From assembly GCA_027459625.1 (NCBI GenBank), contig DAIDHP010000031.1:1-46690 (forward strand): a stretch of 46,690 bases of DNA, written 5' to 3'. Under the pieces are notes generated by a model, which saw only the letters and a program-made list of their open reading frames with translations, searched no databases and had not been told where the DNA came from. This document shows positions 1 through 46,690 of this stretch, piece after piece (the stretch's first letter is position 1; each line of letters opens with the position of its first letter). The stretch is from Chthonomonadales bacterium. GTDB taxonomy: Bacteria; Armatimonadota; Chthonomonadetes; Chthonomonadales; CAJBBX01. Made by a program: the position numbers and the translations under genes.

Positions 1-71
1 CGCTTAACGGTTACGGTTTCCTGCACCGTAGAGGACTTGCACCTCCGAGAGCATGAACATGCCCGGCATAC
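1..71 (-). mobile_element. Group IIC intron, 5' end (partial, runs off the window)
   Basis: Read on the minus strand from 71 downwards, the sequence begins GTATGCCGGGCATG, then has GGAGGTGCAAGTCCTC, then GTAACCGTTAAGC. This closely follows the recalled start of bacterial group IIC introns such as the Oceanobacillus iheyensis one: GUGUGCCCGGCAUG, then GGGUGAGAGUCCC, then GUAACAGUUAGCC. The intron start falls directly after the five T residues of the neighbouring sigma-factor terminator, the target typical of class C introns. Only the start of domain I is present. The maturase ORF and domains V/VI would lie outside, so whether the intron is full length is unknown. The resemblance is from memory of the family, not a database search. 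Confidence 0.8.
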
Positions 72-111
72 AAAAAGAGGCGACACCCCTGCGATCTAGG
101 TTTGTCGCCTC
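72..111 (-). terminator. Rho-independent terminator of the ECF sigma gene
   Basis: A perfect 9-bp stem (GAGGCGACA at 77-85 with TGTCGCCTC at 103-111) closes a 17-nt loop. On the minus strand it is followed by five T residues at 76-72. It lies 19 bp beyond the sigma factor stop codon. It also appears to be the 5' exon target of the group IIC intron. Confidence 0.85.
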
Positions 112-130
112 ATTTGCCTCTTGTTATGGA

Positions 131-739
131 TTATGCGATAATCGGATCCAGTTTAGCGCGATTTCTACGTGAAACCTGCTTGCCCTCAAGCAGTTTTCTC
201 AACATAAGTCTGCCCCGATGGATTCGAGAACGCACGGTCCCAATGCTGGTATCCATCACCTCTGCGATATCCTCGTAACTCATTCCCTCCACATCGCACA
301 ACAAAACAGCAGTTCTAAAGTCCGGAGGGATGATCTCGAGCGCCTTCTGCAACCGTTCGTCCATCGTATCACGAAGCATTTGATATTGCGGGTCGCCCTC
401 TTCATCCGGAAGTTCCAAGGTGAAATCATCATCCCCATCGTTACCCGGTAAAGGCTGATCCAGGGAGATGGGCGCAAGCCTAGGCTTTCTGCGAAGTTTG
501 TCCACAAAAAGGTTTGAGAGAATTCTGAAAAACCAGTTTTCAAAGGGCAAAGACCGATCATATTTGTCAAAGGAGCGAAAAGCTCTCAGATAAGCTTCCT
601 GTGTCAGGTCTTCAGCATCATCACGATTTCCCGTCATGCGATATGCCATGTTGTAAGCCTGTTTTTGAGTTCGGGAAATTAGAGTTTCAAATTCATGACG
701 AGCGTCGAAGCTTCGTTCTACCGTCATTGTGTTCGCCAT
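131..739 (-). CDS. ECF-type RNA polymerase sigma factor
   Basis: The 202-residue protein has the two-domain layout of group 4 (ECF) sigma-70 factors. Region 2 holds the core-binding helix DDAEDLTQEAYLRAF (about residues 40-54) and the -10 recognition segment with FENWFFRILSNLFVDKLRR. Region 4 (about 130-190) holds the helix-turn-helix MSYEDIAEVMDTSIGTVRSR. These families direct core polymerase to alternative, often envelope-stress, promoters. The start is supported by AGGAGG eight bases before the ATG. No anti-sigma gene follows, because the gene is closed by a terminator and then an intron. Upstream on the same strand, 125 bp away, is a TetR repressor, and a motif resembling that repressor's operator sits before this gene, so TetR control is plausible. 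The regulon is unknown. Confidence 0.93.
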   Translation of the reverse strand: MANTMTVERSFDARHEFETLISRTQKQAYNMAYRMTGNRDDAEDLTQEAYLRAFRSFDKYDRSLPFENWFFRILSNLFVDKLRRKPRLAPISLDQPLPGNDGDDDFTLELPDEEGDPQYQMLRDTMDERLQKALEIIPPDFRTAVLLCDVEGMSYEDIAEVMDTSIGTVRSRIHRGRLMLRKLLEGKQVSRRNRAKLDPIIA

Positions 740-780
740 TTCTTTTCCTCCTGTTCATCCGCGCATGCAACTTCAAAATT

Positions 781-808
781 GTACGTACCGTTCAGTCCTA
801 CCTATATG
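781..808. promoter_or_regulatory. Possible second TetR binding motif upstream of the sigma gene
   Basis: GTACGTACC, then GTTC, then AGTCCTACCTATATG shares both blocks with the reverse complement of the TetR operator at 1448-1479, which reads GTACGTACC then AGTCCTAACTAATATG. Four extra bases separate the blocks here and the outer palindrome is lost. It may be a weaker or degenerate site controlling the sigma factor gene. Confidence 0.4.
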
Positions 809-864
809 ACGTTTCTACATGGCATTTTGTTTCATTAGTTTAGATAAATATCTAAATATTTTTT

Positions 865-1437
865 TCAACTAGCTATCAGTCTCACCAACAGCCTTGCGGA
901 CCTGCCGAAGTTTTCCACGTTCTTATGGCATTTCGTAAGCAGATGCATTCCCTGGACGGTCTGTATGATTAATCCCGCCAAGTCCTCCGCTTCCATGTCC
1001 TTGCGGAACTCTCCGATAAGCTGCCCCTCACGCACAAGATCGGCGATTCGACACTTGAGGCTTTCAAACATGGAACTGAGCCTGCATCGAAACTTTTCGC
1101 TGTGCTCAGACATCTCCGCCACTAAATTCCCAAAAGGGCATCCCCCCTTGTCCAATCTAGCCTCCTGAGCTTCCAATGTGAGGGAAAGATATTTCTCCAA
1201 CCTCTCGGTTGGGGATAACTCATAGTCGTTCAATGTTCTTTCCAGCATCTTCTGGAAGTCCTCTTTGCGTTGGTCTATCACCGCAAGCCCCAAGTCTTCC
1301 TTGGTTTTAAAGTGATAGTAAAAATTGCTTTTACTTATACTCGCCATTTCAATGATATCATCCACGCTTGTGCCGAGATACCCATTTCGGTAAAACAGAT
1401 CTTGCGCGGCGATAAGTATTTTGGTTTTGCTAGTCAT
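865..1437 (-). CDS. TetR/AcrR-family repressor, NemR-like
   Basis: The 190-residue protein has an N-terminal TetR helix-turn-helix: residues ILIAAQDLFYRNGYLGTSVD, then ISKSNFYYHFKTKEDL. The C-terminal ligand domain contains KGGCPFGNLVAEMSEH around residue 98, the cysteine-bearing segment typical of NemR-like repressors that sense electrophiles or oxidants. A GGAAG ribosome site lies six bases before the start. A 32-bp palindrome immediately upstream is the likely autoregulatory operator. The divergent neighbour is an M29 aminopeptidase and the downstream gene is an ECF sigma factor; no efflux pump or reductase is adjacent. The family is clear, but the effector and targets are inferred. Confidence 0.9.
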   Translation of the reverse strand: MTSKTKILIAAQDLFYRNGYLGTSVDDIIEMASISKSNFYYHFKTKEDLGLAVIDQRKEDFQKMLERTLNDYELSPTERLEKYLSLTLEAQEARLDKGGCPFGNLVAEMSEHSEKFRCRLSSMFESLKCRIADLVREGQLIGEFRKDMEAEDLAGLIIQTVQGMHLLTKCHKNVENFGRSARLLVRLIAS

Positions 1438-1447
1438 GGTTGACTTC

Positions 1448-1479
1448 CATATTAGTTAGGACTGGTACGTACTAATATG
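1448..1479. promoter_or_regulatory. TetR operator palindrome
   Basis: Perfect 9-bp arms CATATTAGT (1448-1456) and ACTAATATG (1471-1479) flank a 14-bp centre containing TAGGACTGGTACGT. The site lies 10-42 bp before the TetR start codon, where the promoter and leader should be, so binding would give autorepression. It could also affect the divergent aminopeptidase gene, whose start is 145 bp away. Confidence 0.7.
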
Positions 1480-1623
1480 ATAATCCAATTCCATTACCAT
1501 GTCAATACCTCCTGAAAATATTTTTTTACCCATGCGAAGTTTATTTCTTCTCAGTCTTTCACCCACCCAAGGAATGACGGCGGGTACAATGGAAACACGA
1601 TTATATCGAAATGAGGTGAGGTC

Positions 1624-2760
1624 ATGAAAGATCCAAGATTTGAACGCTTGTGCGAAGTGCTGGTGAAATACTCCTTGAACATACAGTCCGGCGCGAAAGT
1701 ATTAGTGGAGGCTTTTGACATTCCCACGGATTTCACCGCCCAATTGATACAGACGATCGCCGACTCCGGTGGTTTGCCGTTCGTTTCCACCTACCAATCC
1801 CCCGTACTGCGGGCGTTATACCGCAACGCGTCAGAGGAGCAGATGAAGTTGATAGGGGTGGTGGAAAGCTCTCGCATGGAGAAAATGCAGGGCTACATTG
1901 GGGTGCGAGGCACCCATAACCTATCGGAATTATCCGATGTGCCCGCCGATAAGATGAAGTTATACGAAAAATTATGGTGGCATCCGGTCCATTCGGAAAT
2001 CCGCGTTCCGAAAACCAAATGGGTGGTGTTGCGCTGGCCTCATCCCTCCATGGCGCAGGCGGCGAACATGAGCACGGAGAGTTTCGAGGATTTCTACTTT
2101 CGAGTATGCACGGAGGTGGATTACGCTCGCATGCAGGAAGCCGCTCAACCTTTAAAGGAATTGCTTGAAAAGACCGATCGCGTGCGAATTACCGGAGACG
2201 ATACGGAGTTGGAGTTTTCCATCATGGGAATTCCCGCCATTCCGTGTTCCGGGAAAAGCAACATTCCGGACGGGGAGTTGTTCACCTGCCCGGTTAGAGA
2301 TAGCATAAACGGTTATATCACTTTCAATACCGAAACTCTGTACAGAGGCAGAATATTCAGCGGTATTCGATTGGAGTTTCAAAACGGTAAGATCGTTAAG
2401 GCTCAGGCGGGTTCCATGACAGATGAGTTGAACGCGATCCTTGATTCCGACGAAGGGGCTCGTTATATCGGTGAATGGTCGCTCGCATTCAATCCCGAGA
2501 TTTTGAAACCAATGAAGGACATCCTGTTTGATGAAAAAATCGCAGGATCGTTTCATCTAACCCCAGGGCAGGCGTATGAGGACGCCGACAATGGCAACCG
2601 ATCCCAAATCCATTGGGATATGGTGAAGATTCAGAGACCGGAATACGGAGGAGGATGCATTTATCTGGATGGGACGCTGATTAGAGAGAATGGTATTTTC
2701 ACGCTGCCTGAATTGGGGGGATTGAACCCGGAAAATCTCGGTGGGAATAACGTAAAATAG
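1624..2760 (+). CDS. M29-family metallo-aminopeptidase (AmpS/AmpT-like)
   Basis: The 378-residue protein matches thermophilic M29 aminopeptidases, cytoplasmic two-metal exopeptidases that release N-terminal residues from peptides. The metal ligands can all be placed: E218 in NIPDGELFTCP, E284 in GARYIGEWSLAF, H311 and Y318 in HLTPGQAY, and H330 and D332 in IHWDMV. The H-x6-Y and H-x-D spacings equal those of AmpS/AmpT. The length is slightly below the usual 405-415 residues. GAGGTGAGG precedes the ATG with good spacing. A possible -10 (TACAAT, 1585-1590) lacks a convincing -35. There is no signal peptide. Its substrate and its link to the divergent TetR gene are unknown. Confidence 0.92.
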   Translation: MKDPRFERLCEVLVKYSLNIQSGAKVLVEAFDIPTDFTAQLIQTIADSGGLPFVSTYQSPVLRALYRNASEEQMKLIGVVESSRMEKMQGYIGVRGTHNLSELSDVPADKMKLYEKLWWHPVHSEIRVPKTKWVVLRWPHPSMAQAANMSTESFEDFYFRVCTEVDYARMQEAAQPLKELLEKTDRVRITGDDTELEFSIMGIPAIPCSGKSNIPDGELFTCPVRDSINGYITFNTETLYRGRIFSGIRLEFQNGKIVKAQAGSMTDELNAILDSDEGARYIGEWSLAFNPEILKPMKDILFDEKIAGSFHLTPGQAYEDADNGNRSQIHWDMVKIQRPEYGGGCIYLDGTLIRENGIFTLPELGGLNPENLGGNNVK

Positions 2761-2773
2761 AGGGATAAAAAAA

Positions 2774-2840
2774 GGGGAGCAGGGTCGACCCGTTCCCTGC
2801 CCCAATATACGAAAGGAGAGATTCGATAGGATCTCGAATC
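2774..2840. other. Two tandem hairpins after the aminopeptidase gene
   Basis: The first pairs GGGG and GCAGGG (2774-2784, two bases bulged) with CCCTGCCCC (2795-2803). The second is a perfect 7-bp repeat, GATTCGA (2820-2826) with TCGAATC (2834-2840). The A-run before the first would become a U-run only on the minus strand, so it is not a classical plus-strand terminator, although its position suggests transcript-end formation. Confidence 0.4.
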
Positions 2841-2942
2841 CACCAATTGCTTAAGCGTTTTTAACTTTAATGAAGTTCCCATGTAATAAATTTTTTTTCA
2901 GAGTTTTTCCATAAATAATTTGATTGAATGGATGACGATCAC

Positions 2943-3227
2943 ATGGCTGACGATTTACAAAATGCGCTGGAGGAGGCGTTTGAGAAAAATCCTCGTTCCG
3001 ATGAGTTAAAAGAGATGATCACAGCATTGGAAAGAAAACGAAAATGGTATCTCTTGGATATGCCCACTGCGGAAGAGGAAAGGAAGAAGGGTTTGAGGGG
3101 GGCTATAAGCGAAATGGACAGGCAGATTCATGTGCTTAAGGAGGAGTTGGCCATCACTCAATTTGTAGAATACGAGGTGAAATCCGCCGTCCTTAAGGCG
3201 CAAGCGGATGAGAATCCGTATCTATAA
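2943..3227 (+). CDS. Small acidic coiled-coil protein of unknown function
   Basis: The ORF encodes about 95 residues, starting MADDLQNALEEAFE. An upstream in-frame ATG at 2928 lacks a ribosome site, whereas GGATGA lies seven bases before 2943. The sequence is highly charged with regular heptad-like spacing of L, I and M (ELKEMITALERKRKW, then GAISEMDRQIHVLKEELAI), so a helical or coiled-coil hairpin is likely. It has no membrane segment, signal peptide or recognised motif. It sits alone between the aminopeptidase and the antiporter gene, 51 bp before the latter. I do not recognise a family. Confidence 0.65.
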   Translation: MADDLQNALEEAFEKNPRSDELKEMITALERKRKWYLLDMPTAEEERKKGLRGAISEMDRQIHVLKEELAITQFVEYEVKSAVLKAQADENPYL

Positions 3228-3278
3228 AGGCTCGGGAATCTGAATCAAAGATGTAAGGGGAGAAATAGGGATTTTTTC

Positions 3279-5894
3279 ATGCTAAAACACCCAAGACAAG
3301 ATAATCCGTCAGGGGGCGAACTTTGCATCTCGATACTATCATCGAGCCGAAAGACCTTTCTTTGGACCGCCTTTCTGTTCGTGTTTCTCTTCCCGTCATC
3401 GGTGGCAATCCCGCGCACGGCGACTTCGTTGGGAAATGTTCGCATAGATAAAAAAACCGTTCTTCTGATTCGCAAAAGTATCGGTTCCATCTCCCCGAAA
3501 GATCGAGCAGCCATCGTCAATGCGCGAATAATACGCATTCTCACCGATCCCAAACTCGACCCCTCTCAAATTCAAGTCGGCGTGTTGGATAAGAGCGACA
3601 CAGTCGTTAAACTTGGTAACATGGCGATCATAGATGTCACCGCGTCCGACGCAGCTGCCGAGAATCTCTCTGTCACACAATTGGCGAACGATTGGGCGGA
3701 GAGATTACGCAATGACATAGTCAAAGCCAAGCCATTTTATGCAGGGACATCGAAACTCAACATCAAGACTCTTGGCGAGCATCATACTCTGTTATTTGTC
3801 CTGGAGTTGATCCTGCTCCTTGTCATGGCGAGATTATGCGGGGAGATTATGGCGCGCTTAAAACAACCACCTGTCGTGGGCCAGGTGATTGCAGGAATCA
3901 TCCTAGGGCGTTCCGTCTTCGGGGCTCTCCTACCGGAACTGCATGCGCTTATCTTTCCGGTCTCCGCCACGCAATCCTATCTTTTGCAGATCATCTCCTG
4001 GCTTGGATCCATATTTCTTCTTCTCATCATTGGGTTGGAAACCGATATCCCAATGATCCGCAGACAAGGCGGCATGGTCCTCTGGACTGCCATCGGGGGG
4101 ATTGTAATCCCATTTCTTTTAGGATTCATCGTAGGAGTGTTTTTACCTCCCGCCTTTATGTCCGACATAAGGGAACGATGGATACTGGCGTCATTCCTCG
4201 CCATCCTCTTTTCCGTATCCTCCGTACCCGTTGTAGCGAAATTGCTTATGGAAATGAACCTTATCCGCCGAAACATCGGACAGATAACCCTCGCAACGGC
4301 CATGGCTCACGACACGATTGGATGGATTATGCTTGCGGTCCTTTCGGGATTTGCGAGCGGTTCTGTTTTCAATGGATTCACCCTCGCCAAGATAATCGTT
4401 GGAACCATCCTTTACATGCTCTTCGTCCTGACTGTGGGACAACGCTTGGTCTCTTCCGTACTTAGATGGGTCAACAATCACATTTCGGGGGATTATCCCT
4501 TGTTAACCGCCGTGATACTGCTCATGTTTTTAAGCTCCGGAATCACGCAGTTGATTGGCATCCATGCCATTCTTGGCTCGTTCATGATCGGAGTGATTTT
4601 AAGCGCCTCCCCTCTGATTAAAAAAAACGTCATTCATCCGATCGAAGCCATAACGATGAGTCTGCTCGCTCCCATCTTTTTTGCTGCGGCAGGTCTGAAC
4701 GTGGACATGGGCGTGATTATGCACCCTCGGATTTTAATCATCACGCTGATCGTCATCCTGACGGCATCCATTGGAAAGATCGTCGGATGCTATGCGGGGG
4801 GACGCAAAAGCGGTTTGGGCTCATGGGAATCTCTCACCATCGGTTTCGGCGCCACGGCGTACGGCGCGATGGGGCCAATTTTCGGAATGCTGGGATTATC
4901 CATGGGGATACTAAATGTGGATATGTTTTCCATCATCATTTTGATGTCGGTCGTAACAACCGCTATCACCCCGTTTCTTTTGGGACTGTCCATTAAGCAT
5001 GTGAAATTCAGCGAGGAGGAGATCGTTCGCCTTGAGAAGGAGGATGTGACGGCACAAAGCGCACTTTACAAGGTGAAAAGGATTTTGATGCCCACCAGTG
5101 GCGGTCCGCATACTCGAATGGCCGTGCAACTCCTTCAAGGGTTGGCGCACGATCATCCGATCGAAGTCACCGCTTTCCATACCGTCAAGGAGGGAAACAT
5201 CAGCGGAACCAATATCTTCCCCCCTGAATTGGAGATTTTACGGAAAACTTCCAACGAAGTAATTCTCCGAAAGACTTTGAAGGAGGATGTGGTCGAAGGC
5301 ATTTTACAGGAGGCAGGCCTCGGATATGACATGGTGGTGCTTGGATGCGGTGCGGACAGTTCCTCCGGAAACGCAGTATTCGGGTCCATCGCGGATTCCA
5401 TCGCGCATGTCCTTCCCACCCCTTTAATGGTGGTGCGCGCTCCCAAATCGGAGGGGGAATGGCGGATGCGACGCGTTCTCGTGCCCACCAATGGGGTACG
5501 GCACAGCGAACAGGCGGTGGAACTCGGTGTCGCCTTGGCGCACGCCGCCAACGCCGAAGTGACGGTATTATGTGTCGCGGAGGAATCGGAAGAGAGCGGC
5601 TTTCCTCAATCTCTTAACGAGAATCAATCTCAAAAACTGGCGCAACAAATCGTCGAACACGCGGCATCAATGGGCAAAATCTTCGGTGTGCATGTGGAAA
5701 CCGTGGTACAGACCGATTCCCATGCCGGGCGGAATATCGTGCAACTGGCACACGACACCGACACGGATTTGATACTCCTTACCGGCGTACCGCGCCCCAC
5801 CAAACAGTTGTTCCTTGGCAAGACCATCGCTCATATTCTAATGAACGCCCGATGCGCCGTAGCGGTTATCAAACCGGAAACGCGAAAAGGATGA
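3279..5894 (+). CDS. CPA2-type cation/proton antiporter with two C-terminal Usp domains
   Basis: The 871-residue protein has three parts. After a signal-like hydrophobic segment (about 25-43), residues 50-160 form an extracytoplasmic domain (DRAAIVNARIIRILTDPKLD, later LANDWAERLR) resembling the N-terminal domain of some mechanosensitive-channel proteins. Residues 168-590 are a Na+/H+ exchanger-type membrane domain (CPA2/KefB-like), with LKQPPVVGQVIAGIILG and the ion-site region TAMAHDTIGW. Here the first residue of the usual DD or ND pair is His and the second Asp (about residue 345) is kept. Two universal-stress-protein domains begin at about 596 (RILMPTSGG) and 728 (RVLVPTNGV), giving probable cytoplasmic nucleotide-linked regulation. 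AGGGA lies seven bases before the ATG. The transported ion cannot be decided from sequence. Confidence 0.9.
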   Translation: MLKHPRQDNPSGGELCISILSSSRKTFLWTAFLFVFLFPSSVAIPRTATSLGNVRIDKKTVLLIRKSIGSISPKDRAAIVNARIIRILTDPKLDPSQIQVGVLDKSDTVVKLGNMAIIDVTASDAAAENLSVTQLANDWAERLRNDIVKAKPFYAGTSKLNIKTLGEHHTLLFVLELILLLVMARLCGEIMARLKQPPVVGQVIAGIILGRSVFGALLPELHALIFPVSATQSYLLQIISWLGSIFLLLIIGLETDIPMIRRQGGMVLWTAIGGIVIPFLLGFIVGVFLPPAFMSDIRERWILASFLAILFSVSSVPVVAKLLMEMNLIRRNIGQITLATAMAHDTIGWIMLAVLSGFASGSVFNGFTLAKIIVGTILYMLFVLTVGQRLVSSVLRWVNNHISGDYPLLTAVILLMFLSSGITQLIGIHAILGSFMIGVILSASPLIKKNVIHPIEAITMSLLAPIFFAAAGLNVDMGVIMHPRILIITLIVILTASIGKIVGCYAGGRKSGLGSWESLTIGFGATAYGAMGPIFGMLGLSMGILNVDMFSIIILMSVVTTAITPFLLGLSIKHVKFSEEEIVRLEKEDVTAQSALYKVKRILMPTSGGPHTRMAVQLLQGLAHDHPIEVTAFHTVKEGNISGTNIFPPELEILRKTSNEVILRKTLKEDVVEGILQEAGLGYDMVVLGCGADSSSGNAVFGSIADSIAHVLPTPLMVVRAPKSEGEWRMRRVLVPTNGVRHSEQAVELGVALAHAANAEVTVLCVAEESEESGFPQSLNENQSQKLAQQIVEHAASMGKIFGVHVETVVQTDSHAGRNIVQLAHDTDTDLILLTGVPRPTKQLFLGKTIAHILMNARCAVAVIKPETRKG

Positions 5895-5965
5895 TGGTCC
5901 GCACCACTTTGAAGTGCGGTGAAAAAAAAACCTCCAATACCGGAGAAGGAGCGTATCTGGGGGTA

Positions 5966-6145
5966 TTATTGGTATTGCGGACAAACGGATTTATCCAAAT
6001 TCAGATCGTTGGCATCCTCCACGCCCCACATATTATAGGGAGGACTGTCGCATGTTTCCATGAACTGACTCGTTTTTAACGCCATGGTATGTCAGTCACA
6101 AAACGTCCAGTTGCCCATGCCGCCTTCGCAGCCGATGCATTGGCA
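5966..6145 (-). pseudogene. Relic of an H-X9-DG (DUF1559-type) pilin-like protein, C-terminal end
   Basis: The minus strand reads CEGGMGNWTFCD, a TGA at 6094-6092, then HTMALKTSQFMETCD, SPPYNMWGVEDANDLN and a final stop at 5968-5966. This is the C-terminal H-X9-DGH segment of prepilin-type DUF1559 proteins with the Gly of DGH replaced by a stop (GGA to TGA would do it). The leading His of the motif is Glu. Upstream, this frame is stopped by TAA at 6148-6146 and no longer reading frame survives. These proteins form large families in Planctomycetota and Armatimonadota. The rest of 5895-6272 contains a weak CCGCAC/GTGCGG hairpin near 5898 and nothing else I can support. Confidence 0.6.
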
Positions 6146-6272
6146 TTACCATGATGCTGATAAAATGCATTTCCACACATGTTGATTCAGGCTGCATTCC
6201 GGTAACGTTATTTCATTATGCTCTATGGGAATGGTATTATCATTTCATTCCCTTGCGGATTATGGGATAGAA

Positions 6273-8867
6273 ATGATGAAAATGCATCTTATCAACAAGG
6301 CATGCCGAGCGGCAGTGTTTGAGTGGCTCCATTCAAGAAATTTCGGTTATTTCACACCACTCCTTTTGGCGTTATGCTGTACGACAATGCTCTCCTGCCA
6401 TATCGCAATTGCCACTCCATATATTTTCGACCTAGGTCGGGACAATCCTCAAATCATCTCGGGTTTTCTCCATTTGGGTTCCAATCGCGCTCCAAATGGT
6501 GAAGTCCTCGGCGCAAACAGCCTTAACTACACGAAAAACGGCAAGCCTTGGCTCCCGGTCATGGGAGAGTTTCATTTCACACGTTACCCTCGTTCCCAGT
6601 GGGAGCAGGCGATCCTTCAGATGAAGGCTTGCGGCGTTAACATTGTCGCCACGTATCTCTTTTGGATACATTTCGAAGAGATTGAAGGGCGTTTTGATTG
6701 GAGCGGTAACCGTGACCTGCGTTACTTTGCTCAGCTCTGCGCCAAGCACCATATGTATCTATTCCTTCGTATCGGCCCTTGGTGCCACGGAGAAGTGCGT
6801 AACGGAGGTTTCCCGGACTGGCTGTTGAAAAAATGCCACCCGAGAACCATGGACCCGAAATTCCTCGCTTATGTGGATACATGGGATCGTCAAATCGCCT
6901 CCCAAATAAATGGGCTTTATTTCAAGGATGGTGGGCCAATCATTGGCGTGCAGATTGAAAACGAGTATGGTTTCAATAACCCCGCAGGATTGAAGTATAT
7001 GCTCATCCTCAAACGCATGGCGGTGAATGCGGGTATCGACGTTCCTTTTTACACCGCCACCGGATGGCCGTCATCCGACCAAAAGCAATCGGAACTTATC
7101 CCCGTTTGGGGAGGATATCCGGAGGCGCCGTGGGATCAAACCACCAAGGAGTTGCCTCCAAGTGGTGAATACCTTTTCCAATCCGTGCGTTCGGATCCGC
7201 CCGCCACTGCATTTCAAAAGAACATTGGGGGGTTCGATCCCGACACATACAAAGGATATCTTTATCCGTACACCCTTGCGGAGTTGGGAGGAGGTGTCCA
7301 GGACACCTATCATCGACGCCCGATTATCACAGCCAAGGATGTCGTATCCATGGCGTATGTGAAACTGGGCGAGGGTGCGAATCTCATGGGATATTACGTC
7401 TTCCACGGAGGATCAAACCCGATAGGAAAACTATCCACAATGCAGGAATCGCGAGCCACGGGTTACCCCAACGATCTGCCAATTATAAGCTACGATTTCT
7501 ACGCACCGATATCGGAATGGGGGGAGTTAAGACCCTCCTATTACCAATTCAAGGATTTGCATCTTTTCATTAACGATTTCGGCTCCCAACTGGCTCAGTG
7601 TTACGCCATATTTCCCAATCACGTCCCCACAGGTCCCACGGACACCACCACATTGAGATGCTCCGTTCGAGCGCATGGAGACAGCGGTTACATATTCATC
7701 AGCAACTATGAGCGCGAAGTATCCATGCACAACATTCAGGGGGTCCAATTTGATCTGACACTTCCCAATGGCGAGCATATGATTGTTCCCGATAAACCCT
7801 TCACTGTGCGAAAAGATGCAACCATGATACTTCCGTTCAACCTCCCTATGAACGGAGCGACTCTGAGCTTCGCCACCGTCCAACCGCTCTGTAAAATAAC
7901 TGTTAAAGGGAATCCGCTTTACGTTTTCTTCACGCCACCGGGAATGTCATCGGAATATGTCCTCAAGAGAGAAGGGATTCGCAGAATTTGGACAAAAGAC
8001 TCCTCGCTATACGCGGATGACAAAGATTTCCGAATTGCAAATATTAAACCCGGCGAGGGCTGCATACAGACCCTTCTTCTTGCAAACGGACGAAAAATCC
8101 ATATCCTGACTTTAACCGATACTGAGGCGATCCACTGTTGGAAGGCGTATGCGTGGGATGGTGAGCGTCTATTCATCTGCCGTCAAGGACTTACCTTCCC
8201 GGAGGGTGCGGTTCATGTCCGCAGCGAGGGCGAAAATGTTTTCGATCTCGATGTCTATCCACCCGTTATCAATATTCATTTCGACCGACCAGCGAGGATT
8301 GCGACATTCCATGAAGGCATTTTCACACGCTACCAGGTGACAGTACCGTTAAAACACATACCTGTCAAAATATGGGAGCGCAACGAAAATCCCATAATGG
8401 AGGCGACCGGCGGGTCTGACGCGCCGCAACCGGGCCCGCAATACGGCTCGACCTGGGTAAATAAGCCGTTCGCGCCCTATTGGCGAATAACATTGCCGAA
8501 AAACTCCTTATCCGGATTGGCGAACGCCTATTTGAAAATCCATTATGTTGGAGACACTGCCGAAGCGTATCTTGGCGACACTCTCATTGCGGATAATTTC
8601 TACGCGGGACCGGCGATGACCATAGGGCTGAACCGATTCACCCCCAAGATATACAGGGAAGGCTTGCGGCTGCAAATCGTGCCTCTAATCGATAAAAGAG
8701 ATATCTATTTCCAGGATGACATACGCCGGCCACTGCTTCACAAGGTGGCGGCGAGCGTGAAAAGTGTCACGGTCGTCCCGGAATATGAGATGTCGATCAT
8801 TCGTTCAGACCATTCCAGTCGAAAGCGATCAACCGCGCAAAATCGCATTTTGAAACAGAAAAGATGA
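6273..8867 (+). CDS. Exported GH35 beta-galactosidase
   Basis: The GH35 TIM barrel starts soon after the leader, with NGKPWLPVMGEFHFTRYPRSQW. The acid/base Glu is E231 in GVQIENEYGFNN. The nucleophile is probably E337 in LAELGGGVQDTYHRR, by family analogy. The C-terminal third is beta-rich, as in jelly-roll domains of this family. The ORF opens at 6225, but the MMKMHL start at 6273 is preferred because it places a basic segment before the hydrophobic leader (PLLLALCCTTMLSC) ending near AIA-T. The enzyme should release terminal beta-galactose from oligo- or polysaccharides outside the cytoplasm. The stop is four bases before rarA, an apparently unrelated partner. Length (865 residues) suits multidomain GH35. 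Confidence 0.9.
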   Translation: MMKMHLINKACRAAVFEWLHSRNFGYFTPLLLALCCTTMLSCHIAIATPYIFDLGRDNPQIISGFLHLGSNRAPNGEVLGANSLNYTKNGKPWLPVMGEFHFTRYPRSQWEQAILQMKACGVNIVATYLFWIHFEEIEGRFDWSGNRDLRYFAQLCAKHHMYLFLRIGPWCHGEVRNGGFPDWLLKKCHPRTMDPKFLAYVDTWDRQIASQINGLYFKDGGPIIGVQIENEYGFNNPAGLKYMLILKRMAVNAGIDVPFYTATGWPSSDQKQSELIPVWGGYPEAPWDQTTKELPPSGEYLFQSVRSDPPATAFQKNIGGFDPDTYKGYLYPYTLAELGGGVQDTYHRRPIITAKDVVSMAYVKLGEGANLMGYYVFHGGSNPIGKLSTMQESRATGYPNDLPIISYDFYAPISEWGELRPSYYQFKDLHLFINDFGSQLAQCYAIFPNHVPTGPTDTTTLRCSVRAHGDSGYIFISNYEREVSMHNIQGVQFDLTLPNGEHMIVPDKPFTVRKDATMILPFNLPMNGATLSFATVQPLCKITVKGNPLYVFFTPPGMSSEYVLKREGIRRIWTKDSSLYADDKDFRIANIKPGEGCIQTLLLANGRKIHILTLTDTEAIHCWKAYAWDGERLFICRQGLTFPEGAVHVRSEGENVFDLDVYPPVINIHFDRPARIATFHEGIFTRYQVTVPLKHIPVKIWERNENPIMEATGGSDAPQPGPQYGSTWVNKPFAPYWRITLPKNSLSGLANAYLKIHYVGDTAEAYLGDTLIADNFYAGPAMTIGLNRFTPKIYREGLRLQIVPLIDKRDIYFQDDIRRPLLHKVAASVKSVTVVPEYEMSIIRSDHSSRKRSTAQNRILKQKR

Positions 8868-8871
8868 TATC

Positions 8872-10266
8872 ATGACGGATGAAAATCAAAACATCGACGC
8901 TCTTTTCACCGAGGAGGAGACCGGATACGCATCCGACCTTCACGGCATGTTCACTGTGAATCATGATGCGCCCCTTGCGGCTCGCATGCGGCCGAAAACT
9001 CTTGACGAGTTTCTGGGGCAGAGTCAGATTATCGGCGAACATTCCCTGTTACGCACCACGATTGTAAAGGATAAAATATTTTCGTGCATCTTCTGGGGAC
9101 CGCCTGGGTGCGGTAAATCCACTCTTGCGTTTATTATCGCCAACACCTCGAAAGCCCATTTCGAGTGCCTTGGAGCCGTTACATCCGGGACGCCCGAGCT
9201 AAGAAAAGTGATTGACAGAGCCAGAGAGATGCGCAAGAAAATGACGCGTAAAACCATCCTGTTCGTGGATGAAATCCATCGTTGGAACAAGGCTCAACAG
9301 GACGCATTGCTGCCGCACGTGGAAGACGGGACCATCGCTCTGATCGGCGCCACCACGGAAAACCCGTACTTTGAGGTGAACTCCCCCCTCATTTCCCGTT
9401 CACGTATTTTCAAATTCGAAAGTCTGACGGAAGACGAGGTCAAGACGATCATTCTGCGGGCGCTTCAGGACACTGACAGAGGACTTGGGAGTTTAAACGT
9501 CACATTGGATGATGAGGCGCTTGATCATCTCCTGAATATTGCAAATGGCGATGCTAGAAACGCTCTGAACGCCTTGGAAGCCGCCGCCCTCTCCATGCCT
9601 CCCGATGAGAGTGGGGTTCGCCGCATTTCCCTTTCCGTCATAGAGGAGGCAGCACAGCAGCGAGCCTTAAAGTATGACAAGAAAAGCGATGAACATTACG
9701 ACACGATCTCCGCATTCATCAAATCCGTAAGGGGATCCGATCCCGACGCGGCGCTGTATTGGCTTGCGAAGATGCTTCTGGCGGGGGAGGACCCCAAGTT
9801 TATCGCCAGAAGACTATGCATCCTAGCGTCGGAGGATATAGGCAATGCCGATCCAATGGGAATCGTCGTCGCCAATTCGGCGGCGCAGATTGTAATGTTT
9901 ATCGGAATGCCGGAAGCTCAACTAACGCTGGCGCAAGCCACCACCTATCTCGCCACCGCTCCAAAGAGCAACGCATCTTACTTGGGCATCAGTAATGCCC
10001 AAAAGGCTATCAAGGAACAGGGTCCTGCGCCTGTCCCGATGCACTTGCGGAACGCCCCGTATCCCGGACTAACTCAATTTGGCATCGGGGTGGGTTATTT
10101 ATACCCGCACGATTTTCCAGGTCATTGGACCGATCAGGAGTACCTTCCACCGGACGTAAAGGGAACGCCGTTTTATCAGCCTTCGCATGAGGGCAGAGAG
10201 GCGCGCATTGCCGAAAGGATGGAGGAACTGAAAAAAAGAAGTAAAAACTACAACGAAGGGAGTTGA
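8872..10266 (+). CDS. rarA: Replication-associated recombination ATPase RarA (MgsA)
   Basis: The 464-residue AAA+ ATPase is near the length of E. coli RarA. Walker A is GPPGCGKST (76-84), Walker B is ILFVDEIHRWNKAQQDALLP, and sensor 1 lies in GATTENPYFEVN. The C-terminal MgsA segment is visible as PMGIVVANSAAQIVMFIGMP and APKSNASYLGISNA. RarA acts at stalled replication forks and in recombination with single-stranded DNA-binding protein. Its ATG follows the GH35 stop by four bases, and the next gene starts one base after its stop, suggesting one transcript of mixed function. An N-terminal extension of about 30 residues precedes the first RarA motif (RMRPKTLDEFLGQ). Confidence 0.95.
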   Translation: MTDENQNIDALFTEEETGYASDLHGMFTVNHDAPLAARMRPKTLDEFLGQSQIIGEHSLLRTTIVKDKIFSCIFWGPPGCGKSTLAFIIANTSKAHFECLGAVTSGTPELRKVIDRAREMRKKMTRKTILFVDEIHRWNKAQQDALLPHVEDGTIALIGATTENPYFEVNSPLISRSRIFKFESLTEDEVKTIILRALQDTDRGLGSLNVTLDDEALDHLLNIANGDARNALNALEAAALSMPPDESGVRRISLSVIEEAAQQRALKYDKKSDEHYDTISAFIKSVRGSDPDAALYWLAKMLLAGEDPKFIARRLCILASEDIGNADPMGIVVANSAAQIVMFIGMPEAQLTLAQATTYLATAPKSNASYLGISNAQKAIKEQGPAPVPMHLRNAPYPGLTQFGIGVGYLYPHDFPGHWTDQEYLPPDVKGTPFYQPSHEGREARIAERMEELKKRSKNYNEGS

Positions 10267-10267
10267 A

Positions 10268-12535
10268 ATGAGCGTCGGAATGGAATCAATACGGATACCG
10301 CTTCGGCATTTTAGGAGAGGATTTCGTCAGTTCTCCATGATTGCCGGGAAAGTACTGCTTACGCTGATCCTCGTTCCACCCGTAATCGCTCAGGGTGAAA
10401 ATATCATGAAGCAATCATCAAAACGCCCCCCCGATCCAAATCAAGTCTTGGAGAGAACCAGCTTTCAAACCCATTCACCGTGGGATCCAATGCTGGATTT
10501 GCGTTCGGACGTGGTGATGTGTTATGGGGTGTTGCCAGCCGATATCGCGCACATTGCGAAATGGCGGGACGAAGGATATATCGTACAAGTGATGACTGGG
10601 GTGGCATGGGGTGCGTATCAGGATTATCTTTATGGGCGTTTCGATGGCGTGAACCATGTCGATGAGGCGCAAACGGATAAAAACGGGAATGTCATATCAC
10701 ATGGCGGAGATATCTACTACATGTGCCCGGGAATCAATTACGGCAAGTTTCTCTGCGTCGGAGTCAAGCGTGCGTTGGATGCGGGGGTGGAAGCGATTCA
10801 TCTGGAGGAGCCCGAGTTTTGGGTGAGAGCCGGATGGAGCGCGGGATTTAAAAGAGAATGGAAAGCGTACTACCACGAAGACTGGGTTCCACCCGACTCC
10901 TCGCCTGAAGCGCAATACAAGGCGTCGCTGTTAAAATATTATCTTTATCGACGTGCGCTGACACAGATATTCGATTTTGTGAAGGAGTATAACAAGGAGC
11001 ATGGCACCCATGTGAAATGCTATGTCGCCACGCACAGCCTGATCAACTACTCCAGTTGGGGAATTGTCAGTCCGGAATCCAGTCTGATGAAAGTGGGTGC
11101 GGACGGATATATCGCTCAAATATGGACAGGGACCGCGCGAACCCCGAACCTATACGAAGGCGTTCAAAAGGAGCGCACATTCGAGACCGCCTTTCTGGAA
11201 TATGGAGCTATGATGAATATCGTCCAATCCACCGGCGGGCGGGTGTGGTTTCTTAACGATCCTGTGGAGGATGATCCCAATCACTCCTGGCGAGATTATA
11301 AAACCAACTGGGAAAGCACCCTCACCGCCTCCCTGCTATGGCCTCAAGTCTGGCGATACGAGGTGATGCCTTGGCCGGAAAGAGTGTTTCACGGAACCTA
11401 TCCGACAAAGGATGTAACGGAGCGGAAAGCAGGCGAGCCGGTCACGAAAGAGCCAATTCCCCCGGCGTACGCCACGGAACTGATGACAGTCATCAACGCC
11501 CTGAATCACATGAAGCAGTCAGAGGTTAAATGGAAATGCGGCACAATGGGCGTCGGAGTGGTCGTATCCGACACGATGATGTTCGAGCGTTATGGTCCAT
11601 CGGCTTCTGACCCTCATCTCGGATCATTTTACGGTTTGGCTTTGCCGCCTTTGATGCATGGCATGCCGGTGGAACCCGTCCAATTGGAGAATGCACCTAT
11701 CAAAGGATTCCTAAAACCCTACAAAATCCTTCTCATGACTTACGAGGGAATGAAACCGATGGAGCGGGAATACAGCACGGCGATAGCCGATTGGGTCAAA
11801 CAGGGGGGTGTGCTGGTATTCGTGGATGACGATTCCGATCCTTTCAACGCCATCAAATCCTGGTGGAATGAGGGATCGAATGCATACGCCAATCCTCGTG
11901 AAGCGCTCTTCGCGCAAATGGGGATAGCGGAAAACTCCAAACCAGGAGCCAACAAAGTCGGCAAAGGCTGGCTGATCTACGATCAATCCAGCCCGGCAAA
12001 GCTGACATATCAGACGAACGGCGCAAACCATGTTCGAGTATTGGTCCATATGGCTTGCGAAAAGGCTCACTTACCGTATCACACCACGAACTATATCATT
12101 CTGCGCAGGGGGCCCTATGTAATCGCATCGGGATTGGACCAATCCCTGCCTCAATCCCCGCATATTTTACACGGTCATTTCATCGACCTCTTTGATGCCA
12201 ATCTGCCGATACTATCCTCGGTGACACTGAATCCCGGAAGTCGGTATCTGCTCTTGGATCTCGATTACCATAAATCCGATTCTCTGGAGATATTGGCGGC
12301 GGCGTGCAAAACGCTTGGAGCCAGACGGCTGCCTAATGGTGGATTCCGCTTTTACGCCGAAGGTCCGGATATCATAACCGCCACCATTAGAATGCGGTTT
12401 GACAGGGAGCCCCAAACAGTGCAAATGGATGGAAAAGATATCCTTGTCGAGGATTGGAAATGGGATAAGGAATCAAAAACGCTCTGGATGCGATTTCCAA
12501 ACTCCGCGGACGGTCATTGGATCACCATTCGGTAA
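10268..12535 (+). CDS. Secreted glycosidase-like protein (TIM barrel plus amidotransferase-like domain), family uncertain
   Basis: The 755-residue protein has a basic N-terminus and a hydrophobic leader (MIAGKVLLTLILVPPVIAQ), suggesting export. The first half looks like a glycosidase barrel: DAGVEAIHLEEPEFWVRAGW carries acidic residues that could be catalytic, followed by barrel-like strands such as VKCYVATHSLINYSSW. From about residue 470, LLMTYEGMKPM and WVKQGGVLVFVDDD resemble the glutamine-amidotransferase-like trimerisation domain of GH42-type enzymes. The end is a beta-rich tail. AGGGAG lies five bases before the ATG, which is one base after the rarA stop, so translational coupling is likely. 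I cannot name a CAZy family. Confidence 0.7.
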   Translation: MSVGMESIRIPLRHFRRGFRQFSMIAGKVLLTLILVPPVIAQGENIMKQSSKRPPDPNQVLERTSFQTHSPWDPMLDLRSDVVMCYGVLPADIAHIAKWRDEGYIVQVMTGVAWGAYQDYLYGRFDGVNHVDEAQTDKNGNVISHGGDIYYMCPGINYGKFLCVGVKRALDAGVEAIHLEEPEFWVRAGWSAGFKREWKAYYHEDWVPPDSSPEAQYKASLLKYYLYRRALTQIFDFVKEYNKEHGTHVKCYVATHSLINYSSWGIVSPESSLMKVGADGYIAQIWTGTARTPNLYEGVQKERTFETAFLEYGAMMNIVQSTGGRVWFLNDPVEDDPNHSWRDYKTNWESTLTASLLWPQVWRYEVMPWPERVFHGTYPTKDVTERKAGEPVTKEPIPPAYATELMTVINALNHMKQSEVKWKCGTMGVGVVVSDTMMFERYGPSASDPHLGSFYGLALPPLMHGMPVEPVQLENAPIKGFLKPYKILLMTYEGMKPMEREYSTAIADWVKQGGVLVFVDDDSDPFNAIKSWWNEGSNAYANPREALFAQMGIAENSKPGANKVGKGWLIYDQSSPAKLTYQTNGANHVRVLVHMACEKAHLPYHTTNYIILRRGPYVIASGLDQSLPQSPHILHGHFIDLFDANLPILSSVTLNPGSRYLLLDLDYHKSDSLEILAAACKTLGARRLPNGGFRFYAEGPDIITATIRMRFDREPQTVQMDGKDILVEDWKWDKESKTLWMRFPNSADGHWITIR

Positions 12536-12554
12536 ATAGCGTTCCATGATACGC

Positions 12555-12602
12555 TAATCCCTCCGTTTTGAATGCATAAAACCCATCAGGACGGAGGGGT
12601 TA
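12555..12602. other. Shared hairpin between convergent genes
   Basis: TAATCCCTCCGT (12555-12566) pairs with ACGGAGGGGTTA (12591-12602), 12 bp with one G-U type mismatch, and a smaller inner GTTTT/AAAAC pair. It lies between two convergent genes and overlaps the stop codon of the minus-strand one. Neither side has a T-run, so a termination or transcript-stabilising role is only inferred. Confidence 0.5.
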
Positions 12603-14003
12603 GGAACGCCGCACTTTCACCATCCCCACTTTATGCGGTGGCAATCCTGTGGGCGGAGGAGCCAGCTTAGGCAATATGATGGCGTCCAAGGCGCGCACGC
12701 TCGGGGAGACCAATATAATCCGTGATTCAAAATCTAAATACTGCCCGGGGGATATGACGGTTGGATTTCCATCGGATTTCAAAGTGGCTCCCAAAGTGAA
12801 GTATTCCGTGCCTGGCACTTGCGTAACGGGATCTTCCCGCCATTGGGGTAAAGATGTGCAGTAAGGACTCCGCACACCCAATGTAATATTCCCCCAACGG
12901 GCAATGGACATCCCTTTCACCCCCATCCCTTGATCGCTCGAAGGAGGAGGAATGGGTGTGGGAGAGGCTTGGGGTGTCACCGCGCCTGTGTTATTGTTTG
13001 CCGCTTGCGGGGTTGTACCGACATTTGCGGCGGGCGGGGTATTATTCGAGGCGCCATTGGTCATTGAATCCCCGTCCAGCACTTCCGTCGGAGATCCAAA
13101 ACTGCTGTCACCCGCCATGAGATCGCATAAGCGCACGCCATACAGGTTCATGGGTTTCAATGGGGTAAGGCGGAAGTTCACTCGAAGCAAAGGGGAATTA
13201 TCCTGCAACGAGAACGTTATCGTCGCCCCCCACCTCAATCCTATGACGCCATTAAGCGTTAAAATAGCGAATTGCTTGCTGTTTCGAACCTTCATATCAT
13301 TGATTCGGAACACTTCCCACCACGGTATTTGTGAGCCTTCTCCCGAATAAGTTTCGGCTATCGGTAAACTCACGCCAATCATCCGCCAACCCATCCCTTC
13401 CCTGCAGGAGAGGAAAAGCGCCCCCACGGAGGTATCCGTCATGCGGACAGCCACGCGTAGGCGCTGATTTTCAATAACCCCTTCGTTCTCGTCGGCTACC
13501 GCCTTTGGACCGTTCACCATATGCCCGTTGTTATGATAGGGAAAATCGCTGAAATGATAGATGGGAATCACTTTGGCTTCGGGGATATAGTTATTCCCCT
13601 GAATAGCCATGGCCGCGACCAGAGGACCCTGCATCGATGTAGGTTGAACCGTCCATTGGAAACTAGCCTCGGCTCCGGGATTGAGTTGCGGAACGTTGCT
13701 GATATTGTCCGCATTTGCATACACCATCCCGGAGAGCGTGTATACGCGAGCGGTGAACTGATTGGCGGATATGGGGGTGGTTCCGTTATTGCGCAAAACG
13801 CCCGCCAAAGTCAGGTTATTCATGCCCACAGCAAAGGGCTTGACAGGAGCGAAACCCATAATTTGCAAGGGACATGGCTGAAGCGGGGAGGCGGGTGAAG
13901 TTGATTGCGCCTGAACCGAGGCGGAACAAAATAAGATAAACACCGACAAAGCTATAAAAACGCTTCGTCCAAACGGATCGTGAAGTCTAAGCGAACGCAT
14001 CAT
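12600..14003 (-). CDS. Secreted beta-rich protein of unknown function with a CARDB-like domain
   Basis: The 467-residue protein has a clear signal peptide (SVFIALSVFILFCSASVQAQ, cleavage near AQA-QS). Residues 45-160 resemble a CARDB or immunoglobulin-like fold (FAVGMNNLTLAGVLRNNGTT, then LNPGAEASFQWTV). Residues about 165-300 are beta-rich and resemble carbohydrate-associated domains (RLRVAVRMTDTSVGALFLSC). A low-complexity linker rich in N, P, T and A (about 315-355) precedes a short final domain. No catalytic motif is visible. The gene is 33 bp downstream of the HD-domain gene and may be in its transcript. The start lacks a good ribosome site; ATG codons 14003 and 14000 are both possible. 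Confidence 0.75.
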   Translation of the reverse strand: MMRSLRLHDPFGRSVFIALSVFILFCSASVQAQSTSPASPLQPCPLQIMGFAPVKPFAVGMNNLTLAGVLRNNGTTPISANQFTARVYTLSGMVYANADNISNVPQLNPGAEASFQWTVQPTSMQGPLVAAMAIQGNNYIPEAKVIPIYHFSDFPYHNNGHMVNGPKAVADENEGVIENQRLRVAVRMTDTSVGALFLSCREGMGWRMIGVSLPIAETYSGEGSQIPWWEVFRINDMKVRNSKQFAILTLNGVIGLRWGATITFSLQDNSPLLRVNFRLTPLKPMNLYGVRLCDLMAGDSSFGSPTEVLDGDSMTNGASNNTPPAANVGTTPQAANNNTGAVTPQASPTPIPPPSSDQGMGVKGMSIARWGNITLGVRSPYCTSLPQWREDPVTQVPGTEYFTLGATLKSDGNPTVISPGQYLDFESRIILVSPSVRALDAIILPKLAPPPTGLPPHKVGMVKVRRS

Positions 14004-14036
14004 AATATGGTTAGTTTACCCGTTATTTCAATAGCC

Positions 14037-14729
14037 TCACAGATCAACGCCGTTAATAGTCAAATGAAAACGGCATCCGAGAACCTCCGCCGCCTTCCGG
14101 CACATCACCATGCGCATCATGAATATTTCAAAATATTCCATCACCGAGGCGGATGTCATCTCTATCGTTAACTCCAACGTGATGGTTTTGGCTTCAGCAT
14201 CCACGGTAAGGTGAGATTTCTGAACGGCGTGATTGACGCGATCGTGAATATCGAACGTTTTAGGATCGGGATTCTGCACCCGGGTGAAATGGACATCGGA
14301 TTTGTCGGCGAGTATCACAGCCGCCGTGGTGATGTTAATCGGCTCCCCCTCAGGTTCTTCATGATTGCCGATGGCGCCGATTATGGTGCCGATCTCTTCT
14401 GCTTCGAACCCCATCTCCTCAAGCAGCACGAAGGACATCGTAGCACCGATTTGAGGATGCGAAAAACGGCTTACCACATTCCCTATATCGTGCAGATATC
14501 CGGCAATTGAGGCTACCTCCGCCGTCCTTGAATCGTACCCCAAATCCAACAGGGTGTTTCGCGCGATCGCCGCGCTAAGCGCTGCGTGACGCTGGCCATG
14601 CTCGGTGTATCCAATGGCGTTCATCTGCTCGTTGGCTTTTTCTATGTACACTTTGACTTTGTTGCTGGCTCGAACATCCCTGAGAGTGGGATGATTATTC
14701 TCAAGGGAATTAATTTGGGTGATAGTCAT
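14037..14729 (-). CDS. HD-domain phosphohydrolase
   Basis: The 230-residue protein shows HD-superfamily metal ligands in order: H48 (QRHAALSA), H80-D81 (GYLHDIGN), H91, H123 (GNHEEP) and D142 or D145 (ILADKSDVHF). Such proteins hydrolyse phosphate esters of nucleotides or second messengers in the cytoplasm, but nothing here defines the substrate. There is no GGDEF, REC or nucleotidyltransferase domain attached. GGAA lies ten bases before the ATG. It follows tgt by 90 bp, with its own possible promoter in the gap, and precedes the secreted unknown gene by 33 bp. Confidence 0.85.
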   Translation of the reverse strand: MTITQINSLENNHPTLRDVRASNKVKVYIEKANEQMNAIGYTEHGQRHAALSAAIARNTLLDLGYDSRTAEVASIAGYLHDIGNVVSRFSHPQIGATMSFVLLEEMGFEAEEIGTIIGAIGNHEEPEGEPINITTAAVILADKSDVHFTRVQNPDPKTFDIHDRVNHAVQKSHLTVDAEAKTITLELTIEMTSASVMEYFEIFMMRMVMCRKAAEVLGCRFHLTINGVDL

Positions 14730-14782
14730 CGTCTATTCCATTTGTTTCTAATGGTCGTTGCAACAGATAAATCAAGCGCGGA

Positions 14783-14812
14783 ATTATGAATTACAAACAC
14801 ATAAATCCTCAA
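14783..14812 (-). promoter_or_regulatory. Possible sigma-70-type promoter for the HD gene
   Basis: On the minus strand TTGAGG (14812-14807) and CATAAT (14788-14783) are 18 bases apart, about 54 bases before the start codon of the HD gene. The fit is fair, not strong. Confidence 0.35.
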
Positions 14813-14819
14813 TGTTGAA

Positions 14820-19225
<4,406 letters not shown>

Positions 19226-19365
19226 TCAATTCCCCCATAAGTTGCTGAGATCGTCGCTGGAAAATTCACTGGATCAACCCTCCTGTATGTGAGCAATCAT
19301 AAAACGGGAAAGGGCGATCTATGCCATAGACAAATATCGGTGTATTAAGTTTGTGTGCGCCAACA

Positions 19366-19394
19366 TTTAAATATGTGAAAGGCATCATTGTCAG
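19366..19394 (-). promoter_or_regulatory. Possible promoter of the tricorn gene
   Basis: On the minus strand CTGACA (19394-19389) and TTTAAA (19371-19366) are 17 bases apart, about 140 bases before the ATG. Apart from this site, the fucosidase terminator and an imperfect TAATATA-type inverted repeat near 19436-19462, I see nothing in the 324-base gap 19226-19549. Confidence 0.35.
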
Positions 19395-19491
19395 GTTGAA
19401 AAGCCTGTTCAGTTAGCACGCAAAAAACCTAATTGTAATATAGCATTTATGGGGCTTATATTAGACATGCTGAAGGAAAATTGAATTAAAA

Positions 19492-19527
19492 GGATGCCGA
19501 GATGAAATCATATCCAAAACGGCATCC
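19492..19527 (-). terminator. Rho-independent terminator of the fucosidase gene
   Basis: GGATGCCG (19492-19499) pairs perfectly with CGGCATCC (19520-19527), 8 bp with a 20-base loop. On the minus strand the stem is followed by TTTTAATTC. It starts about 22 bases beyond the fucosidase stop codon. Confidence 0.7.
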
Positions 19528-19549
19528 ATTTCGCAGAGGTTAAGAGTTT

Positions 19550-21295
19550 TTAATGTACAGGTTTCAGAGTGATGGAGCGTAAATTCATCACCGCGCCGCG
19601 CGGCATGATGATCGGTTCCACGCAAATGGTCTGCTTGCCCGCTGTCAGACTCAAACGCCCGTCCAGCGTTATTGTCTTGAAATCGCTCCAGCCGCCAGTG
19701 CCGTTCACTATGTTGCTAACCTTGGAATCCGTCCCGAGAGCTTTCACAGAGTAGAGAGTCCCTTGGGAGCCGTCGTCGCAAGCGTAATCCAGCCGTACTT
19801 GATAATCTCCCGCCTGGGGAACGTTTATTGTCCAATTGACAGTGTTGCTCTGATCCACCCAAAAGCCGACGCTGGGAGGCCCATTCAAACTCTCCAATTG
19901 CACCTTGTCCCCAACCAAAGTCGCTTCGGAAGCGGGAAGAATGAACTCTCCGTTGACGTTTGGCGATATCACAAGGGGTTCCAGTATAACATCTGGCTTG
20001 CCGGCCAACGTCAGCTTGATGACGGTGGCGTAATCATCCAATTTTTGCGGCATGGAGACAGTAATGTTGTCGCCATCCTGATGGAATGACACCGGGGAAT
20101 TGCCGTCCAATGCTGTGGCGGAAAGGACATGTGTTTTCAGTCCGTGCAATTCCACAGCCCCGTTCGGCGCTGTGAATACCTCCAGATAGAGAGCATTCCC
20201 TTTAACAGTGATTCTACCATCGAATTGCTGGCGCAACCACGGGCTCCGCGTTGTGCCATAGATGCATTGCCCGTTCGTATCCATCCATTTTCCCATTGCA
20301 AGCAGTCGATCCACCTCCGGTTGTGGTATGATCCCTTGATCGGTGGGGCCCACGTTAAGGAGGAAATTCCCGCCCTTGCTCGCGATGTCGCAGAGCTTCC
20401 GGATCAGATCCTGCGCCGATTTGAAATCAAAGTCCGTCTTATTGTAACCCCAATCATTGTTGATGGTCATACAGGTTTCCCAGAGACCTTGCGGACCTGT
20501 TGCGGGAATAGTCTGTTCCGGTGTACCATAGTCCCCCGCTCCGTTTTCGCGATTGTTGACAATTATGGAAGGGTCCTGTTTTCGCAGCCATGCGTAGAGC
20601 GATTTGCCATCCTCCGCCGTCCACCAGGTGGGCCATCCTCCATCAAACCATATAAGTCCGGGGTGATACTGTGTTATTAGTTCATGCAACTCCGTCTTCA
20701 TGTATTGAGTGTATGCCTCCAACTTGCCGGGAACTATTTTCGTCGGATTGTATTCCGGATGCTCAGGATCATCCACGGCCGGCTCCTGATCCGGACTGTG
20801 CCAATCCATGATGGAATAATAGACACAAAAACGCACGCCCTGTTTGCGGCACTGTTCAGCGAGATCCTTTAACGGATCATGATGCCACGGAGTGTCATCC
20901 ACCACGTTGTACTTTGTCGCCTTGGTTCGGAACATACAGAACCCATCGTGGTGCTTGGAGGTGATGACGAGGTACTTCATCCCAGCCTCCTTGGCGACTC
21001 TCACCCATTCCGCGGCGTTGAATTGCGTTGGATCGAATTGCTTCGCGTACTGTGCGTAGACATCCCGAGGCACGCGAGCGTTGTTCATGTACCATTCGCC
21101 CTGTGCGGGGACGGCGTAGATGCCCCAGTGAATGAACATCCCGAATTTAGCATCACGCCACCATGTGGTGCGTTTTGCGAACTGCGCTGGTGTCTCTTGT
21201 ATACTCTGCGCCTTGGAGAAAGGCTGGAGGGACAGGCATAAGAGTGCAGCAAGACCGAATATCCAGGCTGAGAGGAAACGAGTGTTTTTTCTCAT
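19550..21295 (-). CDS. Exported GH29 alpha-L-fucosidase with a C-terminal carbohydrate-binding-like domain
   Basis: The 581-residue protein has a signal peptide (IFGLAALLCLSLQPFSKAQS). The GH29 barrel shows FGMFIHWGIYAVPAQGEWY, ITSKHHDGFCMF and KQGVRFCVYYSIMDWH. The nucleophile is D218 in GLIWFDGGW; E260 in GDYGTPEQTIP is a candidate acid/base. After a beta domain, residues about 460-580 (VNWTINVPQAGDYQVRLDYA, then LTAGKQTICVEP) look like a CBM6/CBM35-type binding domain. It should remove terminal alpha-L-fucose from plant or animal glycans outside the cytoplasm. AAAGGAG lies eight bases before the ATG. It is divergent from the sugar importer at 21551, with 255 bp between, which could allow joint regulation. 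Confidence 0.93.
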   Translation of the reverse strand: MRKNTRFLSAWIFGLAALLCLSLQPFSKAQSIQETPAQFAKRTTWWRDAKFGMFIHWGIYAVPAQGEWYMNNARVPRDVYAQYAKQFDPTQFNAAEWVRVAKEAGMKYLVITSKHHDGFCMFRTKATKYNVVDDTPWHHDPLKDLAEQCRKQGVRFCVYYSIMDWHSPDQEPAVDDPEHPEYNPTKIVPGKLEAYTQYMKTELHELITQYHPGLIWFDGGWPTWWTAEDGKSLYAWLRKQDPSIIVNNRENGAGDYGTPEQTIPATGPQGLWETCMTINNDWGYNKTDFDFKSAQDLIRKLCDIASKGGNFLLNVGPTDQGIIPQPEVDRLLAMGKWMDTNGQCIYGTTRSPWLRQQFDGRITVKGNALYLEVFTAPNGAVELHGLKTHVLSATALDGNSPVSFHQDGDNITVSMPQKLDDYATVIKLTLAGKPDVILEPLVISPNVNGEFILPASEATLVGDKVQLESLNGPPSVGFWVDQSNTVNWTINVPQAGDYQVRLDYACDDGSQGTLYSVKALGTDSKVSNIVNGTGGWSDFKTITLDGRLSLTAGKQTICVEPIIMPRGAVMNLRSITLKPVH

Positions 21296-21550
21296 AAGAT
21301 AAGCTCCTTTTGACTGACATATAATGGATGTGATTCGAACTTAATATTTGCATGAAATAAGGTTATAACACAATACAAACCAACAAATCCATGCTTTAAA
21401 TCTTGTCACTCGGAAGACGAGTGCATCCGTATTGCGAATCGACGCATTGCAGTGAACCAAATGGATAATCCCAGACGCATGTAATTCACCTCTCCATTCA
21501 CGTCGTTTTTACGGTAAACTGAGACTATCCCTTATGAAAACGTGTGCGAT

Positions 21551-22945
21551 ATGCTCAAAACTTTTAAGCATCACACTCATTCCATTAACAAAATCACGGT
21601 TGCCCGAATCTCGCTGTTCGCGTGTATGGCGCTCGCCTCGCTCTGGTTTTCAGGATGCATGCCGGGAACCGGAGAACCCTCCGTTCCAGCAGTGGTGACC
21701 CCTTCCCTGCATCCAAGCGGCTCCATCACCGTGTGGAGTTGGAATATCGCCGCAAAGAGTCTGATGCGGCTCATTCCGGGTTTCAACAAACTCTACCCCG
21801 ATGTGAAGGTCAATGTGGACATGACCGGAGCCCAAATGCAGACACGCCTGATGCTCTCGCTTGCATGCGGAGTGGGAGCGCCGCAAGTATCGCAACTACA
21901 GCTAACCGACGCTCCACATTATATCGATACAGGCAGATTGGCGGACCTCACCCCCGTCGCAGCGCAACTAAGGAATAGTTTCCCCGACTACCTCTGGGAG
22001 AACTGCGAGAAAAACGGGCATGTCTACGCGATCCCATGGGACACAGGGCCCTGCGCGGTCTTCTACAAGCGCGATATCTTTCAGAAATACGGCATAGATC
22101 CGAAAAAGATCGACACTTGGGAGGACTATATCCAAGCAGGCGAGGAGATATTGCGGAAATCCGGCGGCAAAACGAAGATGCTGCCTCTGGGGTTGGATTC
22201 CCTGGAAAACATGTATCTGATCATTCTGCAGCAAGTCAGGGGACAAATTTTCGATGAACAGGGGAGAATCGCCATTAACTCCAAGGCTTCGCAGGAGGCT
22301 CTCGCCATCATCAAGGAGATGCGCAAGGCGGGCATATGCTCGGACGTGCAGATGTTTAGCCAGGAGTTCATGGCCGGCATAAACGATAACTCCATAGCCA
22401 CCTATCCCTCTGCGGTTTGGCTTGCGGGAACCATCCGCGCCACGACCAAGGATTTCGGACTTGGTAAATCCAGATGGGGCGTCTTCCGGCTCCCCGCCGT
22501 GACCAAGGGAGGCTTGCATGTGGCGAACTTTGGAGGCTCCGTGTTAGTCATTCCTGCGCAATGCAATAATAAGGCGGCGGCATGGGCATTTATCAAATAC
22601 GCACTATGTTCACGCAAGGGGCAGGCGGACCAATATCGCAATTTCGATCTCTTCCCAGCCTATCTCCCCGCGCAAAAGATGCCGCAGGTAACGGAACAGG
22701 ATAAATTCTTCGGAGGGGAGCGCGTCGGAGTTCTCTTCGCCAGGGATATTTCAAAAATATCCAAGCTCAATATCACACCGGACTGGGCGGAGGCGTCCAC
22801 TTACATCGAAGAGGCGTTGAGTGACTGGGCCGCCAACGGCATGCATAGCCGCAACTTCTTTGGCAAACTGGAGATCAGGATGCAGCGCAGGTTGGGAGAT
22901 CCGATATCGCCGCAATCGCTCAGATATTCGGAGAATAACGGATGA
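21551..22945 (+). CDS. Sugar ABC importer, substrate-binding lipoprotein
   Basis: This family-1 extracellular solute-binding protein starts MLKTFKHHTHS, followed by a hydrophobic leader and lipobox WFSGC, so it should be lipid-anchored. An in-frame GTG at 21542 is an alternative start, and neither has a strong ribosome site. Typical blocks are GSITVWSWNIAAKSLMRLIP, VYAIPWDTGPCAVFYKRDIF and GGSVLVIPAQCNNKAAAWAF. It delivers sugar to the two permeases encoded directly downstream; its stop codon overlaps the next start as ATGA. Divergence from the GH29 gene hints at an oligosaccharide from fucosylated glycans, but the ligand is not visible in sequence. Confidence 0.92.
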   Translation: MLKTFKHHTHSINKITVARISLFACMALASLWFSGCMPGTGEPSVPAVVTPSLHPSGSITVWSWNIAAKSLMRLIPGFNKLYPDVKVNVDMTGAQMQTRLMLSLACGVGAPQVSQLQLTDAPHYIDTGRLADLTPVAAQLRNSFPDYLWENCEKNGHVYAIPWDTGPCAVFYKRDIFQKYGIDPKKIDTWEDYIQAGEEILRKSGGKTKMLPLGLDSLENMYLIILQQVRGQIFDEQGRIAINSKASQEALAIIKEMRKAGICSDVQMFSQEFMAGINDNSIATYPSAVWLAGTIRATTKDFGLGKSRWGVFRLPAVTKGGLHVANFGGSVLVIPAQCNNKAAAWAFIKYALCSRKGQADQYRNFDLFPAYLPAQKMPQVTEQDKFFGGERVGVLFARDISKISKLNITPDWAEASTYIEEALSDWAANGMHSRNFFGKLEIRMQRRLGDPISPQSLRYSENNG

Positions 22946-23865
22946 AAAACGATACCGAATCTCAATGGAGGCGGGATATCATTAAATATCGCCATTTCTA
23001 TCTGTTCATTTCGCCCTTTTTCATCCTTTTCGCCGCCTTCAGCCTCTATCCCGTTCTCTTTTCGTTGTTTCTCAGCTTTATGAAGTGGAACGGACTCACG
23101 CAATGGAAGTGGGTGGGATTGGGCAATTTCACCTCCATGCTCTATGACGATATCCTGTGGCGCTCGCTCTGGAACACACTCATCATCGGACTGCTCTACA
23201 TCCCGCCGATGATGATCCTCGCTTTTATCTTCGCTCAGGTGCTAAACGCCGAATGGCTGAAACTTCGAGCGTTCTATCGCGCCGCGCTTTTTTTGCCGTG
23301 CGTCACCCCGATGGTGGTGATCGCCATCGTCTTTAGCCTCATATTCAGTTCAGAGAAGGGGGTGCTGAACTACGCCATCATGGGCGTCGGTCATATGCTC
23401 CCCTTTCTGCACCTCAAACCGATCCCTTGGTTGGAAAGCGAATCCTGGTCGAAGACATCCGTGGCGATTCTGGTGGTGTGGAGGTGGACGGGCTACAATA
23501 TGATTATCATGCTGGCGGGTTTGCAGGGCATTCCGATGGAGTATTACGAGGCGGCGATGGTGGACGGAGCCGGAGTGTGGGAGCGAGTGAAAAGCGTCAC
23601 GATGCCATTGATGCGCCCCACATTCGCCTTCTGCGGCTTGTTGTCGTTGCTTGGAACGGTGTACATGTTCGACGAGATTTTCGTGCTAACCAACGGAGGC
23701 CCCGGAGTCTCCTCCATGAACTTCGGCTTGTATCTCTTCAACTTGTCCTTCACCGATTTCAAGTTCGGGTACGCTTCCTGCGTGGCGTACACTGTCGCGG
23801 TGGCGGTCTTTTTTATCACCCTTGCGGGGCTTCGCATTACTCGCCAAAGAGAGGAGGCGAAATAG
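22942..23865 (+). CDS. Sugar ABC importer permease, MalF/UgpA type
   Basis: The 307-residue protein has six predicted membrane segments beginning YLFISPFFILFAAFSLYPVL. The EAA loop that docks with the ATPase is EYYEAAMVDGAGVWERVKSV. The start overlaps the binding-protein stop (ATGA), indicating coupled translation. It pairs with the MalG-type permease that starts three bases beyond its stop. Confidence 0.95.
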   Translation: MKNDTESQWRRDIIKYRHFYLFISPFFILFAAFSLYPVLFSLFLSFMKWNGLTQWKWVGLGNFTSMLYDDILWRSLWNTLIIGLLYIPPMMILAFIFAQVLNAEWLKLRAFYRAALFLPCVTPMVVIAIVFSLIFSSEKGVLNYAIMGVGHMLPFLHLKPIPWLESESWSKTSVAILVVWRWTGYNMIIMLAGLQGIPMEYYEAAMVDGAGVWERVKSVTMPLMRPTFAFCGLLSLLGTVYMFDEIFVLTNGGPGVSSMNFGLYLFNLSFTDFKFGYASCVAYTVAVAVFFITLAGLRITRQREEAK

Positions 23866-23868
23866 GAG

Positions 23869-24714
23869 ATGTCAACCTCACCAAAAATGCGACGCATGCT
23901 GGCGATGGGGGTGTTTTACGTCGTGCTTACGGCGATTGCGTTTCTGTTTCTCTTTCCGTTCTACTGGCTTTTGATTTCAGCGTTCAAAACCCAGGCGCAA
24001 ATATTCACCATCCCTCCTCAATGGGTTCCTCGTCCGATCATCTTCAATAACTTCGCGGAGTTGTATCGGCAGACCGATCTTTTCCGCGCCTTTTTGAACT
24101 CCTGCATCATCTCCGGCGGGAATGTCCTTCTGACCCTGTTCCTCTGCTCCCTGGCGGGGTACGCCTTCGCCAAATACCCGCAGGCGAGGGGACACGGCAA
24201 ACTGTTTAATTTCATCCTCGCCTCGATGATGATTCCCGGCGCGGTGACACTCATCCCATCGTTCCTCATGTTGGTGTGGCTGCATCTCATCAACACTTAC
24301 TGGGCGATGATTATCCCCGGATCGGCAAGCGCCTTCGGCATCTTCTGGATGCGGCAATACGTGAGTTCCAATGTGCCTGACGATCTTGTGAACGCAGCGC
24401 GAATCGATGGTTGCACGGAGTTTGAAATCTATTGGAGGATCGCCGTTCCGATTTCCAAGCCGGCGCTCGCCGCGCTGGGCATCATGCAACTCATCGCCTC
24501 CTGGAACAACCTAATGTGGGCTTTCGTGGTGTTGCGCACCTCCAATATGCTCACGCTGCCCGTGGTGATCTATTTGCTGCAGGGGGAGGTACGCACCCCC
24601 TTCGGAATGCTTATGGCGGGAGGTCTCATGACCACCCTCCCCCTCATTCTTGCGTTCCTTTTCTTCCAGAAGCAATTTGTCGCGGGGATAACGGCGGGGG
24701 CGATAAAGCAATAG
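23869..24714 (+). CDS. Sugar ABC importer permease, MalG/UgpE type
   Basis: The 281-residue protein has six predicted membrane segments and starts with FYVVLTAIAFLFLFPFYWLL after a short basic tail. Its EAA loop is DDLVNAARIDGCTEFEIYWR. AGGAG lies just before the ATG, overlapping the end of the previous gene. No ATP-binding subunit follows: the next gene is an unrelated broken one. The importer probably uses a shared MsmK/MalK-type ATPase encoded elsewhere, as is common for this family. Confidence 0.95.
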   Translation: MSTSPKMRRMLAMGVFYVVLTAIAFLFLFPFYWLLISAFKTQAQIFTIPPQWVPRPIIFNNFAELYRQTDLFRAFLNSCIISGGNVLLTLFLCSLAGYAFAKYPQARGHGKLFNFILASMMIPGAVTLIPSFLMLVWLHLINTYWAMIIPGSASAFGIFWMRQYVSSNVPDDLVNAARIDGCTEFEIYWRIAVPISKPALAALGIMQLIASWNNLMWAFVVLRTSNMLTLPVVIYLLQGEVRTPFGMLMAGGLMTTLPLILAFLFFQKQFVAGITAGAIKQ

Positions 24715-24822
24715 CCAAGATTAAAAGTACTTATGAGGTGATCACAAAGTGCCTACTTTCACAATTTGATTCGAGTTACATGACAAGGAGTGTGAATTAT
24801 CCATCTACAAAGGTTGTATGAT

Positions 24823-25338
24823 ATGTCAAATTCGGAAACAGCAACGAGCATCATTGACAACCGTAATGGCAATACCCTTCATCATGCCATTGAGGAAATA
24901 GGAGCCTCCGGCAAAGTATTGAAGCTTGCCAGCGCTTTCTTCTCGCTTGATGGCTTGGTTCTTCTTGCGGATACCTTGGAGAAATACGATTGCATACGGA
25001 TTCTTTTCGGGGATGACTCCAGTAAAGCCCAGCGTCAGAAATTAATGCAAATGATGCAAGCGCGATCCGATGACGCTTTGCTCAATCAACGATTCGAAAC
25101 CCCTTTGCTCGCACCGCTGCAAAAAGTGAAAAGATTGTTCAACGAGGGAAAGGTTGAGGTTCGTTGTTACACCGCGTAAAAATTCCACGCAAAGGCGTAT
25201 CTTATCAATCGACCGGAGATATATCCTCGATATTTGGGAATCATCGGCAGCGGTAATTTCACACGCCCTGGTTTGCTGCAAAATATCGAGTTGAACGTTC
25301 ATCTCACACCCGAGCAGACCGCAAACTCCGCGTATTGA
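24823..25338 (+). pseudogene. Fragment of a PLD/HKD-type protein (N-terminal domain of a helicase-like family), nonsense-mutated and truncated
   Basis: Residues 1-119 (from ATG 24823) read DNRNGNTLHHAIEEIGASG, ASAFFSLDGLVLLADTLEKY and VKRLFNEGKVEVRCYTA, then a TAA stops the frame at 25177-25179. The same frame continues with KFHAKAYLI and IIGSGNFTRPGLLQNIELNV, exactly the HKD phosphodiesterase motif and the following GSxNFT block. It ends at 25338, inside DNA that also reads as istA on the other strand. So one nonsense codon and a 3' deletion by an IS21-type fragment have destroyed the gene. Related full-length proteins join this domain to an SNF2-type helicase, often in defence or restriction loci. 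That part is absent here. Confidence 0.8.
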
Positions 25339-25941
25339 GCTCGGGAGTAACCTAATACCATGCTGAAAAGATAGTAGGGGCGCTCGACACCGTCGGGACA
25401 ACGAGCCTTGAACACGCCGTAGTCCACCTGGGCCTGAAGACCGGGATCCGTCTCGAAGCGAACGTAGGCGATTCGGGAGTTGCGCTCCTTGATGCGCCGA
25501 ACGGCGTCGCGAACAATCGTGCGTCCCCCATCAAAACCCATTTCCACAAGACGATCGTATATCCTTGACGCGCGCCATCCGGAATCCTCGGCGAGCCAGG
25601 ACTCCAAGTAGGGAAGATACGGGGTGAGCTTCCCCTTGCGAACAACCGCCTTGCGGGGACGATTGACAAGTTCCGGATTAAGAGCGTAACGCTTGACCGT
25701 CCTTCGATCCAGCCCCGTATCGCGAGCTATCCTGCTGAACGAAAGACCGTGTCTGAACAGAAAATTAATTGACATTTGAACCTCCGGTGTTATCATAATT
25801 GAATGTCTCCCTCCAAGTTGTGACATACTTGGTAAACGGAGCCGGAGGGGCGTGGAATTGCATTCTTCGCCCCCGATTTGTATCACGGAGTGTACATTTT
25901 CATACCGTCATTTTCTGTACATTTTGACACCGCTATTGACA
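25320..25941 (-). mobile_element. Truncated IS21-family element (one end plus 5' part of istA)
   Basis: The intact end is at 25941, reading TGTCAATAGCGGTGTCAAAA on the minus strand. It contains the repeated subterminal units typical of IS21 ends: TGTACATTTTCATACCG (25891-25907) and TGTACATTTTGACACCG (25916-25932). Only the first part of istA remains and istB and the other end are missing. The inner breakpoint is near 25310-25335, where the PLD-type gene begins. No target duplication can be identified. Confidence 0.8.
25325..25796 (-). pseudogene. istA: IS21 transposase IstA, N-terminal fragment
   Basis: From ATG 25796 (MITPEVQMSINFL) the fragment has the IstA N-terminal helix-turn-helix GLSFSRIARDTGLDRRTVKR. 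A second DNA-binding segment follows (GWRASRIYDRLVEMGFDGGR), then the start of the DDE integrase core with the first catalytic Asp in LQAQVDYGVF. It loses homology at about EFAV, roughly residue 155, where a full IstA of about 500 residues would continue. A GGAGGGAG ribosome site lies about ten bases upstream. It cannot be an active transposase. Confidence 0.85.
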
Positions 25942-25992
25942 CATGCCAGCTACGTGCCTTTCCGGGCGTAAGCTTGATGATTGTTGCCCCTC

Positions 25993-26012
25993 TTATTTGA
26001 CGGTTATTTGAT
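25993..26012. repeat. 20-bp repeat, left copy, flanking the orphan promoter
   Basis: TTATTTGACGGTTATTTGAT differs at two positions from TTATTTGATGGTTATTTGAC at 26078-26097. Each copy is itself a tandem pair of TTATTTGA units. The two copies bracket the promoter-like sequence at 26024-26051, so they may be operator sites. Confidence 0.6.
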
Positions 26013-26023
26013 TGCATCACGGA

Positions 26024-26051
26024 TTGATAACTACATGTGGCGTGCTATAAT
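26024..26051 (+). promoter_or_regulatory. Near-consensus sigma-70 promoter without a downstream gene
   Basis: TTGATA (26024-26029) and TATAAT (26046-26051) are 16 bases apart. No plus-strand coding region follows. The transcript would run through three palindromes and the hairpin repeat array before meeting the convergent VWA gene end at 26456. Confidence 0.6.
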
Positions 26052-26077
26052 TGTCAAAAACCATATATAGTTATTTT

Positions 26078-26097
26078 TTATTTGATGGTTATTTGAC
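26078..26097. repeat. 20-bp repeat, right copy
   Basis: TTATTTGATGGTTATTTGAC is the partner of the copy at 25993-26012, 85 bases downstream and about 27 bases past the -10 element, a position suited to a repressor site. Confidence 0.6.
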
Positions 26098-26107
26098 ACA
26101 AACTAAC

Positions 26108-26211
26108 CCTCGGGATAAATCCCGAGGTACACTCTCACAAATGGCGTGAACGCCATACCCTCTCACCTCCCCCCTTAAAAACCCCCTCCCCCCCTATGCC
26201 ATTCATGGCAT
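26108..26211. repeat. Three consecutive palindromes
   Basis: CCTCGGGATAAATCCCGAGG (26108-26127) is a 20-bp palindrome with 9-bp arms. ATGGCGTGAACGCCAT (26141-26156) has 7-bp arms and a 2-base centre. ATGCCATTCATGGCAT (26196-26211) has 6-bp arms and a 4-base loop. C-rich spacers separate them. The GGGATAAATCCC core recurs as GGGATTTATCCC in the array that follows. Confidence 0.75.
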
Positions 26212-26228
26212 TCGTTAGCGTGCACTTC

Positions 26229-26436
26229 GGGATTTATCCCGTAGTGCGGAAGGTGGCGGGGGTTATCCCGTAGTGCGGAAGTTTGCGGGGATTCCGTAGT
26301 GCTGAAGGTGACGGGGATTCCGTAGTGCGGAAGGTTGCAGGGATTCCGTAGTGCGGGAGGTGGCGTGGGTTATCCCGTAGTGCGAGACTAGGATTTATCC
26401 CGTAGTGCTGGAGGCGCGGATCGGATTCCGTGATGG
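26229..26436. repeat. Tandem array of about eight mini-hairpin units
   Basis: The core CCGTAGTGC starts at 26239, 26268, 26294, 26320, 26346, 26375 and 26400, with a degenerate copy at 26428. The period is 25-29 bp. A typical unit, ATTCCGTAGTGCGGAAGGT, forms a stem TTCCG/CGGAA with loop TAGTG. Two flavours alternate (TTATCCCG and ATTCCG), which accounts for most of the period change. There are no unique spacers, so it is not CRISPR. It lies directly after the stop of the last VWA-locus gene. Confidence 0.85.
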
Positions 26437-26455
26437 CTTTACGCAGGCAAAGCGC

Positions 26456-28852
26456 TCACAACATCCCGCTCTTCTTTCGCACAAACCACTCCACGCCCAA
26501 CGGAACGATGAAGAGGATAAGGAGGATGGGGGCGTCCCAGAGGTCTATCTCCGATTCGCTCTTAACGACAGGCGCTCGCAGGGTTAGGCTACTGATCCAT
26601 TTGTTAATCTCATCGGGATGCAGATACATCCCCCCACCCGCCGCCGCAATCTTTTTCAGCAACGCTTCGTTCATCTCCGGCTGCTGCCGCTCCAACGCGA
26701 TGCTCTGCACCAGATACTGACAGGTCGCTTTTGCCGATGGATTGGCGGGGGATGCGACGCTTAACTGGAATTTGCCGATCCGGTCCGCAAGGAAGTCTCC
26801 CGAGAACAGCCCGGGACTTGCGGGAGAGCTTGTCAGCACGATGGAGGAGGTAACGCCGGTATCGCTCTTGATGGTGACGGTGGCTGTGCGATCCTTCACC
26901 GGGCGATAAAACGCATCGAGCAACCTTGCATGAACGGAGACTCGATCCCCCAGCAGATACTCCGATCGATCCGTGTTCACTTGGGCGAAACGGTTCCCTC
27001 CCGGTGTCTCCTCCGGGGTCATGGCGCGTATCGCCTGCCCCCAGTAGCGATAAAAATAGCGGTCGCCAACTTTCCACCGCCAGTGCCAGCACCCGTCGGT
27101 GGTGGTGAGCAGGCATCGTCCCGCGCCGAAGTTCTGAACCGCAAGGAGAATTCTTTTGCCGTAGGCGTTGCTGCGTCTGGAGTTCACGGCCAGCACCGTC
27201 GCGCCCGGCTTCGCTTTAGTCACGCCGGCGCACCAGTACATTCCAGGCATAGTCCTCCATATTTGGGCGTTTTCGCCAGGGTTGTTGGACATGCGCAGCA
27301 TCGGGTCCGCCCATCCCTGCGAGGTCAGTTCCCACTGGAAAGGATCATTCGTAATCACCTGCTCCGGAGTTGAGGGCACCACCACTGGAAAGATCGCGTT
27401 GAGCGGAGTGTTGAGATACTCCCACGGCATATGCTGCTGGCCGCAGATGATAATGAGTGATCCCCCCTTATCCTCCACGAAATGACGGATATTCTCCAAC
27501 TGTAGATCGCTGAAATAGCTTCGCGGCACATCCCCGATGATCAGGATATCGTATTTGAAAAGGCTTTGCTCATCCGTTGGAAAACCGTCAATGGGCACAT
27601 CCCCCTCTCCCCCGGGTGCGGGATTGCCCACCGTGAGCAGACAACTGAACTCGATCTGCTTGTCACGCAGGACCGCGTTTTTCAGGTAGCGGTACTCCCA
27701 TCTCGGAGTCCCCTCAACGTAGAGAATTTTCAGCTTCTTTGAAGTGACTTTCTGGATGTAGCTGCGCTTGTTGCTCTGGGTGGTCACCTCTCCCGGCAAC
27801 ACCGGAGTGGATACGGTGTAGGTGAAAACCCCGTCCTGTTTCGGCACATAAGTGAAGGTGACAGTCTGTTTTTGCGAAGAGGCTCCGAGGCGCAGGGATT
27901 TCGTCGCCACCATCGAGCCGTTTCGTATCAGAGTGAGAGAGATGGTTTTGCCATCGTAGCCTCGCTGAGAGACGCCGACATACACCTGCACCTGCCCGTT
28001 CTTTCTCACCACCTGATCCGCAAGCACCTCCGTGATGGCGAGATTTTTCGTGGGTGTTGGATCACCAATTCCAAGGGCGCTGATCCTCACACCTTGCGTT
28101 CGTCCGCTCGAAGCCAGGTTTACGGGGTCATCCCCCAGATTATTCCCTCCGTCGGAGAGTATCAACGCACCAGCCACCGGTTGACCGGAAACGTCATCCA
28201 AGACCTTGCGCAAGGCGGTCCCTATCTGCGTGGAGTGACCTTGTATCGGATCCGGTATGTCCTGAAACTTCCACGATGCAAGTTTAGCGGGTTGAACCGG
28301 CAGAGGAACTGCGTGACTGTCGCTGCAGAATGTGTAAAGCCGCACATTGTATCGCTTGGACAACTCGGAAATGAGATTTGTGCGGGGATTGTTGATGATT
28401 TGGCTGACTATCTGCGCACGGGTCATTCCGTACGGATTCCCCCCGATCGCTCTCGTCTCCTGCGCCAATCTCGCGGCGGAAAGATGAGGGTCCTTGTAAC
28501 CCATGCTCAAGGAATTATCCGCGAGCAGAATCACGCTTGGCCGTATGGCGGCGCTATGCTGAAGTCTCAGCATCGGTTGGAGGAGCATCATAATCAAGGC
28601 GAATAACGCCACCAATCGCAAGAGAAGCAGCGGAATTTTCACCCATAACGAGGGGCGGCGTCCATCCTTGAGGTAAAAATACCCGAACCATATCGCAGAA
28701 AGGAGCATAAGGATCACGATGGTTTTCACCGGCCATCCCGCCGCGAAATACAACTCCATTCGGCTCAACTGCTTCGCCGATTCCTTGGATATGCCAAGCA
28801 GACTTCGTACCCAGTCCATCATCAATATCAGGTTGTACGCATTATTGAGCAT
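26456..28852 (-). CDS. VWA-domain membrane protein with amidotransferase-like domain (last gene of the MoxR/VWA locus)
   Basis: The 798-residue protein has two N-terminal membrane helices (VKTIVILMLLSAIWFGYFYL and LLLLRLVALFALIMMLLQP). A VWA domain follows with the metal-site motif DNSLSM in VILLADNSLSMGYKD. After a beta domain, residues about 375-560 (LKILYVEGTPRWEYRYLKNA, KYDILIIGDVP, EDKGGSLIIICG) resemble a class-I glutamine amidotransferase fold with no obvious catalytic Cys. A last membrane helix (LLILFIVPLGVEWFVRKKSG) ends the protein, so most of it should be extracytoplasmic. The start lies 24 bp after the BatA-like gene, with a close GAGGA. A role in MoxR-dependent assembly or quality control at the envelope is inferred. 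Confidence 0.88.
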   Translation of the reverse strand: MLNNAYNLILMMDWVRSLLGISKESAKQLSRMELYFAAGWPVKTIVILMLLSAIWFGYFYLKDGRRPSLWVKIPLLLLRLVALFALIMMLLQPMLRLQHSAAIRPSVILLADNSLSMGYKDPHLSAARLAQETRAIGGNPYGMTRAQIVSQIINNPRTNLISELSKRYNVRLYTFCSDSHAVPLPVQPAKLASWKFQDIPDPIQGHSTQIGTALRKVLDDVSGQPVAGALILSDGGNNLGDDPVNLASSGRTQGVRISALGIGDPTPTKNLAITEVLADQVVRKNGQVQVYVGVSQRGYDGKTISLTLIRNGSMVATKSLRLGASSQKQTVTFTYVPKQDGVFTYTVSTPVLPGEVTTQSNKRSYIQKVTSKKLKILYVEGTPRWEYRYLKNAVLRDKQIEFSCLLTVGNPAPGGEGDVPIDGFPTDEQSLFKYDILIIGDVPRSYFSDLQLENIRHFVEDKGGSLIIICGQQHMPWEYLNTPLNAIFPVVVPSTPEQVITNDPFQWELTSQGWADPMLRMSNNPGENAQIWRTMPGMYWCAGVTKAKPGATVLAVNSRRSNAYGKRILLAVQNFGAGRCLLTTTDGCWHWRWKVGDRYFYRYWGQAIRAMTPEETPGGNRFAQVNTDRSEYLLGDRVSVHARLLDAFYRPVKDRTATVTIKSDTGVTSSIVLTSSPASPGLFSGDFLADRIGKFQLSVASPANPSAKATCQYLVQSIALERQQPEMNEALLKKIAAAGGGMYLHPDEINKWISSLTLRAPVVKSESEIDLWDAPILLILFIVPLGVEWFVRKKSGML

Positions 28853-28876
28853 GGTTCCTCGTCATCGCTGTGTATT

Positions 28877-31027
28877 CTACCTGCGCCCAAAGCGTTGCGC
28901 CAGAAACGCCTCAAGGAAAAGCAACGGCAACGCAATAAACAACATCATTCGCCACAGTTCGGTACCTCTTCTATTGCGCCTGACCACCGTCATAATATCC
29001 TCGGATGAATGCGCGAATTGTGTCTGACTGGAACCCAATTCCGCCGCAACTTGCGAGTTTTTCAATCCCCTTAAATCCGATTCATCCGAGGGAAGATTCA
29101 ATGCGAATGCGTCGGAGATCGGCTTCCCGGCGACGCCGAAAGTGTAAATTCCAGCGTAACCGGTATGCGTGTAGGTGGCTATCGTCCCATCCGCTCCAAG
29201 CACGGAATTGATCAACTCCACATTCCCCTCAGGGTTCATCACCCGAATGGGTTTCCCCGCATCCTGAACGTCAAATCGAGAGAGTAACGTCGACCCAAGC
29301 GGAAGATTGCGCTGCGAAGTCGGTCCAGCGGCGAGATAAGCCACAAGCTGCTGGATGATCGGGAGATACGCGGGCTTGAATGGAAGCGTTCCTCCGCTAA
29401 TCCCGGCGGGAAACGCGGAAAGAAGTATCTTTCCCTGCCCGTATCGCCTCTCAACCAGGGCGGGTTCTCCGTTGCTGAAAAGACAGTCGACATTGACCGA
29501 ATTTCCGGCGCTCGGCTTTAGACCGAACACCTGAGTGAACTGTGGCGTGGTTAAATCGATATCCTGATTGTTACGGAAGGAGTTCAGGGCGGGCTGGTTG
29601 ATTGAAGCCGCATTCAAAGTCAGGGCGTTCGATTCGCTGTAAACATGGCGTGAGCCAAGAAGAGCGGGGAGCAAATTGTTGGCGCCGCCCAACTCACTAT
29701 TGACTTGACCGGGATTGGTGTGCGGTCCAGGGAAAAGAAACACTCCCCCCCCATTCGAAACGAAATCCTGTAACGCCAGCCGATCCTGCGTCGTGAAACC
29801 GGTCATCCCTGTCACCACCACCGCATCATAATTGCGCAGGTTCAGTCCCGCCAGCTTGGAGCCAGGGTGCACCGTCACCAAAATGGATGTCGCTGTTCCC
29901 GAAGAGGCTCCCGTCGGGGATAACGCGGTCACAAGGTAAAACGCCTCGTCATGTGCGGGATCCTGAGTCGGAACCGGGTCCGCCACCAAAACTTTCAGTT
30001 TATTCCTCACTTTCGCGGAAAACCAGGCGATGTTATCCTTTGCAAGATGATCCACGCTTTCCAAGCGAACGGAGCCAGTGTGAACGCCTGGCTTGGCGAA
30101 AAGATACATGAAGGTCGCCTGGGTCTTGCCCCAGGCTGGAACATCCACCCTCGTGGATCCCGCCGCATGACCGTCCACGTAAAGGTCCACAAGCATTCCA
30201 TTTCGAGCCGTCGGTGTGTAATTATGGATCATGGCTTCAATTCGAACGGGAGCCTGCGGGGTGATGAGTTCTCGGCTAAATACGGGCGTTCCAACGGAGA
30301 GGTTTTCACGGTCGGGCGAAGCCGTATCGATCCATGTAACTCTCGCATCTCCCGCGAGCTCTTTCCATGCGTCCTGAAGGCGGGAATTCCCCTCTTCCGG
30401 ATAACCGACCTTTTGATTATCCGTGATCCAATAGACTTCCCTTACGGGTGTTTTCACCGGCTTCAGCAATTTGGCGCAGAAAAGGGCTCCAGCCGCATAA
30501 TCGGTGCCGTAATCGCTAAGCGTGGCTTTTTGCAGTTCCTGTCGCGCCTTGCCAAGCGAGTAGGTTGGCTCTTGAATGAGCGCTACGGGGTGATTGGACA
30601 AGAGCACGATCTGCACGGAATCCCCTTGCTTGAGTGCCCTTCCAAGGATATCCTCCGCCACTTTCTTGCCCTTGTCAAAGTCGCTTAGATTCCCGTTCTT
30701 GTAACCCATGCTAAAAGAATTATCCAGGACGATCATCGCGTGAACCCTCGCGTCCTCCGACACAATGGGCAGCCCCATTGTCTGCAACAGGGGTCGAGCG
30801 AAAGCCAAAACCACCAGGCATACGATCAGAATTCTCACTATCAGCAGGATCAACTGCTCGATACGCAGCCTCCGCCGATTCTTCCTGCGCGATTGGAGGA
30901 GAAACTCCCACGCCGCCCACGGGATGACCCGAATGCGTTTACGACGCATTAAATGTATAAGGATCGGAATGGCGATCAGGCTTAATGCGCCGAGAAAAGC
31001 TGGATTTAAAAAGGATAGAGCGGACAT
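28877..31027 (-). CDS. BatA-like VWA membrane protein
   Basis: The protein proper starts MSALSFLNPAFLGALSLIAI, the characteristic BatA N-terminus with the following RRKRIRVIPWAAWEFLLQS. A longer frame to 31177 overlaps the DUF58 gene and has no family match in its first 50 residues, so 31027 is preferred. A second membrane segment (LILLIVRILIVCLVVLAFAR) precedes a VWA domain with MIVLDNSFSMGYK (DxSxS). An amidotransferase-like segment follows (NYDAVVVTGMTGFTTQDRL, SNGGGVFLFPGP). A C-terminal helix (MMLFIALPLLFLEAFLAQRF) ends it. It is about 717 residues, far longer than Bacteroides BatA. It lies 53 bp after DUF58 and 24 bp before the second VWA gene. Confidence 0.9.
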   Translation of the reverse strand: MSALSFLNPAFLGALSLIAIPILIHLMRRKRIRVIPWAAWEFLLQSRRKNRRRLRIEQLILLIVRILIVCLVVLAFARPLLQTMGLPIVSEDARVHAMIVLDNSFSMGYKNGNLSDFDKGKKVAEDILGRALKQGDSVQIVLLSNHPVALIQEPTYSLGKARQELQKATLSDYGTDYAAGALFCAKLLKPVKTPVREVYWITDNQKVGYPEEGNSRLQDAWKELAGDARVTWIDTASPDRENLSVGTPVFSRELITPQAPVRIEAMIHNYTPTARNGMLVDLYVDGHAAGSTRVDVPAWGKTQATFMYLFAKPGVHTGSVRLESVDHLAKDNIAWFSAKVRNKLKVLVADPVPTQDPAHDEAFYLVTALSPTGASSGTATSILVTVHPGSKLAGLNLRNYDAVVVTGMTGFTTQDRLALQDFVSNGGGVFLFPGPHTNPGQVNSELGGANNLLPALLGSRHVYSESNALTLNAASINQPALNSFRNNQDIDLTTPQFTQVFGLKPSAGNSVNVDCLFSNGEPALVERRYGQGKILLSAFPAGISGGTLPFKPAYLPIIQQLVAYLAAGPTSQRNLPLGSTLLSRFDVQDAGKPIRVMNPEGNVELINSVLGADGTIATYTHTGYAGIYTFGVAGKPISDAFALNLPSDESDLRGLKNSQVAAELGSSQTQFAHSSEDIMTVVRRNRRGTELWRMMLFIALPLLFLEAFLAQRFGRR

Positions 31028-31080
31028 ATGCAGTCGTTTCCTACCGCGACTCCCCAACCCATGGGTTGTGACGGAATCCT

Positions 31081-31986
31081 TTAATAATTCATTCGTTGAT
31101 GTAAGTATCGCGCCAATGCGTCGTCGACGGGCATATCCGTGGGCATCTGGACGTAATCCATGTTCATGTCTCTGCACCCACGCATCAATTTCCGCACGAA
31201 GGCGTTGAACGCCTCCATGTAGGTTTTTCGCAAGGCGTTCGGCTCCGCTGGAAGTTGCCCCTCCTCCTCCATTCCCTCGAAAATGCAGGACTCCTTGAAC
31301 GGGAAAGTCAGTTCATAACGATCGAGAAGATGGAAGACAATCACCTCGTGCTTGCGATGTCGGAAATGCTGTAACCCTTTGATGATCTCATCGGGGTCGT
31401 CGAAGAAATCGCTAAAAATCATCACCAGCCCCCGACGCTTGATACGCTCGGCAAGGTCGTGCATCGTTCCGCTGACGTTAGTGCGGGGAGCGGTCTGTGC
31501 GGACTCCAAAAGGCGCAGCATCTCCCTCATTTGGGACGCCAATCCGGAGGGAGGGAGAAAGACTTGGATGCCATCGTTGAACAGAGAGAGCCCCACTGCG
31601 TCTCTCTGCTGAAGAAGCAGCGACCCTAAGGCGGACGCGAGGATGCCGGCGTAATCCAATTTGGAAAGCGGACCGGATTTGTAATTCATGGAGTTGCTGG
31701 AGTCCACAAGCAGATATGCTTTGAGGTTCGTCTCCTCCTCGTACTGCTTGATGTAATACCTATCCGACCGACCATACACTTTCCAGTCGATATGCCGTAT
31801 CTCATCCCCCTGTGTATAATCCCGATGTTGCGCAAACTCCACGCTGTAGCCGCGATGAGGGCTTTTATGCATTCCTGAAATAACCCCCTCCACCACCAAC
31901 CGTGCGCGCAATTCCAGCTTGGCGATGCGTGCGAGGGTTTGAGGGTCTGCGGCGCGACTATATTCCGTCTCCGTTTTACTTGGCAT
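31081..31986 (-). CDS. DUF58 protein, MoxR partner
   Basis: The 301-residue cytoplasmic protein carries the DUF58 signature YTQGDEIRHIDWKVYGRSD (57-75). It also has a VWA-like core with YLLVDSSNSMNYK (D95, S97 and S99 form DxSxS) and LVMIFSDFFDDPDEIIKGL. DUF58 proteins are almost always encoded next to MoxR ATPases and are thought to recruit them to targets. It starts 43 bp after the moxR gene. Confidence 0.95.
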   Translation of the reverse strand: MPSKTETEYSRAADPQTLARIAKLELRARLVVEGVISGMHKSPHRGYSVEFAQHRDYTQGDEIRHIDWKVYGRSDRYYIKQYEEETNLKAYLLVDSSNSMNYKSGPLSKLDYAGILASALGSLLLQQRDAVGLSLFNDGIQVFLPPSGLASQMREMLRLLESAQTAPRTNVSGTMHDLAERIKRRGLVMIFSDFFDDPDEIIKGLQHFRHRKHEVIVFHLLDRYELTFPFKESCIFEGMEEEGQLPAEPNALRKTYMEAFNAFVRKLMRGCRDMNMDYVQMPTDMPVDDALARYLHQRMNY

Positions 31987-32029
31987 TTAGTTTCACTTCC
32001 GCTATGTGAGATTGAACCGTAATGGCCGC

Positions 32030-33070
32030 CTATTGTCTGGAAGGTTCGGTTGGGCGTGGAATATGCTCCAACAGCCGCTTCACGATCTTGTCCGCGTCAA
32101 CCCCTTCCGCCTCGGCGCTGAAGTTTGTGATAATGCGATGGCGCAACACCGGTGCCGCCACCTGCATCACATCCTCGGTGGTCGCGTAATTCCTGCCGAA
32201 GAGCGCGGCGCGCGCCTTCGCTCCCAGAATAAGATATTGCGACGCCCTCGGCCCCGCACCCCAATTGACGTAATCCTTGATGAAATCCGGTGCCTCGGGA
32301 GAATTGGGACGGGTGGCTCTGCTGATATCCATCGCGTATCGAAAGACGTGATCGCCCACGGGAATTCGCCGCACAGTGTCCTGCAACCTTAGGATATCCT
32401 CGGCGTTAAGGGTTTTCGATAACTCCACGTTTTGGATGGAGGTGGTGGACTGCATGATCCGCATTTCCTCATCCGCCGAGGGATAATCCACGGAAATCAT
32501 AAACATAAAGCGATCCAATTGAGCCTCGGGCAGCGGATATGTGCCCTCCTGCTCAATAGGATTTTGCGTTGCAAGCACGAAGAAAGGTTCGGGCAGAGGG
32601 TAGGAATGCCCCGCCGCAGTGACATGGTGCTCCTGCATCGCCTCCAGCAACGCGGCTTGAGTCTTCGGCGGAGTGCGGTTGATCTCATCCGCGAGAATCA
32701 TGTTGGCGAAGACCGGACCATGCATGAAGACGAAACTTCGATCACGGCTAACCTTATCCTCCTGAATAATCTCCGTTCCGGTGATATCCGCCGGCATGAG
32801 GTCCGGAGTGAACTGTATCCGTTTAAAGCTGAGGGAAAGAGTTTTTGACAAAGTGCTTACGAGGAGGGTCTTCGCCAATCCCGGCACTCCCACCAGTATG
32901 CAATGACCTCGTGAAAAGATGGCGATCAATAGCTCCTCTATCACTTGATTTTGACCGATCACCATACGTGAAATCTCCTTGCGCATGGTGTCATAGCCAT
33001 CCTTCAGATTTTTCAATGCATTGATGTCATCCTGGTCGGATTCAACGGCTTTCGTGCTTGGCGTGGTCAT
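32030..33070 (-). CDS. MoxR-family AAA+ ATPase
   Basis: The 346-residue ATPase has Walker A GVPGLAKT (61-68), Walker B MILADEINRTPPKTQAALLE (DEIN 128-131), sensor 1 in FFVLATQNPIEQEGTYPLPE and the C-terminal lid segment NWGAGPRASQYLILGAKARA. MoxR ATPases remodel partner proteins, often VWA-containing ones, acting as chaperones for metal insertion or complex assembly. The neighbours here are a DUF58 and two VWA membrane proteins. A 183-bp gap with two hairpins separates it from the upstream gene; GGAGAGAA lies just before the ATG. Confidence 0.96.
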   Translation of the reverse strand: MTTPSTKAVESDQDDINALKNLKDGYDTMRKEISRMVIGQNQVIEELLIAIFSRGHCILVGVPGLAKTLLVSTLSKTLSLSFKRIQFTPDLMPADITGTEIIQEDKVSRDRSFVFMHGPVFANMILADEINRTPPKTQAALLEAMQEHHVTAAGHSYPLPEPFFVLATQNPIEQEGTYPLPEAQLDRFMFMISVDYPSADEEMRIMQSTTSIQNVELSKTLNAEDILRLQDTVRRIPVGDHVFRYAMDISRATRPNSPEAPDFIKDYVNWGAGPRASQYLILGAKARAALFGRNYATTEDVMQVAAPVLRHRIITNFSAEAEGVDADKIVKRLLEHIPRPTEPSRQ

Positions 33071-33195
33071 AATTTCTCTCCTTTATGGCGACTGTAAAAT
33101 CCGATATGGTTTGGCTGGCGCCAAAATCCCTCATCAAGGCGAAAACCGCACGATTTCCGCACAGCGAAACGCCTTAAAAGCAAATCTCGTGATCC

Positions 33196-33253
33196 AACGA
33201 TCCGCGATCGTTGTGTTAGTATGGAAAAGCCGGAACCACCTTTCCATACTAAC
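33196..33253. promoter_or_regulatory. Two strong hairpins inside the MoxR/VWA locus
   Basis: GTTAGTATGGAAA (33215-33227) pairs perfectly with TTTCCATACTAAC (33241-33253), 13 bp around a 13-base loop. It begins on the base after the stop codon of the repeat-protein gene. A second hairpin, AACGATC/GATCGTT (33196-33212), has a 3-base loop. No T-run follows on the minus strand, so an RNA processing or stability site, or an attenuator, is more likely than a full terminator. Confidence 0.75.
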
Positions 33254-34294
33254 CTATTTCTGGTAGATGGGCAGAAAACCTGCGGGAACCTGCAGCACCA
33301 ACACCGCCATGGCGGTGGCGTACTCCTTACCGGGGTCATCCGTCCAATACCCGCCAGGCTGCTGGGTTGCGACAAGACGATCCCGAGTATCCGTAAACCA
33401 GTTCTTCCAATCCTCCCCGCCAACCTGATACATCGCCTGCGTGCCGTAGTACATTCCATACATATAGTGCTGCCTCCACTCCCACATGTCCTTCTTGTAA
33501 GGGTGAGCTAAAAGGTAACGCAAGCCGTTTTGCGCCTGCCTGCAGTTCCCTTGTCCCGCCAGATAGAGGCAGGTGAGAGCGGCCGCGGTTCTCGCGGGTC
33601 CGGACCCCTTCTGAGTGATCATATAGCTGAAACCACCGTCGGGGTTGTTCTGGCAATTCTTAACATATTGCAGCCCCTTTTTGACCGTCTCCGCTGGAAC
33701 TTTGATACCAGCGTTATAGGCTGCGCGCAAAGCGATGAACTGAACAGCGGATACGGAGATGTCGGCATCGGCAACTTGTGGTTGGTATCGCCATCCCCCT
33801 TCGGCGTTCTGAGTCGAGGCGATCAATTGCACCGCACTCTCCAACTTGGATCGCAAATCAGGCCGAGGAGTCATCCCGTAAAGTTCGGAAAGACAAAGTG
33901 TTGCGAAACCCTGACCGTACATCGGCGGGCCAGTATTACCGCCATGGTAGATTAAACCATTTCTTTGCACGGTGTCCGCGAGCCAATCCACCGCACGGTT
34001 CAACTGAATGCCATACTTTCCCTCGCCCGGTTGATAACCGGCAGCGAGAAACGCCATTGTGCACAACGCCGTCACCGCGGCATCCTCGTTATAGGGTCCG
34101 GATAACCAATGGCCATCAGGCTGCTGCTTTGAGGCGAGATACTCCAAACCTTTTTTCACCGCAGCCTCGGATTGCGGAGTGCCTAAATACTCCTTTGCCT
34201 CCACATCAAACGGATTGGATTTGCTTTGCGCCATGCTTAAAATAGGCGTAATGCCAAACAGGAATAAAGCGGAAACGAGATAAAACTTTTTCAT
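33254..34294 (-). CDS. Exported prenyltransferase/squalene-cyclase-fold repeat protein
   Basis: The 346-residue protein has a signal peptide (FYLVSALFLFGITPILSMAQ). It then has about five alpha/alpha-toroid repeats with QW-like ends: KQQPDGHWLSG, QNAEGGWRYQ, QNNPDGGFSY and QQPGGYWTDD. The catalytic DxDD motif of class II cyclases is not visible, and export argues against a terpene cyclase role. It may be a binding or scaffold toroid, as in alpha-2-macroglobulin-type or pectate-lyase-like folds. It lies 56 bp after the DUF4175-like gene and 183 bp before moxR, in the same direction. I infer that it works with the membrane proteins of this locus. Confidence 0.85.
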   Translation of the reverse strand: MKKFYLVSALFLFGITPILSMAQSKSNPFDVEAKEYLGTPQSEAAVKKGLEYLASKQQPDGHWLSGPYNEDAAVTALCTMAFLAAGYQPGEGKYGIQLNRAVDWLADTVQRNGLIYHGGNTGPPMYGQGFATLCLSELYGMTPRPDLRSKLESAVQLIASTQNAEGGWRYQPQVADADISVSAVQFIALRAAYNAGIKVPAETVKKGLQYVKNCQNNPDGGFSYMITQKGSGPARTAAALTCLYLAGQGNCRQAQNGLRYLLAHPYKKDMWEWRQHYMYGMYYGTQAMYQVGGEDWKNWFTDTRDRLVATQQPGGYWTDDPGKEYATAMAVLVLQVPAGFLPIYQK

Positions 34295-34350
34295 AAGATA
34301 GAAAATCCTATTGCCTTGATAAATATAAGACGCCGTGTATTCGCCGAAGT

Positions 34351-37300
34351 TTAATGAGCGTTCTCGGAAAGGGCTTTGTAATATTCATTCACCAACTCGC
34401 GATACTCCGCGGGAACCCTTTCATTTCTTCCCTCGCGCATCGCAGCCATGCTCCGCGGTCCCAATCCCACGAACCCTTTTCCCCCCTGCTTCACATTGGC
34501 GAACGCTCCCGTTCTCGCGGTCTCCAATCTGGGCAATGACTTCATCGCAGGCAGATGACCATGATTTTGGTTCTGCTGGGGAGCGTTCGTCTGCCTTTGC
34601 TGTGCGCTGATCGCCGACGCCATCATCTGCTGCTGGTTATTTCGCATCGCCTGCTGCGCTTGATTGATCGCCTGGTCAAGCATGGAAACGATCTCTTTTT
34701 GCTGGTTCTGAGTAGGGGTTCCAGTCTCCTGATTGCCTAACTTGCTCTGCACATCCCTCATTTCATCCGCAGCCTTGTTCACCTTATCCGACACCCCACT
34801 CATTCCCGTAAGATGATTGGCGGCGTCACGGGTTATCTGCTGGTCTTGATTTTGTGCGTTATTCAGTTGATTCAACTCTCTCTGCTGTCCGCTGGAGAGG
34901 CTGTTGTTCGGGTTTCCTGAGCGCCTTCGATCAATACTTGCGGTCTCTTGATGAATCTGCTGCTCCATTTCCCTCGCCAGGGTGAGATCCCCCATCGATT
35001 GGGCGGTTTGGTCGTTACGTTCCGAACCCTGATTGCCGCTTTCGGCGCGTTGCTGTGCGCCATTCGCCTCCTGCCCGAGCGCCCTCGCGATTCTATCCAG
35101 TGTATCCGCAGCATTGCGCTGCTGACGCTGGGTCTCCTCTCCGGTATTCTGCGCCTGCAACCCTTCCCGTGCGTTCTCCATTTTATTCTCCGCCTGGTTT
35201 TGCATCATCCACTGAAAGGCGGGGGAGGGCATCTTGTTATTCAGATTCTGCGCCATCTGGTTAAGTTTGGATTGATTTTGCGCAATTGCTTGCACCTGAG
35301 TGGTTTGTTGAGGGGTTAACTGCTTGGAACCTGTTTCATCGTGCAGGTTCTTGGTGGTGTTCTCGATGGAGCGCTGCGTTTGGGCGATCTTCGACACCTC
35401 GTTTTGTAATTGCAACGCGTTTTGCTCCTGTCGCAGACTGTTCGCGGAGTTATGCAGAGCTTGCGCCGCCTGGTTGAGTTGCTGAGAGGCTTCATTCGCA
35501 GGCTGGGTTGCGTTTTGAGGGGCGGGTTTGTTCAACTCGGATTGCGCCTGCTGCATGTTCTGCGAGGCGTTCCGCACTCCTTGCTGGGCGGGTGGAACAT
35601 CGGATAACTGCTGAGCGATGAAATTAGCCGATTGTTGCATTTGCGACTGCTCTTGGGCGAGATTCCGAGAGGTGTTCTCGTCCGGATTTCCGGCGGATTG
35701 ATTCGCCAGATTCTGCTCCTTCTGAGCCATCTCCTGCAGCTTGTTCGCCATTCTGTCCAGTTGATTGGCGCGATGAGCCAGACCTTCTCTTTTCACCCCC
35801 GTATTGGATTGATCGAGATTATCCGCCAAGTTTTGCAGATCGTTTGCCACCTGATTCTGTTTAAGAGCCGCGTTAACGGGATTTCCGTTTTGAAGATTGC
35901 GCTGCGCCTCATTTTGGTTGGATGGCATGTTCGCCTGGGATGCCTCCCGCAATGTCTGCTGCAACATCCGGGCATTCGCTCTGCCTCGCTCGTTGGCGTC
36001 TCTCGCAGCCTCTTTGACTCCGTTCAAAAGGTCCTCCGTTTGGTTGCGTAGATTTTGCTGACGCGATGCAAGATAGTTCAGGCTCGCTCGCTCTTGCGGT
36101 GTCATTTCCGACGGGGATTTCTCGCCGATCTTCGCATGCTCCAGATTGGACGTATCCGCCAAAAGATGCTGTTCGTTGGCAAGATTTTGCGCCTGCTGTG
36201 CGAGCTTACCTATATCCGGGGCCCGGGAAACATTCGATGCGATGCTCATCAATTGTGAGTGAATCCGGCTTTCCTGCTGGGCAGCGTTAGAGGCGTTTTG
36301 CGCCCGCCCGGAGGGATTCTGCGCAGCCTGCTGAATGGTATCCGCGGCATGCGGCATCGCCTGCTGCGACAACTGGTTCAACAAGCTTGCGGCGATGACC
36401 CTGCGATTGATTTCGGACTGCAATCCTATGTTATTTTCCTGCATCTCAGTGGTCGTCTGTTGCATCTGACTAGCCAAACTCGCCGCCTCCTGAGCGACAC
36501 TTCGCTGCTCGGCCTGAGCCTGGTTCAGCCCAGCCGTCTGTTTCAAGTTCTTCATAGCCTTGGAGAGTTCGCTCTGCGCAAGCTCCTGATGCTTGATCAA
36601 CTGATTGATGGCGTCCTGCTGCTCCTGCATATCGGCATTGACGCGCATGCGCATCTCCGCTTGACTGATGATTTTGACGTGATACACAGCGGACTTCCCC
36701 ACGTTCGGACCTGTCACCGTGTCATTATCCATGGCATATGCGTAATAGGTCACCGTCTCCCCGCCTTTTAATTCCAAAGGAGCTAATTGCCATGGACCGG
36801 TCATCCCCGCGAAGCGAGAACCGTTTGCGCCCGGCAATGGCATGGAGGAACTCCGTTTTCCGACCGACCAGTGAAGCCCGAGGGAATTCACACCGTAATC
36901 ATCCGATGCGGTCACTTTGAGGTTCACGAAACCGTTGGGCGTCCGCTCCACATCCTGCGCGGGAATGACAATCTGCACGGTCGGAGGCATGTCGGGTTGG
37001 GCTCTCACAGTGTAAGTGGGCGGAGTCAGTTCCTGAAACCCGTAATGATCTGTTAATTGCAGAGAGTAGTTTTCGTCATGCATCACGTAGAGTTGACCGG
37101 AAATAACATCCTTGCGAACAGCCCAATCACCCTTCCTCAATCCGTTCACAAGAAAAACAGCCTGCGACACCGGCTTATTGGCTACGGCGCGCACCGTTAC
37201 ATTCGATCCAACCGGGGCGACGATGTTGCCCGAACTCGCCGTATAGGTGAGCGGATCCCTATGCATATATGACGGATAGTTCACCGTCATCTTCATCCCG

Positions 37301-38154
37301 AGGATGGTGGGACGATCCACAACTCGAATGGTCATGGGGTTGGCGTGACCGTCATTCGCGGTGGCGTAATAGGAGATATCCTGTTGCACATCCTGCAACT
37401 TGCAGCTGAAAATATGATAACTGCGTCCGGCTTGTTGAATATCACCTGGATTATTCAACCGCGCAACCGACCAATCCCCGTTCCCATATCGATAATGCAG
37501 CATGGAGACATCCGTCAGATTCCCGCCAACCTTCACACCTAGTTGGACATCATCGCCGCGAGGCAGCACGATATCTCCCGGCATCACCCACACCTGCGTA
37601 CTAGCGTAAACGGGAATATCCGCAAACGGATGGAAGATCCGATTGAACCACACATCCATCGCCTGAGGTTCGAATGCGATATAACCGAGCAGGATAACCC
37701 CGAGGATGCATGCAAAAGTGGCGGGACGCCGCAAAGGGCGATAGGATATCGCCGATTTGAAATTCAAAGGCTGCACAATCGAAGCGGTATCGGCACGCAG
37801 CTGTGCGATCAGCGTGCCGGATGCGCCCGAGGTCGCGCCCGCATGAGCTAACTCTATGGAGGTGAGTAATCGCTCCTTCAAGATCGGATAATGCCGTTCG
37901 ACCGCTTGAGCCACCTGTTCGTTTGGTATTTTTCTCAGCGCCGGGATGAGGGAAAGAAAGATGATGCCGAACAGGATGACGCCAACGAGAGCGATCAGCC
38001 AACCCAATCGCATCCCGTCACTTAGTATGAAAAAACGATCGCTGTAAAATGAGAGGAGCGTGACGACACAAAAAATGGAGAAGGTCAGACATAATCCGAC
38101 CAACGCATTCAACCACCGCCAACGTATCCGCGCTTCATGCAGTTTATTTTCCAT
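34351..38154 (-). CDS. Giant DUF4175-like membrane protein with Q/N-rich coiled-coil tail
   Basis: From ATG 38154 (GGAGGGAACGCA before it; the ATG 24 bases upstream has none) the protein is about 1267 residues. Three N-terminal membrane helices (LVGLCLTFSIFCVVTLLSF, GWLIALVGVILFGIIFLSLI and FACILGVILLGYIAF) and a DUF4175-like region precede several beta domains (about 190-500). From about 510 to 1200 comes an extraordinary helical tail dominated by Q, N, A and S, such as NQLSQQAMPHAADTIQQAAQ, without heptad-breaking prolines. It should project outside the cytoplasmic membrane as a long coiled coil. It is the first gene of the six-gene MoxR/VWA locus. Its role is unknown. Confidence 0.85.
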   Translation of the reverse strand: MENKLHEARIRWRWLNALVGLCLTFSIFCVVTLLSFYSDRFFILSDGMRLGWLIALVGVILFGIIFLSLIPALRKIPNEQVAQAVERHYPILKERLLTSIELAHAGATSGASGTLIAQLRADTASIVQPLNFKSAISYRPLRRPATFACILGVILLGYIAFEPQAMDVWFNRIFHPFADIPVYASTQVWVMPGDIVLPRGDDVQLGVKVGGNLTDVSMLHYRYGNGDWSVARLNNPGDIQQAGRSYHIFSCKLQDVQQDISYYATANDGHANPMTIRVVDRPTILGMKMTVNYPSYMHRDPLTYTASSGNIVAPVGSNVTVRAVANKPVSQAVFLVNGLRKGDWAVRKDVISGQLYVMHDENYSLQLTDHYGFQELTPPTYTVRAQPDMPPTVQIVIPAQDVERTPNGFVNLKVTASDDYGVNSLGLHWSVGKRSSSMPLPGANGSRFAGMTGPWQLAPLELKGGETVTYYAYAMDNDTVTGPNVGKSAVYHVKIISQAEMRMRVNADMQEQQDAINQLIKHQELAQSELSKAMKNLKQTAGLNQAQAEQRSVAQEAASLASQMQQTTTEMQENNIGLQSEINRRVIAASLLNQLSQQAMPHAADTIQQAAQNPSGRAQNASNAAQQESRIHSQLMSIASNVSRAPDIGKLAQQAQNLANEQHLLADTSNLEHAKIGEKSPSEMTPQERASLNYLASRQQNLRNQTEDLLNGVKEAARDANERGRANARMLQQTLREASQANMPSNQNEAQRNLQNGNPVNAALKQNQVANDLQNLADNLDQSNTGVKREGLAHRANQLDRMANKLQEMAQKEQNLANQSAGNPDENTSRNLAQEQSQMQQSANFIAQQLSDVPPAQQGVRNASQNMQQAQSELNKPAPQNATQPANEASQQLNQAAQALHNSANSLRQEQNALQLQNEVSKIAQTQRSIENTTKNLHDETGSKQLTPQQTTQVQAIAQNQSKLNQMAQNLNNKMPSPAFQWMMQNQAENKMENAREGLQAQNTGEETQRQQRNAADTLDRIARALGQEANGAQQRAESGNQGSERNDQTAQSMGDLTLAREMEQQIHQETASIDRRRSGNPNNSLSSGQQRELNQLNNAQNQDQQITRDAANHLTGMSGVSDKVNKAADEMRDVQSKLGNQETGTPTQNQQKEIVSMLDQAINQAQQAMRNNQQQMMASAISAQQRQTNAPQQNQNHGHLPAMKSLPRLETARTGAFANVKQGGKGFVGLGPRSMAAMREGRNERVPAEYRELVNEYYKALSENAH

Positions 38155-38546
38155 TGCGTTCCCTCCATTACGGAACATACGATGGAACTATGGCAAAGAA
38201 ATCGAAAGCATTGCAAAAAAACCCACTCTCTTTTGAGTATCGTTTGCGAAACGAACTACGAGCCGCATGGATTTGTTTTGCAGAGTTCACCGGTAGTATG
38301 ACTGTGATGCAGCCTGAATGGTTACTTGTATATTATAAACCACACTGCAACCAATTAATCGCTAAATGCTCCCGCCTCTTTCCGAGAGGTTGAGTTGTGA
38401 TCAACGCATCCATCCCTGAATCCTTATAAACATACGGCGATACCATGCAAAGTCGGAGAAACGCCTTCCACTCAATTGGAAAACGCAGCCATCCGCTCTA
38501 GTTGATGTTGCTAATGGGTATTAGTGAATAGAAACAATGGTAAATC

Positions 38547-38601
38547 ATACCCTAAAGGAATTAGCTGAATCATATCCTCTCTTTTCATGATAGGGTATAA
38601 T
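38547..38601 (+). promoter_or_regulatory. Promoter-like site with overlapping inverted repeat before the CE7 gene
   Basis: TATAAT (38596-38601) is overlapped by TAGGGTAT (38591-38598), the perfect inverse of ATACCCTA (38547-38554), 36 bases between arms. No good -35 hexamer is visible. If used, the transcript has a leader of about 135 bases. The remaining DNA between 38155 and 38738 shows no gene or other feature that I can support. Confidence 0.4.
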
Positions 38602-38738
38602 CCGCCGAAAATCAACTCTATTTTCATAGCGGATAATTGCAAACTTCACTCCTTGGCGGTGTGCATGTGTAAAGTACGTCATGGAAGCGGGATCGCTCCG
38701 AATTTTGCATGTGTCCCAAGTCTGCGAGGAACAAAATC

Positions 38739-39698
38739 ATGCCCATTGTTGATATGCCGCTTCAAGAACTTCAAAACTATGTCGGACGCAATCCCAAGCC
38801 GGAGGATATAGACGCCTATTGGGATCGCGCCCTCCAAGAGATGGAATCCGTCGATCCAGCACTGGAATTAACCCCCCATCCGATGAAATCCGTTATCGCC
38901 GAATGCTTCGACCTCTACTTCACCGGAGTGGGGGGCGCGAGAGTTCACGCAAAATACCTGCGCCCGAAAAACGGCGCGAAACCCCATCCCGCCGTCCTCA
39001 TGTTTCATGGCTATTCCGGAGATAGCGGCGACTGGCAGGATAAACTCACATACGTATCCCAGGGATACAGCGTTGCCGCTTTGGATTGTCGCGGGCAGGG
39101 GGGGCGCTCCGAAGATGTGGGGGGCGTCAAAGGAAACACGCTCAATGGTCACATCATTCGCGGACTCGAAGAATCCCCCGACAAGCTTCTCTTCCGGAGT
39201 CATTTCCTCGATACGGCGCAACTGTCGAAAATCGTAATGGAAATGCCCGAGGTGGACCCAAATCGCGTTGGCGCCACGGGGGGATCTCAGGGAGGCGGTC
39301 TAACATTGGCATGCGCCGCCCTGGTTCCGGGTTTGAAGCGAGCCGCGCCGGTGTTTCCGTTCCTTTGCGATTACCAACGCGTCTGGGAGATGGACTTGGC
39401 TGTGGCTGCATACAACGAGTTGCGCGATTTCTTCCGTCGCTTCGATCCGCGCCATGAGCGGGAATCGGAATGGTTCACGCGACTTGGTTATATCGACAAC
39501 CAGCATATCGCGCATCGGATAAATGCCGAGGTGCTTATGTTCACTGGCTTGATGGATACCATCTGCCCGCCATCCACTCAGTTCGCCGTCTATAATAAAA
39601 TCGAATCCCCTAAGAAGATGGTGATCTATCCCGACTTCGGTCATGAGGGCTTGCCCGGAAGCGGAGACATCATCTTTGACTTTCTTGCGGATTTATAA
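38739..39698 (+). CDS. CE7-type acetyl-xylan / cephalosporin-C deacetylase
   Basis: The 320-codon frame (319 residues) matches CE7 esterases in length. The catalytic triad is S183 (ATGGSQGGGL), D273 (TGLMDTICPPS) and H302 (DFGHEGLPG). The RGQGG block near 118-122 and the HGYSGDSGDW loop are typical. These enzymes remove acetyl groups from xylo-oligosaccharides and similar compounds, usually in the cytoplasm. No signal peptide is present, in line with that. GAGGAAC lies eight bases before the chosen ATG; an in-frame ATG at 38709 lacks family similarity. It is flanked by long non-coding DNA and stands alone. Confidence 0.92.
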   Translation: MPIVDMPLQELQNYVGRNPKPEDIDAYWDRALQEMESVDPALELTPHPMKSVIAECFDLYFTGVGGARVHAKYLRPKNGAKPHPAVLMFHGYSGDSGDWQDKLTYVSQGYSVAALDCRGQGGRSEDVGGVKGNTLNGHIIRGLEESPDKLLFRSHFLDTAQLSKIVMEMPEVDPNRVGATGGSQGGGLTLACAALVPGLKRAAPVFPFLCDYQRVWEMDLAVAAYNELRDFFRRFDPRHERESEWFTRLGYIDNQHIAHRINAEVLMFTGLMDTICPPSTQFAVYNKIESPKKMVIYPDFGHEGLPGSGDIIFDFLADL

Positions 39699-39874
39699 TA
39701 GGTTGGAGATACAAGCGTCATGCCTTTCAAAGCGGAGTGAAAGAGGATATGCAATCCCGGTAAAAGGGAACAAAAGGATACCCGTCTTGATTTCATTCTG
39801 ATCTCAACGAATCCATCAGAGACATACATTGCTTTCCTGTTTTTATTCGCCTCGTTGATATATGTTATATAAGC

Positions 39875-39961
39875 AGGTAATTGCAAAATTCGCTTTTCAA
39901 GTATTTCGCCGAGCATGAAATGAGCGATATTAGCCTCATTTTCTGAATTTTGCAATTACCT
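39875..39961. mobile_element. 87-bp MITE-like element with 17-bp perfect terminal inverted repeats
   Basis: AGGTAATTGCAAAATTC (39875-39891) is the exact inverse of GAATTTTGCAATTACCT (39945-39961). The 53-base interior contains a second hairpin, AAATGAG/CTCATTT. No ORF fits inside. A target duplication is not certain (TAAG occurs on both sides, slightly offset). It may be a non-autonomous transposon or a large extragenic palindrome. The rest of 39699-40014 shows nothing else. Confidence 0.6.
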
Positions 39962-40014
39962 CTAAGGAAACTTTCATTTGAAGAGAATGAAAAACTAGAA
40001 AGGAGCGTGATCCA

Positions 40015-40521
40015 TTGAGAAATAGCAGATTTATCGCGGTTATTGCGTTCCTTGTTTTCCTTTTCGTGTGCATCGTAACAGTCGGAACCTACGTAATCCT
40101 GCAAACATACAGCCCGGTATGGAATGAGAGAAAAACTTCTCAAGTGTTGGACACGGACCGCATGGCAAGGGGGTTTCACTCGAATATAATAGGCAATGTT
40201 ATCTCCGATGGATATGTTTCGTTGGACTCTCCGCTTACCAATCTTCGCATTGGCAAGGCTTTTCAGGATGCACTCGTGTCTCACAATCTATGGAACCCCA
40301 CAGAGGGAGACCCGTTTTATCATTTCCTGGTGACCGTAAAACTCTCCCGGAACGAAAACGGCGCCACTCATGTTGAGATTGATGAGTCCATGCACAGTAT
40401 TTTCCTGTTTCAAACTTACTGGGAAGGAACGGATACCTTTGATATGGGTAATTCGGATTCCTCCATAATCACGGGCAAGGTGAGGTCTCTTGCCGAGGAT
40501 TTTTGTTCGCAGGTTCGCTAA
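40015..40521 (+). CDS. Membrane-anchored protein of unknown function
   Basis: The 168-residue ORF starts at TTG, with AGGAG nine bases before it. It has one N-terminal membrane helix (FIAVIAFLVFLFVCIVTVG). The remaining 135 residues look like a soluble extracytoplasmic domain (LTNLRIGKAFQDALVSHNLW, FYHFLVTVKLSRNENGATHV). No family is recognised. The next small gene begins 16 bases after its stop, with its own ribosome site, so the two are probably co-transcribed. Confidence 0.7.
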   Translation: MRNSRFIAVIAFLVFLFVCIVTVGTYVILQTYSPVWNERKTSQVLDTDRMARGFHSNIIGNVISDGYVSLDSPLTNLRIGKAFQDALVSHNLWNPTEGDPFYHFLVTVKLSRNENGATHVEIDESMHSIFLFQTYWEGTDTFDMGNSDSSIITGKVRSLAEDFCSQVR

Positions 40522-40537
40522 GGAAAAGGTGGGAAAA

Positions 40538-40744
40538 ATGCCGGATTGGAAAAAAGTGACGGAAGGATTTATGTGGCTGATGTTATCCGTAATTCTAATT
40601 CTCCTCGCAGTTTACGGGGAGGGGTTTTTCCTTGGACCATCGGGTGCGTTCGCCGAAGGGGTCACAGGCTTTGTCATTTGCGGGTCCCTGGCGACTACGG
40701 TTTACGGAGTTTTGCGGATCGTGGCAGGGCTAGATCAAACGTAA
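40538..40744 (+). CDS. Small two-helix membrane protein
   Basis: The chosen start (MPDWKKVTEGFMW) has AAGGTGGG four bases upstream; a longer frame from 40490 overlaps the previous gene without support. The 68 residues are mostly two hydrophobic segments, LMLSVILILLAVYGEGFFLG and VTGFVICGSLATTVYGVLRI. No family is recognised. It is convergent with the GH5 gene, 78 bp away, with no visible terminator between. Confidence 0.6.
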   Translation: MPDWKKVTEGFMWLMLSVILILLAVYGEGFFLGPSGAFAEGVTGFVICGSLATTVYGVLRIVAGLDQT

Positions 40745-40822
40745 ACACGCTTGATATCCGCATTCGAATATCACGCCAATTTCCATGGTAACAACTACTA
40801 CTGGAGGCAAATGGATTGCGTG

Positions 40823-41905
40823 TCAAACCTTATCCGCCATCAGCAGGTCCAGCATCTCCTTATCCACCTTACGCCCTTTGTAGTTTTCGTATTTTACATC
40901 CTCGCGACCGCTGTCAAGAGGGCCGAAGGAGCCGCTAAAGTTCCACATAGCCCAGCCCCACCCCGCCTCTCGCCAAAGGGAGAGCTGATCCTTCATCCAC
41001 GATATGACCACCGCATGAGGGGTTTTATTGAAAGCCCCCCATTCACCGACATGCACCCCAACTCCCATTTTTTGAAGGTTCTGGAACGGTTCTATCATGT
41101 TTTTTCGAAGCCAGGTTTTATCAATCACAGTTTTGTCGCCCTCGTTCAAGGGCCATGTCGGCGCCTGCCAAGTATCGGAGCCGGAAACCCAACCCGCCTT
41201 GTAATGGCTGATTTGCATGGGTTGATACCCTCGGGTGCTCTGCGCGATGTGAAGCGGAGCCAATTCCGGAACAGGATGATTTCCCCAATACAGACCATCC
41301 GCTATAATCAGACGATTAGGATCTTCCGAGCGGATGGCGTCCACCGCTGCCTTTATGGCGCGCACATAGACCGAAGCGGATATGCTTCCGGGCTCATTTA
41401 CCAGATCGAAGGAAAGCTGATCGCTGGGGATGTCTTTGTATCTGGCGGAAAACATTCGCCATTGAGCGGCAAACTGTTCTCGCGCCGTCACGCCATCCTC
41501 TCCATCCGACCAAAGGTCCAAAGGCTCCTTCGGCGGATTCACGCAATACCCCGGAGCGCGATGCAGACAGAGATTTACATGTATTCGCCTCTCCCTTCCG
41601 AAAGCAATCGCCTGATCCATCTCCTTCAGCATGTCCTCCTTGTAGACACCCGGAGAAATGGTCCAACATAGATAGGAGGTTGGCAAGCGCACGAAATCGA
41701 ATCCCCATTCCGCAATCAGATCGAAATCGCTCTCATCATAAGGTTTGTTCATCTGCAGGGTGAATTTATTGAGGAGATTAAATCCTCGCCATCTTGGCAA
41801 CTTTCGATAATCCACTTTTTTAGCCTCGCTTTTTTTGGTGAAATCCGTCATCGCAAACACCGCCCCCATTGCCAGCATCTCTCGGCGCGTTATTTTATTC
41901 ACCAT
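40823..41905 (-). CDS. Exported GH5-type endoglycosidase (cellulase family), Tat-like leader
   Basis: From ATG 41905 (GGAAGGATGAG before it) the protein is 360 residues. The leader NKITRREMLAMGAVFAM has a twin-arginine-like motif, suggesting Tat export. GH5 landmarks are GFDFVRLPTSY, the acid/base Glu E171 in FDLVNEPGS, HYKAGW and the nucleophile E288 in VHVGEWGAF. It should cleave internal beta-linkages in cellulose, xyloglucan or mannan. An ATG seven codons upstream is possible but weaker. The upstream gap to the PhyH gene is 260 bp. There is no attached binding module. Confidence 0.92.
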   Translation of the reverse strand: MVNKITRREMLAMGAVFAMTDFTKKSEAKKVDYRKLPRWRGFNLLNKFTLQMNKPYDESDFDLIAEWGFDFVRLPTSYLCWTISPGVYKEDMLKEMDQAIAFGRERRIHVNLCLHRAPGYCVNPPKEPLDLWSDGEDGVTAREQFAAQWRMFSARYKDIPSDQLSFDLVNEPGSISASVYVRAIKAAVDAIRSEDPNRLIIADGLYWGNHPVPELAPLHIAQSTRGYQPMQISHYKAGWVSGSDTWQAPTWPLNEGDKTVIDKTWLRKNMIEPFQNLQKMGVGVHVGEWGAFNKTPHAVVISWMKDQLSLWREAGWGWAMWNFSGSFGPLDSGREDVKYENYKGRKVDKEMLDLLMADKV

Positions 41906-42086
41906 CTCATCCTTCCTTCGCACCATTTCCCAAGGTCATTGTTCCGAGGGAGAAACGATTTGCTCATCTGTCAGGTAATTCTCAATTGATAGCATTTTAC
42001 ACCAGATTCCGATAAATATGATAATACGTATCGATAAGATGCCGTCATGGTATGCCTTTGGGGCTTGAAGGGGTGAAAACAACGCG

Positions 42087-42109
42087 GAGACGCCCGGCAT
42101 GAGCGTCTC
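42087..42109. terminator. Hairpin after the dioxygenase gene
   Basis: GAGACGC (42087-42093) pairs perfectly with GCGTCTC (42103-42109), with extra CAAC/GTTG pairing outside. It is about 57 bases beyond the dioxygenase stop. The minus-strand tail has only a broken T-run (TTGTTTTC), so termination is probable but not strong. Confidence 0.45.
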
Positions 42110-42165
42110 TGTTGAGGGTTTTTCGCGTACTTGGAATATAGCCGAGTATAAGCTTGCTTTTTCGT

Positions 42166-42972
42166 TTACCTGTTCGCCACTGCGTTTTTGGACCATACGA
42201 GAGGGTTCACCAAAGGATCATTAAGAGGATCACCAATTTGAAGTGAGTTAAAATAGTCCTCCGGAAGAACGTTACGTTTCCCGTTGAACACGCATCCATC
42301 CGGCATATAGGCGCAGGTCATGGCGCGACGAGGCTTGTTCGTCATATTCGCGCCAGCGCCATGCGCCACCAACCCGTGGTGAAAAACCGCCGAACCCGCC
42401 GGGCATGGGCATCCCACGGGTTCAATGCTCTTCCATTCAGGGTAGAGGCCGAACAAATCTCCGACCTGCTTTCCAATCCCCACGTTGTCGAAGCTTGCCG
42501 TTTTATGGGTGCCAGGAATATAAAACATGCATCCATTCGCCATGGTGGCGTCGTCCAAAGCCACCCAAATCGAGATGGCGTGACGAGAATCGAATGACCA
42601 AAAGGGATTGTCCAGATGCCAGGAGGTTGGATTCCCGAACGGAGGTTTGAAGAGCGCCTGATCATGCCATATGCGTAAGGCATCGATTCCGGACAATGTC
42701 GCTGCCATTTCGGCAATCCTCGGATCGAATATGATCCTCCGCATTCCGAAATGAGTGTCCGCTAGTTTCAGGCACTGAGTGAAAACGGAACGGTAGTATT
42801 CGTCCGCGTCTTGATTCGTAAGCATGCCTTTCACCGCAAGACGTTGATCAACCGCTTCTTGAGTGTTCTCGCGCCATAATTCAAGCTCATCGGGATCCAG
42901 GAAGTTCTCGATAACGATAAATCCATTCTTTTCGTATTGCGCCAATTGGCTATCCGACAGTTGATTTTTCAC
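42166..42972 (-). CDS. PhyH-family Fe(II)/2-oxoglutarate dioxygenase
   Basis: The preferred start is GTG 42972 (GGAG six bases before), giving VKNQLSDSQLAQYEKNGFIV; the longer frame to 43029 lacks a ribosome site and family similarity. The iron facial triad is H-x-D in SWHLDNPFW and the distal His of FHHGLVAHGAGAN, and the 2-oxoglutarate Arg is probably in NKPRRAMTCAYMPD. These enzymes hydroxylate diverse small molecules, and the substrate is not apparent. At 268 residues it has usual length. It stands alone, divergent from the superoxide dismutase gene. Confidence 0.9.
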   Translation of the reverse strand: MKNQLSDSQLAQYEKNGFIVIENFLDPDELELWRENTQEAVDQRLAVKGMLTNQDADEYYRSVFTQCLKLADTHFGMRRIIFDPRIAEMAATLSGIDALRIWHDQALFKPPFGNPTSWHLDNPFWSFDSRHAISIWVALDDATMANGCMFYIPGTHKTASFDNVGIGKQVGDLFGLYPEWKSIEPVGCPCPAGSAVFHHGLVAHGAGANMTNKPRRAMTCAYMPDGCVFNGKRNVLPEDYFNSLQIGDPLNDPLVNPLVWSKNAVANR

Positions 42973-43391
42973 CTTTGTCTCCTTGATGGAACATATGATT
43001 GAAGCGAAATAGAATCGTATCCCCCGCATCGGCTATCTCGGCTGATGCAAGATGAATTGCGATTGAATCGCGTGTATATACGTGTCTCTTGGCGACGCCG
43101 CTCCCGTTAGTGACACTAAATAACTTTCTTCGCCCAACGCATCCTTATAACAGGAAATGGATACCACACGCGATGAAATCCCCATCGAACAATGCCAACA
43201 GCCGAAAAAAGGGAATATGGAGGTGTGAATGGATTGAGAGAAAACCAAAAGCTCATCCATTCATTATTTTTTTCACGAATGAAGGTTAAAGGGAAACGGA
43301 ATATATTTAGCCAACGTAAATATCCTTAAGATATACCAACGAATCAATGAGTGCATCCATCGGATGCAGCCAACCTTAAGGAGATGCGAAA
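42973..43391. other. Intergenic region between dioxygenase and superoxide dismutase genes
   Basis: This 419-base divergent gap should hold both promoters. I see an imperfect GCATCGGC/GGCTGATGC hairpin near 43027-43050 and an A/T-rich stretch before sodA-like coding DNA, but no promoter or operator I would call with confidence. Confidence 0.3.
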
Positions 43392-44006
43392 ATGTCTGAA
43401 TTTATCGTTCCTGCGCTGGGCTATGATTTTGCAGCCATCGAGCCACACATCGACGCCAAAACCATGGAAATACACCATGACAAACACCACGGGGCGTATG
43501 TCGCCAATTTAAACGCGGCGTTGAAAAATTATCCGGAATTTTTTGAGAAACCCATCGATGAGATTTTAAAAAACCTGGATACGGTTCCCGAACCCGCGAG
43601 AATAGCGGTAAGAAACAATGGTGGCGGGCATGCCAACCACACCCTATTCTGGGAGATCATGAAGCCCGGCGGAAGCAAGGAGCCAACGGGAAAACTTGCC
43701 GACGCCATTAACTCCACCTTTGGCGGTCTTGACGCTTTAAAGGAGAAAATCAACGACGCAGGGCTTAAGAGGTTTGGAAGTGGCTGGGCATGGCTTGTGG
43801 AAAATCATGCGGGCGGTCTATCCATTATGAGCACACCCAACCAGGACAGTCCGTTGATTGAAGGTCTCTATCCGGTGCTAGGCGTGGACGTATGGGAGCA
43901 TGCCTATTATCTTCACTACCAAAACCGACGCGGCGACTACCTCAAAGCATGGTGGAATGTAGTGAACTGGGATGTGGTTGGTGCGCGATTCGGAGCGGGG
44001 AAATAG
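43392..44006 (+). CDS. Superoxide dismutase, Fe/Mn type
   Basis: The 204-residue enzyme converts superoxide to oxygen and peroxide. Metal ligands are H28 ([12 protein letters not shown]), the His of [10 protein letters not shown], and D and H in [13 protein letters not shown]. The signatures DVWEHAYY and NVVNWD are intact. The GGG before HANHTLFW, with PNQDSPL later, suggests Mn or cambialistic use, but metal choice cannot be settled by sequence. AAGGAGATG lies seven bases before the ATG. No signal peptide. The gene ends at a strong terminator. Confidence 0.97.
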
Positions 44007-44044
44007 CTCCTCTTTGAAATTTGAAATTGTTATCCAAAGTAAAT

Positions 44045-44084
44045 CGCCGTTCCCTTTCGAGATAATGGGAACGGCGGTTTTTTT
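44045..44084 (+). terminator. Rho-independent terminator of the superoxide dismutase gene
   Basis: CGCCGTTCCC (44045-44054) pairs perfectly with GGGAACGGCG (44067-44076), 10 bp with a 12-base loop, followed by G and a run of seven T residues on the plus strand. It lies 38 bases after the stop. Confidence 0.92.
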
Positions 44085-44104
44085 GGCGGGAACCGGCATG
44101 CGGT

Positions 44105-44881
44105 TCACCTCAACCGATAGGAATGAGACCTATCCATGGATCTAGACATATCACGGGGGTGGCTTCGCTCCCACGCACTCCACGCCTGAAGCAGTTGCGG
44201 AAGGGTGACGAATTTGAAACCCATTCGGGTGAGTTGCGAAAGGATGATTGGAACAGCCTGCGTGGTGCGAATATGGCCCGGACCGTCATGCATGAGAATG
44301 ATGTCACCCGGGTTAGGCGTATGGATCACATTATTGGCAAGAGTCATCACGCTCACGGGACGGGTGTCGGCGGAACTGATGGTCCAGAGGAATACGGCGT
44401 ACCCCCTTCTCAAGGCGAGTTGCGTCAGGCTGTTATGGATGATACCATAGGGAGGGCGGTAACATACGGGAGTTTCGCCCGTGGCTTTTCGGATCACGGC
44501 AGCGGTCTTGTCCAGCTCCTGGATAGCTTGCGCGGGGGATGGGTGCGCCGGATGGGTGTAACTATGGCTTCCTATCTCGTTCCCGCCGGCAACGATCATG
44601 CGCAACAACTCCGGATGATGGATGGCTTCGCTCCCAATGACAAAAAATGTGGCGTGAGCGTTATATTTTTTCAACGCATTGAGAACGATGGGGGTGTTTC
44701 GAGGGTCGGGACCATCGTCAAAAGTCAGAGCCAGGAGTTTGTAGGGAAAATATCGGACTCTGCTTCGAATCACCTTTCCGCGAAATTGCGCAGGGATGCG
44801 ATTGGCTTCGGGGTAACCGTTTGATGGGTTCCATGCCAAAACGCCTATTAAAACCGAGAGGATAACGAATGTCTTTTTCAC
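44105..44881 (-). CDS. Exported CE4 polysaccharide deacetylase (NodB domain)
   Basis: The GTG start at 44881 has AAGGGG seven bases before it, overlapping the end of the DUF2161 gene. A leader (TFVILSVLIGVLAWNPSNG) indicates export. NodB motifs are intact: MT1 LTFDDGPD (D55-D56), MT2 GSHSYTHP (H106, H110), MT3 CYRPPYG, MT4 LWTISSADTRP and MT5 ILMHDGPG. Such enzymes remove N- or O-acetyl groups from peptidoglycan, chitin or xylan; peptidoglycan or exopolysaccharide is likely but unproven. At 258 residues it has ordinary length. Confidence 0.94.
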   Translation of the reverse strand: MKKTFVILSVLIGVLAWNPSNGYPEANRIPAQFRGKVIRSRVRYFPYKLLALTFDDGPDPRNTPIVLNALKKYNAHATFFVIGSEAIHHPELLRMIVAGGNEIGSHSYTHPAHPSPAQAIQELDKTAAVIRKATGETPVCYRPPYGIIHNSLTQLALRRGYAVFLWTISSADTRPVSVMTLANNVIHTPNPGDIILMHDGPGHIRTTQAVPIILSQLTRMGFKFVTLPQLLQAWSAWERSHPRDMSRSMDRSHSYRLR

Positions 44882-44895
44882 AAATGAACCCCTTC

Positions 44896-45588
44896 CTAAC
44901 TTGATTGTTTGCGAAGTATCTCCTGAAGCACAACCGAATTTTCGGAAACGGCTGATATCCCGATCTCCGTCAAACGATAGGTTCCACGCCCCACTCGGTC
45001 AAACCATTTATAATAATTATGAGCAAGAATGGATTGCGTTCCGGGACAAGTTCCGCTCTTCCTCAGTGTTCGAGGGGATGCCTCTCCCAATTGCTCCAAA
45101 CGATACGCGATAAGGAGCGCGGATTCGCGATAGGCGGTCATCAGCTGCCGCCTGACGGAACCGGCCACGTTAAAATCTCCGGAACGGGCGGCGATCTCTC
45201 TCAACAGGGCGGCGCGTTTCATTGGAGTGCGCCTTTTATGATACGGTAGAGGATGGAACACTATCTCCACACGCGCCGTTTCCTGCGACATATCCACATA
45301 CAACAATCCCAGTTCCAACCTGCGCAGAAGAAGATGCACCCCTCTCCATCGCTCCGCATCCGTTTTTGCGGACGGCTTGGGGACTGCCACATACACATGG
45401 TCGGTTAATCTCTGTCTTTTGGCCGCCTGAACGAGCAATGCCAGATTGAGATTAAGCTTCAACTCGATGATAACAAGTTCGTCGCCTTTACTGGCTGTCA
45501 AATCGCAATGGTGCACTTCGCTGCGCACCTCGAACCCTTGATCCGTCAGAAACGCAAGAAGAGCGGGGTAGAGTTCAACTTCTTTCAT
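44896..45588 (-). CDS. DUF2161 protein with PD-(D/E)XK nuclease-like fold
   Basis: From MKEVELYPALLAFLTDQGF the protein has about 230 residues. The core CDLTASKGDELVIIELKLNL shows the Asp, then Glu-x-Lys arrangement of PD-(D/E)XK phosphodiesterase folds. A winged-helix-like C-terminus (NYYKWFDRVGRGTYRLTEIG) follows. The longer frame to 45660 adds 24 unmatched residues; neither start has a clear ribosome site. It precedes the deacetylase by 14 bases in the same direction, so they are probably co-transcribed. Function is unknown; nuclease activity has not been shown for the family to my knowledge. Confidence 0.85.
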   Translation of the reverse strand: MKEVELYPALLAFLTDQGFEVRSEVHHCDLTASKGDELVIIELKLNLNLALLVQAAKRQRLTDHVYVAVPKPSAKTDAERWRGVHLLLRRLELGLLYVDMSQETARVEIVFHPLPYHKRRTPMKRAALLREIAARSGDFNVAGSVRRQLMTAYRESALLIAYRLEQLGEASPRTLRKSGTCPGTQSILAHNYYKWFDRVGRGTYRLTEIGISAVSENSVVLQEILRKQSS

Positions 45589-45735
45589 GGTTGAGGCTCG
45601 ATGGGTGACATTGACATATCTTAATTTGGAGAAGCTATGGGAAGGCGAAGGCATCCCCATGGATATTCACTCTATTTTGACACATTTGCGATGTTATCCA
45701 AAGTGAAAGATGCCTTGGGGTGAACTCCGCCCGAT

Positions 45736-46068
45736 TCAGATGAAATAGGGCAACGGCAAATAATCATATGTGAGGAACGAACCACTGTGAAACCGGAATA
45801 ACGCATTAGCGGTAAGCCATGCGTGTTCGAATTGAGCAAGCGTCGGTGAACAGATTGAACTTATGGAGGAATGAAGAAAGAGCTTAAGGTTGCTCACTTT
45901 AAATTTTGAATATTCGTAAAACGCCTTGACAACCTCTTTCAATAGTGATATCCTATCATTGGCGTCCAATCCGCGCCGAGGGGCGAGAGCCAAACTCTTC
46001 GGATTCAAATGCGTAAGCCAACGTTCGATGTAATCCAGCAAGACCTTTTTTGCAATACGTGTTTTCAT
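45736..46068 (-). CDS. Orphan ORF, unknown
   Basis: The 110-codon frame reads MKTRIAKKVLLDYIERWLTH to the end PLPYFI, with a basic, helix-rich first half. It has no recognised motif, leader or strong ribosome site. It lies between the DUF2161 gene and the divergent RHS fragment. It could be a small immunity-type or orphan gene linked to the RHS region, or a chance frame. Confidence 0.35.
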   Translation of the reverse strand: MKTRIAKKVLLDYIERWLTHLNPKSLALAPRRGLDANDRISLLKEVVKAFYEYSKFKVSNLKLFLHSSISSICSPTLAQFEHAWLTANALFRFHSGSFLTYDYLPLPYFI

Positions 46069-46095
46069 TGCGACCCATAAGTTGAGAACACGAAC

Positions 46096-46690
46096 ATGCC
46101 GGCAGGAAATGCATTATCCTCATACCATAGTATGACCTTCCTCAATTACCACATCACATCATACACCGATCCCAACGGAAACGCCACGAAGTATTACTAT
46201 TACAATGAAACCGGCACGTTCTGCATATACGACAAGACTGACGCCTCCGGATATACGACGGCGTATTACTGGGACAGCAACAACAATGAAACCTCTGTGC
46301 GGGATGCGAACGGGTACTCGACGAGTTACACCTACTACGGAATCGGAAATGTCCTGACCGTGAGGACCCCGCAGGCGCGACCACCTACGCGTACGACGGC
46401 GACGGACACGTAACCGGCGAGACCCTTCCCAACGGCTGCGCGGTGACAAACGCTTACAACTCTGACGGCGAACTGACAAGCGTGATAAACAAGTCCTTGG
46501 GCGGGACGGTTCTCAGTTCGTTCACATACACATATAACGCTGACGAGATACGGACGGGGGTGACCGAGGCCGACGGAAGCGCGGTGAGCTACTCCTTCGA
46601 CTCAATGAACGAACTGACACAGGAGGTTCGCACCGGTACCAACCCCTACTCCGAGAGCTTCTCCTACGACGCAATGGGCAACAGAATCAG
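46096..46690 (+). pseudogene. RHS/YD-repeat protein fragment with frameshift, runs off the window
   Basis: YD repeats start almost at once: YTDPNGNATKYYYYNETG, KTDASGYTTAYYWDSNNN and VRDANGYSTSYTYYGIGNVL. At about 46,360-46,364 the frame shifts by one base. The repeats resume in another frame as DPAGATTYAYDGDGHVTG, LPNGCAVTNAYNSDGEL and FSYDAMGNRI, open to the window edge. Restoring one base (GTG A-G GAC to GTG ACG GAC) would give the normal LTVTDPAG junction. RHS proteins form large secreted shells around toxins. The missing export region and abrupt 5' start suggest a truncated copy, although a read error cannot be excluded. Confidence 0.75.

Follow-up and report, generated by a model that had tools for sequence, protein, structure and literature searches.

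The segment between positions 24823 and 25941 of the window, as we call the whole analysed stretch of 46,690 nucleotides that forms contig C31 of its genome assembly (4.55 Mb in 114 contigs), is an ordinary pseudogene joined to the remnant of an insertion sequence (IS). It spans from the ATG of a truncated gene, which in its intact form combines an N-terminal PLD domain with an SNF2-type helicase, to the outermost base of one end of an IS21-family element (Table 1). The segment likely constitutes a relic without function, and a functional role is unlikely. An earlier note, made from the sequence alone, had described a PLD/HKD gene fused to an IS21 fragment, which is confirmed by the homology of the gene, the match of its partner to an IS21 profile and the recurrence of the IS end at other locations, and its view of a gene of helicase/PLD type that was hit twice, by a nonsense codon and by the loss of its 3' part, is equally supported. 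We consider it highly probable that the relic has originated from a gene copy with an IS21 element on its 3' side by a single deletion, which has joined the two stumps at 25322/25323. Annotation should not list the PLD stump as a protein-coding gene, nor does the istA piece represent an active transposase.

Table 1. Features of the relic and its right flank, in coordinates of the window.
Feature	Position	Strand	Remarks
5' remnant of N-terminal-PLD/SNF2-helicase gene	24823..25322	+	500 bases (166 codons and 2 bases); homology to G006:C124
In-frame TAA	25177..25179	+	Three codons before first catalytic His (TAA-K-F-H-A-K); sense codon in G006 homologue
Frame continuing past stop	25180..25322	+	HxK(x)4N and GSGNFTRPGL; PLDc_2 match
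Junction of gene remnant and IS remnant	25322..25323		No microhomology visible; G006:C124 homology ends at 25322, G006:C46 homology starts at 25323
istA codons 1-158, IS21 family, 3' part lost	25323..25796	-	NF033546 match
IS left end and istA leader	25797..25941	-	Outer end 5'-TGTCAATAGCGGTGTCAAAATGTACA; terminal bases shared with C21 and C49
Unmatched sequence between IS end and dispersed palindromic repeats	25942..26104		163 bases; no match elsewhere in own genome or in G006 orthologous region

The gene remnant comprises about the first sixth of the original gene. Its frame is open from the ATG apart from a single TAA, which is located directly ahead of the HKD motif as stated in the earlier note, and it resumes thereafter with KFHAKAYLIN...GSGNFTRPGL. 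The piece following the stop matches the Pfam family PLDc_2 with an E-value of 6e-05 and 23.3 bits, under the gathering score of 27, while the intact homologue from a genome of the same genus (G006) reaches 40.7 bits. When compared to the DISARM DrmC model, the read-through piece of the window scores 12.3 bits, below the curated score of 133. The acidic position of the HKD motif is occupied by Asn in the window and in G006, by Glu in the homologue of G008 and by Thr in that of G009, which indicates that the acid is not conserved among these proteins. The SNF2-type helicase part, which is present in the G006 homologue, is deleted from the window, and a search for the missing 3' part in the own genome assembly has retrieved only paralogues at 25-34% identity and a stretch of 42% identity in the paralogue on contig C37.

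Our search for intact homologues, which had been proposed as a check, was successful in G006, G008, G009 and G011. The closest of them (G006:C124) encodes a protein of 1069 residues, with PLDc_2 followed by ResIII and Helicase_C. Its residues 1-168 are 88-89% identical to the remnant with an E-value of 1.5e-98, thus excluding a chance match, and at the DNA level the correspondence extends from 24796 to 25322 with 87% identity. A scan of genome contigs has identified a single locus, which is the G006 contig JAJZOL010000062.1 (a MAG record, 100% identity). The orthologues from three further genera share 59% (G008), 59% (G009) and 48% (G011) identity and all contain long frames, which illustrates that the stop truncates a longer conserved protein instead of marking the end of a naturally short one. 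We have also considered the G011 homologue as a second broken copy, since it contains one TAG within its first few residues, and have rejected this assignment as the TAG precedes an open frame of 855 codons.

The comparison to the intact G006 gene over 165 codons yields a dS of 0.48 and a dN of 0.053. The resulting ratio of 0.11 and the similar balance of synonymous to non-synonymous changes on both sides of the stop (29/15 before and 10.5/4.5 after) suggest that selection on the gene persisted until recently, and judged from these sequences its decay is young compared to the split from G006. With these values, the gene piece is more diverged than the neighbouring importer genes, for which the same comparison shows ratios of 0.03-0.07 and dS values of 0.26-0.34.

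The second partner is an inverted and truncated istA that replaces the 3' part of the gene, as had been claimed, and whose first 158 codons run on the minus strand towards 25323. It matches the NCBIfam model NF033546 of IS21 transposases at positions 4-154 of 294 with 120.5 bits and an E-value of 9.8e-35. This score is under the whole-protein cut-off of 160 bits, which is expected for a truncated piece. Terminal repeats that contain TGTACA are typical of IS21 ends, and a motif of this kind is repeated at the end of the element. Contigs C21 and C49 begin with exact copies of the last 77 and 76 bases of the IS, respectively, with 25866-25941 common to all three locations. Since the flanks differ in each case, the outer end of the IS is real. 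The remnant resembles other IS21 elements in the IstA helix-turn-helix and the first part of the catalytic core, and it differs from them in the absence of istB, the right end and the target duplication, so that only the left 619 bases of the element remain.

There is no istB next to the istA piece and none above cut-off in the own genome, where the suggested search for full-length copies of the element has likewise found none assembled. Such copies may nevertheless exist and fail to assemble, as is suggested by the contig breaks at the IS end. In 291 genomes of the phylum, including the own one, the search with the istA piece has recovered only relatives at 48-54% identity and weaker ones, with the nearest at 54% and 48%, and matches at E <= 1e-20 in 6 of the 290 other genomes. 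Two further remnants were identified, a diverged left end of 82% identity on contig C83 and an interior piece in G006 (G006:C46) that extends past the junction point of the window. On C83, the contig starts with direct repeats of the unit CTTCTAATAGAACCAGCGTGGAATTGAAAC (L011 1-230), which resemble the end of a CRISPR array and are followed by a palindromic repeat and the diverged left-end remnant (L011 455-698).

Both partners are cut at one point, in line with the earlier note, as the homology to the gene extends to 25322 and that to the IS begins at 25323, without overlap. An insertion of the IS into the gene itself would be expected to leave the remaining 3' gene sequence beyond the IS end, which is not seen. 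Instead, the flank between 25942 and 26104 has no match to the G006 gene or to the sequence 3' of it, and since it is not gene sequence, the IS was probably located outside the gene. In the history that we favour, an extra stand-alone gene copy of the restriction type, encoding a PLD-nuclease/SNF2-helicase, would have resided between the sugar-importer operon and the dispersed palindromic repeats, and an IS21-family element would have inserted on its 3' side with the left end pointing outwards. One deletion from codon 167 of the gene into istA would have removed about 900 gene codons and, on the side of the IS, its right end, istB and the 3' part of istA, and the nonsense codon could have arisen either before or after this event.

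The earlier note had proposed a deletion between two insertions. While the junction is best accounted for by a deletion, a pair of insertions need not be assumed, as one IS and one deletion are enough. A scenario where the gene copy and the IS arrived as two independent insertions, with a later deletion of the sequence between them, is prompted by the fact that the gene copy is missing from this site in G006 and carried there after a fucosidase gene, and might thus have been inserted here. However, a loss of the gene from this position in G006 is an alternative, and inspection by eye of the left side (24772-24796) has revealed no end of a mobile element, which leaves separate insertions as a plausible though less likely route to the relic. 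The 118-codon frame preceding the stop could alternatively encode a retained short protein such as a truncated partner or inhibitor. Although the excess of synonymous changes in this part indicates conservation, conservation is just as strong behind the stop, all four orthologues (at 48-88% identity) have kept the body of the frame open, and the short frame itself lacks the catalytic motif and contains no domain recognized by Pfam or NCBIfam. A retained short protein is for these reasons highly improbable.

A different concern relates to the assembly, as the junction at 25322/25323 is known from one assembled contig. In the cell, the IS stump might not be adjacent to the gene stump or to the sequence following 25941, and the pieces could have been joined in the assembly across the repeated IS, whose end is evidently a repeat where the assembly breaks, with both C21 and C49 starting inside it. 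Yet, the junction lies within the IS at a distance of 542 bases from the shared bases, the istA bases 25323-25796 are without full-length match elsewhere in the own genome, and G006 has the same gene order on either side of the segment. A chimera is thus unlikely, and the risk of a misassembly resides chiefly at the outer end of the IS.

The surroundings of the relic were compared to those in related genomes. The last base of the operon for the sugar ABC importer is 24714, and G006 aligns to the window as far as 24771 and then again beginning at 26105. Between these matches, it contains 304 bp of unrelated sequence (L038 4313-4616, G006:C227) with a short ORF, and the search for a clean empty site in relatives, which had been recommended as a check, has thus not been successful. 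In the two genomes of the genus compared, the gene and IS remnants at this site are confined to the own genome. It appears that different sequences are acquired at this site between the importer and the repeats. Outside the own genome, the importer operon was found beside the VWA-domain gene in G006 only, and in all ten other genomes of the family, the available flank of the VWA gene contains neither importer nor PLD gene, with some of the contigs ending close by.

To the right of the IS, the unmatched sequence holds two near-identical 19-base repeats and a promoter-like TTGATA-16-TATAAT at 26024-26051, although such sites are equally frequent in shuffles, and sites resembling promoters and terminators across the region remain within the range of shuffled sequences. 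At gathering scores, no match to Rfam was obtained within 20000-32000. The palindromic repeats at 26105-26420, such as CGGGATAAATCCCG at 26111 and CGGGATTTATCCCG at 26228 (2 found, 0.05 expected), belong to a dispersed REP-like family, as evident from matches of about 50 bases on many other contigs. The intact gene on G006:C124 is also followed by this REP-like block, at the contig end.

The own genome contains a second trace of the gene. On contig C24, a stump of 31 codons (L031 2439-2531, G000:C24:26438-26530) is located behind the gene of a 551-residue fucosidase, in a neighbourhood that aligns to G006 continuously over 2531 bases with 90% identity and extends into the gene as far as codon 31. 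Since the orthologous position thus carries its own stump, the one in the window is an extra, separately decayed copy. Over 93 shared bases, 24 differences were counted between the window and C24, 20 between the window and G006 and 15 between C24 and G006, and the window copy could be either a duplicate of the C24 copy or a separate arrival. The C24 stretch (L031) does not contain an exact copy of the IS end found in the window.

Beyond these stumps, the own genome contains three open frames of paralogous helicase proteins of about 25% identity (L044 2262-7000 on C37, L070 917-7509 on C2 and L071 4533-7784 on C3), which on C37 and C2 are directly followed by a methyltransferase-like frame. The contrast between the destroyed solitary copies and these pairs, which have remained open, could be taken to suggest that the independent loss of both copies reflects repeated selection against a restriction nuclease without a protecting methyltransferase, an explanation to which we assign a low probability. 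The locus represents a small case of turnover of a restriction-type gene, which persists intact in a close relative, and which in the own genome is accompanied by a second stump at the native position and by open paralogous nuclease-helicase/methyltransferase pairs.

The probable role of the intact gene can be approached from its relationships. Its best match in PADLOC is to C3a139 (HKD+Snf2) with an E-value of 4.2e-44, aligning residues 98-885 to positions 95-756 of the profile. With 149 bits for a model of 948 positions, the G006 protein is a distant relative, and of such a protein the window retains only the first 166 codons. The intact homologue scores 121 bits against NF042964, a phospholipase D-like anti-phage protein, and 115 bits against DISARM DrmD, compared to curated scores of 1100 and 610, respectively. 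In the PDB, phmmer has identified for the G006 protein no PLD-helicase restriction enzyme and 13 helicase-type sequences (including ISWI remodellers, RapA and FANCM). As its scores are far under the NCBIfam cut-offs and its PDB matches are of helicase type only, we assign no firm family name.

The earlier note had placed the gene among the helicase/PLD type of defence loci. This assignment is in part sustained by the sister-genus orthologues of the genomes G008 and G009, which overlap the gene of an Eco57I-type methyltransferase (type IIG-like in PADLOC) and in this way support the label of a defence type. It is not reflected in G006, where the intact copy is the last gene before the contig end, following the fucosidase and an MgtE-type gene, where the flank that is present carries no defence gene, and where no methyltransferase of the Eco57I type is found besides one on C142. 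We infer from these sequence relationships that the intact gene has a restriction-like role.

Two described systems share features with the protein. SauUSI, a type IV restriction enzyme from Staphylococcus aureus, is in the excerpt of the source considered here described as a single chain with an N-terminal PLD nuclease at residues 1-191, containing the motif H(X)K(X)4E at 119-126, which is followed by an SF2 helicase-like ATPase (PMC7913695). As far as this excerpt extends, the G006 protein appears similarly organized, with the PLD domain placed first, an HxK(x)4 motif starting at His122 and a helicase thereafter, although its sister-genus orthologues adjoin a methyltransferase gene, unlike the stand-alone type IV enzyme. 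In Type-2 BREX-related (BR) systems, again according to an excerpt of the source, an HKD-endoDNase is located N-terminally on a Swi2/Snf2 helicase that works with an N6-methyltransferase, and the systems additionally carry a DUF499 ATPase and DUF3780 (PMC12839542). DUF499 and DUF3780 are not among the scanned neighbours of the orthologues, with the contigs of G006, G008 and G009 ending next to the gene or gene pair, in case of G008 and G009 inside the methyltransferase gene. The likeness to the part of these systems described in the excerpt is found in the union of an HKD nuclease with an Snf2 helicase and in the partnership with a methyltransferase.
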